Positions 1 through 64,000 of a DNA stretch of 64,000 nucleotides are shown here, piece by piece. The notes under the pieces are model-generated. The model was not told where the DNA came from. It worked only from the letters and a program-made list of their open reading frames with translations, and searched no databases. Origin of the DNA: Exiguobacterium sibiricum 7-3. GTDB taxonomy: Bacteria; Bacillota; Bacilli; Exiguobacteriales; Exiguobacteriaceae. Each line of letters begins with the position of its first letter. Positions within the stretch are counted from its first letter, which is position 1. A program made the translations under genes and the position numbers. Location of the stretch: positions 1,377,971 to 1,441,970 of the forward strand of contig NZ_KK211190.1 in NCBI RefSeq assembly GCF_000620865.1, read 5' to 3'.

Positions 1-346
1 TAACGATAAGGCGGGTGTGACGGCGCAGTTCAATTTGAACATTTTAAAGCATATCAATGAATCACTTGACGGAACGTTTGACCTGACATGGTTCGAACAT
101 GTTGCGTTTTATAATGAAGTGCTTGGCCGGATTGAGATGCATCTGAGAAGTCGGATTGATCAACTGGTGACCGTCGCGGATCAGACATTTAGCTTTAAAC
201 AAGGTGAAACCATCCATACGGAAAATTCCTATAAATACAGTGTGGATGACTTTCAAGTGTTGGCCAGACAAAATGGATTTACTCCGGTCACATGTTTTAC
301 GGATCGAAATCAATATTTTAGTGTCCATTATCTAGAAAAGACATGA
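1..346 (+). CDS. EgtD-type histidine N-alpha-methyltransferase, C-terminal part
   Basis: Partial gene cut by the left window edge. The frame is open from base 2 (residues NDKAGVTAQFNLN), so the GTG at 17 is an internal valine, not the start. The about 114 visible residues match the C-terminal half of the SAM-dependent methyltransferase family of EgtD, which trimethylates histidine: the segments AGVTAQFNLNILKHIN, RIEMHLRSR, GETIHTENSYKY and the terminal FSVHYL are typical. The catalytic N-terminal Rossmann part lies outside the window, so the substrate cannot be judged. A strong terminator follows five bases after the stop, so this is the last gene of its transcript. Confidence 0.8.
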   Translation, partial: NDKAGVTAQFNLNILKHINESLDGTFDLTWFEHVAFYNEVLGRIEMHLRSRIDQLVTVADQTFSFKQGETIHTENSYKYSVDDFQVLARQNGFTPVTCFTDRNQYFSVHYLEKT

Positions 347-350
347 TGAC

Positions 351-388
351 AAAGAAACGACCATCCAATGGCGGATGGTCGTTTCTTT
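351..388. terminator. bidirectional terminator
   Basis: A 16-bp perfect stem (AAAGAAACGACCATCC at 351-366, complement at 373-388) with a six-base loop sits between the convergent EgtD-like gene and csaA. A/T runs flank both sides, so it can stop transcription from both directions. Confidence 0.85.
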
Positions 389-389
389 G

Positions 390-728
390 TCAGCTCAGTC
401 GGCTTCCGTCCGGAATCGGGTGCTCCGGGCAGACCAACACGGGCATGAGCTGATCGAGAGAACCTAACTCGAGAATACGACCGGACGAGCCGACGACGAG
501 TCCTGGGACGTTCAGAGCGACAAGTGCTTGTTTACCGATGATTTCTTCGTATTCAAAACGTGTTTCTTTCCAATCGAGGAACAAGGACTGTTGAAATTCT
601 AAGAAATCGATCAGCAGTAACAGTAAAGCGGGTTCTTCGTCCGAAGTCCGGAGCGAACGAATTGTACCGACACGAATGTCGAGAGATTCCAGCTGATCAA
701 GAGTCACGAAAGGTTTGATCGGATGCAC
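390..728 (-). CDS. csaA: CsaA-like tRNA-binding domain protein
   Basis: A 112-residue protein with the OB-fold tRNA-binding domain of the CsaA family, related to the C-terminus of methionyl-tRNA synthetase. Family signatures are LDIRVGTIRS near the N-terminus, IIGKQALVALNVPGLVVG in the middle and the ending PEHPIPDGSRL. CsaA proteins bind RNA and have chaperone-like activity linked to protein export. GGAGAG directly abuts a TTG at 734, which is too close. It lies six bases upstream of the GTG at 728, so that start is chosen. It is monocistronic and convergent with the gene to its left. The family call is firm; the cellular role is by analogy. Confidence 0.8.
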   Translation of the reverse strand: MHPIKPFVTLDQLESLDIRVGTIRSLRTSDEEPALLLLLIDFLEFQQSLFLDWKETRFEYEEIIGKQALVALNVPGLVVGSSGRILELGSLDQLMPVLVCPEHPIPDGSRLS

Positions 729-825
729 ATTCAACTCTCCTTTGATATCTCGAATATAGAACGTTTGTTCTTATTTATTAGCGGGTATAGACTATCAAGA
801 AGGTAAAAGTTCGTTCGTTGTTTGC

Positions 826-1926
826 TCATTGAGGTAAATAATCCTCCAGATTGATATCGAGTTCTTGCCCTAACGCTAACTTCGCTAATTCACGCCCCAG
901 ATAGGGACCAATCGTTAAGCCGGAGGCTCCAAGTCCGTTAGCGACCAGTACATTCGGATGAGTCGCGAGTCGTCCGATGATCGGTAAGGAAGTACTGGTA
1001 TAAGGACGAAGTCCGACACGCATCTCATTGATTTTCGAGTCTTCCAGTGCAGGTGCAACCGGCAAGGCACGTGTCAATAAAGCATGCATGCCCTTGACGG
1101 TCGGTTGGAGGTTATAGTCAAGTTGTTTCTCATGCGTGGAGCCGAGCGCCAATTTTCCATCCTCAATCGATACAAGATACAGTCCACGTTGCCCCATGAT
1201 GACGGGCCATTGTTGTGTTTGTTCCGCCGTGATGTCCAGATGGAGAATCTGCCCTTTTTCAGGACGGATGTCAAGTTCAAGATGCAACGGTTTCAGTAAC
1301 TCATTGACCCAGACACCTGCCGTCAAGATGATTTGCTCCGCGTAATGCATTTCATCATCAATTTGGACACCCTTCACTTGACCGTCCACGACGATTAACG
1401 CGGCATCTGCTTCGACCACCTTCGCCTGCTGTTTGAGGGCGCCGCGTTCTAGTGCAGCGCGTAACGCACGTCCGTCAACTCGTGCTCCGCCGGAAACGAA
1501 TAATGCATCTTCCACATATTCAATCAACGGAAACATCTGTTGCACACGATCAGCAGTCAAACGCTCGATTTGCTGAATCGCCGGCGCCTCGGGAAAACGA
1601 TTTTCAGCAATGACCTGCATTTTTTCGATTTTTGATGTTTCGTGTAAAGCGATTGCGCCTACTTTTTGATAGCCGGTCGTCGTCTCACCAAGTGCCTCGA
1701 GTTCCGGAATCAAGGTGTCATAATAATGAGCACCGTTATTGGCTAATCGATACCAAGCCTTGTTCCGACGTTGCGTCATCCAAGGACAAATAATTCCTGC
1801 TGCGACGTGCGTAGCACGACCCGCTTCCTTCCGGTCAACCAACAAGACGGATGCGCCTTCTTTCGCTAAATGATATGCGGTTGAGGTGCCGAGAATACCT
1901 GCCCCGATCACGATATGGCTGTACAT
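826..1926 (-). CDS. FAD-dependent amino acid oxidase (DAO family, YurR-like)
   Basis: A 366-residue flavoprotein of the D-amino acid/glycine oxidase family. The FAD-binding Rossmann motif HIVIGAGILGTSTAYHLAKEG lies at the N-terminus and the family's C-terminal MRVGLRPYTSTSLPIIGRL and VANGLGASGLTIGPYLG are present. The AGIICPW..RRNKAWYRLA segment resembles Bacillus YurR more than ThiO, and no thiamine genes are nearby. The frame is open up to 2022, but the extra N-terminus is hydrophobic and unlike the family. ATG 1926 or ATG 1935 (GAG and GAGATG upstream) both put the Rossmann fold at the start. The substrate is probably an amino acid or imino acid and cannot be told from sequence. Confidence 0.8.
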   Translation of the reverse strand: MYSHIVIGAGILGTSTAYHLAKEGASVLLVDRKEAGRATHVAAGIICPWMTQRRNKAWYRLANNGAHYYDTLIPELEALGETTTGYQKVGAIALHETSKIEKMQVIAENRFPEAPAIQQIERLTADRVQQMFPLIEYVEDALFVSGGARVDGRALRAALERGALKQQAKVVEADAALIVVDGQVKGVQIDDEMHYAEQIILTAGVWVNELLKPLHLELDIRPEKGQILHLDITAEQTQQWPVIMGQRGLYLVSIEDGKLALGSTHEKQLDYNLQPTVKGMHALLTRALPVAPALEDSKINEMRVGLRPYTSTSLPIIGRLATHPNVLVANGLGASGLTIGPYLGRELAKLALGQELDINLEDYLPQ

Positions 1927-2204
1927 GCTTTTCATCTCATTTCTAAAATAATCTAATTCAAGTGTAAAGAAAAAAACGGCAAAGAACAAATACGAGTAAA
2001 CGGCTGAAAACAGCACATTCAAATATGGGGAATGATGGGAAAGTAAAACTATTCATTAATATGTTTCGTATACTGAATATAAACCGATATTTCACACGAA
2101 ATATACGATTAGAAATGGCCGAATGAGGAAACATACCCTTATAGGCATTAGATCCCGACATCATCGACTCGAACATGTAGTCACCATTGAAGGAGGGGAA
2201 GGCA

Positions 2205-2753
2205 ATGAACATTAGTCGCGCCATCGTACGCAAACGCTACACGGATCACACTTTGTTTTATTCTGCCATCCTAATTTGGAAGTTGCTCTTCTTCCTACCC
2301 TTGCTCATGTACGTCAACAGTGGGTCGGACAACATTTTTCGTCTTTATTTTGTACCGTATTTGACGGTCATCGTTTTATTTCGTGTCATGACCTATTTTG
2401 CCACGTATAAAGCGTCCTTCATGGAGATGACCGAGATGGGATTATCCGTCTTTTTGATCATTGCTGATTTTTATTTAATCGCGTTGTTTGATGTCCCCTT
2501 ACCGTTTGGTATGATTATCATGCTGTTATCGATTTTACACTTTACAGCTGCTTTCAGTCGGTTCCGTTGGTTCCGCCGTCGTTTATGGTTGAATCGTCAT
2601 TTAGAGATTTTAAATTTTTTGACCGATCACGGGGAGACACCAATCAAGATTGCTGTCGTCTCGGAGGATGAGATGCTTGTAACGACAAAAAGTGGTAAAG
2701 AATTTACGTATCGTCATGTCTATTGGAATGGTTTTTACTTCGAACGGGGATAA
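2205..2753 (+). CDS. membrane protein of unknown function
   Basis: A 182-residue protein that I do not recognise. The start is ATG 2205, preceded at 2192-2197 by GGAGGGG. Hydrophobic stretches lie roughly at residues 20-40, 50-68, 82-105 and 106-122, suggesting three or four transmembrane helices. They are followed by an arginine-rich stretch (SRFRWFRRRLWLNRH) and a hydrophilic C-terminal domain of about 50 residues that probably faces the cytoplasm. It stands alone, divergent from the oxidase gene and followed by its own terminator. Confidence 0.7.
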   Translation: MNISRAIVRKRYTDHTLFYSAILIWKLLFFLPLLMYVNSGSDNIFRLYFVPYLTVIVLFRVMTYFATYKASFMEMTEMGLSVFLIIADFYLIALFDVPLPFGMIIMLLSILHFTAAFSRFRWFRRRLWLNRHLEILNFLTDHGETPIKIAVVSEDEMLVTTKSGKEFTYRHVYWNGFYFERG

Positions 2754-2757
2754 AGGG

Positions 2758-2797
2758 AAAGACTGTAGTGCTTGATTAAGTCTACAGTCTTTTTTTT
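2758..2797 (+). terminator. rho-independent terminator
   Basis: The stem AGACTGTAG (2760-2768) pairs with CTACAGTCT (2782-2790) and is followed by a run of eight T. It ends the preceding membrane-protein gene. Confidence 0.9.
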
Positions 2798-2864
2798 ATG
2801 GAAATGAAAGCGGATGTTTGCGATACTAAGTGAACAAACCGTAATGAAAAGAAGGTGAATGTTC

Positions 2865-3821
2865 ATGATACGCTGTCTTCTAGTGACGAACGATCATCAA
2901 GTTTTAGTGGATGATGATTTGGAACGTCTTCACGCACCAAACGTCAGATGGTATTTTGTCGATTTTGATCAGCCGACGGAGCAGGAAAAACAACAGCTGG
3001 TGTCCGCATTTGATTTTCACCCGCTGGCCCTTGAAGATTGTTTTCAATACTTACAGCGTCCAAAGTTAGAATATTACGACGGATACAGCTTTTTTGTGTT
3101 GCATGCCCTGGATACGGAGTCACTAAAAGGAAAAGAAATTAACCTGTTCGCCAATGAGAACTATGTCGTTTCTTACCACGAGGAGCCTTCAAGTGAAATT
3201 GATGTCGTGTTCCAAGCTTTTCAACGGATACATAATAAACCCGAACAGTGGGCGATCGAGATCGTTCATAAAATCATGGATAAAATCGTCGATGGTTATT
3301 TTCCGATCGTCCATGCGTTAGAAGACAAGATTTTTGCACTGGAAGGACGGTATGAACAGCGGGGGAATGATAAACGGATCATGGAAGAGATATTTGAGAT
3401 TCGATCCGATTTGTTAGTAGTCGCCAGGACCATCTTGCCGATGCGGGATTTGTTGTACCGGGTCGTTGAATCCCGCCGGCTTGCGATTCACGCCAACAAA
3501 AAAGCGTTTTTCCAAGATATTTATGATCATCTACTTAAACTTAATGAAATGATTGAATATAACCGGGAGATGACGTCTGAATTCCGGGATAATTTCATTT
3601 CGCTCAACTCATATCGGATGAACAATATCATGAAGACGTTAACGATTTTCACGACCATTTTCATGCCTTTAACTTTCATCGCCGGAATCTATGGGATGAA
3701 TTTTGAACATATGCCGGAACTGACGACGCGATTCGGGTATTTCTTCACATTAGGAGGAATGGGAGTCATTGCGATGGGGATGATCCTGTATTTCAGAAAA
3801 AATCATTGGTTTGATGAGTAA
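2865..3821 (+). CDS. corA: CorA-family magnesium/divalent cation transporter
   Basis: A 318-residue member of the CorA family, which forms pentameric Mg2+ (or Co2+/Ni2+) channels in the cytoplasmic membrane. It has a long acidic cytoplasmic N-terminal domain, then two C-terminal transmembrane helices. The family's YGMN pore signature (AGIYGMNF) stands at the end of the first, and a short basic tail (FRKNHWFDE) closes the protein. Two ATGs are possible. AAGGTG is seven bases before ATG 2865 but only about two before ATG 2859, so 2865 is preferred. The LysR gene follows after 14 bases and may be co-transcribed. Confidence 0.92.
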   Translation: MIRCLLVTNDHQVLVDDDLERLHAPNVRWYFVDFDQPTEQEKQQLVSAFDFHPLALEDCFQYLQRPKLEYYDGYSFFVLHALDTESLKGKEINLFANENYVVSYHEEPSSEIDVVFQAFQRIHNKPEQWAIEIVHKIMDKIVDGYFPIVHALEDKIFALEGRYEQRGNDKRIMEEIFEIRSDLLVVARTILPMRDLLYRVVESRRLAIHANKKAFFQDIYDHLLKLNEMIEYNREMTSEFRDNFISLNSYRMNNIMKTLTIFTTIFMPLTFIAGIYGMNFEHMPELTTRFGYFFTLGGMGVIAMGMILYFRKNHWFDE

Positions 3822-3835
3822 GAGGGGGAAGTCGA

Positions 3836-4789
3836 GTGGACATTCGGCAATTGACATTTTTTACGACCATCGTAGATCATGCGTATAATCTAACACGGGC
3901 TTCCAAGTATCTTCATATTTCGCAACCGGCGCTCAGTCAACTGGTACGGGAATTTGAAGAGATGGAACAAGTGGAGTTGTTTTTGCGTCATCACGGACGA
4001 TTGACCGGTCTGACAGACGCCGGACAACAATTTTATGAGGATGCGCTGAGTGTCCTGCACGGACATCAACAAATGATGGAACATCTTCACGAACGGTCAC
4101 GTGTCATACGAGGGAAAGTCCGGTTGGGGATTCCACCGGTCATTTTGCCCGTCCTTTTTTCGCAACTGATTCCGAAATTAATGGCGGAACATCCCGGCAT
4201 TGAGCTGGAAATCATCGAAGAAGGAGCTTTTGAATTGAAGCGTCGCCTGCTGCTCGAAGAACTGGACTTGGCGATTTTAATTGAACCGGGAGAATCCTAT
4301 GGCATAGAACGCTATCGATTAATCGAGGATGAGGTCGTCGTCGCGGTGAGGCCAAGCCATCCGTTAAGCCAAACCAAAAGTGTATCTTACCGTGACCTGG
4401 CAGAGGAACCTTTGGTCATTCTCAATGATAGTTTCATGTTGCACCATCAGATTTTATCCCAGTTCCGGCATGTGCAAGTCGAACCACACATCTTTTTTAC
4501 TTCCGGTGCTTGGGACTTATTGATTGGGATGGTACAAGAACTCGACGTCGTGTCGATTTTACCAGAACCGATTCTCCGATTTCATCATGCAGAGGATATC
4601 CGGATTTTACCGTTTGACCCTCCGATGTTATGGGATGTTTCGTTAAATCATTTAGCAGGGGTCGAGCAACGTCCGCTCGTGCGTCACGTCCAGGACTATG
4701 TCTTACATTACTTTAAATCCTATTGGCCGCATCCATCCGATCGTGGCGCAAACATTAAAAAGAACCCGGACCAGCCACCTCTTTTGTAA
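3836..4789 (+). CDS. LysR-family transcriptional regulator
   Basis: A 317-residue LysR-type regulator. The N-terminal winged helix-turn-helix (MDIRQLTFFTTIV..RASKYLHISQPALSQLVREFE) is followed by the periplasmic-binding-protein-like effector domain from about residue 90. The start is GTG 3836 with GAGGGGGA upstream. It lies 14 bases after corA on the same strand, so the two may share a promoter, but no target is visible and neither neighbour is a classic LysR target. The last codons overlap the left arm of the following terminator. Confidence 0.88.
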   Translation: MDIRQLTFFTTIVDHAYNLTRASKYLHISQPALSQLVREFEEMEQVELFLRHHGRLTGLTDAGQQFYEDALSVLHGHQQMMEHLHERSRVIRGKVRLGIPPVILPVLFSQLIPKLMAEHPGIELEIIEEGAFELKRRLLLEELDLAILIEPGESYGIERYRLIEDEVVVAVRPSHPLSQTKSVSYRDLAEEPLVILNDSFMLHHQILSQFRHVQVEPHIFFTSGAWDLLIGMVQELDVVSILPEPILRFHHAEDIRILPFDPPMLWDVSLNHLAGVEQRPLVRHVQDYVLHYFKSYWPHPSDRGANIKKNPDQPPLL

Positions 4790-4816
4790 GAAGTGGATCT
4801 GATTCGGGTTCTTTGT
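4758..4816. terminator. bidirectional terminator between lysR and dynA
   Basis: AAAGAACCCG (4759-4768) pairs with CGGGTTCTTT (4805-4814) across a 36-base loop that contains the lysR stop codon. T runs follow on both strands, so it also serves dynA. Confidence 0.7.
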
Positions 4817-4845
4817 GTAGTAATGGATCCGCTTATTGAGAAAAA

Positions 4846-7800
4846 TTAAACGGTTTGATCCAGTTGGCTGATGCTCGAGTAAGCGTGTTTGAACTGTTCC
4901 AGATGGTCCGTCGTCGCTAAACTGCTTCGCTCCATCTCGATTTGTTTTTGTAACGTTCCAGATAATGCTGTATACATCTCGTCGAGCAAACGGGCGACGT
5001 GTTGCTGCGCGAGTTCGCGTAATCGCTGCTCTTCCGTTTCAAGATAAGATGTCGCATCCGGTTTCGTCAACTGCATTAATGCGTCTTTCAATTGTTCTTT
5101 TTCATTCCGTTCAAAAAAGGCTTTCGGATTACGGAAATACTGTTTGACGGACTGGTAAGGTGCCGCATCCTGGAAAGGACCTTCAAAATGGACGGACGTC
5201 ATCGCCGGTGCTTCGAATGGAGAAAGTTGGAAAGAAGGGTTCAACTTCGTCGCATACCGCTCTTCTTCCTGGAAACGTTGAAGGAGAGCTGTTTTGATCC
5301 AACCGTCAATCCGGAAATGTGTCACGCGTAATTCCTGTTCAAAATCATATTTCAAAAAGCCAAGTAGTTCGACCAAGGCTTCGTGCAGGGCTTGCTGCTT
5401 TGTGGCGTTCGCGAAGCGGACGGGATGATACGCTTCTTTAAAGAAATCAGGGAAACGGTAATAGATCCGTTGATTGACATGATGTAACAGTTCATGGATT
5501 TCAGCAAATAAGGCATGACGGAGTAAATCGGTCCGCCGGTCTAAAAAATGTGCTTCGATCGTCTGACTCAAGTCATCCAGTTCGTCAAGCCGTGTCTCTT
5601 TTCGCACGATATTGAATTCGGTCTGTTCCATCAATTGACGTAATCGGTGGACGGTTTTCTCCGTTTCCTCCGACAACACTTGAACGGCCAATCCTTTAAG
5701 GTCCCGTTCCAGGAATTGATGGAAGGAAGATTCGAAGACAGGTAAACCTGAGTCGAGCTCGCGGTCCGTCTGCTTTTCTGCTAATGCGTGAAGGCTCGAG
5801 ACACCAAACAGACGAGGCGATCGAATACCAAACCGTTGTAATTCAGTCTCGACATATTGCAGGACCGCTTGTTTTTCAATGTCATTTTGTGCCAGGTCAA
5901 TCGCATTAACGATGAAGAACATTTTGTCCAGTTCAAACGCATCTTTGACACGACCAAGCTGAATCAGAAACTCACGGTCGGCGCGGGCGAAGGCGTGATT
6001 GAAATACGTCACGAATAAGATGGCGTCCGCATCCTTGATATAGTCAAAGGCAACATCTGTATGACGGGCATTGATGGAATCGGCACCCGGTGTATCGACA
6101 AGTGTAATTCCGAGACGGGTCAACGGACTATCGAAGTACAAGTCGATCACATCGACAAAGCAACTGAGATGCTCTTTTGCGACATACTCCGTGAACGTCG
6201 GTTGATCGACCGTTTGTATCGTTCCGACGAAGGACGAAACAGACGGATAACCTATTAAAAAAGCACGTAAAAAAGATGTATCCCGCAATGTGTGGTCCGG
6301 TTGTGATTCAATCCAATGTGCGGCTTCCTGCAAGGAAGTGATCGTGACGTCAAAAGCCTGAAGAAGGTCATTTATTTCGTTGACGAGTTCCTGTTCCGTC
6401 TTAAAGCGGATCGTCGCAGTACCGTGCGGATGTGCCGAACTGACCGGATTAATCCGGTTGATCGAAGCGGTCGTCGGATTAGGCGAGACAGGCAAAACCG
6501 GTTGTCCGAGTAACGCATTGCAAAACGACGACTTGCCGGCACTGAACGCACCAAACAAAGCAATCGTAAACGTACTGGAGGAGACACGTTTCAGTTTGTC
6601 TTGCAAATAAGCGACCGTATCTTCAAATCCGGAAACGGATGATAAAATCGTTTGAATCTGTTGTATGTCTTCCAGCGAATAAGCCCGTGTCTCCTCGACG
6701 CCGTTTGAAAAAGTTGCTTCCGTAGTAACGGCAACTTCCTCGAGTACTTCCTGCGGCTGGAACGGGACTAACGCTTGCTCGGCTTGAAGCAGATCCTGCT
6801 GCCATTTCAAGACCTGTTGTCGAGCAGCTTCTAGTTGTTTATTCGTCGGCGCGTCCGCTTGCTCAAGATACGTCTTGAGCAATTGCCGGTAGTCAGCTTC
6901 GGTTTTCAACAAATCACATTTTTGACGTAAAGTTGTTTGTTCCGTCAGCAAGTCCTGTTTGACGCTGCCATCTGTTTGTTCCAGCTCTGCTCGAATGCCA
7001 TCACGCCAGCGGTTCGTCTCTTTCGTATACCAGTCAGCCGTGAGACTGACGACACGATTCGTAAACTGGAGGACCGATTCACCGGTAATCGTGATACCTT
7101 CCTGGACGGCATCCTCGATGACACGGAGCGGCGGATCAAGTGGATAGGTGTCAATCTGCATCGTGTGCCGATCGGACAAAATGCCGGCTTCCGCTAAAGA
7201 TTGTTTCATCAATTTCCGCAGATGTAAGGCGATTTCGGATGTCGTGACGGAGTGGTATGCCCGCATGAGATCTTCCGCCACCTGTTGCTGGGTGGTCTGC
7301 GTCTTTTTGGCACTTCTGAAAAATCCGACTTTAAAGGATGCTTGTCGTGTTTCTAAAAAGGTTCGCATTTTCTCACGAAGCTCAAACGGCATCAATGTCG
7401 CATTTCGCAACAAACTTTCCCGGTGCTGTGAAAAACGGCTGACCCACTGTTCTGGTGCCATCAGTTCGAGTTGCAAATCGAGCTGATGCAGCTGTTCAAA
7501 CAACGCTTCGGATTGTTGCCGCTCTGACGGAGTTATTCCTTCTTCCGTCGACTGGACAGCTTCTTCGATGCGTGTTTCGAGATACGTCACATGTTCGGCA
7601 TGTAAGGATTCCAGTGTCGTGGCAGCTGATTGCAACAGTTTCGGTTGGACGTCACGGATGCTTTGATCGACGAGCTGTTTGACTGTAAGAAAATCATTTT
7701 CTGGATGATCCGCTTCCCGTAAGCTCGTAAAGAAGATTCCTTTTGGTTCGACGCCATGGGCTGCAAATGACTGGATGACCGAACGTTTAAAGGCGGCAAA

Positions 7801-8433
7801 CGATAGTTCACTGGACTGGTGTTTGTCGATTTGATTGACAATCAAATACAATTCAGGCACGGAAGTCAACAATTCGCGTGTGACGGTGAAGTTCAATTCG
7901 GACTGGACATGGTTATAGTCCATGACGTAAAAAATCATGTCCGCTAAGTGTAAGGCGGACTCCGTGGAAATCCGGTGGGCGTCATCGACGGAATCGACAC
8001 CTGGCGTATCCATTAAGACAAGTCCTTCCGGTAAGTTTGAGCCGGCATGAGTGATATCAATTCGTTCGACGGTGCCGTCACGTCCTAAGGTCTCAAGATG
8101 CGGTAAGTCGGTCGCGGCCAACTGGACGGCAGGACGATCATGAAAATGGACGATGGCGGCATCTTGCTCTTCCCGACGTAATGTGACGATATTGGCACTG
8201 GTCGGAATCGGACTGGTCGGTAAAATCGACTCTCCCGTCAAGGCATTGATCATGCTTGATTTCCCAGCCGAAAAATGGCCGGCGAAAGCAATCGTAAATT
8301 CACGTTTTAATAGTTTCGCTGAAAATTTATTTAATTTGTCGAGTCGCAGTTGATCCGACGAGGGTTGAATCAATGTCGTGAGAAGCGCTGTCGCTTCAAT
8401 GTGATTTGTTAACCGTTCTTCGAATGAGCGCAT
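4846..8433 (-). CDS. dynA: dynamin-like GTPase with two fused dynamin modules (DynA)
   Basis: A 1195-residue protein, nearly the length of Bacillus DynA (formerly YpbR). It consists of two complete bacterial dynamin modules in tandem. Module 1 has a P-loop at residues 52-59 (GHFSAGKS), the switch DTPGVDS and the base-recognition NQID. Module 2 repeats this from about residue 625 with GAFSAGKS, DTPGADS and NAID. Each GTPase domain is followed by long helical stalk segments. DynA tethers and fuses membranes and helps repair phage- or antibiotic-damaged membranes; this role is from the family. The start ATG 8433 has AAAGGGG about nine bases upstream. It is monocistronic. Confidence 0.93.
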   Translation of the reverse strand: MRSFEERLTNHIEATALLTTLIQPSSDQLRLDKLNKFSAKLLKREFTIAFAGHFSAGKSSMINALTGESILPTSPIPTSANIVTLRREEQDAAIVHFHDRPAVQLAATDLPHLETLGRDGTVERIDITHAGSNLPEGLVLMDTPGVDSVDDAHRISTESALHLADMIFYVMDYNHVQSELNFTVTRELLTSVPELYLIVNQIDKHQSSELSFAAFKRSVIQSFAAHGVEPKGIFFTSLREADHPENDFLTVKQLVDQSIRDVQPKLLQSAATTLESLHAEHVTYLETRIEEAVQSTEEGITPSERQQSEALFEQLHQLDLQLELMAPEQWVSRFSQHRESLLRNATLMPFELREKMRTFLETRQASFKVGFFRSAKKTQTTQQQVAEDLMRAYHSVTTSEIALHLRKLMKQSLAEAGILSDRHTMQIDTYPLDPPLRVIEDAVQEGITITGESVLQFTNRVVSLTADWYTKETNRWRDGIRAELEQTDGSVKQDLLTEQTTLRQKCDLLKTEADYRQLLKTYLEQADAPTNKQLEAARQQVLKWQQDLLQAEQALVPFQPQEVLEEVAVTTEATFSNGVEETRAYSLEDIQQIQTILSSVSGFEDTVAYLQDKLKRVSSSTFTIALFGAFSAGKSSFCNALLGQPVLPVSPNPTTASINRINPVSSAHPHGTATIRFKTEQELVNEINDLLQAFDVTITSLQEAAHWIESQPDHTLRDTSFLRAFLIGYPSVSSFVGTIQTVDQPTFTEYVAKEHLSCFVDVIDLYFDSPLTRLGITLVDTPGADSINARHTDVAFDYIKDADAILFVTYFNHAFARADREFLIQLGRVKDAFELDKMFFIVNAIDLAQNDIEKQAVLQYVETELQRFGIRSPRLFGVSSLHALAEKQTDRELDSGLPVFESSFHQFLERDLKGLAVQVLSEETEKTVHRLRQLMEQTEFNIVRKETRLDELDDLSQTIEAHFLDRRTDLLRHALFAEIHELLHHVNQRIYYRFPDFFKEAYHPVRFANATKQQALHEALVELLGFLKYDFEQELRVTHFRIDGWIKTALLQRFQEEERYATKLNPSFQLSPFEAPAMTSVHFEGPFQDAAPYQSVKQYFRNPKAFFERNEKEQLKDALMQLTKPDATSYLETEEQRLRELAQQHVARLLDEMYTALSGTLQKQIEMERSSLATTDHLEQFKHAYSSISQLDQTV

Positions 8434-8629
8434 GCCTGTGAAACCCCTTTCTTACAATCCAGTTTCAGTGTATCACGCTTATTTTGGTTCCGTCATCTGT
8501 TCATCGGTAAGTTCTGCAAACGGGCTGGAAAAGAGACGTCAAGACTTACGGATTCCGCGAAAACGGTATACGATGAAACAAGAGTCATATCCGATCAACA
8601 CGTCGGCAACCGACAATGCATCATGGACA

Positions 8630-8670
8630 TAAAAAAAGATTGAATTCCTGAGAAATAAGGAATTCAATCC
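8630..8670 (-). terminator. terminator of the epimerase-like gene
   Basis: On the minus strand the 12-bp stem GATTGAATTCCT / AGGAATTCAATC (8637-8668) is followed by seven T. The 8434-8636 stretch to its left shows no gene with a ribosome binding site. Confidence 0.85.
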
Positions 8671-8698
8671 GCTGGATGGTAAAGATTTTTCTGAAACA

Positions 8699-10150
8699 TC
8701 AGCCGTTCGTCTCAGGGACAATCATTTCCGATTCGTCCGGAGATTGTTCCGTTGTCTGCATCAAGCGAAGAAGATGAAGTTTGAACAGATACATGACGAG
8801 TAAATGGATATTGGCTTGTGTTGATTTGTAAATGATCCACGGTAAGGCCGGTACATATTCATGAATGGCGATTAGACATTCCTGGGAACCGGGAATTTGC
8901 CGGAATTCGATTCGGCCTTTGCTGCCTTCCTGAACTTGGGCAAACAATCCGCCGGAAATCCGGTACGTCGCTTGTTCAGCATCTTGGAACGGTTCTTTTG
9001 TCAATTCGAGTAATGGGGAATCAAGGAACGGCACTTGAATCCGTACGATGGTCTCATTCGCAATGCTTGAAGTCAGGAATGGTTTGGCGAAAGAGGAAAG
9101 CCACGATACATAGTTATCGGCTGCCCAGTTGGCATCGCGACCTTCCGGCAGGCGGACGCGCTGAACGGAGCGCACATCAAGCGCTTCCTCTTTTTGAGAA
9201 GAACGGCCCGACTGTTTCTTCTGGTTCTTTTCTTCCTGCTCTTCTTTTAACGCCATGCGGACAGATTCCTCAAACGTGATTTTTCCGTCGCTGATGCCGT
9301 CGACCATCTTATCTGGGTCTGCGACCATCTCATGAACCATACTCTCGACGAGAGGATAAACCGTCTCTTTTGGTTCGCCGGAAACTAATGTCACCCAAAG
9401 GCGTGATAGTTTGACGGTCATCAAAGGGATGTCAAACGTCGGTTGGTGTTTCCCCATGACTTCTGCTGTTTTTAAGATCATTTCCTTATACGTCATCGAT
9501 TCCGGACCACCGATATCGATGGCACGGTCTTTCAGGTCCTCACGTCCGACGCTTGCTCCAAGCGCATGAATGACATCCGGCAATGCAACGGGATGTGTCT
9601 GATTCCGTGTCCATTCTGGTAACAACATGACAGGGAGTCGTTTGACGAGCTTCGATAAAATCGGGAAGGAAGATCCTTTTGGTCCGACAATCAAAGCGGC
9701 ACGGATCGTCGTTACCGGTGTTCCATAAGCACCGAGAACACGTTCGACTTCCAAACGGCTTTTTAAGTGACGGGACAAGTCTTCGGTCTCCTCCGGAATG
9801 ATGCCACTTAAATAGACAATTTGTTGAATACCGTTTTCTTTGGCGGCGCGGGCGTAGTTGTCGGCTAAAATCAAATCCATGTCTTCAAATGACCCTTGTG
9901 TCAATTTAGCGGACGGCATCATGGAATGGACTAGATAGATGGCGATGTCTGCCCCTTTCAATCCGTCGATTGTATCATTTAGTGAAAACAAGTCACACGA
10001 GCGCCATTCGACATGGGATTCGTCGTCCTTATCGTCCCCGTTTCGTGACAAGGCGATGACATCATATTTTTTCTTGAGTTCGTTTAAGAGATTGTGTCCG
10101 ATATATCCAGTTGCACCTGCAAGTGCAAGTCGTTTACGTGTTTGAGTCAT
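8699..10150 (-). CDS. NAD(P)-binding epimerase-like protein with DUF2867-type C-terminal domain
   Basis: A 483-residue protein. Residues 1-about 300 form an atypical short-chain dehydrogenase (NmrA/epimerase-like) Rossmann domain with the nucleotide motif GATGYIGHNLL and the later YLSGIIPE. A charged linker (EEQEEKNQKKQSGRSSQKEE) leads to a C-terminal domain like the DUF2867/SRPBCC part of related fused proteins. The start is ATG 10150, where GAGGGGG precedes it by seven bases; the longer open frame to 10315 is not supported. Function and substrate are unknown. It stands alone with its own terminator. Confidence 0.75.
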   Translation of the reverse strand: MTQTRKRLALAGATGYIGHNLLNELKKKYDVIALSRNGDDKDDESHVEWRSCDLFSLNDTIDGLKGADIAIYLVHSMMPSAKLTQGSFEDMDLILADNYARAAKENGIQQIVYLSGIIPEETEDLSRHLKSRLEVERVLGAYGTPVTTIRAALIVGPKGSSFPILSKLVKRLPVMLLPEWTRNQTHPVALPDVIHALGASVGREDLKDRAIDIGGPESMTYKEMILKTAEVMGKHQPTFDIPLMTVKLSRLWVTLVSGEPKETVYPLVESMVHEMVADPDKMVDGISDGKITFEESVRMALKEEQEEKNQKKQSGRSSQKEEALDVRSVQRVRLPEGRDANWAADNYVSWLSSFAKPFLTSSIANETIVRIQVPFLDSPLLELTKEPFQDAEQATYRISGGLFAQVQEGSKGRIEFRQIPGSQECLIAIHEYVPALPWIIYKSTQANIHLLVMYLFKLHLLRLMQTTEQSPDESEMIVPETNG

Positions 10151-10349
10151 GTATTTTCCCCCTCGATTAACGTTACCTGTTGGATTTACCCGAATCAATC
10201 CGTTCGTAATCCCTTCAGATGTTTTCATGAGATAACAGGCTTGATGCGTGAAAAACAGGGGAAAAGAAAAAGAGATCAAAATGAGTGAAGACGAGTTATC
10301 GATTTCCAGGTACATAATACTTACTTTTTAATTTAAGGAGAGGACGAAG

Positions 10350-10739
10350 ATGAATGCAGTCTGTTTCTTAGATGACCAACACAATAAGCGGTATCAGATG
10401 ATTTTAAAACGTTTGAGTACACGGAATCGGGCGAAGACTCCGTTTCAGGCGATCCTGTTTTTGGCAACGGGGAATTTACAGTTGATGCAATTGTTCAGTG
10501 ATTATTTTTTCCCGGAAACGGGTGAGTTTTTTTATCAGGAAATGTTGGCCGAACCAATCAATGACCGGATGATCGACGTGGAGCGTCAGCTTCTGGTGCA
10601 ACTGTATAACGGTCGTACGACGTTGACCGTGATCGAAATCATCGATCAGTTGAATCCGAAAGAGTTAAAGTTGGTACTCGGAGCTATTCAGGTCCGGATG
10701 TTTGGAACAGACGAAGAAATTGGTCATCGTCAAACGTGA
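10350..10739 (+). CDS. small protein, possibly DUF6075-like
   Basis: A 129-residue soluble protein starting at ATG 10350 after AAGGAGAGG. I do not recognise a function. The pattern FLDDQHNKRYQMILKRL..KTPFQAILFLATGNLQL..LYNG resembles small Firmicute proteins grouped as DUF6075, but this is from memory and weak. It is divergent from the epimerase-like gene and ended by its own terminator. Confidence 0.65.
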   Translation: MNAVCFLDDQHNKRYQMILKRLSTRNRAKTPFQAILFLATGNLQLMQLFSDYFFPETGEFFYQEMLAEPINDRMIDVERQLLVQLYNGRTTLTVIEIIDQLNPKELKLVLGAIQVRMFGTDEEIGHRQT

Positions 10740-10753
10740 CGGGATTTTGAAAG

Positions 10754-10780
10754 AAAAGGGGCTGAATCAGCCTCTTTTTT
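10754..10780 (+). terminator. rho-independent terminator
   Basis: AGGGGCTGA pairs with TCAGCCTCT (one G-T wobble) and six T follow. The stretch 10781-10997 after it is AT-rich and probably holds the promoter of the next gene, but no clear -35/-10 pair stands out. Confidence 0.85.
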
Positions 10781-10997
10781 GTCATTAGGAAAAGCAAAGA
10801 AAAAAGAATAAAAGAAAAATCATTAAAAAATGTTTGTGACATAAGCTTATTATCATAAAACGGTATCCGAATAAAAGCTAAGCTTGTTTATTAAGATTTG
10901 ATTGAAGAGACGGATCACTGGAAATAAGATGTAAGTAACAGGAAATGGACAGTGGTTCAACTGAAATTTCTGACTGAGATGTGAGAGGAGTGGACGT

Positions 10998-12356
10998 ATG
11001 CAACTCAAACAATCGATTTACTTTCATTCACCGATTTTTCTTCAAAATATCTTAACGACGATTTATGGGCGCATGCTGTATCAGGAACGATATGGTCCGG
11101 TCTATCAGAAACGGTTACAAGAACTAAAGGAAAAAGAACGTTTTCGGACGAATGCGCAAGTGGAACAGTTGAAGCGTCTGAATCAATTTCTGCTGTTTTG
11201 TCAGACCTACAGTCCGTATTATAAAGAGCTGTTTGAGCAACACCGGATCAGCTTACCACTCCAGACGTTGGACGAATTAAAGCAAATTCCGGTGTTGAGC
11301 AAGGAAATCCTCCGGACACGCAATGCAGACGTTCATGCTAAAATCCGGGCCCCTATCCTTGGGAAAACGGGCGGGACGACGGGAAAGTCGATTCAAGTCC
11401 ATTACACAAAGGAAGATATGCAAATCCGGATGGCGCATCTCGACTATTTTAAGTGGACACATGGAATCGAACGCGGCATGCGACGCGCCAGCTTCACGGG
11501 TCAGACACTGGCTGCAGAATCACAGAAAGCACCGGTATATTGGCGGATGAATAAAGCGATTAATCAGATGTTGTTTACGATCAAAAACATTAACCCTCAA
11601 ACGGCAACCTTGTACATTGAACAATTGAACCGGTTTAACCCGGAATCAATTGATGGCTTACCTTCAGGCATGATTGAAGTAGCCCGTCATGCAAAAAAAT
11701 ACAATATTCCGTGTACGTTCCGACCAAAGGCAATTTTCCCGACGGCTGAGATGATGACGCCTGCAGAACGCCAATTGATTGAAGAAGTTTTTCATGCGCC
11801 GATATTTGATCAGTATGCCTCATCCGAAGGGGCTCCAATCGTTGCGGAATGTCGTTACGGCAAAAAACATCTGCATTATGAAATGGGCATCATCGAGGTC
11901 GAAGCAGACGGTCAGATTCTCGTGACAAGTTTTGATACCCACGGGACTCCGCTCGTCCGGTATCGTGTCGGGGATCGAATGACGTTAAGTGAATCGACAT
12001 GCCAATGTGGCCATGCCGGTCCGGTCATCGCGTCGATTGACGGACGGGGACGAAGTTTTATCCAACTGAAAGACGGTCATCGGATTTTCGAGGGAGAACT
12101 GGCCGGGATCGTTCGTGCCTTCCCGAACTGTATCGAACGGGTCCAGTATATTCAATCGGACAAAGAAGAAGTCGTCATGTTATATGTACCCGACGAACGC
12201 TGTTTTAAAGAAGAACATGAAAAAGAACTGTATTTCGTCTTAAAACGTTTGTTTGGCGGACAAATGGAAGTGTTGCTACGAGCCGTACCGGAAATTCCGA
12301 AAGAAATCAGTGGAAAAACATTATTAATCAAACAATTGTTGCCGGAAAAGAGTTGA
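10998..12356 (+). CDS. CapK/PaaK-like adenylate-forming enzyme, copy 1
   Basis: A 452-residue member of the phenylacetate-CoA ligase/CapK branch of the AMP-binding superfamily, which activates a carboxylic acid with ATP. The phosphate-binding loop is GKTGGTTGKSIQVHYTKEDM (residues about 121-140). Later motifs are FPTAEMM, YASSEGAPIVAEC and DTHGTPLVRYRVGDRM (the catalytic YR.GD), followed by a C..CG Cys cluster. There is no carrier-protein or dehydrogenase gene nearby, so whether it makes a CoA ester or an acyl-adenylate is unknown. CapK proteins are often linked to surface polysaccharide or exopolymer synthesis. Start ATG 10998 has GAGGAG seven bases upstream. A closely similar copy follows. 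Confidence 0.85.
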   Translation: MQLKQSIYFHSPIFLQNILTTIYGRMLYQERYGPVYQKRLQELKEKERFRTNAQVEQLKRLNQFLLFCQTYSPYYKELFEQHRISLPLQTLDELKQIPVLSKEILRTRNADVHAKIRAPILGKTGGTTGKSIQVHYTKEDMQIRMAHLDYFKWTHGIERGMRRASFTGQTLAAESQKAPVYWRMNKAINQMLFTIKNINPQTATLYIEQLNRFNPESIDGLPSGMIEVARHAKKYNIPCTFRPKAIFPTAEMMTPAERQLIEEVFHAPIFDQYASSEGAPIVAECRYGKKHLHYEMGIIEVEADGQILVTSFDTHGTPLVRYRVGDRMTLSESTCQCGHAGPVIASIDGRGRSFIQLKDGHRIFEGELAGIVRAFPNCIERVQYIQSDKEEVVMLYVPDERCFKEEHEKELYFVLKRLFGGQMEVLLRAVPEIPKEISGKTLLIKQLLPEKS

Positions 12357-12376
12357 CAATTCAAAAAAAAGAACTG

Positions 12377-12416
12377 GCAGATTACCCTTCATTTTCAAAA
12401 AGGTAATCTGCTTTTT
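12377..12416 (+). terminator. rho-independent terminator
   Basis: GCAGATTACC (12377-12386) pairs with GGTAATCTGC (12402-12411) and TTTTTAATT follows. The two CapK-like genes are therefore separate transcription units. Confidence 0.85.
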
Positions 12417-12584
12417 AATTATTTTTCAAAAAAAGCGATACTTTACCAAAGAAGGAGCATCATTAAAATGGAAGTCGAATGCGGTAGATTTTGTCATGTG
12501 ATTGTCAGAATGAAGACGTAATCTGAATGTATTAGGAAAATACTCAATGAAATATCGAGTCGTTGTTCGAAAGGACGTGCGCAG

Positions 12585-13931
12585 ATGGGAATCAAAGAGC
12601 AAGTCTATCTGTATTCACCGGTGTTCATGCAAAATCTTCTAATCACCCTGTATGGCTATCGACTTCAACGGGAACGGTATGGACCGGCGTACCAAAGACG
12701 ATTTCAGGAATTAGCGGACAAATTGGAAAAGCCAATCGATGTAGAACTGGAGCAATTGACACGTCTTAATACGTTTTTGCTGTTTTCCCAGCAACATAGC
12801 GCCTATTACAACACGCTGTTTAAAGACTTGAATCTGCAACTGCCTTTTCAAACGTTAACGGAACTTCGGCAGATCCCGTCACTTGAAAAAGAAACGTTAC
12901 GGCAACAAATCGAATCGATTCGCACGGATCTCGATGCACCGATTCTCGGGAAAACAGGCGGGACGACAGGGAAGTCAATCCAAGTCCGGTATACGAAAGA
13001 AGACATGCAGGTCCGGATGGCGCATCTCGATTTTTTTAAAGCGACCCACGGTGTCCAAAAGGGCATGCGACGAATCAGTTTTACAGCACAGGCGCTCGTT
13101 TCGGAACGGCAACAAAAACCCGTCTACTGGCGGATGAATCATGCACTGAATCAAATGCTGTTTACCGTCAAGAAACTCAGTCCTGAAACGATGACAGCTT
13201 ATTTGCAGGCAATCGACCGGTTTGATCCGGAATCGATTGACGGGTTGCCGTCAGCGATGATTGAGCTGGCCTACCATGCCAAACGAATCGGGATGGAATT
13301 GCAGTGCCGGCCGCGCGCCATTTTCCCGACGGCTGAGATGATGACCGCGACGGAACGAAAATTGATTGAAGACGTTTTCCATGCGCCTGTCTTTGATCAA
13401 TATGCGTCATCGGAAGGAGCTCCGATCGTTTCCGAATGCCGTTTCGGGAATAAACATCTGCATTACGAGATGGGAATCATCGAAATCGAACCGGACGGAC
13501 AAATCCTTGTGACAAGCTTTGATACACACGGGACTCCGCTCGTCCGGTACCGGGTAGGTGATCGCATGACGAGCAGCGGACAAACCTGTTCCTGCGGTCA
13601 TCACGGTCCCGTGATTGATTCGATTGATGGTCGGGGCCGAGGCTATATCGTTAAACAAAATGGTCAAAAGGTTTTTGAAGGTCAGCTGTCGAGTTTGGTC
13701 AAAGCGTTACCGAACAGTGTCGAGCGAGTCCAATATATCCAAAACAGTGAACGGGACATCACGTTTTTATATATTCCGGACCGGACCCGCTTTTTATCGG
13801 AGCACGAGGAACAATTGTATCGGTTTTTAAAAACCTTACTCGGCGCTGAGATGAACGTCTCGTTACGTGCCGTCGACAACATCCCGCGGGAAGTCAGCGG
13901 AAAGACGCTTCTTGTCAAACAGTTGATGTAA
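12585..13931 (+). CDS. CapK/PaaK-like adenylate-forming enzyme, copy 2
   Basis: A 448-residue tandem paralogue of the preceding gene. Similarity runs over the full length, from MGIKEQVYLYSPVFMQNLL to REVSGKTLLVKQL. It keeps the phosphate loop GKTGGTTGKSIQVRYTKEDM, FPTAEMM, YASSEGAPIVSEC, DTHGTPLVRYRVGDRM and the C.CG cluster, so both copies should be active. Start ATG 12585 is preceded by AAAGGA about nine bases away. The 228-base gap and an intervening terminator give it its own transcript, with no obvious promoter box that I can defend. It arose by gene duplication; a difference in acid substrate is plausible but unproven. Confidence 0.85.
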   Translation: MGIKEQVYLYSPVFMQNLLITLYGYRLQRERYGPAYQRRFQELADKLEKPIDVELEQLTRLNTFLLFSQQHSAYYNTLFKDLNLQLPFQTLTELRQIPSLEKETLRQQIESIRTDLDAPILGKTGGTTGKSIQVRYTKEDMQVRMAHLDFFKATHGVQKGMRRISFTAQALVSERQQKPVYWRMNHALNQMLFTVKKLSPETMTAYLQAIDRFDPESIDGLPSAMIELAYHAKRIGMELQCRPRAIFPTAEMMTATERKLIEDVFHAPVFDQYASSEGAPIVSECRFGNKHLHYEMGIIEIEPDGQILVTSFDTHGTPLVRYRVGDRMTSSGQTCSCGHHGPVIDSIDGRGRGYIVKQNGQKVFEGQLSSLVKALPNSVERVQYIQNSERDITFLYIPDRTRFLSEHEEQLYRFLKTLLGAEMNVSLRAVDNIPREVSGKTLLVKQLM

Positions 13932-13933
13932 AT

Positions 13934-13967
13934 GAAACACGGATCCAAGTGAGGATCCGTGTTTTTG
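13934..13967 (+). terminator. rho-independent terminator
   Basis: The 12-bp stem AAACACGGATCC (13935-13946) / GGATCCGTGTTT (13953-13964) ends the second CapK-like gene. Confidence 0.9.
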
Positions 13968-14064
13968 TTGGATATTTTTTATGAGGTATGGAATTTTTTT
14001 CAATTGTTGTAGTATAAAAAGAGAAGGCATAAAAACTACACTGTAATATAAAGGAGAGATACAT

Positions 14065-14709
14065 ATGTTATTTCATTATCATCTTTGGACACCGTTCGTG
14101 GAGGAAACAGAACGGTTTTATCAACAGCTTGGTTTTCAGGTGACACAACGGATCGGTAAAATTGAGGGAGCATTCACCTCGTTTGATCCTCCGCTCCACT
14201 GGGATGATTTCCGCGAGCAACGGATTTTGTTTCGGATCATTGAGATGAAACGCGGAGCGATCAACATTACGTTTGGTCACGGAAAAAAGGTGATGTTTGA
14301 TCATATCGGATTCCTCGTAACGGAAGCCGACCGACTGCAGATCCTCGACCGGGCGGAAGGTTTAGGATTGACGGTTCAGGCAAACGAACGCCGGACGTTC
14401 ATTGGAACACCGTTTGGTTTCCGGATTGAATTGCAGACCCATCCGGATGCAGTCCAATCCCAAACAGGCGACCAGCTCCTGCAGCTTGGAATCGCGACAC
14501 CGACACTGGGTCTTGAGCCGTTGTTGTCTCAATTACTTGCTCGACCGGTTCCTGAAATTACGACGTCTGCAGCGGAACGGATGCATGTCAGACAGGCTGT
14601 GTTTTCCGGAATGCCTGCGCTGCCCGAGCAAGATCCAAACGGTCTCGAAGTCCGGACCGTGAGTCCGCTCACGTCAATCAGCGGACGGATACTTGACGAA
14701 GACCTTTAA
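14065..14709 (+). CDS. VOC-superfamily (glyoxalase-like) protein
   Basis: A 214-residue protein of the vicinal-oxygen-chelate fold. The N-terminal module is recognisable from LWTPFVEETERFYQQLGFQVTQRIG and from VMFDHIGFLVTEADRLQILDRAEGLGLTV with GTPFGFRIELQTH, which supplies candidate metal ligands (His, Glu). The C-terminal 80 residues look like a degenerate second module. Start ATG 14065 follows AAGGAGAG. The reaction cannot be predicted from the fold. Its 3' end overlaps that of the convergent broken dehydrogenase gene by 36 bases. Confidence 0.75.
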   Translation: MLFHYHLWTPFVEETERFYQQLGFQVTQRIGKIEGAFTSFDPPLHWDDFREQRILFRIIEMKRGAINITFGHGKKVMFDHIGFLVTEADRLQILDRAEGLGLTVQANERRTFIGTPFGFRIELQTHPDAVQSQTGDQLLQLGIATPTLGLEPLLSQLLARPVPEITTSAAERMHVRQAVFSGMPALPEQDPNGLEVRTVSPLTSISGRILDEDL

Positions 14710-15597
14710 AGGCGTCGTGTCTGTCAGCAAACGCTCGAAACATCCGACTAAATCTTGGGCTGAGACCGTTTGTTCAAACAACTGCTCGAGGAGCGGAACA
14801 TGTGGTGCCGTCTTGAAAAACCATACGGCATGTTCTTGGTAATCCCATCCGTCACTCGAACCGACAAGCCGCAATTCCTTCTCGTAAAAGGCGGGCGTCA
14901 ATGACAATGTCTCGTGATTCCCGTCTGAAAGAATGCAGAGCTGTCCATGGGGAGAAAGCTTTTCCTGTAATAAGGCGAAAGCGTCCTGTCGTGCGGAACA
15001 TTCCAGTGCATGTGTAAACGTCTCATCCGTGTCTGATTATGAAGCATGCGCCCCGAGTGACAGCGAAAGCGATGTCCGGATCGGATCAGGATCGGAGACG
15101 ACAATCCGGTCGACATGATAGTAGTGACGCAGATAGAAAACGGTCAGCAGTCCGATGACACCCATTCCGGTCACTAAAACCGAGTCCGTCGGTTTGGGGG
15201 CCAGTTTGCGGACACCTTTCGCAGCGTCGCACGATAAGATGTTCAACAAGGCGAGTTTGGGGGACACACCGTCCGGAACAGGAATGGCTTTGGCTTCCTC
15301 GACGAGTGCGATATCCTGATGACCGTAAAAGGCAAGCAGACAGTCGCCGACTTGAAACCGGGTGACCTGATTTCCGACGGCAATGACGGTGGCGTAGCTT
15401 TCGTAGCCGGTCTCTTTCGGATAGACAGGAGCCGGATCGGTCGGATCGTCGCCCCGGACTTCCGGCAGTTCAGCCCCGATGCTGATTGCACCGGCAATCG
15501 TCCGGACAAGCAATTCGTGCGCCTGCACCGGAGGAAGATGATGTCTGGTCCAGGTGACAGACCGGGCTGCCATGACCTGTAATCGTTTTTGGTACAT
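14674..15597 (-). pseudogene. zinc-type alcohol dehydrogenase (MDR) interrupted by one stop codon
   Basis: A medium-chain dehydrogenase/reductase of about 307 codons that is intact except for an in-frame TAA at 15037-15039. The first 186 residues carry the GroES-like part and the NAD-binding motif VLVTGMGVIGLLTVFYLRHY. After the TAA the same frame continues (SDTDETFTHALECSARQDAF and on to ELRLVGSSDGWDY) to the true stop at 14674. The family's zinc-ligand GHE is GYE here. ATG 15597 has AAAAGAGAG upstream, so the 5' signals are intact. Either a recent nonsense mutation or a sequence error; only a truncated N-terminal protein should be made otherwise. Confidence 0.85.
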
Positions 15598-15689
15598 AAA
15601 AATCTCTCTTTTCTGAAAACATAAATCTTCTTTCTGTAGTATAAGGTAAAAAATCCCTTATCCAAATAAAAATATGACAATTTTGTAAG

Positions 15690-16403
15690 GTGGAAACTGC
15701 TCGGACGGCGTCAGTTTACGAACAAGTCTGTGTTATCCTGAAAAAAAGACAGAAACAAAAAAAGGACGTGACCCCCATCGAACGAATCGAAATGTCTATT
15801 CATCGCGGATTAGTGGAGTTAAAAAATTTGGATAAACGGATTCAAAAAGCACAGTCGAAATCGTTTATCGGTGTGCAGAACGGCAGTCAGGCGCCGGCAG
15901 GATATCCTTCAGTCGTGACGTTTGCGGAAGAAGCGAAAGCCAACCTGCAGTCGATTCGGGATTTGATGGAGCGGCGGAATCGGATCAAGTCTGCGATCAC
16001 GGCGTCGAATGCTGTGACGGTCGTCCGTATTAACGGTCGTGAGATGACCGTTGCGGAGGCGATTGACCGGCGGGATGCCGGGCTTGTCTATGAACGGCAA
16101 TTGTTGCAGACTTTACGGGAGCAACTGCGGCAAGTCGAACAGACCATCGAGACAGAGCGGCAAGATGTCGTACGGCGGGCAGACAGCCACATCGAGGCAA
16201 CGTACGGTTCCCGGGAAAAAGGGAATGCGGACGAGATGGAAAAATCACGTCGACTGTTCATCGAGCGCCTGGAGCCGAAATTGATTGATCCGTCGAACTT
16301 GCGCCAGGTCATCGCTGAACTTGATGAGACAATCGATACCTTTGAAACGGAAGTCGATTTTACATTGTCGGAAAGCAATACCGTAACGAAAATTTTTGCG
16401 TGA
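15690..16403 (+). CDS. coiled-coil protein of unknown function
   Basis: Up to 237 residues, mostly charged helix (KNLDKRIQKAQSK; LLQTLREQLRQVEQTIETERQDVVRRADSHIEATYG), so a coiled coil is likely. There is no signal peptide or membrane segment. I recognise no family, though the style recalls phage- or scaffold-type proteins. The start is unclear. GTG 15690 overlaps a weak AAGG. GTG 15768 lies too close to a good AAAGGA (15761-15766). ATG 15792 has no ribosome binding site. The conserved-looking part begins near 15780. It is divergent from the broken dehydrogenase. Confidence 0.6.
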   Translation: METARTASVYEQVCVILKKRQKQKKDVTPIERIEMSIHRGLVELKNLDKRIQKAQSKSFIGVQNGSQAPAGYPSVVTFAEEAKANLQSIRDLMERRNRIKSAITASNAVTVVRINGREMTVAEAIDRRDAGLVYERQLLQTLREQLRQVEQTIETERQDVVRRADSHIEATYGSREKGNADEMEKSRRLFIERLEPKLIDPSNLRQVIAELDETIDTFETEVDFTLSESNTVTKIFA

Positions 16404-16411
16404 TGACGATT

Positions 16412-16680
16412 CCCTGTTAGTCTGATATTCCTGTGACCAAACACGCCGGTTTTGTGCGATAACAAAACAATCCGTGCTTCGGCACCTCGCACCGGTTCCA
16501 TCGAGAACCGGAAGTGAAAGTTCAATGTTCACAGCTCAAGGAACAACGAACAAAGCTGAACGCTCAGAGCATGAAAGTTAAACCTTCAACGAGCAAAGAG
16601 TGATCAAATCCACGATTCAACGGGATAAGAGAGGATTTGTTTGCTGCCTCTGGGAGTACCGCGTGGCTGGGCTGACAGGG
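16412..16680 (+). ncRNA. candidate structured RNA, family not identified
   Basis: No gene reads through this stretch, but base pairing is dense. A long-range closing helix of 11 pairs joins CCCTGTTAGTC (16412-16422) and GGCTGACAGGG (16670-16680). A second layer joins CACGC (16442-16446) and GCGTG (16661-16665). Inside are hairpins GTTTTGT/ACAAAAC (16449-16468), GTGC-TTCG-GCAC with a UUCG tetraloop (16474-16485), CCGGTTC/GAACCGG (16492-16511) and CAAATCC/GGATTTG (16605-16639). It may be a free-standing RNA or the leader of the small membrane-protein gene at 16725. No T-box, 6S, RNase P, tmRNA or SRP motif was recognised. Confidence 0.45.
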
Positions 16681-16724
16681 AACCTACATAAAAAAACGTT
16701 GACCGGAGAGGATGGAGAGGTGTG

Positions 16725-16919
16725 TTGAATCTGTATTTGACTGTACTTGACATGCCGAACCTCGCGCTGGCATCATTTGTCATCGGACTCGTTTTGACCG
16801 TGAAGTACGGACGACTGTTCGTCCGGCGGGATATTCCGGGATCCGGTAAACGAATGGCGGCTGTCCTGTATACGGGCTGTCTGTTCGGTTTGAGCAGTAT
16901 CGTTCTGCTGTATATATGA
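16725..16919 (+). CDS. small two-helix membrane protein
   Basis: A 64-residue protein with two hydrophobic helices (roughly MPNLALASFVIGLVLTV and AAVLYTGCLFGLSSIVLLYI) joined by a basic loop (KYGRLFVRRDIPGSGKR). The best start is TTG 16725, seven bases after GGAG at 16714-16717; GTG 16722 is too close to GGAGAGG. Function unknown. It lies directly downstream of the candidate structured RNA and could be controlled by it. Confidence 0.55.
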   Translation: MNLYLTVLDMPNLALASFVIGLVLTVKYGRLFVRRDIPGSGKRMAAVLYTGCLFGLSSIVLLYI

Positions 16920-16921
16920 CG

Positions 16922-16971
16922 AATGAACCTTTTTTGAACGGAGTCATCCGTTTCAAAGAAGGTTTTTTTGG
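16922..16971 (+). terminator. rho-independent terminator
   Basis: A long imperfect stem (AACCTTTTTTGAACGGA / TCCGTTTCAAAGAAGGTT) is followed by a T run. Confidence 0.8.
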
Positions 16972-17033
16972 TTGCGGCACGAAGGACATATAAACAGATC
17001 TGCCAGTTGAAGTGAAAAAAGGAGGAACTGAAA

Positions 17034-17429
17034 ATGGATGGATTATTAAAACGTCGAATCGGGGCGGGCGTCGTCGATGTACTTGTCCAGGGAATCGTTT
17101 CCGGTGTGCTTGAGAAAACAGTATTGAAACGTATCAAGAACAAGGCAGTACATGCCCTGATTACGGAACCGGCCGTTAACTGTTTCATCGAGACGGTCCA
17201 ATTGTCGACGGGGAGCGGGCAAACCGTCGGACAACGCCTGTTTCGGATTCAAGTCGTCAGCGAGAACGGACAACCGCTTGCCGTGAAACAGATTGCGAAA
17301 CGGATTGTGTACCGTGAAACGATTGCTTCGGTTAAAGCCTGGAAAAACCGGAAAGTATATCTGCGAGACGGATCGATCCTGCCGGAGGATGAATTTGCCG
17401 GGACCCGGGTCATCCGGAAAATCAACTAG
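17034..17429 (+). CDS. RDD-family-like membrane protein
   Basis: A 131-residue protein with the layout of RDD-family proteins. The N-terminal KRRIGAGVVDVLVQGIVSGVL supplies the first Arg and Asp, and GQTVGQRLFRIQVVSENGQPLAVKQIAKR matches the conserved region around the second helix. The usual third helix is missing, so it is shorter and more polar than typical members. Start ATG 17034 follows AAAGGAGGA. Function unknown; some RDD proteins have been linked to ion transport or stress. Confidence 0.6.
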   Translation: MDGLLKRRIGAGVVDVLVQGIVSGVLEKTVLKRIKNKAVHALITEPAVNCFIETVQLSTGSGQTVGQRLFRIQVVSENGQPLAVKQIAKRIVYRETIASVKAWKNRKVYLRDGSILPEDEFAGTRVIRKIN

Positions 17430-17461
17430 GATCGCCGGTGGACCCGTAAAACAAATCAAAC

Positions 17462-17504
17462 GGAGGAGGATGACAGATGCGCAGTCTGCTGTCCTCCTCT
17501 TGTT
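17462..17504. terminator. terminator between convergent genes
   Basis: GAGGAGGATGACAGA pairs with TCTGCTGTCCTCCTC across a seven-base loop. The T tract is weak on the plus strand. Confidence 0.65.
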
Positions 17505-17510
17505 GTGAAA

Positions 17511-18398
17511 TCAATACGTCGTGCTGAACGAATAAGTCGTCTCGTGAAAATAGGGAATTTGACTGTTTATGAGAGATGACAGAAGGAAAGCGGTTGAATC
17601 AAAACAAATACCGGAGAAGGAAGTCTCGGCGTGATGCGCTGCTCCAGAGAAAACAAAGCCGGGTTGGGAAGTTCCGATTGTCATCCAGCGGCCGCTTACT
17701 GCTTCGTGAACAGAGATGACCGGTTGTTGATGAAATAAAAAATAGGTGTCGCCAGGAGACCGTGAAAACATCTTGTCTAAAAAGAAACGGTGCAGACGAC
17801 GACCTAACCGAAAATCAAAGGGGGTTCCTTTCGTCTGTTGCAAGCAGGGATTAATCGACAGCGCCGGTACGGGGTGGATGAAAGCAGAACAGGCAAACTT
17901 TAAATCATGTTGTGTAATACTGTCCTTTAAATTACCGCTTAAATTAAAGAAAATAGGAAGCGACAAAGAGAGGCGAAGCGGCTGGTTAGTCGTCGCCGCA
18001 TAACGGAGAATCAATTGATTGCTGTTAGTCAGCAGATAAAGAATGTCGATTGTGATCACCTGTCCATCGACAGCCATTTCCGCCGACAGACGAAGTCCGG
18101 ATTCTTGTATTGCCGAGCACTTTTCAGCTGTGAATGAAAGCTCGTGTAATACCAGATCGGTTTCGTAAACGGAACCGGACGACGTATCGTACAGCCGGCC
18201 GGATAAACCGGGAGGAATCACAGGAACCGTTGCCAAAGAACAGTCGAATATAATGTCTTCGGAATGACCATTCCGGTCAGGCACCATCAAACGTTCAATG
18301 CTTCCTCCTTTGCTTGCAATCTCGACTTCCATTCCCCGATCATTGTTCAAACGATATCGTGTCGACCGTTCTTTTTGTGAATTCATACGGGCCTGCAA
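17511..18398 (-). CDS. divergent aldose 1-epimerase (mutarotase)-like protein
   Basis: A 295-residue protein with scattered GalM similarity: GGSIERLMVPDRNGHSEDIIF, FFNLSGNLKDSITQHDLKF, GTPFDFRLG and TSQPGFVFSGA. GalM interconverts sugar anomers with two His and one Glu. Here the usual H.YFNL is FFNL, the region of the first catalytic His is missing and the catalytic Glu segment reads GICFDSTAF. The protein is also about 40 residues short. It may be inactive or changed in function. TTG 18398 has AGGAGG seven bases upstream. It diverges from the LacI gene at the head of the galactan locus, which fits a sugar-linked role. Confidence 0.65.
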   Translation of the reverse strand: MQARMNSQKERSTRYRLNNDRGMEVEIASKGGSIERLMVPDRNGHSEDIIFDCSLATVPVIPPGLSGRLYDTSSGSVYETDLVLHELSFTAEKCSAIQESGLRLSAEMAVDGQVITIDILYLLTNSNQLILRYAATTNQPLRLSLSLPIFFNLSGNLKDSITQHDLKFACSAFIHPVPALSINPCLQQTKGTPFDFRLGRRLHRFFLDKMFSRSPGDTYFLFHQQPVISVHEAVSGRWMTIGTSQPGFVFSGAAHHAETSFSGICFDSTAFLLSSLINSQIPYFHETTYSFSTTY

Positions 18399-18487
18399 TG
18401 TCTTTCCTCCTCTTTTCGCGTGAAGTAAAACGTATTTTAACGGTATAATACAGATACACCAATCAAATCAGTAAGATTATTTCCTTT

Positions 18488-18508
18488 TACTTTACCATAT
18501 GTAAAGTA
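18488..18508. promoter_or_regulatory. palindrome in the divergent lacI/mutarotase promoter region
   Basis: TACTTTAC (18488-18495) and GTAAAGTA (18501-18508) form an eight-base inverted repeat around CATAT, midway between the divergent genes. It is a likely operator, possibly for the LacI protein or a global regulator. Confidence 0.5.
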
Positions 18509-18530
18509 TTTAAATCTAAAAATTTACTAA

Positions 18531-19596
<1,066 letters not shown>

Positions 19597-19606
<10 letters not shown>

Positions 19607-19625
19607 TTTCTTGTGGTGCTATATT
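19597..19625 (+). promoter_or_regulatory. sigma-A type promoter of ganSPQA
   Basis: TTTACA (19597-19602), a spacer of exactly 17 bases, then TATATT (19620-19625). The -35 lies in the right arm of the operator palindrome. Confidence 0.75.
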
Positions 19626-19632
19626 TTGATTA

Positions 19633-19648
19633 TTAAAGCGCTTACAAA
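19633..19648. promoter_or_regulatory. probable cre (CcpA) site
   Basis: The minus-strand reading TTTGTAAGCGCTTTAA is close to the catabolite-responsive element consensus TGNAANCGNWWWCA. It sits just downstream of the -10 box, a position expected for roadblock or repression by CcpA when better sugars are present. Confidence 0.6.
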
Positions 19649-19695
19649 AAGTGTTTTGATCTTTTCAGAATATGACTCACAGGAGGGAAAAGAAG

Positions 19696-20970
19696 ATGAA
19701 GAAAACCATTACATATATGACTGTCCTGAGTAGTCTGGCATTGACGGCCTCGCTCGCGGCGTGTGGTCCCGGGGAAGAAGCGCAGGGAAACAAGGAACAA
19801 TCATCAAACAAAGAAGCGAAGCTGATTGTCTGGGAAGACATTGAAAAAGGCGAAGGAATCAAAGACATCGTTTCAAAATTCGAACGGGACAACGATGTGG
19901 ACGTAAAGGTCATCGAAAAACCGTACGCCAAGCAAATCGAGGATTTACGACTAGATGGTCCGGCCGGTACGGGTCCTGATTTGTTGACGATGCCGGGGGA
20001 TCAGATTGGCACGGCGGTAACGGAAGGAATCATTAAAGAGATAGATGTCCCGAAAGAGGTCCAGTCGATTTATACCGATGTCGCCCTTGATTCACAAAAA
20101 GTGGAGGGGAAACTCTACGGTGTCCCGAAAGCAGTGGAAACAACGGTTTTATACTACAACAAAAAACTGGTCTCAGAAGAGAAGTTACCGAAAACCCTGG
20201 AAGAGTGGTACACCTTATCGAAAAAGACGACAACCGGGCAATCGTTCGGATTCCTCGCTTTATTTGATCAAATCTATTACGCCCAAAGTGTCTTAAGTGG
20301 ATATGGCGGTTATATTTTCAAGCAAGATGATGAAGGGAAATACCAGACAAAAGAAGTCGGACTTGCGAATACCGGAGCCATCGAAGGCGCGTCCTATATT
20401 CAAAAGTTCTATAAGGAAAAATTATTCCCGGCAGGCATCATCGGTGAGCAGGGCATCAACGTTCTTGAGTCCTTATTTACGGAAGGGAAGGCAGCCGCCA
20501 TCATCTCCGGTCCCTGGAATGTCGAGCCCTTTACGAAAGCAGGCATTGATTTCGGCATCACGAAACTGCCGGAATTGGAAAACGGAAAAAACATGAGTTC
20601 CTTCATCGGTGTCAAAAGTTATAATGTCAGCGCTTACTCAAAGCAATCGGAAATGGCGAACAAGCTGGCGCTTTACCTGACGAATGCGGAAAACTCAAAA
20701 AAACGTTTTGAAATCACAAAAGAAGTCCCGGCCGTCAGTGCGTTGGCTCAGGATCCGGCCGTAACGAAAAGTCCGGCCGCACAGGCAGTAGCCGAACAAT
20801 CGAAATTTTCCGAGTTGACACCTAACATCCCTGAAATGAATGAAGTCTGGAAGCCGGTCGATGCCGCCCTTCAAACGATTGCGACCGGGAAAGCGGAACC
20901 GGCAGCCGCGATGAAACAGGCCGTCAAAACGATCGATGGGCAAATCGAAGCGAAACACGGAGCGAAGTAA
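19696..20970 (+). CDS. ganS: ABC transporter sugar-binding lipoprotein (galactooligosaccharide)
   Basis: A 424-residue extracellular solute-binding protein of the maltose-binding family. The lipoprotein signal MKKTITYMTVLSSLALTASLAAC has lipobox LAAC, so the mature protein is anchored by Cys23. The body shows DLLTMPGDQIG, YGVPKAVETTVLYYNKKL and FTEGKAAAIISGPWNVEPF, typical of cluster-1 binding proteins. ATG 19696 has GGAGGG upstream; the nine extra codons from 19672 are not needed. It is the first gene of the ganSPQA operon and would capture galactan-derived oligosaccharides for GanPQ. The ATPase is not encoded here; in Bacillus the shared MsmX serves this purpose. Confidence 0.9.
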   Translation: MKKTITYMTVLSSLALTASLAACGPGEEAQGNKEQSSNKEAKLIVWEDIEKGEGIKDIVSKFERDNDVDVKVIEKPYAKQIEDLRLDGPAGTGPDLLTMPGDQIGTAVTEGIIKEIDVPKEVQSIYTDVALDSQKVEGKLYGVPKAVETTVLYYNKKLVSEEKLPKTLEEWYTLSKKTTTGQSFGFLALFDQIYYAQSVLSGYGGYIFKQDDEGKYQTKEVGLANTGAIEGASYIQKFYKEKLFPAGIIGEQGINVLESLFTEGKAAAIISGPWNVEPFTKAGIDFGITKLPELENGKNMSSFIGVKSYNVSAYSKQSEMANKLALYLTNAENSKKRFEITKEVPAVSALAQDPAVTKSPAAQAVAEQSKFSELTPNIPEMNEVWKPVDAALQTIATGKAEPAAAMKQAVKTIDGQIEAKHGAK

Positions 20971-21027
20971 GAACGCTTCATGTGATACGACCAGACAGTC
21001 GGAGATTCTAGTAAAGAGGTGAAGGAC

Positions 21028-22284
21028 GTGCAACACCGGAAAATTGGGTTGATGTTATCGATCATTCCAGGACTTGGCCAATTGTATCACCGGCAATGGA
21101 TCAAAGGCGGCCTCCTGCTTGTAGTCAGTATTGCCTTTTGGATAGCGTTCGCCGATTTGCTCAACATGGGACTATGGGGAATCGTGACGCTCGGAACAGA
21201 AGTACCCCGCGACAACTCGATTTTTTTGTTGGCACAAGGCATCATCGCAATCATCGTTTTGTTATTTGGGATCGGTCTTTATGTATTTAATTTACGGGAC
21301 GCCTACCGCAATGGGCAAAAGCGGGACCAAGGCGTCCGACCGGATTCTTTGTGGTCGGATTATCGGAATTTAATGAACCAAGGTTATCCCTATTTAGTCA
21401 GTGGACCTTCGTTGTTTCTGTTGATATTTGCCGTGATCTTTCCCATTTTGTTCAGTTTCGCCTTGGCGTTTACGAATTATGATTTGTACCATTCCCCGCC
21501 TGCCAAACTGGCGGATTGGGTTGGATTTTCTACCTTTGCTCAAATCTTCACAGTTGATATTTGGCGGTCGACGTTCTTTGATGTGTTGTCCTGGACCGTT
21601 ATCTGGACCTTGGTCGCCTCGACGTTACAAGTGTCGCTCGGTATCTGGATGGCAGTCCTCGTCAACCAAAAAGAGGTCCGGTTCAAACGGGTCATCCGGA
21701 CGATTTTTGTCCTACCGTGGGCGGTACCGGGATTTGTGACGATTCTTGTTTTTGCCGGTCTCTTTAATGACAGTTTTGGTGCCGTCAACATGGATATCCT
21801 GTCTCTGTTCGGAATCGATCCCGTCCCGTGGCTGACCGATGAAAAATGGACACGGGTCGCGCTCGTCTTTATGCAGGGATGGCTCGGATTCCCGTATGTC
21901 TTTTTAGTGACGACGGGTGTCCTGCAATCGATTCCTGATGATTTATACGAAGCAGCAACGATTGACGGCGCTTCGATTTTTGCGAAGTTTCGACATATTA
22001 CGATGCCGATGGTACTGATTGCGATGTCGCCGATTATCATTACCCAGTTCACATTCAATTTTAATAACTTTAATATCATCTATCTCTTTAACGGGGGCGG
22101 ACCGTCCGTACCGGGTTCCAATGCCGGTGGAACGGATATTCTCGTCTCCTGGATATATAAATTGACGATGCAGTCCGGTCAATACGCGTTAGCTGCCGCT
22201 TTGACGATCCTGCTTTCGATTTTTGTCATCGCGATTGCGTTATGGCAGTTTAGACGAACGAATGCCTTTAAGGAAGGAGCGTGA
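21028..22284 (+). CDS. ganP: ABC transporter permease, MalF-type
   Basis: A 418-residue permease, the same length I recall for Bacillus GanP. The N-terminal region has an extra short hydrophobic domain (KIGLMLSIIPGLGQLYHRQWIKGG), then the core permease. The EAA loop for ATPase contact is present: YEAATIDGASIFAKFRHITMPM. GTG 21028 is chosen because AGAGGTG lies six bases before it; GTG 21019 lies inside that site. It pairs with GanQ and overlaps its first possible start codon. Confidence 0.9.
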   Translation: MQHRKIGLMLSIIPGLGQLYHRQWIKGGLLLVVSIAFWIAFADLLNMGLWGIVTLGTEVPRDNSIFLLAQGIIAIIVLLFGIGLYVFNLRDAYRNGQKRDQGVRPDSLWSDYRNLMNQGYPYLVSGPSLFLLIFAVIFPILFSFALAFTNYDLYHSPPAKLADWVGFSTFAQIFTVDIWRSTFFDVLSWTVIWTLVASTLQVSLGIWMAVLVNQKEVRFKRVIRTIFVLPWAVPGFVTILVFAGLFNDSFGAVNMDILSLFGIDPVPWLTDEKWTRVALVFMQGWLGFPYVFLVTTGVLQSIPDDLYEAATIDGASIFAKFRHITMPMVLIAMSPIIITQFTFNFNNFNIIYLFNGGGPSVPGSNAGGTDILVSWIYKLTMQSGQYALAAALTILLSIFVIAIALWQFRRTNAFKEGA

Positions 22285-22289
22285 TCGGG

Positions 22290-23138
22290 ATGGCGACACG
22301 TAACATGACACGGACGGTTCGTCTGACGCTGACCTATTTGATTCTGCTGTTCGTTGCGACCTGCATCATCTATCCCCTCTTGTGGACGATTGGGGCGAGC
22401 TTTAATCCGGGTAACAGTTTAGTCAGCACATCGATCATTCCAAAAAATCCAACACTTGATCATTACCGGGAATTATTTGCCGGAAAAGAAAGTCTGCAAT
22501 ACGGTCGTTGGTATATGAACTCGTTAAAAATCAGTCTCTTTACGATGCTCGGAACGGTTGTCAGCGTTTCTTTTACAGCCTATGCTTTTTCAAGATTTCG
22601 CTTCAAAGGACGCCAGCAAGCCCTGACGTTGTTTTTGCTGTTACAGATGATTCCGCAGTTTTCCGCATTGATTGCCCTGTTCGTTTTGGCTCAGATGCTC
22701 GGTATGATGAACAGTCACTGGCTGCTGATTCTGTTGTATATCGGCGGTCAGATTCCGATGAATACCTACTTGATGAAAGGATATATGGATTCAATTCCGG
22801 TCGATCTCGATGAGAGTGCCAAACTTGACGGAGCGGGTCACACGCGGATTTTCATCCAAATTATTTTACCGCTCTGTCGTCCGATGCTTGCCGTGGTCGC
22901 GATGAACGGATTTACGGGACCGCTCGGGGATTTCGTACTTGCTTCGACGATTTTACGGACGCAGGAAGCGTATACGTTGCCGATTGGTCTGTTTAATCTC
23001 GTCAATGAAGCAATGGGTGCAAGCTATACGACATTTGCCGCCGGAGCGATTTTGATCAGCATCCCGGTCGCAGTTCTGTTTGTCCTGCTGCAAAAACATT
23101 TTGTGTCCGGGCTAACGGCCGGGGGAACAAAAGGGTAA
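22290..23138 (+). CDS. ganQ: ABC transporter permease, MalG-type
   Basis: A 282-residue inner-membrane permease with about six helices. The EAA motif DESAKLDGAGHTRIFIQIIL and the C-terminal LLQKHFVSGLTAGGTKG are the MalG hallmarks. ATG 22290 is chosen, ten bases after GGAG; a GTG at 22281 overlaps the ganP stop and is too close to it. With GanP it forms the channel for galactooligosaccharides. Confidence 0.9.
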   Translation: MATRNMTRTVRLTLTYLILLFVATCIIYPLLWTIGASFNPGNSLVSTSIIPKNPTLDHYRELFAGKESLQYGRWYMNSLKISLFTMLGTVVSVSFTAYAFSRFRFKGRQQALTLFLLLQMIPQFSALIALFVLAQMLGMMNSHWLLILLYIGGQIPMNTYLMKGYMDSIPVDLDESAKLDGAGHTRIFIQIILPLCRPMLAVVAMNGFTGPLGDFVLASTILRTQEAYTLPIGLFNLVNEAMGASYTTFAAGAILISIPVAVLFVLLQKHFVSGLTAGGTKG

Positions 23139-23184
23139 GAGAGAAAGAGATACGAAATAGAGGATTAAGGGAGAGGCTTAAAAA

Positions 23185-25236
23185 ATGAGACAAACGATTT
23201 ATACGACGAAAGCCAGACATCTGTTGCACGGCGGGGACTACAATCCGGATCAATGGCTCGACGTACCGGACGTCCTGCAGGAAGATTTACGGTTGATGCG
23301 TCTTGCGCATACGAATACGTATTCCATCGGCATCTTTGCCTGGAGTGCGCTCGAGCCGACCGAAAATCAGTTCACGTTCGAGTGGCTCGACCGGATCATC
23401 GACGATATTCATGCGAACGGCGGACAGGTCATCCTGGCAACACCGAGCGGGGCACGTCCGGCCTGGTTATCGCAAGCGTACCCGGAAGTGCTGCGTGTCG
23501 ACGAATGCCGTGTCAGACAGCTTCATGGCGGGCGTCATAACCACTGTCTGACGTCACCGGTGTACCGTGAAAAAACACAACGGATCAATCGCTTGTTGGC
23601 CGAACGGTACGGGAATCATCCAGCGCTATTGATGTGGCACGTTTCGAATGAATACGGCGGCGACTGCCATTGTTCGCTCTGTCAGGAAGCTTTTCGTGAC
23701 TGGCTGAAAGTGAAGTATGAGACGCTCGATGCGCTGAATGCTTGCTGGTGGAGTGCCTTTTGGAGTCATACGTTTGACGATTGGTCGCAAATCGAATCGC
23801 CGTCACCGATCGGCGAAAGCATGGTCCATGGTCTGAATCTGGACTGGAAACGGTTTGTGACCGATCAGACGATTTCGTTTTTTGAACAAGAAAGTGTCCC
23901 CCTGCGCGAATTGACACCGGATCTTCCGGTCACCACCAATTTCATGGCGGATACCGAAGATCTGATTCCGTTCCGGGCCCTTGACTACAGTCGATTCGCG
24001 AAGAATGTCGATGTCGTCAGTTGGGATGCCTATCCGACCTGGCACAATGACTGGGAAACAACAGCCAATTTAGCGATGAAGGTCGGGTTCATCAATGACT
24101 TGTTCCGGAGTTTGAAGCAGCAATCGTTTCTCTTGATGGAATCGACGCCGAGTGCCGTCAATTGGCATCCCGTCAACAAAGCCAAACGCCCGGGCATGCA
24201 CCTGTTGTCCTCGATGCAAATGATTGCCCATGGTTCCGACAGCGTGCTGTACTTCCAGTGGCGGAAATCCCGCGGCTCGTCAGAAAAGTTCCACGGGGCG
24301 GTCGTCGACCATGACCGGTCGGAAGAGAACCGGGTGTTTCAGGAAGTCGCCCAAGTCGGACGAACCCTCGAGCAACTCGGCGCCGTCGTCGGTACGACGC
24401 GTCCGGCAGAGGTCGGGATTCTTTACGACTGGGAAAATAACTGGGCATTAAATGATGCGCAAGGGTTCGCAAACGATACGAAACAGTATCCGCAAACGCT
24501 GCAAGAGCACTACCGTTTCTTTTACGAACAGGATATCCCGGTCGATGTCATCACGAAAGAACAGCCATTTGATGCTTACAAACTGTTGATCGTGCCGATG
24601 CTGTATCTGGTCAGTGCGGCGACCTTGGAACGGCTACAACGATTTGTCGAGCATGGGGGAACGTTGGTCACGACATACATGACCGGTCTCGTCGATGAAC
24701 ATGATTTGGCGTATGCCGGATGGCCGGATGAACTGAAGACGATCTTTGGCCTGATACCGGCAGAGACGGACACGCTGTATCCGAGCGATCGCAATCACGT
24801 GATGTTTAACGGGAAACGGTATGAACTGCAGGATTATGCGACGGTCATCCAGGTCGATTCAGCAGAAGTCGTTGGCACCTATACGGATGACTTTTATCAA
24901 CAGACACCGGCCGTGACCAAAAATCAGTATGGACAAGGTGTCGCCTGGTATATCGGCGGACGACTCGAGGCAACGTTTCAACGTGACTTGTATACGATGT
25001 TAACGGATCGGTTAAACATCAAGGCACCTTTCGACACGACGCATACGGCAGAAGTATCGATTCAAGTGCGCCGTGGACAGAAGGCGGACTACGGGTTCAT
25101 CCTGAACTTTTCCGAAGTCGAGCAAACGGTTGAACTGTTCGAGCCGTTGCTTGAGTCTGCAACACAAACGGAAATCAGCGGTCAGCTGATGCTTAAACCG
25201 TATGAAGTCAAGATCGTTGAACGGAAGAAAACATGA
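23185..25236 (+). CDS. ganA: beta-galactosidase, glycoside hydrolase family 42
   Basis: A 683-residue cytoplasmic GH42 enzyme, close to the length of Bacillus GanA. The substrate-binding start LLHGGDYNPDQW, the acid/base glutamate in HVSNEYGGDCHCSLCQ and the nucleophile glutamate in LLMESTPSAVNW are all present, along with Cys clusters that bind zinc in this family. A trimerisation domain and a small C-terminal beta domain follow. It splits imported beta-1,4-galactooligosaccharides into galactose. ATG 23185 follows GGGAGAGG. It is the last gene of the operon; no endo-galactanase (ganB) gene follows, so the substrate must be supplied by another gene or organism. Confidence 0.93.
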   Translation: MRQTIYTTKARHLLHGGDYNPDQWLDVPDVLQEDLRLMRLAHTNTYSIGIFAWSALEPTENQFTFEWLDRIIDDIHANGGQVILATPSGARPAWLSQAYPEVLRVDECRVRQLHGGRHNHCLTSPVYREKTQRINRLLAERYGNHPALLMWHVSNEYGGDCHCSLCQEAFRDWLKVKYETLDALNACWWSAFWSHTFDDWSQIESPSPIGESMVHGLNLDWKRFVTDQTISFFEQESVPLRELTPDLPVTTNFMADTEDLIPFRALDYSRFAKNVDVVSWDAYPTWHNDWETTANLAMKVGFINDLFRSLKQQSFLLMESTPSAVNWHPVNKAKRPGMHLLSSMQMIAHGSDSVLYFQWRKSRGSSEKFHGAVVDHDRSEENRVFQEVAQVGRTLEQLGAVVGTTRPAEVGILYDWENNWALNDAQGFANDTKQYPQTLQEHYRFFYEQDIPVDVITKEQPFDAYKLLIVPMLYLVSAATLERLQRFVEHGGTLVTTYMTGLVDEHDLAYAGWPDELKTIFGLIPAETDTLYPSDRNHVMFNGKRYELQDYATVIQVDSAEVVGTYTDDFYQQTPAVTKNQYGQGVAWYIGGRLEATFQRDLYTMLTDRLNIKAPFDTTHTAEVSIQVRRGQKADYGFILNFSEVEQTVELFEPLLESATQTEISGQLMLKPYEVKIVERKKT

Positions 25237-25245
25237 ATGCAATAC

Positions 25246-25294
25246 AAAACGGCTTTTTAGACAGAGATATGTTCTGTCCGAAAAGCCGTTTTTT
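25246..25294. terminator. bidirectional terminator after ganA
   Basis: AAAACGGCTTTT (25246-25257) pairs with the GAAAAGCCGTTTT arm (25280-25292); the inner AGACAG/CTGTC part extends the stem. Confidence 0.85.
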
Positions 25295-25305
25295 GGATGT
25301 GTCCG

Positions 25306-26187
25306 TTAAAAGGTTGTGTCCTCTTGCGGACGGCTCATCCATTCGAGCAATGTTTTAGCCGGACGCGACAGGATTGCTTGTTTTTTCCAAATCAAGTAGG
25401 TGTTGGCAGTGAGCGCCGGCGTAAGCGGAACGAAAATGAGTTCACTTCCACTTGTGTTGATGATGCGGTCGAGACACACGGCATGACCGATTCCTTCCTT
25501 GACGAGGAGCGAAGCATTAAACAGCAGGTTGTAGGTTCCGACGATGTGGACCGTGTCCCAATCCAAACCGGTCCGTTCGGCAAACGTCCGGTTTCCTTGG
25601 AGTTGTTCCGAAACGATTAACGGAAGGTCCCGCACGTCGTCTGCCATTACCGTCGCCTGTTGACCGAGCGGATGATCGCGCCGTGTCAAAATGCCCCATT
25701 GATCCGTTTGATCAAGTTTCAGGTGATGATAAGCGTTGACATCAAACGGCTCAATGACCAGTCCGAAATCAAGAATCCCTTTATCGAGCTTATCGAGGAT
25801 ATCTTGACCGTTCCCGCTGTGAATCCGAATCGTGACGTCCGGATGCCGCAACTGCATCTGTTTGAACGACCGGATGACCGGTAACAGGCTTTCCGTCTCG
25901 CCGCCACCGATGTAAAGTTCACCACGCAATGTTTCCTGTGTCGCGAGGTTCGTGACGATTTTATCTGCCAGCGTCACAAGTTCACGCGCACGTTCCGCCA
26001 GATAATATCCGCTTTCTGTCAGGACGATGCCTCCTGGTGTCCGGTCGAACAACGGACCGGTTTCGTCTTCCAACCGTTGCAACTGACGGGACAGAGCGGG
26101 CTGTGAAATCCGAAGAATCCGTGCCGCCCGGGTGATGTTTTTTTCCTCGACGACTGCTAAAAAGTATCTTAATTGTTGAATTTCCAT
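25306..26187 (-). CDS. LysR-family regulator divergent from an SDR operon
   Basis: A 293-residue LysR regulator with N-terminal helix-turn-helix (MEIQQLRYFLAVVEEKNITRAARILRISQPALSRQLQRLE) and an effector-binding domain. ATG 26187 follows AGGAGGACCCC. It is divergently transcribed from the SDR gene at 26300 across a 112-base gap, the usual LysR arrangement, so it most likely controls that four-gene operon. Confidence 0.9.
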   Translation of the reverse strand: MEIQQLRYFLAVVEEKNITRAARILRISQPALSRQLQRLEDETGPLFDRTPGGIVLTESGYYLAERARELVTLADKIVTNLATQETLRGELYIGGGETESLLPVIRSFKQMQLRHPDVTIRIHSGNGQDILDKLDKGILDFGLVIEPFDVNAYHHLKLDQTDQWGILTRRDHPLGQQATVMADDVRDLPLIVSEQLQGNRTFAERTGLDWDTVHIVGTYNLLFNASLLVKEGIGHAVCLDRIINTSGSELIFVPLTPALTANTYLIWKKQAILSRPAKTLLEWMSRPQEDTTF

Positions 26188-26299
26188 GGGGTCCTCCTAT
26201 GCGTTTTGGTTATGGTATATGATTTTATATTAGCATTAGACATGAAGTGTGAATACTCGTAACCTTGTAGACAAGCAACAACTAAGAGGAGGAATACAA

Positions 26300-27037
26300 A
26301 TGAACACACCACTAGATAAAGTCATTGTCATCATGGGCGCGTCAAGCGGGATCGGCGAAGCGACTGCACGTCTGCTCGCATCACGCGGAGCCAAATTAAT
26401 GCTCGCCGCCCGGCGGCTCGAGCGGTTAGAAGCCATTCGGAAAGCGTATCCCGAGGCGGATATTCAAATCAAACAGGCGGACGTCACTGAGTTCGATCAA
26501 GTTGAAGCTGTCGTACAGGAAGCAAAAGCAGTCTACGGCCGGATTGATGTTCTCTTCAACAACGCCGGCATCATGCCGACTGCTCCACTTGCGGCTGGAC
26601 ACCGGGAGGACTGGAAAAACATGCTCGACATCAACGTGATGGGCGTCTTGAACGGAATTGCCGCGACACTGCCGATCATGGGACAGCAACAGGCCGGGCA
26701 TATCATTGCGACAGATTCGGTCGCGGGACATGTCGTTTATCCGGAATCAGCGGTCTATTGCGGAACGAAGTTTGCCGTCCGGGCGATTATGGAAGGATTA
26801 CGTCAGGAGCAACGCGAAAATAATGTCAAATCGACGATTATTTCACCGGGTGCCGTCCAAACGGAACTGTATACGACGATCAGAGATCAAGCAACAGGCG
26901 AGTCGCTCCGGCAAGCGCAACAAGAGTGGGGATTAACGAGCGAAGATGTCGCCCAAGCCGTGCTATATGCCATTGATACACCGGACCGTGTCTCAATCAG
27001 TAACTTAATCATCCGGCCGACACAACAACAAGTGTGA
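26300..27037 (+). CDS. short-chain dehydrogenase/reductase
   Basis: A 245-residue classical SDR. The cofactor motif is GASSGIGEATARLL, NNAG follows as FNNAGIMPTAP, and the catalytic Ser and Tyr-Lys occur in TDSVAGHVVYPESAVYCGTKFA. ATG 26300 has GAGGAGG upstream; codons from 26249 precede that site. It is the first gene of a four-gene operon with strong coupling: its stop TGA (27035-27037) overlaps the ATG of the next gene. The substrate is not evident. Confidence 0.9.
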   Translation: MNTPLDKVIVIMGASSGIGEATARLLASRGAKLMLAARRLERLEAIRKAYPEADIQIKQADVTEFDQVEAVVQEAKAVYGRIDVLFNNAGIMPTAPLAAGHREDWKNMLDINVMGVLNGIAATLPIMGQQQAGHIIATDSVAGHVVYPESAVYCGTKFAVRAIMEGLRQEQRENNVKSTIISPGAVQTELYTTIRDQATGESLRQAQQEWGLTSEDVAQAVLYAIDTPDRVSISNLIIRPTQQQV

Positions 27038-27618
27038 TGCTGATGGAATCATCAACACTTCTTCAACAGATTCAAAATCGACTGATTGAGGCGGACGATC
27101 CCCTGCTCGAGCAGATTCATGCCATACAGCGGGGCGGAGAGCGGCTGCTCCACCGGTTGAATCAGCAGTTGTTGTCACCAATGGAGTTTCGCGAGACGCT
27201 GGGTGAACTGATTGGTCAGCCCGTTGATGAGAGTGTGGTCGTCTTACCCCCGTTTTATACAGACTTCGGGCGACATATCTCACTCGGGAAAGACATCTTC
27301 ATCAATCGTGGAGTCATGTTGACGGATCTCGGTTCAATTCAAATCGATGATCACGTGCTGATCGGTCCGTTTGCGAAGCTGTTGACCGTCAATCATCCCG
27401 TCAGTCCGTCCAAGCGACGGGGACTGTCCGTCAAACCGATTCATCTGAAACGAAATGCCTGGGTTGGAGCGGGGGCAACGATCCTGCCAGGTGTCACGAT
27501 CGGCGAAAATGCAATCGTTGCGGCGGACGCGACCGTGACGAAAGATGTGCCGGACTTGGCGATTGTCGCCGGAACCCCGGCGCGGATCATCCGTTATATC
27601 GATGAATCGGAGGACTGA
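27037..27618 (+). CDS. sugar O-acetyltransferase, hexapeptide-repeat (LacA/Maa type)
   Basis: A 193-residue left-handed beta-helix acetyltransferase. Hexapeptide repeats run from HISLGKDIFINRGVMLTD to VTIGENAIVAADATVTKDVPDLAIVAGTPARIIR, and the catalytic His lies in LLTVNHPVSPSKRR. These enzymes move acetyl from acetyl-CoA to maltose- or galactoside-type sugars or other small acceptors. The ATG at 27037 overlaps the SDR stop (27035-27037), suggesting translational coupling; ATG 27043 is an alternative. Confidence 0.88.
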   Translation: MLMESSTLLQQIQNRLIEADDPLLEQIHAIQRGGERLLHRLNQQLLSPMEFRETLGELIGQPVDESVVVLPPFYTDFGRHISLGKDIFINRGVMLTDLGSIQIDDHVLIGPFAKLLTVNHPVSPSKRRGLSVKPIHLKRNAWVGAGATILPGVTIGENAIVAADATVTKDVPDLAIVAGTPARIIRYIDESED

Positions 27619-27619
27619 T

Positions 27620-28090
27620 ATGAAGCGTCGAGTCGGGGCTGTCATCGTTCTCCTTTCGCTTGGACTGGCAGGTTGCGGTCCGTCGATTCCGATTTCGACA
27701 GAAGTCAAACAAGAGGTTGAGGAGAGAGATACCATGAACATCAACGTCAACGGTCAGGTCGCTTCAATCCAATTGGAAGACAATGCGACAACAAAAGCTT
27801 TAGTGGCGGAAGCTCCGTTTACGATTCAAATGGATGATTTACACCGGAATGAAAAATATCATTATTTCGACAAGTCGTTTCCGACGCAGCCCCAAGCAAT
27901 CCAGTCGATTGAAGCCGGAGACGTACTGCTGTATCAAAATAATTGTCTGGTGATTTTTTATCAAGCGGCTGAACCGGTTGTTCCGTATACGCGGATTGGA
28001 AAAATCCATCATTTTCAGGATATTCAGCCGTCGTTCGGTAACGAGTCTGTTTCCGTTCAGTGGTATGAAAGAGAGGGAGGACAATTATGA
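27620..28090 (+). CDS. lipoprotein with cyclophilin-like domain
   Basis: A 156-residue lipoprotein. The signal MKRRVGAVIVLLSLGLAGC ends with lipobox LAGC. The mature part has the small beta-barrel called cyclophilin-like (NINVNGQVASIQLEDNATTK, FTIQMDDLHRNEKYHYFD, GDVLLYQNNCLVIFYQ). This domain is common in operons with SDR, cupin and aldo/keto reductase genes and has no proven reaction. ATG 27620 follows GGAGGA; the open frame from 27545 is not used. The stop overlaps the next gene by four bases. Confidence 0.8.
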   Translation: MKRRVGAVIVLLSLGLAGCGPSIPISTEVKQEVEERDTMNINVNGQVASIQLEDNATTKALVAEAPFTIQMDDLHRNEKYHYFDKSFPTQPQAIQSIEAGDVLLYQNNCLVIFYQAAEPVVPYTRIGKIHHFQDIQPSFGNESVSVQWYEREGGQL

Positions 28091-28497
28091 CAAAATCGAA
28101 GACACCTGTAGAATATCCTTTTCAACGGGGAGAAAAAAATGAAGCGTTTGCGGCCTATTTCACGGGACAAAGTTATCTCCATCCGTTAGTCAATGATCCA
28201 AAACTTGAAATTGTGGTTGGACAGGTGACCTTTGAGCCGGGTTGTCGCAACCATTGGCACATTCATCGAGGAGGATACCAAATCTTACTCGTGACAGACG
28301 GAGAAGGGTGGTATCAAGAGATGGGGAAGCCGGCCCGTCTGTTGCGAAGCGGCGATACGGTCGTCACCCATGACGGCGTCAAACATTGGCACGGGGCGAC
28401 GTCAGACAGCTGGCTTTCGCACCTCACCATCACGGCAGGGACACCGGAATGGCTGGAACCGGTTGCGGAACAGGAATACGACGTGCTGAAGAAATAA
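28087..28497 (+). CDS. cupin-domain protein
   Basis: A 136-residue single-domain cupin. Motif 1 is NHWHIHRGGYQILLVTDGEGWYQ and motif 2 is LRSGDTVVTHDGVKHWHGA, giving three His plus candidate Glu/Gln metal ligands. Similar cupins are fused or linked to carboxymuconolactone decarboxylase-like proteins and have mandelonitrile lyase-like members. It is the last gene of the SDR operon, starting by ATGA overlap with the lipoprotein stop. Confidence 0.85.
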   Translation: MTKSKTPVEYPFQRGEKNEAFAAYFTGQSYLHPLVNDPKLEIVVGQVTFEPGCRNHWHIHRGGYQILLVTDGEGWYQEMGKPARLLRSGDTVVTHDGVKHWHGATSDSWLSHLTITAGTPEWLEPVAEQEYDVLKK

Positions 28498-28502
28498 AGT
28501 AA

Positions 28503-28552
28503 AACGAGGTCTATGCTCAGTCCGTCATCTGGACTAGAGCGTAGACCTCGTT
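28503..28552 (+). terminator. hairpin ending the SDR operon
   Basis: AACGAGGTCTATGCTC pairs with AGCGTAGACCTCGTT (a G-T wobble and a small mismatch). The T tract is weak, but the stem is long. Confidence 0.65.
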
Positions 28553-28571
28553 GTCGTTTGGAGTGGGGAAA

Positions 28572-29042
28572 TTAAAACGAACTTCCGAGTGTCCAGAAGG
28601 AATCACCCAGTTGCTGCATCAGTTCGTTGGCCCGGCTTTCGATGCTTTCCGGTAACGTCGCTTGACTAAAGTAGGCCAAATCAAGACTTTCTCCGTCAAG
28701 CATCGCAAGCGTCCCCGTGACGTTTTGGGCATGATAGAGATGAATGACACCGTGCACTTCATCGCCGTTCGGGTACTGGTAGTAAAAGCGAGGACCAGAG
28801 AAGACACCGATCAGTTCCAGTTGATTTGTATGTAATCCAGTCTCTTCCTGCAGTTCACGGATGGCGACTTCTTCGAGCGTTTCGCCGAGTTCCATCGATC
28901 CGCCTGGCAGTCCCCAGTCGAGCGTATCGGACCGGTGTTGGAACAAAACTTCCTGCTGGTCATTTGTCACAAGGACGGTAGCGCCGACACTGATGATCGG
29001 ACGACTGCCGATATGTTGCCGTAATTCTGAGATGTATCCCAC
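28572..29042 (-). CDS. Nudix hydrolase
   Basis: A 156-residue Nudix protein. The Nudix box GGSMELGETLEEVAIRELQEETGL is complete (G-x5-E-x7-REL-x2-EE-x-GL), so it should hydrolyse a nucleoside diphosphate-linked substrate with Mg2+. Start GTG 29042 has AAAGGA about nine bases upstream. It is followed on the same strand by no gene; the SDR to its right is a separate gene 46 bases upstream. Confidence 0.9.
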   Translation of the reverse strand: MGYISELRQHIGSRPIISVGATVLVTNDQQEVLFQHRSDTLDWGLPGGSMELGETLEEVAIRELQEETGLHTNQLELIGVFSGPRFYYQYPNGDEVHGVIHLYHAQNVTGTLAMLDGESLDLAYFSQATLPESIESRANELMQQLGDSFWTLGSSF

Positions 29043-29087
29043 TTAAATCAATCCTTTCTTTTTTCAACGTTTTGATAATATGGGTGT

Positions 29088-29720
29088 TTACCGTGCGAAT
29101 CCGCCTTCGGCATGGATGACTTGACCAGTGATCCAGGCCGCGTCTTCACTGACAAGAAACGCAATCGTCCGGGCAGCGTCCTCCGGTGTCCCGATCCGTC
29201 CGAACGGAAACTGCGGTATCAGGTGGGTCCGGATGTCATCCGTCATCCAGGTCGAATCGGTTGGTCCGAGATCCTGACCGGATGTCAAATTGACGATTCG
29301 CCCATCCTGCAAACCCGCCTCGGCAAACGTCCGCGCGAACAACGTCGACAACAGGACGGTACTTCGGACATTGACGGCGTAATGGGCATCGAGCGACGAG
29401 ACGTCAAGCGTGGTGAGATCCGTTTGTGTCGAATGCGCGGCATTGTTGATCAGGACGGACGGGGTGCCGAGAGTCGAGCACGTATGCGCAAGCACACGTT
29501 CTGCAGCATTCGGCGCCGACAGGTCAATTTCGAGCGCCTCGCTTTGAAAACCGTTTACCGCCAGTTCTGCTTGGAACGTCTTGATCCATTCGAGATCCGC
29601 CTTCCAATATGTAAAACAAATCGTCATCCCTTCGGCTGCGAGCTTCCGGCAAATGGCTGTGCCGATATCACGCGGGTGGCTTGCACCGGTGACGAGGGCG
29701 ATCCGGGGAGTATGTGACAT
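29088..29720 (-). CDS. SDR-family protein lacking the catalytic YxxxK segment (probably inactive)
   Basis: A 210-residue protein with a normal SDR N-terminus (IALVTGASHPRDIGTAICRKL, INNAA) and C-terminus (FPFGRIGTPEDAARTIAFLVSEDAAWITGQVIHAEGG). The middle is missing: LTSGQDLGP is joined directly to TDSTWMTDDIR, whereas a full SDR has about 40 residues there, including YxxxK and the following N..NPG. This fits an in-frame internal deletion at about 29262-29268. The reading frame is intact and translated, but the catalytic Tyr and Lys are absent. Confidence 0.8.
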   Translation of the reverse strand: MSHTPRIALVTGASHPRDIGTAICRKLAAEGMTICFTYWKADLEWIKTFQAELAVNGFQSEALEIDLSAPNAAERVLAHTCSTLGTPSVLINNAAHSTQTDLTTLDVSSLDAHYAVNVRSTVLLSTLFARTFAEAGLQDGRIVNLTSGQDLGPTDSTWMTDDIRTHLIPQFPFGRIGTPEDAARTIAFLVSEDAAWITGQVIHAEGGFAR

Positions 29721-29867
29721 AACAGCGCCTCCAGTTCAACTAAGTATATGCTTGTTCATCTTACCGCTCCCGAAGGAACAACGTCTAGAGAAAAGAGGGA
29801 TTTTTTTACAAAAAAGACAAGAGGTCTTGATTTTCAAGTGATATGATGGGATATGAGGTGGTCGAAC

Positions 29868-30404
29868 ATGACAGAACGTAAATATGCCGCCCGATCATCG
29901 TGGAAGCGGATCGTAAAACGGCATTACCGGGAACGGTATCTTGAGACGACATCGTTTACGGGATACGTGACCCGGCTTGATCTTATCGAAGTAACGCATC
30001 CGTTATTGGTTCGTTATTCGGAGCAGGAGATTCAGATTGTTGGCGACGGTTATTCCTGGCTCCAACAGTTTCCGGCAGGGCAGAAGCACGTCGTCACGAC
30101 GATGTTCAATGCACACGGACAGGTTGTTCAATCGTACATCGATATTTGTCTTCGACATGGGCGGGATACGACCGGGATTTTCTGGGACGATTTATTTTTG
30201 GATCTGGTTTTGTTGCCGTCCGGCGAGTGCCTGATTTTGGATGCGGATGAGTTGGAGACGGCGCGGGAAACAGGATTGGTCAATCAGGACCAGTACGCGT
30301 CAGCGTGGATGGAAGTCGAGATGTTGCAACATCAAATCAGGACGAAAGAGCTGTTGTTCCAACCGCTAGCCCGTGTGCACCATGATTTACTGAATGAAGC
30401 GTGA
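29868..30404 (+). CDS. DUF402-family protein (nucleoside di/triphosphatase-like)
   Basis: A 178-residue DUF402 protein. The visible landmarks are AARSSWKRIVKRHY, GDGYSWLQQFP, FNAHGQVVQSYIDIC and DLFLDLVLLPSGECLILDADELETARETG, including the acidic motif that binds metal in this fold. Relatives hydrolyse nucleoside di- or triphosphates. ATG 29868 is preceded by GAGGTGG; ATG 29853 is part of that site. It is followed by a strong terminator. Confidence 0.85.
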   Translation: MTERKYAARSSWKRIVKRHYRERYLETTSFTGYVTRLDLIEVTHPLLVRYSEQEIQIVGDGYSWLQQFPAGQKHVVTTMFNAHGQVVQSYIDICLRHGRDTTGIFWDDLFLDLVLLPSGECLILDADELETARETGLVNQDQYASAWMEVEMLQHQIRTKELLFQPLARVHHDLLNEA

Positions 30405-30412
30405 CTAAAAGA

Positions 30413-30452
30413 ACCCCATCCCGTTGATTAGATAGATCGTCAACAGGATGGG
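30413..30452. terminator. bidirectional terminator
   Basis: CCCCATCCCGTTGA pairs with TCAACAGGATGGGG (one mismatch). It separates the DUF402 gene from the small minus-strand gene at 30487-30570. Confidence 0.75.
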
Positions 30453-30486
30453 GAATTTGAAGTGATTGCAGTCTCGCGAGATACGT

Positions 30487-30570
30487 CTAAACGATTTTGT
30501 TATGGTTATTATAGAGGACAAACAGAACGATACTGATGACGGCTAAGGCGACCACGATGAGCGCCATCAT
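30487..30570 (-). CDS. 27-residue single-helix membrane peptide
   Basis: A short open frame MMALIVVALAVISIVLFVLY plus NNHNKIV, one hydrophobic helix with a short polar tail. The ribosome binding site AAAAAAGGAG (30581-30590) lies ten bases from ATG 30570 and thirteen from ATG 30567. No longer gene uses this stretch. It looks like a genuine membrane microprotein. Function unknown. Confidence 0.6.
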   Translation of the reverse strand: MMALIVVALAVISIVLFVLYNNHNKIV

Positions 30571-30727
30571 GATGGTTCATCTCCTTTTTTCTACTGCAAC
30601 ACGATAAATTCCGTTAGTTATCTTTACCCGAAAATCAGCAAAATGAGTAAGTTGTCTGAAGAAATCTGTTACCAAATGGAGACAACTGATAAGAAGTCGT
30701 CTCTTAATCGTCAAGGAGGACATCAAT

Positions 30728-31390
30728 ATGAAACAGGCGTATATCTTTGATATGGACGGCACGTTATTTCAAACGAACCGGATTCTTGGTCATGCGCTGG
30801 AGGATGTCTTTGCTTTCCTGCGTGAACAGGGTCGGTGGACGAAAGAGACGCCGCTCGCCGAATATCGGGCGATCATGGGCGTACCGTTGCCGGAAGTCTG
30901 GCGGACGTTGTTGCCGGCACATACGGAGGCGGACCGGGCGCAGGCCAATCAAATCTTTCAAGACGCATTGATCCGCCATATTGAACAGGGGCATGGTGCC
31001 TTGTATCCGGGGGCGGAAGAAGTACTGGCTGCGTTACAGGCAAACGGACATGCTGTGTATATCGCGAGTAACGGCTGGGAAGTATATGTAGCGGCCATCG
31101 TTCGGCAGTATTCACTTGACCGTTGGCTCGACGGTGTCTACAGCATCGAAGACGTTTCCTCGTCGCAAAAAAGTGATCTGGTTGCGCATATCTTGTCGCA
31201 TCATCGGTTAAAGGAAACGGTTGTCGTCGGAGACCGGATATCTGATTTTCAGGCGGCTAAAGTCAACGGGTTACCGGCAATCGGCTGCCGGTTCGATTTC
31301 TCAAACGAAGCCGAGCTGGCACAGGCCGATGCCGTCGTTGAGGATTTGCGGGAAATCGTTCAGATTGATATCACGGCAATGACTACATGA
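30728..31390 (+). CDS. HAD-superfamily phosphatase (phosphoglycolate phosphatase-like)
   Basis: A 220-residue HAD subfamily IA enzyme. Motif I is FDMDGTLF (nucleophile Asp), motif II ASN in AVYIASNGWEVY, Lys in SSSQKSDLV and motif IV VVVGDRISDFQAA. A helical cap follows motif I. It dephosphorylates small phosphate esters; the natural substrate is unknown. ATG 30728 follows AAGGAGGACATCA. It is convergent with the remnant of the methyltransferase gene. Confidence 0.9.
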   Translation: MKQAYIFDMDGTLFQTNRILGHALEDVFAFLREQGRWTKETPLAEYRAIMGVPLPEVWRTLLPAHTEADRAQANQIFQDALIRHIEQGHGALYPGAEEVLAALQANGHAVYIASNGWEVYVAAIVRQYSLDRWLDGVYSIEDVSSSQKSDLVAHILSHHRLKETVVVGDRISDFQAAKVNGLPAIGCRFDFSNEAELAQADAVVEDLREIVQIDITAMTT

Positions 31391-31404
31391 AGTCTTGAAT
31401 ACAG

Positions 31405-31449
31405 TAAAACCGGTGTTGCCTTCCAAAGATGAAGGCGACACCGGTTTTA
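31405..31449. terminator. bidirectional terminator
   Basis: AAAACCGGTGT-TGCCTTC pairs with GAAGGCGACACCGGTTTT. It ends the HAD gene and, on the other strand, formerly the methyltransferase gene. Confidence 0.85.
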
Positions 31450-31468
31450 TTTCGTCGGATCGGTGTTT

Positions 31469-31628
31469 CTAGAACAGACCCGTCCACAGGCCGGACAGTC
31501 CGAAGACGGAATCGGTTGGAGCAGCCTTTTGCATCAAGCGGATGTCACGCACAGCGAACGTATCGAAAATCGACCGCAGTGCCGAGACCGCCGTTTAGAC
31601 TCCGTTACCGGTAGACATCCCAGTCGGT
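31469..31628 (-). pseudogene. C-terminal half of the methyltransferase split by the prophage
   Basis: Minus-strand remnant cut off from its N-terminal half at 42415-42939. One frame reads DWDVYR, then a TAA, then RSLNGGLGT; a shifted frame continues ALRSIFDTFAVRDIRLMQKA and VFGLSGLWTGLF before the stop at 31469. These are the family's C-terminal landmarks (DWEVYRERSL.GGLG, F.V..IRRM, LFG..FLWTALF). The stop and at least one frameshift show that it decayed after the insertion. It ends exactly at the shared core CTAA (31629-31632). Confidence 0.8.
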
Positions 31629-31652
31629 CTAAGCCTGCATTCAGGGACGACC
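31629..31652. other. left attachment site (attL, phage arm)
   Basis: The core CTAA (31629-31632) is followed by GCCTGCATTC and AGGGACGACC (31643-31652). The same core stands at 42411-42414 in the right end, next to the inverse arm GGTCGTCCCT. Confidence 0.75.
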
Positions 31653-31697
31653 CGTCTTATAATCAAATCACTAAATAAAAAGAAGTTTCAATTCTTG

Positions 31698-31725
31698 CCT
31701 GACAAATTGTAAAAGAACAATACAA
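31698..31725 (+). promoter_or_regulatory. probable promoter of the integrase remnant
   Basis: CTGACA, a 16-base spacer and TACAAT lie about 30 bases upstream of the recombinase fragment, just inside attL. Confidence 0.45.
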
Positions 31726-31751
31726 TACGGGTAGCAAGGTTTGAAACATAA

Positions 31752-32273
31752 ATGAAAGATGATTTGATTATGAAAGAAATTAAAGAAGTAGCCATCTATT
31801 TACGTTTAAGTCGTGACGAAGAAAAAGTAGGAGTTGAAGAAATTCTCAAAAATCACTGGAACACATTAGGGGGTTTATGCAAAAAGAACGGGTGGCACTT
31901 TACTACATATCAATTCGTCGGCGAGATGTTGGATCAGGCTATCGTGAAACTTAATCGAGATGGACGACCACCGATCCTCCATTCTGATCAAGGGTTGCAC
32001 TATCAATATCGTTCGTTCACCAGAACACTCCAAGAGCATGGCATCACCCAAAGTATGTCCCGAAAGGGAAACTGTCTCGATAACGCAGCTATGGAGAGTT
32101 TCTTCGCCTTGCTCAAGTCTGAACTTCTCTATCTTAAGAAGTTCGACGATATGAATCATTTCAAATGTGAACTTGAACGCTACATCGATTACTATAATCA
32201 TCGTCGTATCAAGATAAAATTAAAACACCTGAGCCCGGTAGAATACCGGACCCAGGTGCTTGAGGTCGCATAG
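31752..32273 (+). pseudogene. chimera: serine integrase N-terminus fused to IS3 transposase C-terminus
   Basis: One open frame of 173 codons made from two genes. Residues about 8-58 ([20 protein letters not shown] and on to TTYQFVGE) are the catalytic start of a large serine recombinase, with the nucleophile serine in LRLSRDE. From residue 59, at about base 31926, it becomes the end of an IS3/IS150-family DDE transposase: [54 protein letters not shown]. The recombinase lacks all DNA-binding parts and the transposase lacks its first Asp, so neither can work. Start could be ATG 31752 or 31770. Confidence 0.8.
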
Positions 32274-32310
32274 TAAATTATTTATTGTCTAACTTTTTTG
32301 GTTCAGTTCA
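31926..32310 (+). mobile_element. IS3-family (IS150 group) remnant with right end
   Basis: The last third of an IS3-type transposase gene, ended by the right terminal repeat at about 32286-32310 (TGTCTAACTTTTTTGGTTCA then GTTCA). The left end and the first two thirds are missing, removed by a deletion that joined it to the integrase gene. Confidence 0.75.
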
Positions 32311-32335
32311 TATGCCTAGGCGTTTTTAGTGATGT

Positions 32336-32661
32336 TTAATTTTTATTAGTCAATTTGTTTCTTATAATAATTTCAGCCTTGAATTCTACAACTTGTTGAA
32401 TGAGCGTATTTATTACATCTGCAGTGTCTTTACAATCAATTGACCCACTTTGAGCATTTGTAACTTTATATGCCTTCAAATCATTGTTTAATTCAAGACG
32501 ATACTCAAATCTTTTTCATACAAAAAATGAATTTTGCCGTTTTTTTGATTATACAAATTTTCTTGGGAAATACGGTAATTGTTTTGCTTAAAATAACTTT
32601 CAGCAATTGCGATGACCATTTCTAATAATTTCTTTTGTGATTCAATGTTAGTGTTTGTCAT
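32336..32661 (-). pseudogene. small hypothetical gene with one frameshift
   Basis: AGGAGGAATTATTATT precedes ATG 32661. The frame runs MTNTNIESQKKLLEMVIAIA and on to KIHFLYEKD and stops early. One base later the other frame continues FEYRLELNNDLKAYKVTNAQ and on to IIIRNKLTNKN, with the stop at 32336. A lost A in a run of A (GAAAAAG near 32515) restores a 108-residue protein. I recognise no family. It is downstream of the 210-residue gene on the same strand. Confidence 0.65.
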
Positions 32662-32758
32662 AATAATAATTCCTCCTGTTTTTTGATTACAGGCCTATTA
32701 TATTGAAGTTTTTCAAAATGTCAGGAAGGAAATAATAAAACACCAACCCGAAGGAATG

Positions 32759-33391
32759 CTAAAAAATAAGTGGACTGACTTGAATGATACCCAGTAAAGA
32801 TTTTAATTCTTCTTCTGGCATTTTCTCAATTAGTTCTTTGTATCGGTGTTGATTCGGCAATAATACAGTAGCTTTTTTAATATCAAAATGAAATTCGTCA
32901 ACTGGCATACGCCATTCTCGTTCATGAGTCCAATCAATTATATTATCTTTAGTTGAGATATTGAAATCGACAATACGCCAATGCTCCTCAGGTGGCAATA
33001 TCTTTTTTGCAATTTCTTTTTCTTCATACAGCACAGGTCGACCACCATTTTGAAATACGTAAGTTTTTGGAAATGCTACGCCCACGTAAGTATAACGTAT
33101 TTTTCCTCCAAGCTCATCATGATACATATTTTCATGAGCAACATTTTGAACGATGCCAGAAATAGGAGCATCTTGAAAACATACTGCTTTTCTATTTCCA
33201 GTTATGAATCCCGATTCTGTAGTACTCCCATTGATTTTTCCTTCTTTTAAAATCTTTAATAAACGGTCCAAAGCATTAGTTGTAACTTTTCCATTTTCAT
33301 CAAGCTCAGCTTTTGTTAAGTGATAAACAAAACCGCTAATATCAGTTCGTGATTGTATTCGTCTTTGCCATTTATCAACGTTGAATCCCAT
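32759..33391 (-). CDS. prophage accessory protein, DUF2971/AbiGi-like pattern (tentative)
   Basis: A 210-residue soluble protein. The pattern FVYHLTKAEL, KILKEGKINGS, AVCFQDAPISGI, YVGVAFPKTYVFQNGGRPVLYEE and HEREWRMP resembles proteins grouped as DUF2971 or the AbiGi-type abortive-infection family; this is from memory and not certain. ATG 33391 is the start, with GGGAGG seven bases upstream. It lies 84 bases downstream of a 97-residue gene on the same strand, suggesting a two-gene unit. The frame is undamaged, in contrast to the phage structural genes nearby. Confidence 0.6.
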   Translation of the reverse strand: MGFNVDKWQRRIQSRTDISGFVYHLTKAELDENGKVTTNALDRLLKILKEGKINGSTTESGFITGNRKAVCFQDAPISGIVQNVAHENMYHDELGGKIRYTYVGVAFPKTYVFQNGGRPVLYEEKEIAKKILPPEEHWRIVDFNISTKDNIIDWTHEREWRMPVDEFHFDIKKATVLLPNQHRYKELIEKMPEEELKSLLGIIQVSPLIF

Positions 33392-33475
33392 AATCAAACC
33401 TCCCGAATAATATCATTCAATTATATCAAAATTGGAAAATGTTAGAAATATAAAAAGCGCCCCAAATGGAGTACT

Positions 33476-33769
33476 TTACCGATACCTCATAAGATGTTTT
33501 ACATTCTCATCTGAAATAAAAGGTTTCTCTATTTTAAGTTTAGCCATCAAATCGCTCGTAGCTTCTTGATTGAGATAAAACAATTGATGAAGGATATAGG
33601 CTTTCGCTTCATCGTTGTATTCTTTTGCAATAGCTGCATTTCGTTTCACGCCATCGACCTTAGAAATAGAGTTATTTTCTAAGTTGTTGAAAAAATAGTC
33701 GTAACTGTTTATACCAAGATTGTTTGTATGATTCTTCATTTCTAGAATCTGTTCAATAGTCATTTTCAT
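33476..33769 (-). CDS. 97-residue prophage protein upstream of the 210-residue gene
   Basis: Small, largely helical, hydrophilic protein (MTIEQILEMKNHTNNLGINS at the start, KEYNDEAKAYILHQLFYLNQE in the middle). AGGAG lies seven bases before ATG 33769. I recognise no family. Its position just upstream of the 210-residue gene would fit an antitoxin or immunity role, but nothing in the sequence proves this. Confidence 0.6.
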   Translation of the reverse strand: MKMTIEQILEMKNHTNNLGINSYDYFFNNLENNSISKVDGVKRNAAIAKEYNDEAKAYILHQLFYLNQEATSDLMAKLKIEKPFISDENVKHLMRYR

Positions 33770-33834
33770 GTAATCACTCCTTTTTTTATTAAGTATAACT
33801 GTTATGGGAAATTTTTATGAATCATCGAAAATAA

Positions 33835-34071
33835 AATACTGAAAAAAACATTGGCAACATAATCGAAAACGCTACTGAAGAATACTTCAATAATTTTAAT
33901 AACAGGCAATTGATGATGAGTTTTTCAACTGAATTGTATGATTTATTTTTTTAAAATTTTGACTACGAGACGTTTGAACGATTGCATAAAAAACATATGG
34001 AAGATGTCAAAAAAGTTTATAACAAAGCACTTGATGAAATTGTGGCAAATAACTTACCGGATATGTTCTAA
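33835..34071 (+). pseudogene. decayed small phage gene with in-frame stop
   Basis: The frame NIGNIIENATEEYFNNFNNR then LMMSFSTELYDLFF is stopped by TAA at 33952-33954 and continues in the same frame as NFDYETFERLHKKHMEDVKK to the stop at 34069. No start codon with a ribosome binding site is visible. Unidentified. Confidence 0.5.
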
Positions 34072-34090
34072 AAAACGGAGGAAAACTAAA

Positions 34091-34192
34091 ATGAAATATA
34101 ATACAAAAAATAAACTAAGTGAAACATTTGCAAATCGCCTAATCGAAAAACAAAAAGCAGATGCTATAACAGTATCGAAAGTAGGCAAATAA
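34091..34192 (+). CDS. 33-residue phage-type small protein
   Basis: MKYNTKNKLSETFANRLIEK plus QKADAITVSKVGK, preceded by CGGAGGAAAACTAAA. A short basic peptide; function unknown. Confidence 0.5.
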   Translation: MKYNTKNKLSETFANRLIEKQKADAITVSKVGK

Positions 34193-34193
34193 T

Positions 34194-34394
34194 ATGAGAA
34201 AAGTTGAGAATTTAAACAGAGCATTGAAACTCTTGGAATATCAATCCATAACCTTAGGCAACGAAATTATAGCTGGCTACAACGGTGAAACAATCATCGT
34301 TAAAGCAACAGATGATTTATACGTCATTAAAATTGGTTACAACGAAACCGATGTGCTAAGAAAACAAACAGTGAAACGAAAGCTGCATATTTAA
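34194..34394 (+). CDS. 66-residue hypothetical protein
   Basis: Begins one base after the stop of the 33-residue gene, with only a weak AGTAGG upstream, so coupling is likely. Small alpha/beta sequence (ALKLLEYQSITLGNEIIAGY, DDLYVIKIGYNETDVL). Not recognised. Confidence 0.5.
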   Translation: MRKVENLNRALKLLEYQSITLGNEIIAGYNGETIIVKATDDLYVIKIGYNETDVLRKQTVKRKLHI

Positions 34395-34477
34395 TTTAAG
34401 TAAATTCATTCCATTTTAGTAGATGCAATATGCTAAAATGTTTTTAACATACTATTAATGGAAACGAGGATGAACTA

Positions 34478-35215
34478 ATGATTGAACAAGAAGAATACGG
34501 GGAAAGATTCATAGTATTCATTGATATATTAGGTTTTCGTGAACATATTAATAAAACAGTTCAAGACTCTGAATACTTTATCAAATTAAAAGATACCTTA
34601 AATTTCATTGCTGATTTAAAAAAAGAAAACGATGCTGAAAAAGAAAGAATGGGAAAAGAAATAACAGTGTTTTCTGATTCTATTGTAATTTCCTATCCAG
34701 TAGAACAAAAAGGATCTGCTTTTTTCTTGATTTTAGATGTTGTCCACATTCAATTAGATATGATGCAAAAAGGAATTTTAATGCGTGGAGGATTAACAGT
34801 AGGGAAACTTTGTCACAATGACAACATTGTATATGGTCCTGCAATGATAAAAGCTTATGAATTGGAAACAAATGTAGCAATATATCCTCGAGTAGTTGTT
34901 AGTCAAAATATACTTGAAATAGCTGCAATCAATGCATCTCCCCAACATACACCAAAAGAAGAGCTTCAATGGGTAATGAGTATGCTTGATATAGACAGAG
35001 ATGGTCAATTTTATGTAGACTTTTTGAGTCAAGGTCAGGAAGCAAATGATCATGCTACATACATAGATGCTTTATATAATATTAGGAAGCTAATTGTAGA
35101 TGAATTATCAGATGATCCTAGACCACCTGTTCGAATGAAGTATGAATGGTTAAAAAGTAGATTTAATACAATAGTAGAAAATGTACTGAAAGAAACAGAT
35201 TTGATAATTGAATAA
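34478..35215 (+). CDS. class III nucleotidyl cyclase-fold protein
   Basis: A 245-residue soluble protein. The N-terminal FIVFIDILGFREHI matches the first metal-binding strand of class III cyclase domains (F.DI.GFT). ITVFSDSIVISYP has the position of the second metal Asp. GILMRGGLTVGKL followed by VYGPAMIKAYELETNVAIYP and RVVVSQ matches the cyclase run RIGIHTG..yGpaVn.A.rle..A..g.i.vS. No membrane or sensor domain is attached. Similar stand-alone proteins occur in phage and defence regions, and Pycsar systems use cyclases of this fold, but activity is not shown. ATG 34478 has ACGAGGATG upstream. Confidence 0.65.
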   Translation: MIEQEEYGERFIVFIDILGFREHINKTVQDSEYFIKLKDTLNFIADLKKENDAEKERMGKEITVFSDSIVISYPVEQKGSAFFLILDVVHIQLDMMQKGILMRGGLTVGKLCHNDNIVYGPAMIKAYELETNVAIYPRVVVSQNILEIAAINASPQHTPKEELQWVMSMLDIDRDGQFYVDFLSQGQEANDHATYIDALYNIRKLIVDELSDDPRPPVRMKYEWLKSRFNTIVENVLKETDLIIE

Positions 35216-35227
35216 AGTGATAAACTT

Positions 35228-35258
35228 TAGAGCCTTCTTAAATGAAAGGCTCTTTTTT
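35228..35258 (+). terminator. terminator of the cyclase-fold gene
   Basis: AGAGCCTT pairs with AAGGCTCT and a T run follows. Confidence 0.85.
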
Positions 35259-35389
35259 GATTTAATTAGAAAATATTACAAGAATTCTCGTCATAGTAGA
35301 AAACATCTTAGGGACTTTTAGGATACAGGGCTGTGACCTTTTCACCACCAATCCGATTATTTGAAATTTTGAAAGGTGAGTAGTTGAAA

Positions 35390-35834
35390 ATGCCAATAAT
35401 TCAAAAATGTAGCAAGTGTGGTGAAAAGTACGAATACGGTAAGAAATGTTCCTGCTATCAATTGCAAAACAAGAAATAAAGAGGCAGCTGTATAAGGAAA
35501 AAAGATACTTTCTACTTCGATGGACCTTGGCGAGATTTGCGAGAAGAAAAACTTGTAGGGTTTGGAGTCAATTGTCAAAGATGCTTGATTAAATACAATT
35601 TTATTATTACTTACTAAAAATCTTCAAGGACATCATTTAGTACCTCGCAGTAAAAGCAAAGATTCGGAATTGAATCCAAACAAAATTGTAATAATATGTA
35701 AATATTGTAACCTTCAATTGAAAGATAGCGGCATTGTTGATTGGGATAGAGCGAAAGAGGAAAGATTAGATATGAATCATTATTTGCAGGAGGAAAATAC
35801 ATGGGAGCAACAACTAAATCTGCTAAACATTTAA
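35390..35834 (+). pseudogene. phage HNH endonuclease, frameshifted
   Basis: Three pieces in different frames: the N-terminus MPIIQKCSKCGEKYEYGKKC (ATG 35390, stop at 35479), then FDGPWRDLREEKLVGFGVNC with QRCLIKYN, then KNLQGHHLVPRSKDSELNPN and IICKYCNLQLKDSG. These match the phage HNH endonuclease found just before the terminase genes: CxxC zinc pairs and the HH of the active site. At least two frameshifts and a stop make it non-functional. Its last codons overlap the TerS start. Confidence 0.75.
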
Positions 35835-36190
35835 CTGCAAATGATTTTTCAGAAGCTAAAATACAAGCCTTCAAAAAACAAGAAGAAATTCTTGAAGGCA
35901 GTAATGAACGATTGATAAAAGGCCTTGAAGGATTAAATGAAGTAGAGATGAAACGGTTGATTAATCCGAGCGCAAAAAGATGACTCATTGGCAAAAGAAG
36001 CAGTTACATCATCTGCCTTAAGTAATAATCATATTCACGATTTAATTGATTTGGCCAATGAATATGAAAATCTAAAAAATACAACCTTGCAATCAAAAAA
36101 TATGGAGTGGTTGTATACTATGAAATGGCAATGAAAATTTCACCTAACCCTGCAGACAAAATGCGGAAGGATTCATTAAGAGCTATTTAA
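35801..36190 (+). pseudogene. terminase small subunit (TerS, P27-like), frameshifted
   Basis: ATG 35801 has GGAGGAAAATAC upstream. The first frame reads MGATTKSAKHLTANDFSEAK to residue 60. A second gives DDSLAKEAVTSSALSNNHIH and DLANEYENLKN, and a third GVVVYYEMAMKISPNPADKM. The start and the late NP..K pattern fit P27-type small terminase. It directly follows the HNH gene and precedes TerL, the normal phage order. Confidence 0.65.
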
Positions 36191-37560
36191 CGCAGCTTAT
36201 GGGATTAATAAATATCATAAAGAACAATGGGAAGGTTATTTCGCTACTGGACGAATGAAACAAATTGTGAAAAGTGAACAGTCGCTAAACTCGAGGATTT
36301 CATCGAGCATTGATTACAATGACTTGTTAAATAGTGAATCATTTAAATTTGCATACGATGTGATAAACGATGAAAGCCAGGCGTATTGGGTAAGTCTACA
36401 GGTGAAGAAATTTATTGAAGATTTTACCGTCAATCATTTCAAAGATGATTTCGATTATTACTTTAATGCAGATGTACTCCGAGTTATTGAAGTATTTCTG
36501 CGCTTGCTCAATCTTGCCACTGCCAAAGACGTAACATTAATTGGTGATCCCATTATTAATCATGCTAAACCGTTTCAATTCTTCATGTTAATGAACGTAT
36601 TTGCTTGCGAGAAAAAGAAGAATTTTCGGAAAATCGTTATCAAAAGTTTGTATTGTTTATTCCACGAAAAAACGGCGAAATTTGGTTGATAGCAATTGTT
36701 AAGATGCTTGGGTTGATTTTGCTTACGAACGAAAGTGAATTATACTCAGCCAGTAACAATCGAGAGCAGTCCATGAAAATCCGCAAAGAATTTGAAAATA
36801 TTAGTGGAGTTTCAGTTGCAATCAGTCAGTATTTCAAAATTAATCGTGATGTTATTCGAGCTTTTCATTCAAACAGTTAATTTAAAGTGCTCGCTGGAAA
36901 ACCGAAAGACGGCTCTTTGCCTTCGATAGCAGCCATTGATGAAAATAGAGATTCAGAACCAAATAATATTAATGCCAGCTCACTAGGAAAAGGAATGTCT
37001 GGCTCATTTAAATTACTGTTTTATGTTTCTACTGCATATGCTAAATATCCGAGTGGAATGTCTGTCGAAGTCGAAACAGCGAAAAGCTCTTTGGACTTAG
37101 ACAGCGATTACTTAAATTAGAAATTATTTGCTATGTTATCTGCTCGAGAACCAACACTTGAATGTACAAGCATTGGAGCACTAAAGGCTACCAATCCACT
37201 GATATGGGAAGTTGACCGAGAAGCGCTTATTGCTGACCAAAAAAGTGCCGTCATGCAAGAACATAAACAAAATGAATTTAAAACTAAACGTTTAAATATT
37301 TTCTAACAACAAATGCAGGGCATACGATTGAGCCAATTGAAAATGTGAAAGCATGCTATACGCCCTCGTCGGAATTTAAATTGGGAAGGAAGTCAATGTA
37401 TTTTGGGGCTAGATTTATTAGTAGGAGACGATAATTCAGCTATTAATATGGTGTTTAATTATTGCGCCAAGTTGTTATGCAGAAGCGGTTATTTTTCGAT
37501 AACTCGATGATGATACACGAATGGGGAGCGGTGCAGATGAAACAAACGGATAATTTATAA
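36190..37560 (+). pseudogene. terminase large subunit (TerL), multiply broken
   Basis: Fragments in changing frames align in order with a TerL protein: NAAYGINKYHKEQWEGYFAT, YYFNADVLRVIEVFLRLLN, KFVLFIPRKNGEIWL (the degraded Walker A region RKNGK[ST]), SELYSASNNREQSMKI, LAGKPKDGSLPSIAAIDE (Walker B region), YPSGMSVEVETAKSSLD, NPLIWEVDREALIADQKSAV and GLDLLVGDDNSAINMV of the nuclease. Stops and frameshifts occur between nearly all of them. Non-functional. Confidence 0.75.
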
Positions 37561-37811
37561 TTTGTAGAAAAAGTATCCTTGTATAATAAAAAAACATATT
37601 TATACTCGTTGATTAATGCTTTTGCTATATGTAACGATTATTATGAAGTTGCTCAACCTGAATATGAAGAAGAATTGATTTTCGAAATTTAAGCATATAA
37701 ATTAAGCAGACGGGGAATAAATAAAATAGGAAATTTCTTTGGCTACTTAGATGCTTAGTGTATAAATTTATCTTAACCTTTCATAACATTCATAAAATAA
37801 GTTAAATAAAA
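37561..37811. other. gap between TerL remnant and panA
   Basis: Contains one 43-codon fragment without start (VEKVSLYNKKTYLYSLINAF to stop near 37692), probably another decayed phage gene, and the AT-rich upstream region of panA. Nothing else is recognisable. Confidence 0.4.
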
Positions 37812-37812
37812 A

Positions 37813-37847
37813 TTCACAAATAAGAACATATGTATTACAATATGTAT
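37813..37847 (+). promoter_or_regulatory. panA promoter with direct repeats
   Basis: TTCACA (37813-37818), a 17-base spacer and TACAAT (37836-37841). Two direct repeats ATATGTAT (37828-37835 and 37840-37847) flank and overlap the -10 box, a likely operator for autorepression. Confidence 0.6.
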
Positions 37848-37865
37848 AGATAGGAGGAGATATTT

Positions 37866-38333
37866 ATGGCGAGAGTCAAAGATGTAGCGAGATACTTTAT
37901 CGACTTAAGTGTTGAAAGTACTCCTTATGCTATTACTCCTTTGAAGTTACAAAAGTTGCTTTATTATGCTCAAGGATTTCATTTAATAAATACAGGTGAA
38001 CGACTTTTTAGAGCGGAATTAGAAGCTTGGGCTCATGGACCTGTTGTTCGAGAAATCTATTTTGAGTATAAAGAATTTGGTTATCATACGATAACTTCTA
38101 AACCATTTATTAATAAAGATTTGTTTTTAGAAACCCCTTTATTGACAGATGGAGAAATGGCTACAATTGAAGAGGTGTGGGAACATTTCGGAGATTTGGA
38201 TGGGAAAACTCTTGAGGAATTAACACATCAAGAAGACCCATGGTTAAATACTGAGATAAATGATGAAATTGAAATCAAGTTGATTCGAGAGTATTTTAAA
38301 GAACAGTATCAAGAAAATCAATATCAGCATTAA
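37866..38333 (+). CDS. Panacea (DUF4065/SocA-like) antitoxin-domain protein
   Basis: A 155-residue protein built almost entirely of the Panacea domain: PLKLQKLLYYAQGFHLINTG, ELEAWAHGPVVREIYFEYKEFG, and the acidic C-terminal half with TLEELTHQEDPWLNT. In characterised systems this domain is the antitoxin part that neutralises many unrelated toxins, among them membrane-active ones, and is encoded beside its toxin. ATG 37866 follows AGGAGGAGATATTT. The gene downstream on the same strand is a membrane protein and the candidate toxin. Its stop codon lies at the base of a hairpin. Confidence 0.85.
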   Translation: MARVKDVARYFIDLSVESTPYAITPLKLQKLLYYAQGFHLINTGERLFRAELEAWAHGPVVREIYFEYKEFGYHTITSKPFINKDLFLETPLLTDGEMATIEEVWEHFGDLDGKTLEELTHQEDPWLNTEINDEIEIKLIREYFKEQYQENQYQH

Positions 38334-38365
38334 ATAAAGGAGGCAAATTATTGCCTCTTTTATTT
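38332..38365 (+). terminator. intra-operon hairpin / attenuator
   Basis: AAATAAAGGAGGCAA pairs with TTGCCTCTTTTATTT (15 pairs, one G-T) across a four-base loop. It lacks a long T run after the stem, so it may only reduce read-through into the membrane-protein gene. Confidence 0.6.
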
Positions 38366-38409
38366 GCTTAAATTTAAATTCCAAATTTTCCACATAAAGG
38401 AGAACTATA

Positions 38410-40224
38410 GTGATTGAAGATGAAAGATATAAACAAACTCGCAACGCTTATTGGAAACATAAAATAATTCAAAAGTTTATACAAAACAATATTTTAATAA
38501 CATTTACAGTGGTTATCTTAGCTGTGTTATGGATTTATAAAATTGTGCCTAATCTTAATTGCGACTTATCATTGTTTGCGAATTTTTTTGGAATTCATCA
38601 TTTAAACGATGATTTAATAATTAAAACAATTACCTACCTAACTGGCTCTTTTACAATATTAATTTCACTTCTTTCTGCTATATATGTTTTTACATACCGA
38701 GAGCAAAAAACTATATCTCCTTCAGGTTCAACGGACATATATAAAAACACTCTTGTGGCGAGAGTAATATCATTAATTATTTTAAATTTAACTTTTACTT
38801 GGCTAATAACCAATGAGTACAACAAGTTGTTAAGTGCACCAAAGTATTTTGTTTCTTTGCGAGTTTCAGAGCAATTAATATTAAAGTTATTAATAATAGG
38901 TGTGTCCATAATAGTATTAATATGGCAAATTTTAATATTGGTAAAACACTTATTCCGTACCATGCAAGTAGATAAAATGTTATCTGATTCAGTAGAACAG
39001 ACTTTTGAAATTTTAAAATCAATATATTATTTTTATAGAACAGATAAGTATGCAGATTTGTTAGATGACAATTATAAAAAATTTCATTTTAGTTTGGAAA
39101 GCGTATTTCAAAATTTGAAATTTGCTGCAGACCACAACATGAATAAAGAATTTGAAGAAAATATTGAAGAGTTTAAAAATATATTTGATTTTTTAAATAG
39201 CCAAGTCTCTAGGGAAAAAGAAGCAATTCATGTGTCAACATATTTACTAAATCATGATGAAGTGAAATTTTCTCAAGCGTACCAATCAGCGATAAGAAGT
39301 AATTTGTCGTTGATAGCAAACTTACTCAAAAATCAGCACTACAACAAAGCCAAAACTTTAGTTTCGCTTTATACTAAATTGTACAATGAAAACGATGTTG
39401 AATTGGTAAAAATATACCAAAAGAGTTTGGTGGAACTTTTAGATGTAATTGATGTTAATGATGAACGACAAATATCTATATATGTTGAATGTTTGAAAGC
39501 TTTACCTGAAAACAAAACACATGTAGCATTTAACTTTTTACTTATGAAATTGGTCAACAAAAACCAATTGAAAAATCTTACGAATGTTGTTTATATTTTT
39601 AAAAACAATATTCAAAATGAAAAACTATATAGAATATCCATCGTAATAATAATAATTCAAAATTTACTAAAAAGTATTGAGATTTCAAATCCAGCCATTA
39701 CAGGCTTTCTTGTGAAATTTTTATTTACAAATTTTACAGGGAAGGAAGTAAGCAGGGGATTGAGAAGTTTGAAAAGAAATCCGAAATCATTTACGAGCGT
39801 CTTGGAAGACAAGGAAGTAATTGAAGGAATTTACGAAAACGAAGCATATGCGATAGTGTCAAACGGAGAAACCTTTACCTATTGCTATCAAAAAGCATTG
39901 ATTCTGCTTTATGCTCAACGCTTATTCACTATACAAAATAAATTATGGTATGTGGATGGAAAAGAAACAGGAACTGAAATTAATTTGAGAAAAGAATTTG
40001 ATGACTGCAAATATTCAGAATACATCTTATCGAAAGTTAAAGTTGACTCTAACAAATATGGCTTGCTTTTCTTTGAAGATGAAACAGTCATGAGAAGTGT
40101 CTATAAGGAACTAGGTCTTAAATATCCTGAACCGAAAAAACCTGAAAATAATATATCAGATACTGCTCAGTTATTAGTAAGGAAGTTATTTAAGTTGGAC
40201 GCAAACTCTACAGAAGTAAAATGA
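38410..40224 (+). CDS. membrane protein with large cytoplasmic domain, candidate PanA-paired toxin
   Basis: A 604-residue protein not recognised as a known family. Four hydrophobic helices lie in the first 180 residues (about 22-42, 75-98, 118-137, 152-180). About 420 mainly helical, charged residues follow, with no enzyme motif that I can see. GTG 38410 has AAAGGAG seven bases upstream. It follows the Panacea gene after 76 bases, separated by the hairpin, so antitoxin would be made in excess. By analogy it could be a membrane-acting toxin or effector. The frame is fully open in a region where most phage genes are broken, which suggests that it is maintained. Confidence 0.65.
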   Translation: MIEDERYKQTRNAYWKHKIIQKFIQNNILITFTVVILAVLWIYKIVPNLNCDLSLFANFFGIHHLNDDLIIKTITYLTGSFTILISLLSAIYVFTYREQKTISPSGSTDIYKNTLVARVISLIILNLTFTWLITNEYNKLLSAPKYFVSLRVSEQLILKLLIIGVSIIVLIWQILILVKHLFRTMQVDKMLSDSVEQTFEILKSIYYFYRTDKYADLLDDNYKKFHFSLESVFQNLKFAADHNMNKEFEENIEEFKNIFDFLNSQVSREKEAIHVSTYLLNHDEVKFSQAYQSAIRSNLSLIANLLKNQHYNKAKTLVSLYTKLYNENDVELVKIYQKSLVELLDVIDVNDERQISIYVECLKALPENKTHVAFNFLLMKLVNKNQLKNLTNVVYIFKNNIQNEKLYRISIVIIIIQNLLKSIEISNPAITGFLVKFLFTNFTGKEVSRGLRSLKRNPKSFTSVLEDKEVIEGIYENEAYAIVSNGETFTYCYQKALILLYAQRLFTIQNKLWYVDGKETGTEINLRKEFDDCKYSEYILSKVKVDSNKYGLLFFEDETVMRSVYKELGLKYPEPKKPENNISDTAQLLVRKLFKLDANSTEVK

Positions 40225-40248
40225 CGATTTTACTAAATAACATTTAAG

Positions 40249-40278
40249 AATCCTCACTTTAAATAGTGGGGATTTTTT
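40249..40278 (+). terminator. terminator after the panA unit
   Basis: AATCCTCACT pairs with AGTGGGGATT (one G-T) and six T follow. Confidence 0.85.
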
Positions 40279-40302
40279 ATTGGGAAAATAAACTTTGTAA
40301 AG

Positions 40303-40333
40303 TTCCTTACAAGTGTAAGGAAATCAATATAAT
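40303..40333 (+). promoter_or_regulatory. phage-type promoter with inverted repeat
   Basis: The inverted repeat TTCCTTACA-AG-TGTAAGGAA (40303-40322) overlaps CCTTAC (40305-40310), 17 bases before TATAAT (40328-40333). The same CCTTAC-17-TATAAT pair occurs at 42208-42236. Confidence 0.5.
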
Positions 40334-40362
40334 ACTAATACAACAAAAACGGAGGAACTATA

Positions 40363-41384
40363 ATGACAGAAATACATTTTCAAGACTTAAAATCCGAGGG
40401 CATTTTATCAGCGCATATTTCAGGCATTCAGCATTCCATTAATAAAGTTGAAAGTGCTTTGAATTTGAAAAGCCGCTGAAGTGACTGGTCACAAGCTAGT
40501 TCCGGTGGCAGACCAAGAAGACCCAACATTGCATCATAATATTTACGAAGGAACTTCACGTAACTGGCTTATAAATCCAGCTCCTGTGATTAAGTGTAAT
40601 GGTTCAGTAGTTCCAGCTGAAGGATATGACATTCAACCAGCTTATGGAGTTGTCATATTCAAAGGACAGCAAGGTGCAGGATACATAATCATAGCAGATT
40701 TCACGCACGTTATTGGTGAATCACAGACAATTGACGAGCTAAGCAATCGTTTTAATAAATTCACTACGTTTGCTACATTTCAAGCGCCCGGCACATATGC
40801 TACAAACAGTCCGATGGGGGATCCTCAATTGTTAATGAAATCTGTAAATGCTGGAGTTAAGAATATGGATTTATTCCCCTTTATTGTCACACAGACAACA
40901 AATTATGACCGAATTGGAATTCCATACGCCAGTACCGGTGGAGGAAATAATACTCGAATGGGATTTTATAACTCAAATGTTAACGATTTTCTATATCAAC
41001 TTTTAGCAGAAGCACAACCTGTAGCAAATCCATCTACTGAGCCTGTAGCTGGTCAATTTACATTCATTTCAGTAGCAATTCCTGAAATTACATTACAACC
41101 TGGCGTATGTTGATTGGTTCGGTATGCAGATGCAACTATCAATTATTATGGCATTGATGTTTTACAAGCGTATGGACTTGGAAACGCTTTTGGAGATTTT
41201 TCTAACGCTTCTCAATTTGGTGGAGCACGGGCATATGGATTTTATGGTTATCGAGTAACGGCAACTTACACAGACGGCTTACCAACTTTGGCGCCAGTCT
41301 TGGGTCTTGGGGAACACTGCAGACAATTTGAGATACTTTAAACGTAACGGAATTGCTAATCCTTGGATTAGACGAAAAGCATAA
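40363..41384 (+). pseudogene. phage structural (tail/baseplate-type) gene, broken three times
   Basis: ATG 40363 has GGAGGAACTATA upstream. The frame MTEIHFQDLKSEGILSAHIS to NLKSR stops early; removing one A from the AAAA run near 40468 joins it to AAEVTGHKLVPVADQEDP and a long glycine- and asparagine-rich part. An in-frame TGA at 41111-41113 follows PGVC. A last frameshift near 41310 leads to GNTADNLRYFKRNGIANPW and the stop at 41384. The style is that of a phage tail, fibre or baseplate protein; the exact part is not identified. Confidence 0.6.
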
Positions 41385-41542
41385 GTAAAACGCTCGTATC
41401 AAAATGTGAGAGTCTTTTTTTATAGCAAATTTTATTTTTTGTTTTTTCCGAAAGCTATTGAGCTGTTCTATTATCTTCGGTAATGTTCTGGTAAAATATA
41501 AACAAAAAATAAATCAACAATAATTATGGTGGGAGGATTATG

Positions 41543-42124
41543 ATGAACAGATATTATACTGATGAGGACAAAGGAATAACAGCCAAAAGAGGAAATGGAA
41601 GAAGCATGCCGCCTGCTTATATTTTTGTAGAGCATGAAGACGGTTCAATTCATCTTCAAGATGGTCACACATTATTAATGACTAAAGAAGACATGCTTGA
41701 TATAGTTTATGGAATGATGAAATTTATCGAAAATGATATCACTGACAGCGAAATAAAAAAACATAACAGTGAAACATTGGACGAAGAAATGCTCAGGGCG
41801 TATGGACCCGATTGGAAAGAGGAACAGCCAAAATCAGCAAAATCAGCTGAACCACAACTAATGAAAAAGAGTGAAGGATGGGTTTACTTCTTAAAAGCCG
41901 ATAACGGTTTAACTAAAATCGGTAGAACTAAAGATTTGAAAAAGCGTATGTACCATTTCACCGTTAAATTGCCATATGAGCTAGAATTAATTCATGCTAT
42001 TAAATCGAATTATACTGTTGAATTGGAAGAACAACTGCATGGAAAATATAATCATTTAAGAGTTCGCGGCGAATGGTTTAATTTGAACGATGAAATTATT
42101 GAAGAAATTTGTATTGGATACTAG
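41543..42124 (+). CDS. Mug113/T5orf172-domain (GIY-YIG-like) protein
   Basis: A 193-residue protein. The C-terminal half GWVYFLKADNGLTKIGRTKD with LKKRMYHFT, and HGKYNHLRVRGEWFNL at the end, is the Mug113/T5orf172 domain, a branch of the GIY-YIG nuclease superfamily (VYF and KIGRT take the GIY and YIG places). The N-terminal 110 residues are acidic and unassigned. GGGAGG lies six bases before ATG 41543 and three before ATG 41540, so 41543 is preferred. Such proteins are typical phage accessory genes. The frame is intact. Confidence 0.75.
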   Translation: MNRYYTDEDKGITAKRGNGRSMPPAYIFVEHEDGSIHLQDGHTLLMTKEDMLDIVYGMMKFIENDITDSEIKKHNSETLDEEMLRAYGPDWKEEQPKSAKSAEPQLMKKSEGWVYFLKADNGLTKIGRTKDLKKRMYHFTVKLPYELELIHAIKSNYTVELEEQLHGKYNHLRVRGEWFNLNDEIIEEICIGY

Positions 42125-42152
42125 TGGCTCGCAGAAATGCGGGCGTTTTTAT
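42125..42152 (+). terminator. short terminator
   Basis: A CGCA-GAAA-TGCG hairpin, extended by GCTCGC/GCGGGC wobble pairing, followed by TTTTT. Confidence 0.6.
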
Positions 42153-42207
42153 TTTTCTTCTATATAAACATTGAATATTAATAATCAAAAAATAATTTTT
42201 TTAAATG

Positions 42208-42236
42208 CCTTACAAATTTTTTGACGTCAATATAAT
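42208..42236 (+). promoter_or_regulatory. phage-type promoter of the 31-residue gene
   Basis: CCTTAC, 17 bases, TATAAT; shares both boxes, the AA after CCTTAC and the CAA before TATAAT with the promoter at 40305-40333. Confidence 0.5.
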
Positions 42237-42270
42237 GTCTGTAAATGGAGAAACAGGAGTTGCATTGACA

Positions 42271-42366
42271 ATGAAAAAGGCGACAAAAGTCATTGAAGTC
42301 AACAAGCCTTCAATAGACGCATTGGAACGTTATAAAGAAGTTTTAATCAAAGCGGCTCAAAAATGA
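42271..42366 (+). CDS. 31-residue phage-type small protein
   Basis: MKKATKVIEVNKPSIDALER plus YKEVLIKAAQK. AGGAG lies 11 bases before ATG 42271 and five before an in-frame TTG at 42265, which may be the true start. Basic helix-forming peptide, function unknown. Its stop lies in the following terminator. Confidence 0.55.
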   Translation: MKKATKVIEVNKPSIDALERYKEVLIKAAQK

Positions 42367-42378
42367 GTCGTTTTTTTA
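42353..42378 (+). terminator. terminator near the right prophage end
   Basis: CGGCTCA pairs with TGAGTCG (one G-T) and seven T follow. Confidence 0.8.
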
Positions 42379-42939
42379 TTTGGCATAAGTGGTCGTCCCT
42401 AGTTTCGCACCTAACATGTCGGATCCGCCGTACTGTCCGCCTTCGACGAAACAGGTCAAAGCAAAACAGCCGCCCGGCCGCAGGGCATCCGAAACGACGC
42501 GGATATAGTCGTGTCTGCGGTGCGGGGCGATATGGTGGAAACAACCGGAATCATAAACAAAATCATAGGCGCCCTGTTCGAACGGCAATTCAAAAAGGTT
42601 TCCTTGGCGGAACGAAATGTCGAGTTGCCGCTCCCGTGCACGTTCATTGGCCCAGTCGACCGAAGTCTGTGCAAGATCGATTGCGTCGACCTGACTACCG
42701 TGTTCCGCGAGATACAAGGCATTTCGTCCGGGACCGCTTCCCAGTTCGAGCACCCGGTTCACCGGAATCTCAAGTTGTTCGACGTAGCGGACCAGATTCT
42801 CGTCCGGTTTGTCGACGAAAAAGGGGATCCGTTTCGTCCGGTCGGCATAAAAGCCTTCCCAAAAGGCGGTCGGTTCCCGGAGTAAAGCGTCAAGCATCTG
42901 CAAAAGATCGTCGTGTGTCCGAATCGTTTCGTTCATCAT
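42376..42939 (-). pseudogene. SAM-dependent methyltransferase, N-terminal half (split by prophage)
   Basis: The frame codes for a normal class I methyltransferase start: RVLELGSGPGRNALYLAEHG is the SAM-binding motif I, VDAIDLAQTSVDWA motif II, YDFVYDSGCFHHI and LRPGGCFALTCFVEGGQYGGSDM the later motifs. After GGSDM (base 42415) it runs into prophage DNA and ends with 12 foreign residues. The missing C-terminal third lies at 31469-31628 beyond the prophage. ATG 42939 overlaps the stop of the creatininase gene upstream. The truncated protein keeps the cofactor site but is unlikely to be folded fully. Confidence 0.85.
42391..42414. other. right attachment site (attR, phage arm)
   Basis: GGTCGTCCCT (42391-42400), AGTTTCGCAC and the core CTAA (42411-42414), directly followed by methyltransferase coding sequence. 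It is the inverse of the arm in attL at the same distance from the core. Confidence 0.75.
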
Positions 42940-43630
42940 CAGTCCTCATTTCTTCCCGGCAGGTTTCGCAGGCGGACCGCCGTCGTTAGTGTTTCTTTCA
43001 AGTGTTCCGCCCGTTTTTCAGTAAAGGTCGTCCAAAACGTCTCACCGATGGTTGCCAGTTCGTCCGGCGAATAGACACCGGGTTCAAAGCATCCCCAACA
43101 ACCGTCCGTCGTCAGTTGATCCCAAAAGACATAATCGGCGACCGGATAATGGGACAGCGGAACGTCCCCGCCCATCGGTTGCAGGTCAACGAGATCCGGA
43201 CAAAGCCACATCCCGGTTGCGACGGACAACAGACCGCCGTGCCGTTCGTTTAATCCCGCAAGTCCCGCCGCGTCCAACGCTTCCTCAAATGCCCGGTAGC
43301 GGTGCGTCGTGATGACGACGAGCTCCGGTGCAGATTGACGATGATTTCTTCGAGCATCATCGATAGCACCGTCGGGCTAACGGTGACGGTCCCGATTTGA
43401 TTGGCATGTTCTTCGGAGGTGTTAAACGGAAGCGTCGGTAAGACATAGGCGTTTAACCGTTCACCGAAAACAGCGGCCTGGCGCTCGGCAATCAATGTAT
43501 CAAGATGCATCGGCAAATACGGTCCGAACTGCTCGGTCGCTCCGACCGAGAGAATCGCGGTGACAGTCTGACTGTCCTTAATAACCTTCGTACTGTTTTT
43601 ATAACTGAGCATCAATTCATTTCCCTTCAT
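42939..43630 (-). pseudogene. creatininase-family amidohydrolase with internal deletion
   Basis: The first frame (ATG 43630) gives AILSVGATEQFGPYLPMHLD, LPTLPFNTSEEHANQIGTVT and LEEIIVNLH, the N-terminal half of a creatininase-type metal hydrolase. The second frame, overlapping at about 43325, gives APELVVITTHRYRAFEEALD, NERHGGLLSVATGMWL and the C-terminus. The conserved stretch between (GF....VNGHGGN/S, with metal ligand and catalytic residues) is absent, so a deletion of roughly 25 codons plus a frameshift has destroyed the gene. ATGA overlap with the YCII gene upstream and TGATG overlap with the methyltransferase show an old three-gene operon. Confidence 0.75.
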
Positions 43631-43980
43631 TCAAATACTTGGCGCAACTCGATTTGTCCTTCACCGTGACCTTGCGGATCCGGCATACGTCTTGCCCAGG
43701 CCACTGCTTCGTCTTTTGACGCCACCTCAATCAAAATGAATCCTGCCAAATGGTCCATTGGCGGCTCAAACGGTCCGGATGTGACGTCCGGCTCCTCGTC
43801 GGGGCGGCGAAACGAAAACCGGAGGGCTTCCCGTGTCGGATGAAGTCCTTTCGCCATGACCCGGACACCGGCTTCGACTAGGTCACGGTTAAAGGCGGCC
43901 ATCGCTTCCTGGAGTGATGGATCCGGAAAAAGGCCGGCTTCTGAACGGTCTGATGCTTTAACGAGCAATAGGAATAACAT
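43627..43980 (-). CDS. YCII/DGPF-domain protein
   Basis: A 117-residue YCII-related protein of the DGPF group: MLFLLLVKASDRSEAG, VMAKGLHPTREALRF, VTSGPFEPPMDHLAGFILIE and EAVAWARRMPDPQGHGEGQIELR are the family blocks. Function of this family is unproven; some members are fused to sigma factors. ATG 43980 follows AGGAGGTCGATCC; a TTG at 43998 lies before that site. First gene of the minus-strand operon with the creatininase and methyltransferase genes. Confidence 0.85.
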   Translation of the reverse strand: MLFLLLVKASDRSEAGLFPDPSLQEAMAAFNRDLVEAGVRVMAKGLHPTREALRFSFRRPDEEPDVTSGPFEPPMDHLAGFILIEVASKDEAVAWARRMPDPQGHGEGQIELRQVFE

Positions 43981-44198
43981 GGATCGACCTCCTTGCAAAA
44001 TGTGAACGGTGGGGATGAAAAACTTCTATTGTATTTATTTCGACCAATCGGTTACACCTCCTGCATTTTAACTAAAAAATGGATGTTAAAATTCTTTTGG
44101 TGGAAGAAGAAAGGAAAAAAGTTGCCGCGTCAGATTCCTTCGATTAGCATAAAGTCAGAAGACTGAAAATCAGGTCTCACCAGGAAAGGAGCAGGGAA

Positions 44199-44900
44199 AT
44201 GGTCTATTGTATCGGTATGTTTGTGCTCGGTGTCGTTGCTCTGACGGCGCGGGGACTATATTTTGACATCTTCCGCTTAACGGAGTGGGGGAATGTCTTC
44301 GTTTTTCTCCCGGCAGCGCTGTTGCTTTTTTGGGTGGAACGGTGGCAACAAAAACAAGATGCGGCATTCAACGGAAGCGGAACCGGTTACACGTCGCGTC
44401 TCAGTGACCGTCAATCTACAGGCATCAAACAGCTTTACCGAGCGGAGACGATCATCGGTTCCTACCGCCGGACGTTTAAGCAGGCCTGGCACCGCTGGTT
44501 CGTCGCTTTTCCGAAAGTGGAAAATTTTTTTCTGAATATCGATTTTGATTTTTCGCAGCGCGAACTCCGGTTCGAGGAAAAAGCGGGTAAACGGTGGTGG
44601 AGCAATCAGACCGAATGGACGATCGAAGAAGGCGGCGAAACCGTCGGGGACATCCAAACCGAAAATACGATTCGGCATGCCGTCGAATTTTCCGAAGTAT
44701 TACGGATGACGTACCGAGATGAGACGTATCACATCCGGTCACCTAGGTTATCCCGACGAATTGAAGTGAGACGCGACAAGACAACGATTGCGACAAGTCA
44801 CCGAAAACGGCACCTGCTGACGTTTGATGTCCCCGATCTTGAGACACGGTCGGTCCTGCTCGCTGGCATGATTTTGTTTCGACTCCATTTTCGCGAGTGA
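44199..44900 (+). CDS. membrane-anchored protein, tubby C-like second half (tentative)
   Basis: A 233-residue protein with two N-terminal membrane helices (CIGMFVLGVVALTARGLYF and VFVFLPAALLLFWVERW). The soluble C-terminal half of about 150 residues is beta-rich with repeated strand patterns (ELRFEEKAGKRWWSNQTEW, SEVLRMTYRDETYHIRSPRL). The latter resembles tubby C-terminal-like/LURP-type domains found in Firmicutes. Start ATG 44199 follows AAAGGAGCAGGGAA. Function unknown. The 218-base stretch to its left holds nothing that I can name. Confidence 0.6.
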   Translation: MVYCIGMFVLGVVALTARGLYFDIFRLTEWGNVFVFLPAALLLFWVERWQQKQDAAFNGSGTGYTSRLSDRQSTGIKQLYRAETIIGSYRRTFKQAWHRWFVAFPKVENFFLNIDFDFSQRELRFEEKAGKRWWSNQTEWTIEEGGETVGDIQTENTIRHAVEFSEVLRMTYRDETYHIRSPRLSRRIEVRRDKTTIATSHRKRHLLTFDVPDLETRSVLLAGMILFRLHFRE

Positions 44901-44993
44901 AGCCGGATAATTTTACATGGCTTGGTACAGACAGGGAAATCAGCTATCCTAGACAGGTAAGCAAAATTAAAAGCAGAAAGCAGGCGATTTTTG

Positions 44994-45362
44994 ATGAGCA
45001 ATCCACTGAGCCAACTCGCATGGACCTTTGTCTCTGAGTGTGACATCCCACATGACGTGCAAGGATTATTGATTCAAGGCGAAGAAGCGTTATCCGCCTA
45101 TAAGACGATCCGGGACGTAGCGATTTTTACGACACACCGGTTGATCATTCGGGACGCGCAAGGATTGACGGGGAAAAAGGTCGAAGTTTATTCGATTCCT
45201 TACAAATCAATCAATATGTATTCGACGGAAAACGCCGGCGGGATGTTTGACATCAACTCGGAAGTCCAACTGTTCACGCGGTCCGGAACGATCAAAATCA
45301 ATCTCAACAAAAAGGTCGATGTCCGTAAAATTGACTTGCTGATTGCGAACGCGATTCTTTAA
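44994..45362 (+). CDS. bacterial PH-domain protein (bPH_1)
   Basis: A 122-residue single PH-like domain: LLIQGEEALSAYKTIRDVAI, FTTHRLIIRDAQGLTGKKVE and VYSIPYKSINMYSTENAG are the signature of the YvbH-type family. Such proteins form ring assemblies and their role is unclear. ATG 44994 is taken; a TTG just upstream is also possible. A short truncated secreted-type frame follows. Confidence 0.85.
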   Translation: MSNPLSQLAWTFVSECDIPHDVQGLLIQGEEALSAYKTIRDVAIFTTHRLIIRDAQGLTGKKVEVYSIPYKSINMYSTENAGGMFDINSEVQLFTRSGTIKINLNKKVDVRKIDLLIANAIL

Positions 45363-45379
45363 AAAGGGGAGACTGGACG

Positions 45380-45463
45380 ATGAAACGAGGAATTCAAAAA
45401 ACGGCGGTGCTGGTTGTCTTGACGTTACTTGCAAGCCTCTGCCGAGCGAAACGAGTCCGTTAA
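45380..45463 (+). pseudogene. remnant of a secreted-protein gene (27 codons)
   Basis: AAGGGGAGACTGGACG precedes ATG 45380. The short frame MKRGIQKTAVLVVLTLLASL plus CRAKRVR is a signal peptide followed by an abrupt end. It is either a truncated gene of which only the leader is left, or a peptide. Confidence 0.4.
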
Positions 45464-45573
45464 TTTTATTTCAATTCCCGTAATCTGTGTATAAAATAAT
45501 TTCATACAGGCACGGGCGATTGTAGTCCTTCCAAACCGTCAGCTGTCATAACAGGTAAAAAAAGAAAAATGTT

Positions 45574-45604
45574 CAAAAAAAACGGATCCTTCAAGGACCC
45601 GTTC
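45574..45604 (-). terminator. terminator of the 105-residue gene
   Basis: On the minus strand ACGGGTCC-TTGA-AGGATCCGT is followed by eight T. Confidence 0.85.
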
Positions 45605-45908
45605 CGCAACTGACGCTATACTGTTGTGCTGTTTTTTTGCTGTAACAGATCGTCGGGGTCATGCCGGTTTCACTGTCATAGTCGTACCACACGACATCAT
45701 ACATCCGGCCGTATTCCGGATCGAGCATTCGTTTATCGAGGATGGCGCTGTAACTTTGGTACGGATGACCCTGTTCATACAGATAATGCCGGATCGCACC
45801 GCTCTCGGTCTCATTCGAAAATACGACCGGAGACAGCAGGGGTAAGACGATTAACAAGGTGAGTACGGATCCACCAATCCACAGCCCGATTTTTTGCCAA
45901 CGCTTCAT
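45591..45908 (-). CDS. small membrane-anchored hypothetical protein
   Basis: A 105-residue protein with one N-terminal helix (IGLWIGGSVLTLLIVLPLL) and an extracellular tail with two Cys (TICYSKKTAQQYSVSCGTG) that could pair. The pattern AIRHYLYEQGH faintly recalls DUF3139 proteins. Function unknown. Its last codons overlap the terminator. Confidence 0.6.
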   Translation of the reverse strand: MKRWQKIGLWIGGSVLTLLIVLPLLSPVVFSNETESGAIRHYLYEQGHPYQSYSAILDKRMLDPEYGRMYDVVWYDYDSETGMTPTICYSKKTAQQYSVSCGTGP

Positions 45909-45955
45909 TTGAAAATCACTCCATTTAAGTTAAAATATTGAAGTTATATGTAAAA

Positions 45956-45990
45956 CAACGACCGACAGTCACTGGATTGTCGGTCGTTTT
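45956..45990. terminator. bidirectional hairpin
   Basis: ACGACCGACA pairs with TGTCGGTCGT and is flanked by A and T runs. It ends the minus-strand kinase-like gene. Confidence 0.8.
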
Positions 45991-45993
45991 GGT

Positions 45994-46623
45994 TTACCCT
46001 GTCTTTCGCATCGACTCAAACAAACGTCCCTTGTAGACGTCCGCGATCGTGTTCAGGAAGGATTCGGAAAAACGTTTCGGGAAGTATGGTTTCGCATAAA
46101 AATACTGATAGGCCCGTTTTAAGTCATCCCACTGCGTACACGGATCCGTCTGCCGGAACCGTGCGACATCAATGATTCGCGTGCCGGTCGGCGTCAACAA
46201 GATGTTTCGTAAGTGAATGTCGGATGGGTTCAAGCCGACCGAGCGGGCTTCTGCTAAAGCCTGATCGACGGTTTGGATGACATCGTCCGTAATGAGCGTG
46301 CCGCTGATCAAACATTCGAACAACGTCTGTCCTTCGATGTATTCGATGACGAGGTAGTCTGGACCATATTCATACTGTTTGGCGTACGTCGCAAACGAAT
46401 CCAATTGATCGTAAATCGATCCTTCGATTGCTGCAAGATGTCGGTGCGACGGGAAAAACTTTTTAATGACCCGGTCGGTTCCGGTGACTCGAAACACAAA
46501 AGCACTACGACCTGTCCCGATCCATTCCAGTTGGTCCGGATAGGACGTCACCGTAAATCCCTCCGGCGTCTCGGCCAGATGGATGGCAAAAGCCAGTTCG
46601 GAGTCTGTCTTCACACATGCCAC
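45994..46623 (-). CDS. protein kinase-like protein (YrzF-like)
   Basis: A 209-residue protein resembling Bacillus YrzF. LEWIGTGRSAFVFRVTGTDR with VIKKFF is the glycine loop and the ATP-binding Lys, YLVIEYIEGQTLFECL the hinge, NPSDIHLRNILL the catalytic loop and IIDVARFRQ the metal-binding segment (DVA in place of DFG). Small relative to Ser/Thr kinases, so substrate and activity are open. ATG 46623 is the only reasonable start. Confidence 0.75.
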   Translation of the reverse strand: MACVKTDSELAFAIHLAETPEGFTVTSYPDQLEWIGTGRSAFVFRVTGTDRVIKKFFPSHRHLAAIEGSIYDQLDSFATYAKQYEYGPDYLVIEYIEGQTLFECLISGTLITDDVIQTVDQALAEARSVGLNPSDIHLRNILLTPTGTRIIDVARFRQTDPCTQWDDLKRAYQYFYAKPYFPKRFSESFLNTIADVYKGRLFESMRKTG

Positions 46624-46758
46624 TTCCTTTCTCTTCTTTTATATTATACGACGTTTAAGCGGGGATGGTTTCATAAAACGACTCCTGTGTGAAAGTTTTG
46701 AACATTTTGTGATATGCTGAAAACGTACAGCCAATACTTAGCTCAAGGGGGCATTTTA

Positions 46759-48237
46759 ATGACTACTTTACAACAATGGCGTGACCATTTTGAGGCGCTT
46801 CGGGCATACGACGAAGCCGTCGCGTTACTTTACTGGGACATGCGGACATACATGCCGGAACAATCGGCCGACAACCGTTCGAAATCGATCGGATTCCTGT
46901 CGACGGAAAGTTTCCGCCGCCGGACGGGGACAGCGTATCAGACGTTGCTCGAAGCGATGGGCCAAGAGACGTTGACAGGCGTTGAAGCGGTCTCATACGC
47001 GAAAGCGAAACAAGCATACGACCGCGACTCGAAGATTCCGGAAGCGGAATACCAGACGTTCATCACCTTGATTTCAGAAGCGGAAAGTGTTTGGGAAAAG
47101 GCGAAGGATGCGGATGATTGGGACTTGTTTGCACCATACTTGGAAAAAATCGTCGCGATGGAACGGAAGTTCGTTGAGTACTGGGGGTATGACAACCATC
47201 CGTACGATGCGTTACTCCATGATTACGAGCCGGGCATGACGGTCGCGGAACTTGATCCGTTGTTTGCGGAACTCCGTCAAGCGATCATCACATTGTTAAA
47301 ACAGCTCGACGGAAAAACATTCCCGACACTCGACTGGTCAGCCGACCGCGAAACACAGATTCGATTGAATCACGAATGGTTACAGGACATCGGTTATGAC
47401 TTTACGGCCGGGCGACTCGATGAGACCGTTCATCCGTTCCAGACGACGATCAACCGGAAAGATGCCCGTGTCACGACGAAGTACGATGAAAATGATTACC
47501 GCAATTCCGTTTTCGGAACGATGCATGAAGCCGGACACGCGACGTATGAGCAAGGCATCGCTCCGGAGCTCGATACGCTCGGACTCGGTGAAGGAGCTTC
47601 GATGGGCATTCATGAATCGCAATCGTTGTTCTTTGAGAACTTCATCGGCCGCAACCAAGGCTTCCTGTCGGCCCGCTATGCCGGTCTACAACGAGCGATT
47701 CCTTCTTTGACGGATGTTCCGTTTGAGACGTTTTATGCTGCTGTCAACGAAGTCAAACCGTCGCTGATCCGGATCGAAGCGGACGAATTGACGTATGCAC
47801 TGCATATCATCATCCGTTACGAGCTCGAAAAACGCCTGATTACGGGCGAACTCGAAGTCAAAGACTTGCCTGCGGAATGGAACCGTCTTTATAAGGAATA
47901 CCTCGGAGTCGATGTTCCGACGAACGCAAAAGGTGTCCTGCAGGATGTCCACTGGTCCGGCGGATCGTTCGGTTATTTCCCAAGTTATGCGCTCGGACTC
48001 GTCTACAGTGCTCAGCTGAACGAAGCGTTGCGCCGTGACGTCGCGCATGTTGATCAACTGATTGCCGACGGGACACTGGCACCAATCAAAGAATGGCTGA
48101 ACGTCAACATCCATCAGCACGGAAAAGCGAAGACACCGGCGGAATTGATTCAAGCGGCGACCGGACAATCGATTTCCGTCCAACCGTTAATCGATTACCT
48201 GACTGCGAAATATACACGGGTCGTCGAAGCATTATGA
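46759..48237 (+). CDS. ypwA: metallocarboxypeptidase, M32 family (YpwA-like)
   Basis: A 492-residue zinc carboxypeptidase of the thermostable carboxypeptidase 1/M32 family. The HEXXH zinc motif is in FGTMHEAGHATYEQG and the family's GLGEGASMGIHESQS and DEVTYALHIIIRYELEK-like segment (DELTYALHIIIRYELEK) are present. It removes C-terminal residues from peptides in the cytoplasm. ATG 46759 has AAGGGGG upstream; the 15 extra codons are not supported. First gene of the operon that continues with GDPD. Confidence 0.93.
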   Translation: MTTLQQWRDHFEALRAYDEAVALLYWDMRTYMPEQSADNRSKSIGFLSTESFRRRTGTAYQTLLEAMGQETLTGVEAVSYAKAKQAYDRDSKIPEAEYQTFITLISEAESVWEKAKDADDWDLFAPYLEKIVAMERKFVEYWGYDNHPYDALLHDYEPGMTVAELDPLFAELRQAIITLLKQLDGKTFPTLDWSADRETQIRLNHEWLQDIGYDFTAGRLDETVHPFQTTINRKDARVTTKYDENDYRNSVFGTMHEAGHATYEQGIAPELDTLGLGEGASMGIHESQSLFFENFIGRNQGFLSARYAGLQRAIPSLTDVPFETFYAAVNEVKPSLIRIEADELTYALHIIIRYELEKRLITGELEVKDLPAEWNRLYKEYLGVDVPTNAKGVLQDVHWSGGSFGYFPSYALGLVYSAQLNEALRRDVAHVDQLIADGTLAPIKEWLNVNIHQHGKAKTPAELIQAATGQSISVQPLIDYLTAKYTRVVEAL

Positions 48238-48965
48238 TGAAGTGGTTCGCCCATCGCGGAGCGAGTGATCGGTTTCCGGAAAATACGCTCGAAGCGATTG
48301 AAGCGGCGATCCCGTATGTCGACGGCATTGAATTCGATGTTCATTTTTCGCGCGACGGTGTCGGGGTCATCATTCATGACGAGACGGTAAACCGGACGAC
48401 GGACGGAACGGGACGGGTCGTCGATTTGACACTCGCTGAACTGAAGCGTCTGAATGCCGGAGCGCGGTTCAAAGGGAACGGCGGACCGATGCAAACGACG
48501 ATTCCGACGCTAGACGAAGTCCTCGAATTACTTGCGCCGACCGATCTTTTACTCAATATCGAGCTGAAGACGGATACGATCCGGTATCCCGGCATCGAAG
48601 CGTACACGCTTGAACGGTGCCGGGCACACGGCATTGCCGGTGAACGACTGATTCTCAGCTCGTTTAATCACTATTCGGTCGCGACGGTCCGGGAACTTGA
48701 TCCGTCGATCGAAACCGCGATTCTCTATCCGTATCCGTTGTATCATCCGGAGCAGCAAGCCATCCTGCTCGGAGCCAAGGCGATCCATCCGGATTACCGC
48801 CGGGTGACAAGGGAAGATGTCGTCCTTGCTCATCAGGCCGGGATCGAGGTCCGGGTCTATACGCCGAAAACGGCTGCGGATGTCAGACGGATGATCGAGC
48901 TCGGAATCGACGCCGTCATCGTCAACGATCCACAAGCATTTCAGAAAAGTCTATCCATCCCATAA
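48234..48965 (+). CDS. glycerophosphodiester phosphodiesterase
   Basis: A 243-residue cytoplasmic GDPD (no signal peptide). FAHRGASDRFPENTLEAI and EFDVHFSRDGVGVIIHDETV contain the catalytic His pair and metal-binding Glu/Asp. It splits glycerophosphodiesters into glycerol-3-phosphate and an alcohol. The start ATG 48234 (or 48237) overlaps the ypwA stop by four bases, showing coupling. Confidence 0.92.
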   Translation: MMKWFAHRGASDRFPENTLEAIEAAIPYVDGIEFDVHFSRDGVGVIIHDETVNRTTDGTGRVVDLTLAELKRLNAGARFKGNGGPMQTTIPTLDEVLELLAPTDLLLNIELKTDTIRYPGIEAYTLERCRAHGIAGERLILSSFNHYSVATVRELDPSIETAILYPYPLYHPEQQAILLGAKAIHPDYRRVTREDVVLAHQAGIEVRVYTPKTAADVRRMIELGIDAVIVNDPQAFQKSLSIP

Positions 48966-48977
48966 GGAGGTAGCGTC

Positions 48978-49454
48978 ATGCGGAAGGAGCATCTGTTCAT
49001 CATTTTAGCGTCATTGGTCGCACTCGTCATCGGTCTGCAGATTGGTTTTGCCAGTCTGCCGGAACCAAAACCGAAACAGGTCGAGGAATCAGTGACACGA
49101 CCGGATGATTTTCAGGCAGGACTCCGCAACGCAAAAACCGAATTAAAGATGGTACAACGGTTTGCCCGTACCAGCACGCTCGAGCACAATCGTTCGAACC
49201 AGACCTGGATTTATTCCAGTCCGACACCGACACGTATTGCCGTCGATTGGTATTACGTCGCAAGTTATCCCGAAAAAAATGTTCAGATGACCCGAAATGA
49301 CGTGTCCCGGATTTTAACGTATGACCGGTATCTCGTCGTCATCCGCCCGATTTATGGTGTGATCGAAGACAGTGAACTGGAACAATTTGCACTTCGCTTT
49401 TCGAGCTATTTCATGACGGTGCAACAACAAAAGGAGGAAAACGATGTCAGGTAA
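48978..49454 (+). CDS. membrane-anchored hypothetical protein
   Basis: A 158-residue protein with one N-terminal helix (LFIILASLVALVIGLQIGF) and an extracellular alpha/beta domain of about 120 residues without a recognised motif. ATG 48978 follows AAGGAGGTAGCGTC. It overlaps the guanylate kinase-like gene by 11 bases. Confidence 0.7.
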   Translation: MRKEHLFIILASLVALVIGLQIGFASLPEPKPKQVEESVTRPDDFQAGLRNAKTELKMVQRFARTSTLEHNRSNQTWIYSSPTPTRIAVDWYYVASYPEKNVQMTRNDVSRILTYDRYLVVIRPIYGVIEDSELEQFALRFSSYFMTVQQQKEENDVR

Positions 49455-50013
49455 AATCATTCTGTTGATTGGTGGATCGGGCAGCGGGAAATCTTCCTTG
49501 ATCAAACGATTACGCCAGGAATATGAACGGGTCCGCTTTATTCCGTCCGTTACGACACGACCGAAACGTCCGACGGAACACGACGGGGAAAGTTATCATT
49601 TCGTTGACGTCAAAACGTTCCAACAACTGATTCAGGAGAACGGATTCATTGAATATGCCCATGTCCACCGGGCCTGGTACGGGACACCGCGCCAGGCGTA
49701 TGAAGAAATTCTTGCGACCGATGGAATTGTCATCAAAGATATTGATCCGAAAGGGGCGGCAGCGTTTAAAACGTTGTTTGCCGATCACGTCATCACGATT
49801 TTCGTATCCGTTCCGCCGGATTTGATGAAGGAACGGTTGCTGATGCGGGGCGATACGCCGGAGTTCGAGGCACGGCTCGTCGACTATGCCGATGCCTGGA
49901 AAGAGCGCGATCATTACGATTATATGGTTGAAAACATCGACTTTGAACAAGCCTATGCGGATCTGTTGAGCATCATTTCCGCCTATATTCCCGGACAACC
50001 ATCCGAATCGTAA
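49444..50013 (+). CDS. guanylate kinase-like protein
   Basis: A 189-residue P-loop kinase: IILLIGGSGSGKSSLIKRL, PSVTTRPKRPTEHDGESYHF (the GMP-binding S..T.R and Y) and NGFIEYAHVHRAWYGTP. This is the normal guanylate kinase arrangement, but the sequence is divergent (VDVKTFQQL, lacking the usual E-x-G-Y segment) and it sits in an operon with GDPD, so a main-copy gmk is likely elsewhere. Substrate may differ. ATG 49444 follows AAAGGAGG. Confidence 0.75.
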   Translation: MSGKIILLIGGSGSGKSSLIKRLRQEYERVRFIPSVTTRPKRPTEHDGESYHFVDVKTFQQLIQENGFIEYAHVHRAWYGTPRQAYEEILATDGIVIKDIDPKGAAAFKTLFADHVITIFVSVPPDLMKERLLMRGDTPEFEARLVDYADAWKERDHYDYMVENIDFEQAYADLLSIISAYIPGQPSES

Positions 50014-50042
50014 CAGCAGGGATTGTTCCCTGCTGTTTTTAG
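50013..50042 (+). terminator. terminator of the ypwA operon
   Basis: CAGCAGGGA-TTG-TTCCCTGCTG followed by TTTTT. Confidence 0.85.
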
Positions 50043-50068
50043 TATCGTAAAGGAGAGGAGGGACGTGG

Positions 50069-50986
50069 ATGGATGTCTGGTTACAGCTCTTGCAAGCGGA
50101 ACCGGAGCTCCGGCCCTTGACCGACTGGAGCCGTCTTGCGACACGCTATACCGATTCACCGAAATACACGGCGTGTGACGAAAGCGGATTATCAATCATT
50201 CATACCGCTCCGCTGGGGTTATTTGCGCGGAAAAAGCGGGAGTTTGAGCTCTTGCGACAACTGTATCAAGACGGACTGCCGGTCCCGGAACCGCTCAATT
50301 TGAACCGGATTCCGCCAGCAGACGTCTGTTACAGCCGTTATCGTTTCCTGACCGGTTCGACGATTCGAAACCGTTTACCGCTCGGTCGAGACATCGAGTA
50401 CAGACTCGGTCGGGAGACGGGACGGGTGTTAAACCGGATTCATCGTTATGAAGTGCCGCCGAGAACAACGTGGGCGCACCGGTGTCGCGTAAAACACAAC
50501 CGGTACGTCGCACTGTACCAACAGGAAGCGATACCGTTGGCCGGCGATCAGGCCATCTTGTCCTTTATCGAACGAAACATCGGATGGATCGCGGACCGGC
50601 CGAACCGTTGGCAACACGATGATATTCATCTCGCCAATCTGATTACGGACGGGGAGCACCTCATCGGAATGATTGATTTTTCAAATCATGATATCGGTGA
50701 TCCGTGGCATGATTTCGTCAAAATGGGATTGTTTCAGGTTGAAGAGAGCATTCCGTTTGCCGTCGGTCAAGTCGACGGCTATTTTGAAGGAGATGTCCCG
50801 GAGCAGTTTTGGGACGTGTACAGCGTCTATCTGGCGATGAGCTGTTTTTCTTCGATCGTCTGGACGAACCGTCATGCACCGGAAGAAGCCGACCAAATGC
50901 GGTGTCGGCTGGAACGCGTGATATCCGCCCATCAACGATTTGAGCGTGCAGTACCGGATTGGTATGAAACGTTCGACCGTTCTTGA
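50069..50986 (+). CDS. aminoglycoside/choline-type phosphotransferase
   Basis: A 305-residue kinase of the APH/choline kinase fold. WQHDDIHLANLIT is the catalytic loop and GMIDFSNHDIGDPWHDFVKM the metal-binding segment. It transfers phosphate from ATP to a small alcohol or an antibiotic; there is no resistance context, so a metabolic or cell-wall substrate is as likely. ATG 50069 follows GGAGGG six bases away. Confidence 0.8.
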   Translation: MDVWLQLLQAEPELRPLTDWSRLATRYTDSPKYTACDESGLSIIHTAPLGLFARKKREFELLRQLYQDGLPVPEPLNLNRIPPADVCYSRYRFLTGSTIRNRLPLGRDIEYRLGRETGRVLNRIHRYEVPPRTTWAHRCRVKHNRYVALYQQEAIPLAGDQAILSFIERNIGWIADRPNRWQHDDIHLANLITDGEHLIGMIDFSNHDIGDPWHDFVKMGLFQVEESIPFAVGQVDGYFEGDVPEQFWDVYSVYLAMSCFSSIVWTNRHAPEEADQMRCRLERVISAHQRFERAVPDWYETFDRS

Positions 50987-51018
50987 GCGTCGGGATCGAC
51001 CTTTAGTAGCCGTACCAC

Positions 51019-51071
51019 ATCAAAAGCCGTGTCCCTGACCGAACAAATCGGCTAAGGACACGGCTTTTTTG
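51019..51071. terminator. bidirectional terminator
   Basis: AAAAGCCGTGTCC pairs with GGACACGGCTTTT around an inner helix, serving both the phosphotransferase and the GNAT-TPR gene. Confidence 0.85.
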
Positions 51072-51073
51072 GT

Positions 51074-51985
51074 TCATTCACCATTCCACGTCTCATCGAC
51101 GCGGGACGCATAAAAACGCAGGGCGTTGGCATAAGCGCGGATTTCAGGATTCTCCGTCGTCTCGACAAGCGTGTTGACCAATCGTTCCAACGCTTCGGAT
51201 GACCGGTCGAGATTATGTAACGTCAATGCTAAAAAAGTCTGTAAGGCAGCGTGTTGCGGAAAGCGGGCGAGTCCCTCCGATAGAGTTTGATACGCATCCT
51301 CGTATCGCCCGAGGGCACGGTACGTACTGCCGAGCCCGACATAGGCTTCCTGCAAGTCGGGAGCGGTCAGACCGCGTGCGATAGCGGTAACGTAATAAGG
51401 GACAGCAGCAGCTTCTTCCCCCAGGTTGTCGTGACACCATGCCATCTGGTAATGAATCAACGGATCGTCCGTTGCCTGCTGCAGATAAGAAGCGACCAAG
51501 GCCTTCGCCGCATGATACTGTTTCGCTTGACGGAGACGCGAGACGGCAGCAAGGTCGAAATTCACCTCAGGAGATACTTTGTCTGATAGATGATAGACGA
51601 AGGTCAGGGGATGAAGCGACTGTTCATCCGGTAAGATGCTATAGCGAAACTGCAGACCGAGCCGAGAGGCGACAGCCAGGGCCGGTTCGTTATCCGGATT
51701 GATTGAAGCTTCAATCTGTTGAAAATCAAGTCTCTTGAAGGCAAGCACCAGCACAGCAGGAAGTGCTTCCGCGGCATAGCCCCGTCGTAAAAACAGCGGA
51801 TTGATCTGGCAATGGATGTGTGCCGTCCGGACGTCCGGGCGATGAAGGGCTGAGACTATAATCGTTCCGAGCAGTGTTTCGTCGTCTGAACGAAACAACT
51901 CAAATCTATATTCGTCTTGCCTGGATGGATTAACGGCGCCTTGAATCCGTAACCGCGTGGTCTCAAGCGTCATGGAAGCTGTCAT
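51074..51985 (-). CDS. GNAT acetyltransferase fused to tetratricopeptide repeats
   Basis: A 303-residue two-domain protein. Residues 1-160 form a GNAT domain of the RimJ type (TRLRIQGAV, LFLRRGYAAEALPAVLVLAF for acetyl-CoA binding, ASINPDNEPALAVASRLGLQ). Residues 180-295 are tetratricopeptide repeats (DPLIHYQMAWCHDNLGEEAA, LQEAYVGLGSTYRALGRYED) like the stand-alone TPR_5 protein. The repeat domain may bring a protein substrate to the acetyltransferase. ATG 51985 or 51973 may start it. Confidence 0.8.
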   Translation of the reverse strand: MTASMTLETTRLRIQGAVNPSRQDEYRFELFRSDDETLLGTIIVSALHRPDVRTAHIHCQINPLFLRRGYAAEALPAVLVLAFKRLDFQQIEASINPDNEPALAVASRLGLQFRYSILPDEQSLHPLTFVYHLSDKVSPEVNFDLAAVSRLRQAKQYHAAKALVASYLQQATDDPLIHYQMAWCHDNLGEEAAAVPYYVTAIARGLTAPDLQEAYVGLGSTYRALGRYEDAYQTLSEGLARFPQHAALQTFLALTLHNLDRSSEALERLVNTLVETTENPEIRAYANALRFYASRVDETWNGE

Positions 51986-52017
51986 CTGAAATCACTCCTC
52001 GCATTTGGAATCGATAC

Positions 52018-52047
52018 AAAAACCCTTCAACCAATTGGGCTGAAGGG
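52018..52047 (-). terminator. terminator of the marR gene
   Basis: On the minus strand CCCTTCA-loop-TGAAGGG is followed by TTTTT. Confidence 0.8.
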
Positions 52048-52054
52048 AACGAGA

Positions 52055-52498
52055 TTAATTTTGTTGTTCGAGTTTCGTCAAGAGTGTCCGGAACGTATCC
52101 AGTTCGGCATCCGAAAAGTCAGCGAAGACGTCAGACAGGTATTCCATCTTCATCGCTTCGAGCTTCCCGTATAATTCGATGCCTTCTTCCGTTGCCCGGA
52201 GTTCAACGACACGACGATCGAGTTCGCTCCGCTCGCGTGAAATCAAGCCTTTTTTCGTCAACTCATCGGCCAGTGCCGTAATCATACTCGCTGAAAACTG
52301 AAATTCGTTGGATAAAGCCGATGCGATTTGAGGACTGCTTGTGCAAAGCGACTTCAGGATAAAGAATTCGTTTCGTGTCAAGTAAGTCGTGAACATACTC
52401 CGCACATCTTTTTTGATAGCGCGGTAGTTCATGCGTAAGCCTTTTTCTGTATCGACGATCAACTGATCGCGATTTGCTACTTCTAATGTAGTTGCCAT
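52055..52498 (-). CDS. MarR-family transcriptional regulator
   Basis: A 147-residue MarR winged-helix protein. TRNEFFILKSLCTSSPQIAS, ALSNEFQFSASMITALADEL (recognition helix) and KKGLISRERSELDRRVVELRATEEG (wing) are intact. No ligand cysteine pattern is evident and no divergent target gene is present. ATG 52498 follows AAAGAG. Confidence 0.9.
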   Translation of the reverse strand: MATTLEVANRDQLIVDTEKGLRMNYRAIKKDVRSMFTTYLTRNEFFILKSLCTSSPQIASALSNEFQFSASMITALADELTKKGLISRERSELDRRVVELRATEEGIELYGKLEAMKMEYLSDVFADFSDAELDTFRTLLTKLEQQN

Positions 52499-52561
52499 AG
52501 TTTCACTCTTTCCATACCGTAGTTTCTTCTTCCGAGATTTAGTATAGTGAAAAATTTTAGT

Positions 52562-53641
52562 TTAATCAATATTTTTCTCTTGAATCATCTGTTTACTTAA
52601 CGGTTGGACTTGTTTGATGATGTCTTCGACGTTCCGGAGTTCCGGATAGAACCGGCGGAAGAAGTAGTCGATCCGGTGCGGATCATTCCCGGCAATCGTC
52701 ACGGCCATACAGATGTAGGCGATCCCGATTCCTTGGCGTGGCAGGAACGGGTTTGGCATGACTTGTGCACACTTCAGGGCGAGCGGACTATGGATGGCGA
52801 CGGCTTCAATCAATTCTCCATAATTCCGGATATCCACGTAATGGAACATCCGGATCAGTTCATTGATCAATTGCTGATCGGAATCGAGCATCATCTGGGA
52901 CGTGACAAGTTGTTTGTCGAGATCGTTGATGACGGCAGAGTGATCAATGAAATAGTTTAAGTTGTCCGATGTAATCCGAACTTTATGAGGATCCGATAAA
53001 ATTTGTTGGACCGTCTCGTCTTCGAATTGTTTCAGTTGTTTTTTGATGTTCACGAATTCCTGATCGGCGATTTCGAGCAGTCCGGCGACGCGGCTGAAAC
53101 TGCGGCGGACTTCCGCCGGCACGCTGTTTGGATTTTTATACCCTAAATCGTGTTCGATTTCGGCCCAGGCATGTTGTAGGATCGAACGAATCTGGATTTC
53201 CGCGGTATGGTCCTTGAATCGGCCGTATTCGCTGAGGGCGAGCCGCTGTTCATTCAACGCGGCAACGAAGTGGACCGACAGATAGCCGAACTCGGTCGTA
53301 TCGAGTAACGTCGATTTATCGACGGATTGATCCCGATCGATTGAAAATTCATTTTCGATGATCCGGGCAGCTTCCCGGACATCATCGTGAAAATAGGTCA
53401 CAATCCGGATTCCGGTTAAATCGTGGACATCCCGGAGCGATTGGTATTTGTTCGGTTGGCGTAATACTTTTTGGTACAGGCTGTCTGACTCTTTCGTCCG
53501 GGCGACAATCGAATGGTATTTGATGCCGGCTGCATCGAGCAATTCCGATAATAAGACTTTTAATTTATCGGCAAAGGCATCATAGTCTTCCTTATCATTG
53601 ACATATTCGAGCATCATCGTGTTTAAGTCCTGCGATTGCAC
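52562..53641 (-). CDS. RelA/SpoT-domain (p)ppGpp synthetase-like protein
   Basis: A 359-residue protein with a central RelA_SpoT synthetase domain: SLRDVHDLTGIRIVTYFHDD, GYLSVHFVAALN, AEIQIRSILQHAWAEIEHDL with GYKNP. These residues bind ATP and GDP/GTP. It has neither the N-terminal HD hydrolase of RelA/SpoT nor the C-terminal TGS/ACT part, but a 150-residue unknown C-terminus makes it longer than RelP/RelQ. It may make an alarmone. GTG 53641 is chosen because AAGGTG lies six bases before it; an ATG at 53659 has only a weak site. Confidence 0.8.
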   Translation of the reverse strand: MQSQDLNTMMLEYVNDKEDYDAFADKLKVLLSELLDAAGIKYHSIVARTKESDSLYQKVLRQPNKYQSLRDVHDLTGIRIVTYFHDDVREAARIIENEFSIDRDQSVDKSTLLDTTEFGYLSVHFVAALNEQRLALSEYGRFKDHTAEIQIRSILQHAWAEIEHDLGYKNPNSVPAEVRRSFSRVAGLLEIADQEFVNIKKQLKQFEDETVQQILSDPHKVRITSDNLNYFIDHSAVINDLDKQLVTSQMMLDSDQQLINELIRMFHYVDIRNYGELIEAVAIHSPLALKCAQVMPNPFLPRQGIGIAYICMAVTIAGNDPHRIDYFFRRFYPELRNVEDIIKQVQPLSKQMIQEKNID

Positions 53642-53774
53642 GGAATTCACCTTCCTCATCAATTCTTCTTGCTTTATTGTAGCATTCGTTTTCGACGGAC
53701 GCACGGCAGGACCCTGTTTCAAGGAGCCCGCTTCGTGGGAAAGAAAGAGTAGAACATCTGGGAGGGGTGCTAGA

Positions 53775-54914
53775 ATGGAAATTTTGGACGCGCGCGCGTT
53801 GCCGGCTGATCATTCTGATATCTTACATGTCACACCATCATCGGTTTATTTCAGACGCCGACTCAACAGCAGTCAATTTCATATCAGCCGGTTTGATTTA
53901 GAGGATCAAGAACAGATTGACCTGACGCCCGACGTGTTGCAAGACCACGGACCGACACGCCCATTCGTCAAGAAGGGAAAAGTCTATTGTCTGAACGAAC
54001 AGGACCGGGAAGACGGCGGAGAGACACAGCTCCTTTCCATCGATCTGCATTCAGGAAAACGCGAGCAGCTTGCCACGTGGCGTCTTGGCGGTGATCTGAC
54101 ACTCTACTGGGTGTTGAATGAACGGTATATGGTGTTGTTGCATGTCGACAAAGCGACGACAGCCTTTTTATATGATGTCGAGACGAGCCGCGAGCATCCG
54201 ATCAAAGATGAACGGTTGTACGGCATCACGGAAAACTACCGCGAACTGTACTTTTTCCTCGTCACGTTAGCCGACGTCGATTATATCGTCTGCAATGCAA
54301 GACTCGATGAATTTTCCTTTTACGATGCCCTGGAAAGTGGCGTCATCTCACCCGAAGATCCGATTGATCATTCGGAAAGTCTGTTGATTGCCCCGCTGTC
54401 GACGATTGTTGAAGAAATAGAACAAGGCGTAGAACATTTGTCGTTTCGGACCTTGTTGCGGTTGGACGGAGAAGGGGATACCGTTCAATATCTAGGGGAG
54501 CAGGACGGACACCTCGTCTTTAGTGCCTATACGGAACGTTTAAACGAAGAAGTCTTTTATGAAATCAAAGACCAGTCGGCCGTCACGGAACGGGAACGGA
54601 TCCGGTGGAGTGACTTTGAACCGCTGGATTTCACGTATGACGATGTCGAATCAACGATTTTCATCGTCAATGACCGGTCCGATCACCATCATGAAGTGAT
54701 GAATCTGCGGACGGGTGCCCGTTACCTGGACCGAGATCCGTTTGAACGGGTGTTACGTGACCGGTTTTACCTGCACGAATCGATCGGTACGGACGCGGAG
54801 CCGATGGTGACGGTATACGACGGTGAACAGGCGGTCCGTCACCGGTTCGAGGATGCCTATTATATGATTGTATCCGGGGAATTGGTCATCCTGTCCGTCA
54901 AGCAATTAAACTGA
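53775..54914 (+). CDS. beta-propeller-like protein of unknown function
   Basis: A 379-residue cytoplasmic protein. Repeated strand-type segments (DILHVTPSSVYFRRRL, KVYCLNEQDRE, RYMVLLHVDKATTAFLYDVE, YTERLNEEVFYEIKD, STIFIVNDRSDHHHEVMNLR) suggest a propeller, but I cannot assign a family. ATG 53775 follows GGAGGGG seven bases away; the open frame from 53598 overlaps the relA-like gene and is not used. Confidence 0.65.
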   Translation: MEILDARALPADHSDILHVTPSSVYFRRRLNSSQFHISRFDLEDQEQIDLTPDVLQDHGPTRPFVKKGKVYCLNEQDREDGGETQLLSIDLHSGKREQLATWRLGGDLTLYWVLNERYMVLLHVDKATTAFLYDVETSREHPIKDERLYGITENYRELYFFLVTLADVDYIVCNARLDEFSFYDALESGVISPEDPIDHSESLLIAPLSTIVEEIEQGVEHLSFRTLLRLDGEGDTVQYLGEQDGHLVFSAYTERLNEEVFYEIKDQSAVTERERIRWSDFEPLDFTYDDVESTIFIVNDRSDHHHEVMNLRTGARYLDRDPFERVLRDRFYLHESIGTDAEPMVTVYDGEQAVRHRFEDAYYMIVSGELVILSVKQLN

Positions 54915-54938
54915 TGGACAGGACCGAACAAAACGTCG

Positions 54939-54971
54939 AATCACACTGTGAAGAAGGCAGTGTGATTTTTA
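54939..54971 (+). terminator. rho-independent terminator
   Basis: AATCACACTG pairs with CAGTGTGATT and is followed by TTTTAAA. Confidence 0.85.
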
Positions 54972-55068
54972 AACTGACGAACTATTTATTTCATATACCA
55001 TAATTATTATTTTAAAAAATTCAAGCAAAAGGAGAAAGTATACGTTCCACCTAAAAAAAAACAACAAA

Positions 55069-55113
55069 AAACTCCTCCTGATTAGCAAAATACGCCAAGG
55101 AAGAGGAGGAGTG
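55069..55113 (-). terminator. ohrA terminator
   Basis: On the minus strand ACTCCTCCT pairs with AGGAGGAGT and TTTTTTG follows. Confidence 0.8.
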
Positions 55114-55119
55114 GTATGC

Positions 55120-55542
55120 TTATTCTGAGTCAGTCGTCCGTGTGAAGATGTCGACTTGGATGTTGCCAGCTGTTGCGCGTGAGTAAGGGCAAACGCTGTG
55201 TGCCAGTTTACCAAGCTCAGCAGCTTGTTCTTCTGAAACGCCACGGACAAGAACGTCCAGTTCAACTGAAAGTGTAAATCCGTCTGTTGCTTCGTTCAAC
55301 GTGACGTGTGCGGTTACTTCACTGCCGTCATGTTTGATGCCTTGTTTACGAGCGACAAGATTTAAAGCGGAATCAAAACAAGCAGAGTATCCGGCAGCAA
55401 ATAATTGTTCCGGGTTTGTCGCTTGTTTCTTTGATCCTGGTACAGGCATGGCAAGAGCGACGTCTAAAATACCGTCTTCCGATACGACGCGGCCGTCACG
55501 GCCTCCGACAGCTGTGGCAGATGATGTGAACATTGGTTTCAT
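55120..55542 (-). CDS. ohrA: organic hydroperoxide resistance protein OhrA
   Basis: A 140-residue Ohr/OsmC-type thiol peroxidase. The two catalytic cysteines are in AAGYSACFDSALN and HSVCPYSRAT, and GGRDGRVVSEDGILDV is the typical start. It reduces organic and fatty-acid hydroperoxides with dihydrolipoamide. ATG 55542 has GAAAGGAAG upstream. It faces ohrR across a shared operator, so it should be induced by organic peroxides. Confidence 0.95.
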   Translation of the reverse strand: MKPMFTSSATAVGGRDGRVVSEDGILDVALAMPVPGSKKQATNPEQLFAAGYSACFDSALNLVARKQGIKHDGSEVTAHVTLNEATDGFTLSVELDVLVRGVSEEQAAELGKLAHSVCPYSRATAGNIQVDIFTRTTDSE

Positions 55543-55585
55543 AATGATAACTTCCTTTCGGGTTGGCTGATTAATTTAAGTAGCT

Positions 55586-55607
55586 TACAATTAAATTGTA
55601 TACAATC
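55586..55607. promoter_or_regulatory. OhrR operator
   Basis: TACAATTAAATTGTA (55586-55600), immediately followed by TACAATC, matches the known TACAATT-A-AATTGTA box of Bacillus OhrR. The second box is only half preserved. Confidence 0.85.
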
Positions 55608-55647
55608 TATAAAAGAACGCAACTATTTTGCTTAAAGGAGGATATAT

Positions 55648-56082
55648 ATGTCGAATCCCTTATTGCTTGAAGAACAACTCTGTTTTCCGTTTTATGCGAT
55701 TTCCCGTGAAATCACCAAACGGTATCGTCCGTTGCTGGAGCCGCTCGGATTAACCTATCCGCAATATCTCGTCATGCTCGTCTTGTGGGAGCAGGATCAA
55801 CAATCGTTAAAAGCGGTCGGGGAACGGTTGCATCTCGACTCAGGTACTTTAACGCCCTTGTTAAAAAAACTAGAAGCTTCCGGTTTAGTGGAACGCGTCA
55901 AAAATCCGACGGACGAACGACATATCCAAATCACGTTGACGGCAGACGGTCAGGCCCTTCGAAATGAGGCGGAACAAATTCCGATGGCCTTAAAAGACTT
56001 ACTCGGTGTGTCGGAAGAAGATCTGGAACTGGTTAAACAGACATTAAATCGACTGACCATAAAAATGAACGGGACTGATTGA
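55648..56082 (+). CDS. ohrR: peroxide-sensing MarR regulator OhrR
   Basis: A 144-residue MarR protein. EEQLCFPFYAISREITKRYR contains the single sensing cysteine at residue 11, and LHLDSGTLTPLLKKLEASGL with VKNPTDERHIQI is the DNA-binding helix and wing. Oxidation by organic hydroperoxide releases it from the operator between ohrA and ohrR. ATG 55648 follows AAAGGAGGATATAT. Confidence 0.95.
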   Translation: MSNPLLLEEQLCFPFYAISREITKRYRPLLEPLGLTYPQYLVMLVLWEQDQQSLKAVGERLHLDSGTLTPLLKKLEASGLVERVKNPTDERHIQITLTADGQALRNEAEQIPMALKDLLGVSEEDLELVKQTLNRLTIKMNGTD

Positions 56083-56098
56083 CAGTCCCGTTCATTTT
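56066..56098. terminator. bidirectional terminator after ohrR
   Basis: AACGGGACTG-ATTGA-CAGTCCCGTT overlaps the ohrR stop; TT and A runs flank both sides. Confidence 0.85.
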
Positions 56099-56104
56099 GA
56101 ATGG

Positions 56105-56560
56105 TTATTTGCGGCGGAATCCTTCTTCTTCAAGATAGTTCGCTGCTTCTTTATACGAATTGAACGCACCGTCAAGTAAGTCGCCGGCGTAAACCAACCA
56201 CGTATCGAGGTCTTCGTTTAACAATGTCAATTCGAATTGGTTGTCGTTGATCCACGTTTCTTCCAACGTTTCCACGGTCTCGACCGTCTCAAGTGCTTTG
56301 ATCGCATCTTGTAACAAGAGGATTAAAGCGGGCTCAGAGAATTCACGGATGTTGACGAAACCTTTCCGGTCCGTTTCATATCCTGGTAATCCTACAGCGT
56401 AGACAAAACCGTTGCCGTTCGGGTGAAGATGATAGACGACGATTTTTTTCTCGAACTGACTTTCCGGGAAATGAAAATTGACACGGTTAAGCGAGACTTC
56501 TTTCCGGACAAGTTGTGGGAAAGTCTCGATGATGTTTAATTTTTCTTCAAATGTTAGCAT
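56105..56560 (-). CDS. conserved hypothetical protein
   Basis: A 151-residue acidic, soluble protein. FEEKLNIIETFPQLVRKEVS, YHLHPNGNGFVYAVGLPGYE and WLVYAGDLLDGAFNSYKEAA look like a compact domain, which I do not recognise with certainty. ATG 56560 follows AAGGAGGAACC. It stands alone. Confidence 0.7.
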   Translation of the reverse strand: MLTFEEKLNIIETFPQLVRKEVSLNRVNFHFPESQFEKKIVVYHLHPNGNGFVYAVGLPGYETDRKGFVNIREFSEPALILLLQDAIKALETVETVETLEETWINDNQFELTLLNEDLDTWLVYAGDLLDGAFNSYKEAANYLEEEGFRRK

Positions 56561-56692
56561 GGTTCCTCCTTGAAATACATTTCTACTCTCTTATATATGC
56601 GATGATTCGCAGTGAAATGTCAACGTCTGTTTCTGACAGTGAAACTTCAGCAAGTCTCTTCCCGTATGGAAAAAGGAAAGGCAGGGGATTGG

Positions 56693-57196
56693 ATGCAATC
56701 AAATCAACCGACCGAGGACTGGCAACACTTGCCACGTGCCTCGATAACCGCCGAACGTCAATACGTCGGCATTAAGTATACCATTTATCTGTTGCTCATC
56801 GGAACGGCAACCGTGATTCAGATCAAGTGGCTGGATTTATCTCCCTGGTGGATGTGGATTCTGGCCGGTTTGTGGACAGGATTCTTTTTGCTTCAGTTCG
56901 TGTACGTCCCGAAGATTAGACAACGGTATTTTAAATACCGGGTCGATGATGAATTTTTAGTCGTCGAATTCGGAATCTTTATCTTACGACATGTTGTGAC
57001 ACCACTGGTCAAAGTACAGATCATCGATACGTCGTCCGGTCCGTTGCTCCGCCGCTTGAACTTGATGAACATGAACGTCCATACAGCATCCGGTCAAATT
57101 GAATTGCCCGGACTGGAGGTCACACAAGCAGGAATCTTAAGACAACGGATTGAACGATTCGCGAAACTTGAGGAACAGGAGGAGGAGTCGTTATGA
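56693..57196 (+). CDS. ydbS: PH-domain membrane protein YdbS
   Basis: A 167-residue YdbS-type protein. Two N-terminal helices (IYLLLIGTATVIQIKWL; MWILAGLWTGFFLLQFVYV) are followed by a bacterial PH-2 domain (YFKYRVDDEFLVVEFGIFIL, HVVTPLVKVQIIDTSSGPLL). ATG 56693 follows AGGGGATTGG. It overlaps ydbT by four bases. In Bacillus the pair gives resistance to an antimicrobial (amylocyclicin) and the function is otherwise unclear. Confidence 0.85.
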   Translation: MQSNQPTEDWQHLPRASITAERQYVGIKYTIYLLLIGTATVIQIKWLDLSPWWMWILAGLWTGFFLLQFVYVPKIRQRYFKYRVDDEFLVVEFGIFILRHVVTPLVKVQIIDTSSGPLLRRLNLMNMNVHTASGQIELPGLEVTQAGILRQRIERFAKLEEQEEESL

Positions 57197-58647
57197 CACG
57201 ACGGGTTCATCCTTTGTTCATCTTAATGACGACGCTGACACAGCTTCGGTCACTCGTCATCCCGATTGCCGTCATTTTGTTTAATGATTTGAAAAATGAC
57301 GGATTTGGAATGTATACGATGATTGGTGTCGTGGTCATCAGTTTCCTCTTACTCGTGTTCGGCATCATTTCTTGGTACTTTTATACGTTTACGATTGATG
57401 AACAGTCGATTCGGGTCAACAAAGGAATCTTTCGAAAAAGTGAACGGACGACGCAACGCCAACGAATTGAGTCGATCGGTATCAATCAAAACCTGCTGGA
57501 ACGGATTCTTGGTTTAGCGACACTGACCGTTGAGACTTCATCAGACAGTGGCAAACCGGAAGTCGAATTAAAAGGGGTCCGGCTCGAGTTTGCCAAGCAA
57601 TTGAAGTCGACGATTGCAACAGAGATGCCAAAACCAGTCGAAAACGCGGAGTCGGCTGCCACCTATACCGTCGGCTTGATGGATTTAGTCAAGGCAGGCG
57701 CGTTATCAGGCAGACTGGGTCTTGCGCTTGTTGGGTTTGGAGCCGTCTATCAGTTTGCCAACCGGTTCATTGAAAAATACATCAGCCGGGCGTTTGATGA
57801 GCTGTTGCATTTATCGCTCATATTGTTACTGATCCTCGGCGGGATTCTATTGCTTTTGATTTATCTTGGATCAATTTTAGTATTCGTCCTTCGCTACGGT
57901 TCTTTTCGGGCAACGCTTGAAAAACAGCGGATGACCATCGGGTACGGTCTCCTGAACCGGACAGAAATTGTGTTTCACCAAGACAAGGTACAAGCACTCG
58001 TCATCGAAGAAAGCTGGATCAAACGGCGTTTGAAACGGGCCCATCTCTCCTTACACATCATCTCGGCAAGTGGCGAAGAAGAGAAGCTGTTGTTACACCC
58101 CTTCATCCGCACCAGTGAGATTGATGCTTTTTTAGTGGAGTTTTTACCGCGTTTTCAATTACAACATCCAACCAATCGGGCCGTTGATCGGGGATTTTTT
58201 TACGTCGTCCGTTGGCCGCTGCTCGGTTACAGCCTGGGATTAGTCCTGCTGAACGGAGCGATGCTGTATGGATTACCGGAACCTTTCCGTTACTTCGGTT
58301 TACCGTTCATCCTGCTGTTACCGGTCTACTACGCCATCGCCCGGTCCGGCTATCAAAATACCCGCTATGGACATCACGACGATTTGTTTGTCTTACGAAA
58401 AGAGCTCGTCAACCGGGAAACGATTTATGCACCCCGTCTGAAGATTGAAGCCTTTTCCAGCCAAGTGTCCCGTTTTCTCGAGCACAAGGATATTTTGAAG
58501 TTTCAGCTCACATTACGCGGTTCCAGCGTGTTTCATGCCGGTTACTTTACACAGGCGGAATTTGAAGATGTTTTAGAATGGTATCAACAGACTTTTCTCA
58601 AAGCTCAGACTCCACCGGCAGGGACACCGTTGTCCGGCGACGAATAG
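57193..58647 (+). CDS. ydbT: PH-domain membrane protein YdbT
   Basis: A 484-residue YdbT-type protein containing three bacterial PH-2 domains with intervening pairs of membrane helices. The repeated motif RT..R.RIESIGI..NLLERILGLATLTVETSSD is seen at about residues 95-120, again as EIVFHQDKVQALVIEESWIK near 255 and as a third copy before the C-terminus. ATG 57193 overlaps the ydbS stop by four bases. Confidence 0.88.
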   Translation: MTRRVHPLFILMTTLTQLRSLVIPIAVILFNDLKNDGFGMYTMIGVVVISFLLLVFGIISWYFYTFTIDEQSIRVNKGIFRKSERTTQRQRIESIGINQNLLERILGLATLTVETSSDSGKPEVELKGVRLEFAKQLKSTIATEMPKPVENAESAATYTVGLMDLVKAGALSGRLGLALVGFGAVYQFANRFIEKYISRAFDELLHLSLILLLILGGILLLLIYLGSILVFVLRYGSFRATLEKQRMTIGYGLLNRTEIVFHQDKVQALVIEESWIKRRLKRAHLSLHIISASGEEEKLLLHPFIRTSEIDAFLVEFLPRFQLQHPTNRAVDRGFFYVVRWPLLGYSLGLVLLNGAMLYGLPEPFRYFGLPFILLLPVYYAIARSGYQNTRYGHHDDLFVLRKELVNRETIYAPRLKIEAFSSQVSRFLEHKDILKFQLTLRGSSVFHAGYFTQAEFEDVLEWYQQTFLKAQTPPAGTPLSGDE

Positions 58648-58684
58648 ATTCTTGTAGAAACAGACGAAAAAAAAGGAGGGGACA

Positions 58685-59614
58685 ATGATGCGCAGATGGA
58701 TAGTTGTTCTCTTGCTAATCGTGCTGGGTATTGGAAGTCTGATCGGATATGACGGATACCGAATGCAACAAACGTTAATCGGACAGTCCGACCGCTCTCG
58801 CCTCCTGCCTGCTGAAAAGACAAATAACGAAACAGCGGATCAGGAGTGGGTAAAACGACAGGACATGGAACAACTACAATTGGCGACAACCGGTGAAGCA
58901 CGGATCGGCCGGTATCTCCCGGCTACATCTCCTTCCGACAAGACGGTTTTGTTTCTTGCGGATGATGTTCGTTTTGGTTCGTCACAGACGGAGCCACTAA
59001 TCCGCTTTTACCATGAACAGCTGGGTTACAACGTGTTTGTCCCGGACCGGCGTGGTCAAGGAGCGAGCAAAGGAACATTGAATTATGGCTGGCTTGATCG
59101 GTTGGATGTGATTGATTGGACCAATCAATTGATTGAGGAGACCGGAACCCGGCACGTCGTGTATCACGGAGTAGGGATCGGAGGAGCGACGGCACTTCTC
59201 GCAGCAGGAGAGCCGACCGTTCCGAAACAAGTGAAGGTTGTCATTGCCGAAGGCGCCTATGCCCGCCTTGATGATTGGTTCCAATCACTTGCGAAAGCTA
59301 ATCTGACGTATCCGGCCGGACCGTCACTTGCTGTCGCGAGTAGCTTCAATAAAGTCGAACAAGACTTCTTTTATGGAGATGTCTCCGTCACGCGGCAGAC
59401 CAGCCGGATCATGGTACCGACGTTATTGATCCAGGGAACGGAGGACAAGGTCGTTCCACCCCGGATGGTATACGAACTGTATCAGGCGAAACCCGGCATC
59501 AAACAATTGTATCCGGTGCGCGGAGCCGGTCATGAGACTACCTATTCCAAAAATCCCGAGAATTACGAAAAGCGTCTTCGTTTATTCGTTCAACCCTTTG
59601 TCACGACACCTTAA
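58685..59614 (+). CDS. membrane-anchored alpha/beta-hydrolase lacking the nucleophile serine
   Basis: A 309-residue protein with an N-terminal membrane helix (WIVVLLLIVLGIGSLIGYDG) and an alpha/beta-hydrolase domain. Its VFVPDRRGQGASKGTLNYGW and the acid (TEDKVVPPRM) and histidine (VRGAGHETTYSK) are normal. The nucleophile elbow reads YHGVGIGGATAL, where active members have G-x-S-x-G; the Ser is Gly here. So it keeps two of three catalytic residues. It is probably catalytically dead or changed in function. ATG 58685 or 58688, after GGAGGGGAC. Confidence 0.8.
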   Translation: MMRRWIVVLLLIVLGIGSLIGYDGYRMQQTLIGQSDRSRLLPAEKTNNETADQEWVKRQDMEQLQLATTGEARIGRYLPATSPSDKTVLFLADDVRFGSSQTEPLIRFYHEQLGYNVFVPDRRGQGASKGTLNYGWLDRLDVIDWTNQLIEETGTRHVVYHGVGIGGATALLAAGEPTVPKQVKVVIAEGAYARLDDWFQSLAKANLTYPAGPSLAVASSFNKVEQDFFYGDVSVTRQTSRIMVPTLLIQGTEDKVVPPRMVYELYQAKPGIKQLYPVRGAGHETTYSKNPENYEKRLRLFVQPFVTTP

Positions 59615-59680
59615 CCTGTGGTGGAAAGAGAAGGGCTGACGGGTGTTCAGAAAGACAGATTGAAAGGGGGACCAATAAAA

Positions 59681-60469
59681 ATGACGGAGTTAGTTTGGGT
59701 AGGCAATGAAACACCGTTCGTCGATGTCATCTCCATTGAAGCCGTCGGACCAATCACGGTCGGACGGTTCGGGGGATGCAGCCGTTCCGGACAGACCAAA
59801 AATGAAGACGGGTGTGTTGTTTGGATCGGGGAAGACTGGGAATGGACGATGCTGCTCGATGCGCATGATACTGCAGAGAGTGCCATCTTACTAACGCAGT
59901 ACTTTACGTCACACCGTTTGGAGATCGAACGGATCCTGAACGAACCCGTGGAAACGATGTTTTCGGTATTGGAACGGTATGTCGTTTCTCTGTTGGAACA
60001 TGAAGCGTTTCGGACCGCCTGTCAATCGGTTCAAGGCGAGACCGCCTGCCTGTTTCTTGTCCGCAAGGGGAAATATGTCTGGTGGTTATCGGTCGGCGAT
60101 GTTCTCGCCTATCTGTTCCATCCCGATTTAAGTAAACATCTGCAATACAAATTGAACGAGCGGCAGTTTTTTGAATGGATCGGTCGGGTCAATACGTTTG
60201 ATTTACCGGTTCCGTGTTACAGCCGGGGAATTCGTGAGTTGCGACAGGGCGTCAATCATCTGTTGTTGACGACGGACGGATTAATCGAATGTCCGGGAGC
60301 GCCGTTCCGAGACGGAAAACAGCTGGAGAGGATACTTACGACGTCGACTGCCGGTGTCAAGACGTTATTGACGACGATCAAACAGCTTGGTGTAAGGGAC
60401 AGCACAACCATCTTAGCCTGGGCAGTTGAGATTGAAGAAAACGTAACGATGCCCGGTAATGCAAAATAA
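59681..60469 (+). CDS. PP2C-like protein phosphatase
   Basis: A 262-residue protein with a PP2C-type pattern: GRFGGCSRSGQTKNEDGCVV, TMLLDAHDTAES (the usual DGH is DAH), VWWLSVGDVLAYLF, HLLLTTDGLIECPG and VRDSTTILAWAVEI. These acidic residues would bind two metal ions and hydrolyse phosphoserine or phosphothreonine. ATG 59681 follows AAAGGGGGACC; the open frame from 59618 is not used. Confidence 0.75.
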   Translation: MTELVWVGNETPFVDVISIEAVGPITVGRFGGCSRSGQTKNEDGCVVWIGEDWEWTMLLDAHDTAESAILLTQYFTSHRLEIERILNEPVETMFSVLERYVVSLLEHEAFRTACQSVQGETACLFLVRKGKYVWWLSVGDVLAYLFHPDLSKHLQYKLNERQFFEWIGRVNTFDLPVPCYSRGIRELRQGVNHLLLTTDGLIECPGAPFRDGKQLERILTTSTAGVKTLLTTIKQLGVRDSTTILAWAVEIEENVTMPGNAK

Positions 60470-60520
60470 AAGCATGACCCGTCTTTTCCATCTGGAAGGG
60501 AAATGGGTCATGCTTTTATT
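60469..60520. terminator. bidirectional terminator
   Basis: AAAGCATGACCC pairs with GGGTCATGCTTTT around an inner hairpin (CTTTTCCA / TGGAAGGG). It contains the stop codon of the small minus-strand gene. Confidence 0.85.
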
Positions 60521-60668
60521 CGGTCGTTGCCGGTTCAGCATCCGTCTGATTCGTTTGTAAGGGAATCGGCTCATGCGCGGTTTCTTCTTCTGTGTGAGTC
60601 AACGGCAAGGCAATCCCGACACTTGTCAATAAAGCGATCAGGGTGGCATTCGTTAAGGTTTGGTACAT
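60516..60668 (-). CDS. 50-residue small secreted or membrane peptide
   Basis: A short minus-strand frame MYQTLTNATLIALLTSVGIA, then LPLTHTEEETAHEPIPLQTN and QTDAEPATTE. One hydrophobic helix is followed by a 27-residue acidic tail rich in Thr, Glu and Pro. AAAGGAGAG lies eight bases before ATG 60668. Orientation and codon use fit a genuine small protein. Function unknown. Confidence 0.6.
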   Translation of the reverse strand: MYQTLTNATLIALLTSVGIALPLTHTEEETAHEPIPLQTNQTDAEPATTE

Positions 60669-60813
60669 CTTTTATCTCTCCTTTCTTAAATACGAATAAC
60701 CTTTTTAACTATTCTGAATATTTATTCGCGATTCGTCAAGTAATCGCCATCTTCCTAGTATTCTTTTTTCCCGTTGAACCGGTATACTTAAACATGAAAA
60801 AGGGGGATCTCGC

Positions 60814-61407
60814 TTGAAACTTACTAAAGCCAACACACGTATTTTAGAGTCATTATTACCACGTTTGAACCTGAACGTCGAAGAACCGGAGCGGACGGAT
60901 ATCGAACGCCGTCTCCAAGCGGACCTTTATGAAGCCCAACGTTTACAAAAACCGTTTGAAACGGTCCATGGTCAATCACCGGAAGAACGGTTGAATCAAA
61001 TGATTGCCGAAATTCCGGAATTGCGACGGGTCGAGACCCAAAAGCGTTGGACGCGGAATTACATTTCGACGATTTTGATGTTTATCTTCATCGAAGGCAT
61101 CGATGGTATTTTCCAGTTCGCCCTCGCGGATTACATTTTATTTTCCATCATCGCCTTATTTTTGATTGATGCGATGTCGATTCTGATCACTTCCCCGAAA
61201 ATCCGTGACGTCAAAAAGCGGATCTGGGTTCAATTTTTAGTCAGTTTCATCTTATTCGCCACATACAAAGCGGTCCTGATTCAATTCGTGCCGAATCCGG
61301 TCGTCCTGATGCAAGTCAGCGGTACCCCGGCGTATCTGATCGGAATTGGCGGATTAGTCGGATTGTATCTCTATTGGTCAAAAAATCCGCTTCGTAAACG
61401 CGCATAA
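60814..61407 (+). CDS. membrane protein, DUF1129-like (tentative)
   Basis: A 197-residue protein with an acidic N-terminal region of about 85 residues and four membrane helices (YISTILMFIFIEGIDGIFQF, YILFSIIALFLIDAMSILI, IWVQFLVSFILFATYKAVLI, AYLIGIGGLVGLYLYW). The layout resembles small DUF1129 membrane proteins, but I am not sure. TTG 60814 has GGGGGATC upstream. Confidence 0.6.
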   Translation: MKLTKANTRILESLLPRLNLNVEEPERTDIERRLQADLYEAQRLQKPFETVHGQSPEERLNQMIAEIPELRRVETQKRWTRNYISTILMFIFIEGIDGIFQFALADYILFSIIALFLIDAMSILITSPKIRDVKKRIWVQFLVSFILFATYKAVLIQFVPNPVVLMQVSGTPAYLIGIGGLVGLYLYWSKNPLRKRA

Positions 61408-61426
61408 CGCAAGAGGAGGGAAAAAG

Positions 61427-62629
61427 ATGGAGTTCACGCACTGGAAAAGACGTTTGCAAGATCATCTGGAACGGATGGGATTTGATTTACGCATTGAACG
61501 ACTTGCCATGCAAGATATCCTGAAACTTGAAGCAACCCATGGCGCTTTCTTATTTTTCCCGATTACGATCAATTTATATGAACGGATGGGATGGCAGATG
61601 GTGGCGATTGAGTCCCACCATCCGGACAGTGTCGACGATTTGTTTGCCGAAGCCCAGGTCCAGTCCTTATTTCAAATGACGATGATGACCTTTGAAGAGG
61701 AAGAACGGGAATTCATTTTAGGCTTTTACAGCAATACCGGCCGCTACCTGACAGATACACTCTCATTGACCGGACAACTGGTCCGCATCATCGAAGAAGA
61801 ATGGAATGCGGGCGAACCGCTCCGGATTGCGACGTTCGAATCGTTCCCCGGTTTGTTCGTCGCTCCGTCCTTTGCGCATCAGACGTATGCCTTCGCTGCC
61901 GTCGAAGACGATTGGCAGGTCTTCGTCGGACGGACAGGTCGTCCGGCAAGTGATTACCGTTTGGACGGAACGGTTCTCGCGCCGCATCGTGTTCCGGAAG
62001 GCGAGCTGTTCACCCGGATTCCACTGACCGTCCCGCTCCATCAGTTTGAGGACGTTCGAAAGCAATTGCAGTCGGAGCAGCAGGAAGTTCAAACATTCCT
62101 CACGCAAGCAATGGCGACCATCCAAGCCTACGATCCGTCGTTCGGTTTCGCTTGGCGGGGGACAGTGACGTTTTTCCATGGCATTCCCGTCAATCCGTTT
62201 GCCCAGCGGCTTTGGCTTGACGACGGACAAAAACGTTTCCGCATCATGCAGCAAGGATCACGGCGGATTTTAGCGATTGGTGACACAGCACCGGAAGCGA
62301 TTGAACGACTCGATCAAGCTGTCGGAGCGGGCGAACCGGACGGAACACCCGTCAGTGCCGTCGGTCAGTTGCTGTTAGGGATTTGGAAACAATTTGAGTC
62401 CGATGAGACGACCTATCTGACGGAGGTGACCTGTGAGGGCATTTCAAGACAACAGGTCGAGAACCGGATCCGCAACGCCTTGGCACGACAGGAAGCGATT
62501 GAATGGATCGTCCAGGCGCAAAACAGTAATGACAGTTGCCGGTTCGCCGGGCTGACCATTACGTTCCCGCATCGTCCACCGGGTGTTGTTCAGATTAAAC
62601 GGGCAGATGATGTGACCGGAAGCGGCTGA
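61427..62629 (+). CDS. large soluble hypothetical protein
   Basis: A 400-residue protein without recognised domains. It mixes helical (MEFTHWKRRLQDHLERMGFD) and beta-rich stretches and has no signal peptide. ATG 61427 follows AAGAGGAGGGAAAAAG, 19 bases after the preceding gene, so the two are co-transcribed. Function unknown. Confidence 0.65.
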   Translation: MEFTHWKRRLQDHLERMGFDLRIERLAMQDILKLEATHGAFLFFPITINLYERMGWQMVAIESHHPDSVDDLFAEAQVQSLFQMTMMTFEEEEREFILGFYSNTGRYLTDTLSLTGQLVRIIEEEWNAGEPLRIATFESFPGLFVAPSFAHQTYAFAAVEDDWQVFVGRTGRPASDYRLDGTVLAPHRVPEGELFTRIPLTVPLHQFEDVRKQLQSEQQEVQTFLTQAMATIQAYDPSFGFAWRGTVTFFHGIPVNPFAQRLWLDDGQKRFRIMQQGSRRILAIGDTAPEAIERLDQAVGAGEPDGTPVSAVGQLLLGIWKQFESDETTYLTEVTCEGISRQQVENRIRNALARQEAIEWIVQAQNSNDSCRFAGLTITFPHRPPGVVQIKRADDVTGSG

Positions 62630-62650
62630 TAGTTTGAAAAGAACAGACCA

Positions 62651-62686
62651 AAAAAAGCGGACGCCCTCAGGTGTCCGCTTTTTTGG
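62651..62686. terminator. bidirectional terminator
   Basis: AAAAAAGCGGACG-CCCTCAGG-TGTCCGCTTTTTT, perfect stem with T runs on both strands. Confidence 0.9.
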
Positions 62687-62688
62687 TC

Positions 62689-64000
62689 TTAAATTCCGAG
62701 TGACGCAATCAACTTCCGGATGCGTTCCTCCGATTGTTTCGGTGTCAGGATCAACAATTGATCGCCTCCGATTAACCGGGTTTGTCCACGTGGTGTGATG
62801 ATGGCATCGTGCCGGATGACAGCGACGACCAGCAAATCCTGAGGCATCTCAATCTCCTGCAATGTTTTCCCGTCAATCCGGCAAAAGGACGGGACACTGA
62901 CTTCGACGATTTCGGCATTCGGATTGGCGACTGTCATGAATTGAATCAACGGTTCGATGTCGATTGCCGGTTTCGCATCGAGCTTCATCAGTTTAACGAC
63001 CCAGGGCAAGGCTGTTCCTTGCAGGAGAGCCGACGTCATGACAGCAAAAAAAACGATATTGAACAGCGGGTACGCGTCCGGTAAACCACTCGATAACGGA
63101 TAGGTCGCGAGAATAATCGGGACGGCGCCACGTAATCCTGCCGCTGTGATGACACTCTGTTCGCGGAAATTGTACCGAAAAGGCAACAAGGATAAATAAA
63201 CGGCGAGCGGACGGGCGACGAGAATCAAGGTCAGGACGATGACGCCCGACATGAACAATGTCTGCGGATCAAGCAATTGCTTCGGGAACACGAGCAGCCC
63301 GAGCATAATGAACATGCCGACTTCTGCCAGGTGGGAGAGACTGCCGCTGAACCGAACGAGGATATCACGATAAATCAAATCATGATTACTAAGCCAAATC
63401 CCGGTGACGTACACGGCTAAGAAGCCGCTCGCATGGAGGCTCGTCGCGACACCGTAGGAAAGAAGCGCTCCGCTGATCAGAAGCGTCGGGTACAAGGCCG
63501 ACGACTGCAACTGGATCCGGTTCATCAAGGAGGTCAACAGCCAGCCGACGAACAGACCGATCAACAGACCGATCCCCATCTCGTAAAACAACAGCAGGAT
63601 ACCCTGTACGAGAGAGAAGGATTCCGGATTCAATGCGAATCCGGTAAACAGGATCGTCAAGAAGACGGCCATCGGATCATTCGTTCCCGACTCCGCTTCC
63701 AGCGTATGTTTGACTTTTTGATCAATCGGGCGACCGTTCAGCAATGAAAAGACCGCGGCGGCATCGGTCGAACCAATCAGAGCTCCGATCAGCAACGCCA
63801 TCGGCCAACTGAAATCCAGCAGGTAATGCGCCACGCCTGCAATCAGTCCGGTCGTGACCAGTACACCGACGGTTGCAAGTGATAACGCTGCCGGAAGAAC
63901 CGTTTTAAAATGACGCCACTTCGTATTCAAGCCGCCGTCAAATAAGATGATGACGAGTGCAATCGTACCGAACAGACGGGCCTGCTCGAAGTCGGCAAAA
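62689..64000 (-). CDS. K+/H+ (or Na+/H+) antiporter, CPA1 NhaP/CvrA type, 5' end outside window
   Basis: Partial gene cut by the right edge. The frame is open beyond TTG 63930 to the last base (ARLFGTIALVIILFDGGLNT), so that TTG is not the start. The membrane part matches cation/proton antiporters: LIGALIGSTDAAAVFSLLNG, ESGTNDPMAVFLTILF (the ND motif of the transport site) and AAGLRGAVPIILATYPLSS. A C-terminal TrkA-C domain from about 350 codons on (FCRIDGKTLQEIEMPQDLLV and IGGDQLLILTPKQSEERI) matches NhaP2/CvrA-type transporters, which export K+ in exchange for H+ and sense a nucleotide. At least 437 residues visible. Confidence 0.88.
   Translation of the reverse strand, partial: FADFEQARLFGTIALVIILFDGGLNTKWRHFKTVLPAALSLATVGVLVTTGLIAGVAHYLLDFSWPMALLIGALIGSTDAAAVFSLLNGRPIDQKVKHTLEAESGTNDPMAVFLTILFTGFALNPESFSLVQGILLLFYEMGIGLLIGLFVGWLLTSLMNRIQLQSSALYPTLLISGALLSYGVATSLHASGFLAVYVTGIWLSNHDLIYRDILVRFSGSLSHLAEVGMFIMLGLLVFPKQLLDPQTLFMSGVIVLTLILVARPLAVYLSLLPFRYNFREQSVITAAGLRGAVPIILATYPLSSGLPDAYPLFNIVFFAVMTSALLQGTALPWVVKLMKLDAKPAIDIEPLIQFMTVANPNAEIVEVSVPSFCRIDGKTLQEIEMPQDLLVVAVIRHDAIITPRGQTRLIGGDQLLILTPKQSEERIRKLIASLGI

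Follow-up and report, generated by a model that had tools for sequence, protein, structure and literature searches.

A structured RNA with a heptad array linked to the PHROG 1491 protein family in Bacilli and phages

Described RNAs and the Exiguobacterium locus

Proteins that form RNA rings of the TRAP type have many equal subunits, which read evenly spaced short motifs at intervals of about 5 nt. The RNA described here, which we call the heptad RNA, may work in a comparable way; it differs from that arrangement in that its motifs are spaced by 7 nt, the protein linked to it is unrelated, and the array of motifs is enclosed in a folded RNA. Two phage RNAs whose function is unknown, GOLLD and ROOL, often lie near tRNA islands, and the linker of GOLLD sometimes holds tRNAs (PMC12286853); according to the same source no protein partner is identified for ROOL, whereas the heptad RNA travels with a gene of the family PHROG 1491. 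RAGATH-18 is the guide RNA of TnpB (IS607), a role that was revealed by its link to an upstream gene (PMC11061315). Its partner is an RNA-guided nuclease, whereas that of the heptad RNA is a coiled-coil protein in which no nuclease domain was recognised. As regards membership of the TnpB/IscB guide RNAs, no TnpB or IscB gene adjoins the heptad RNA and the linked gene is that of PHROG 1491.

The window, by which we mean the whole 64,000-nucleotide stretch of Exiguobacterium sibiricum 7-3 DNA that was analysed, has no Rfam match at gathering thresholds, including GOLLD, ROOL, OLE, raiA, tmRNA, tRNA, T-box, 6S, SRP, RNase P, and introns, in line with the original prediction, which had matched the element to no known family. 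GOLLD, ROOL, OLE, and raiA were also absent at gathering from 40 relatives scanned. Six weak matches, mostly to eukaryotic families, were obtained in 16380–16760 at E values up to 10 and were set aside. The stretch GGGAGUACCGCG near the 3' end resembles the T-box motif; a T-box reading of it was rejected because Rfam returned no such match. The sole Rfam family to overlap the heptad RNA, embedded tRNAs aside, is RAGATH-27 (RF03100, 86 nt), which was found in two of the 40 loci scanned: L082 (3668–3753, 88.0 bits) and L133 (3649–3734, 92.9 bits; gathering threshold 76.1). In these two loci it covers the 5' domain of the heptad RNA, comprising the 5' strand of the closing helix P1, the sequence GAAAAC, one strand of a long-range pseudoknot, and an H-type pseudoknot; the 86-nt model includes neither the heptads nor the 3' core. 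The window is unmatched by RAGATH-27 at gathering, and 16380–16760 is unmatched at E values up to 10. On the basis of these sequence matches RAGATH-27 appears to be a fragment of the heptad RNA family, and this orphan motif would thereby gain a partner and its full extent. Searches of open-licence PMC text found no account of the function of DIP1984 or DUF6847 (see below), or of PHROG 1491, T5.085, RAGATH-27, or heptanucleotide phage RNAs.

Extent and fold of the RNA

The structured RNA occupies positions 16410–16682 of the window on the plus strand, as do all features given below, and comprises about 270 bases from P1 to P1, with its first base 6 nt past the stop codon of the upstream gene. 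An 11-pair closing helix with limits at 16412 and 16680, a second helix inside it, and a location without a gene had been predicted, and all three are borne out. The closing helix is slightly longer, with 15 pairs including G-U between 16410–16424 and 16668–16682, as supported by covariation and by strand comparison, so that the predicted limits were nearly exact; the inner helix is P3, and only short or opposite-strand open reading frames cross the stretch. From 5' to 3', the elements are P1, a pseudoknot strand, the H-type pseudoknot, a variable stretch with hairpins, the heptads, and a 3' domain that consists of P3, P4, and P5. The pseudoknot strand CAAACA (16438–16443) pairs with UGUUUG (16638–16643) inside the loop of P5. 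It is followed by the H-type pseudoknot of the 5' domain (16444–16468), in which CGC (16444–16446) pairs with GCG (16456–16458) and GUUUUGU (16449–16455) with ACAAAAC (16462–16468). The UUCG-capped hairpin (16474–16485) and the further stems of the original prediction are present, but the loop sequence of this hairpin varies even inside Exiguobacterium; a second hairpin, CCGGUUC/GAACCGG (16492–16511), lies in the variable insert region. The heptad array, with the consensus AAAGNUY, extends over 16517–16605 and has 12 units as counted with an HMM. A conserved AAAU (16606–16609) then precedes P3, in which CCACG (16610–16614) pairs with CGUGG (16662–16666) with support from covariation, and a conserved CUG follows the 3' strand. 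P4 (16621–16623 with 16659–16661) has weak support, and the P5 hairpin AGAGG/CCUCU (16630–16651), the loop of which bears the pseudoknot strand, is supported by covariation. The long-range pseudoknot and the 7-nt array were absent from the original prediction. Over 87 loci the length of the RNA is about 237–480 nt with a median of about 319. A scan of the window locus for promoters and terminators found one of each, as compared with 1.6 and 1.7 expected, which is not above chance.

The arrangement had been judged to be far beyond chance. At -85.1 kcal/mol none of 200 shuffles was as good, but the z of -2.85 is modest and the opposite strand also folds (z -2.03, with 7 of 200 shuffles as good). 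Folding energy was rejected as proof of an RNA because it is weak and present on both strands. Covariation in other Exiguobacterium genomes, a check that the original prediction had named, proved thin, with two-sided change at four of 64 predicted pairs and a covariation term of +0.75 kcal/mol (six sequences, RNAalifold), whereas divergent relatives gave a clear result that bears out the predicted folded noncoding RNA. In an alignment of 20 such relatives (A11; of 29 loci considered, 25 passed on length and P1 score, 21 were aligned, and L151 was removed for a long insert), 30 pairs of P1, P3, P5, and the long-range pseudoknot were tested; 90.5% of the cells are paired and 27 of the 30 pairs show two-sided change. 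The covariation score is 0.709, as compared with 0.224 (sd 0.017) for shuffles and 0.08–0.15 for slid partners, and all five covariation measures beat 500 of 500 shuffles, a null that ignores kinship. The long-range pseudoknot is paired in 84.2% of cells in these relatives, with both-sided change at all six of its pairs.

A larger alignment (A9) comprises 102 loci, that is, all but two of the 104 kept from 137 at less than 75% identity. P3, the pairing of which was a condition of entry, is paired in 99.6% of cells here, and as many as four Watson-Crick types occur at a position; P4 (68.6%) and P5 (60.7%) are weaker. The proportion of paired cells, the two-sided cells, and the covariation score exceed those of shuffles (0 of 500 as high), whereas the number of pairs with two-sided change and the further pair types do not (113 and 223 of 500). 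The counts for P1 and P3 lean towards themselves, since a paired P3 was a condition of the first parse of the loci and a P1 score was one for A11; P5 and the long-range pseudoknot played no part in the choice of loci. When strands were exchanged between loci, the mean P1 score fell from 25.8 for own strands to 13.4. The long-range pseudoknot is weak in wide windows, where 18% of 104 loci lie above the 95th percentile. With windows anchored on P1 and P3, in the 87 loci that remain when 17 of the 104 that lack a P1 stem of score 18 are removed, its own strands have a mean of 14.5, as compared with 9.7, 37% of loci lie above that percentile, and none of 10000 permutations was as good as the own strands. 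In 66% of the same 87 loci the H-type pseudoknot scores above the 95th percentile of shuffles.

The linked protein and the heptad array

The gene upstream of the RNA (15792–16403) encodes a coiled-coil protein of 203 residues with two SN-A-T motifs, its start at the ATG at 15792 being assigned from homologues. The protein belongs to PHROG 1491 (E 1.3e-61, profile positions 5–207 of 211); no Pfam, NCBIfam, or PADLOC family was matched at the cut-offs used, and domain searches found no recognised RNA-binding, nuclease, or transposase domain. The predicted structure (mean pLDDT 93, pTM 0.71) comprises long helices and a β-hairpin. Its closest fold among solved structures is 3kdq from Corynebacterium diphtheriae (DUF6847, PF20935), the protein that we take to be named DIP1984, which ranks first in both structure comparisons, with a Foldseek probability of 1.00 and E 0.04–0.05 and, by VIA, Z 10.5 and rmsd 5.9 over 149 aligned residues, a Z range that helical bundles also reach through arrangement alone. 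By sequence, the partner protein gives no row for PF20935 at E values up to 1 (Pfam threshold 27 bits), and DUF6847 has no match in its own genome. Two giant-virus proteins of about 560 residues in BFVD, A0A5B8IDQ8 and A0A5K0U6K5, also match the fold (E 2e-3 and 6e-3, probability 1.00, TMq 0.69 and 0.57). DUF6847 genes in Bacilli, like those of PHROG 1491, precede a conserved RNA-like stretch, but its sequence and layout differ. Behind the PF20935 genes of L215–L221 and L227–L234 this stretch measures about 200 nt and, by eye, has T-arm-like hairpins in several cases and a GGGGC...GCCC pairing in most. No Rfam match was obtained in L215–L226. The label "tail fiber protein" attached to PHROG 1491 is probably a propagated misannotation; we doubt it because the gene also stands alone in chromosomes. 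The RNA does not figure in the PHROG 1491 annotation.

By BLAST the stretch is present in 7 of 61 genomes, its own included, all within the genus, and its own genome has one true copy, the eight other matches having E 1.9 or worse. A covariance model (R1) built from six of the genus sequences matched strongly in 9 of the 38 genomes of the family, and gave matches in other Bacilli from 57 down to 19 bits. Three weak matches in the family genomes (L024–L026, 13.0–13.8 bits, E 0.47–0.67) were taken as chance, as was a partial match at 19.1 bits (L030), which precedes a reading frame that by eye resembles ribosomal protein S7; the locus L031 is genuine despite a score of 19.2 bits. Apart from L030, the relatives found with R1 that were inspected have the same gene upstream and differing genes downstream. 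The nine family genomes with the RNA are also those, and the only ones among the 38, that have the PHROG 1491 gene at full strength; two partial gene matches (E 6e-5 and 7e-5) are in genomes that also hold the full gene.

A tblastn search with the relative from L028 matched 702 phage records, not deduplicated, and 11 plasmids; the protein also has matches in many chromosomes. The phage records are named after Salmonella or Escherichia in 422 of the 702 cases and otherwise after Pseudomonas, Vibrio, Klebsiella, Erwinia, and Lactococcus, with Brevibacillus and Clostridioides phages among the matches listed; the gene in Tequintavirus DT57C is a homologue of T5.085. In nine phage regions (L032–L039 and L043) and three plasmid regions, the gene is followed by some hundred gene-free bases in which the RNA is readable; short reading frames in a few of the 12 and tRNAs in one are the exceptions. 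Further relatives were taken from viral contigs (best 80 of 203) and genome contigs (80 of 116). Removal of 25 duplicates from 182 downstream stretches left 157, of which 141 fit the parse AAA[TC]C, P3, C[TA][GA], as compared with 3.05 (sd 1.5) for mononucleotide shuffles. Four parsed loci (L064, L070, L075, and L080) were set aside as doubtful; all four hold the RNA, the parse of L075 being at the wrong place.

A second model, R2, was derived from 20 sequences. Of the 156 loci besides the window, 154, among them 19 sources of the model, have an R2 match on the strand of the gene with an E value of at most 0.01; an antisense match in L175 (E 0.0014) was set aside. When the nine loci that came from RNA searches (L015, L017, L018, L020, L022, L027, L028, L029, and L031) are left out, 145 of 147 distinct loci fetched by protein have the RNA; it follows the gene at a distance of up to about 600 nt in 143 of these and lies 1–2 kb downstream in L073 and L076. 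The two below the cut-off are L038 (11.1 bits, E 0.056), which nevertheless passes the P3 parse, and L181 (10.6 bits, E 0.08), which is at best a remnant. Among 398 Bacilli genomes, the RNA is found at E < 1e-20 in 25, three of which are sources of R2, and the gene at E < 1e-50 in 24, all within the 25. In the odd one out, G094 (L263), the RNA is complete (102.6 bits) and adjoins no PHROG 1491 gene; it may represent an orphan RNA or a recent loss of the gene. In all, 40 of the 398 genomes match R2 at E 0.01. Of the 15 below the strong group, five were inspected by eye (L264–L268): four are tandem or irregular repeats, and L268 is a probable coding sequence. L264 (G177) and L266 (G074) contain near-perfect tandem heptad arrays of AAAGCTC and AAAAGCT without the RNA core.

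The period of the array was apparent in 83 loci, where self-similarity at lags of 7, 14, and 21 is 0.519, 0.483, and 0.450, as compared with about 0.37–0.39 at most other lags; the top lag is 7 in 49 loci and 14 in 17. Unguided alignments show invariant A columns spaced by 7 nt, and a cyclic model gives the heptad as A A A/N G N U Y with a median of 11 units per RNA (7–14 at the 5th and 95th percentiles). The array sits upstream of the AAAUC that leads into P3. Its median fold z of -0.50 was rejected as proof of single-strandedness because the proven core (-0.74) and control stretches (-0.34) score alike, and in the genus-only alignment RNAalifold pairs part of the array. A likeness of the heptads to the tRNA T-loop, limited to UUCAAAG, was dropped because the base ahead of the conserved U is variable.

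Divergent relatives of the PHROG 1491 protein (E 1e-16 to 2e-19; L284–L288, from five genomes, two of them near-identical) precede heptads of a different sequence, AGUGYUY. Per 130 nt, the four independent loci on which this exchange rests have 3.50 AGUGNUY and 0.25 AAAGNUY heptads, as compared with 0.04 and 2.89 in the 104 loci. The RNA of the divergent subgroup keeps a similar context of AAAAUCC or AAAACCC and P3. These genomes have no R2 match at E 0.01; in a smaller search L285 matched at E 6e-6 and L284 and L286–L288 gave none at E 1. A change of the array along with the protein is what would be predicted if the protein reads the array. A 7-nt period in other letters was also seen downstream of six DUF6847-like genes (L223–L226, L236, and L237), with 0.50 at lag 7 as compared with about 0.39, whereas behind twelve DUF6847 genes proper lag 7 is not raised (0.40 versus 0.36–0.40).

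A candidate ribonucleoprotein and alternative explanations

We regard it as close to certain that the RNA is real and widespread and that it is coupled to one protein family. We consider it probable, judging from sequence comparison, that the PHROG 1491 protein and a trans-acting RNA form a two-part ribonucleoprotein in which the protein binds the heptads. By sequence, a folded frame of P1, P3, P5, and the long-range pseudoknot, with the H-type pseudoknot also supported, surrounds an array of about 11 heptads. The array would be mostly unpaired, and several copies of the protein may be bound on it, one per heptad; the frame would then close a necklace or ring of protein on the RNA, and this particle would be the working form. 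Covariation, the co-inheritance of gene and RNA, the 7-nt period, and the difference in heptad between protein subgroups favour the ribonucleoprotein; it is weakened by the lack of a recognised RNA-binding domain, by the RNA of G094 without its gene, and by the weak RNAs of L181 and L038. Action in trans is supported by the RNAs of L073 and L076, 1–2 kb from the gene, and by that of G094.

Of 61 distinct viral loci, 31 have a tRNA no more than 1 kb from the RNA; the corresponding raw counts are 3 of 9 for phage records, 1 of 3 for plasmids, and 8 of 83 for chromosomal loci. In 5 of 156 loci (L078, L115, L128, L130, and L158) ARAGORN predicts a tRNA, or two of them, between the 5' domain and the heptads, a count from which the tRNA row of L073 was left out because its RNA lies further on. 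Because phage copies are often near tRNA genes and a few have a tRNA inside the RNA, we would guess, with low confidence, that the particle acts on tRNA or translation in conflicts between phage and host. By eye only, L214, L038, and L181 resemble the tRNA-bearing loci. In L032, from Brevibacillus phage Jenst, a skipping-rope RNA stands between the gene and the heptad RNA and a BsrG match lies behind (3625–3702, 4160–4434).

More tentatively, and at somewhat less than even chances, the complex may belong to a new class of ribonucleoproteins in which DUF6847-like coiled coils bind with one protomer per 7 nt within a two-pseudoknot frame, forming a ring of defined size; the heptad code would change with the protein (AAAGNUY, AGUGYUY, and other 7-nt periods), and phages would use such particles to handle or shield tRNAs. 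If the ribonucleoprotein reading is correct, an RNA–protein machine is common to large phages, T5-like phages among them, and many Bacilli, and the combination of a 7-nt repeat and a coiled-coil protein that fits it represents a new mode of sequence-periodic RNA recognition. Such a machine could have escaped notice because of the doubtful label of the protein and the position of the RNA in unannotated gaps.

The alternative that survives best, which we nevertheless regard as unlikely, is an autoregulatory 3' UTR, in which the protein would regulate its own production by binding to the end of its mRNA, with no further task for the RNA. In its favour, P1 begins at a median distance of 13 nt, counted from the first base of the stop codon (87 loci), and the gene and RNA are co-inherited; however, the RNAs of L073 and L076 lie far from the gene and that of G094 has none, five loci hold tRNAs inside the RNA, and an RNA with two pseudoknots and a median length of about 319 nt is more elaborate than one would expect of an operator.

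It is improbable that the RNA forms a particle by itself, in the manner of GOLLD or ROOL, with the protein a neighbour that has its own task. The setting is similar, since those phage RNAs often lie near tRNA islands and GOLLD sometimes has tRNAs in its linker (PMC12286853), but the tight linkage to one protein family, the variation of the heptads with protein subgroup, and the lack of Rfam matches to GOLLD, ROOL, and OLE in the window and 40 relatives argue against it. A tRNA mimic resembling tmRNA or a bacterial Y RNA is more doubtful still: some relatives have a tRNA in the insert region, and the RNA-like stretches behind DUF6847 genes have T-arm-like hairpins in several cases, as judged by eye, but the window has no tRNA or tmRNA match at gathering and a tRNA was located inside the RNA by ARAGORN in just 5 of 156 loci.

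A mobile-element or guide RNA (a miniature transposon, a TnpB-type omega RNA, or an intron) is hardly credible, since its complementary ends and the shared naming series of RAGATH-27 and RAGATH-18, the latter a TnpB guide RNA (PMC11061315), are outweighed by the single true copy in the genome (other eight matches E 1.9 or worse), a linked protein without a nuclease or transposase domain, compensatory changes in the ends, and the lack of an Rfam intron match in the window. Equally little is left of a cis-acting reading, in which the element is a long leader, as the original prediction had proposed, or a riboswitch for a membrane protein of 64 residues encoded downstream (16722–16919). This reading frame, which starts 40 nt past P1, is preserved in several loci of Exiguobacterium, but it is not a conserved neighbour of the RNA: relatives found by RNA search share the gene upstream, whereas the one downstream differs, and a terminator-like site occurs within 110 nt past the RNA in 46 of 104 loci as compared with 3 in shuffles. 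At L023, a divergent locus of Exiguobacterium, the next reading frame is RDD-like, and no such membrane protein is found among reading frames of at least 60 codons. Behind the 64-residue frame of the window, a hairpin followed by a run of T (16920–16970) looks like a terminator by eye, at a site absent from the list given by the terminator scan.
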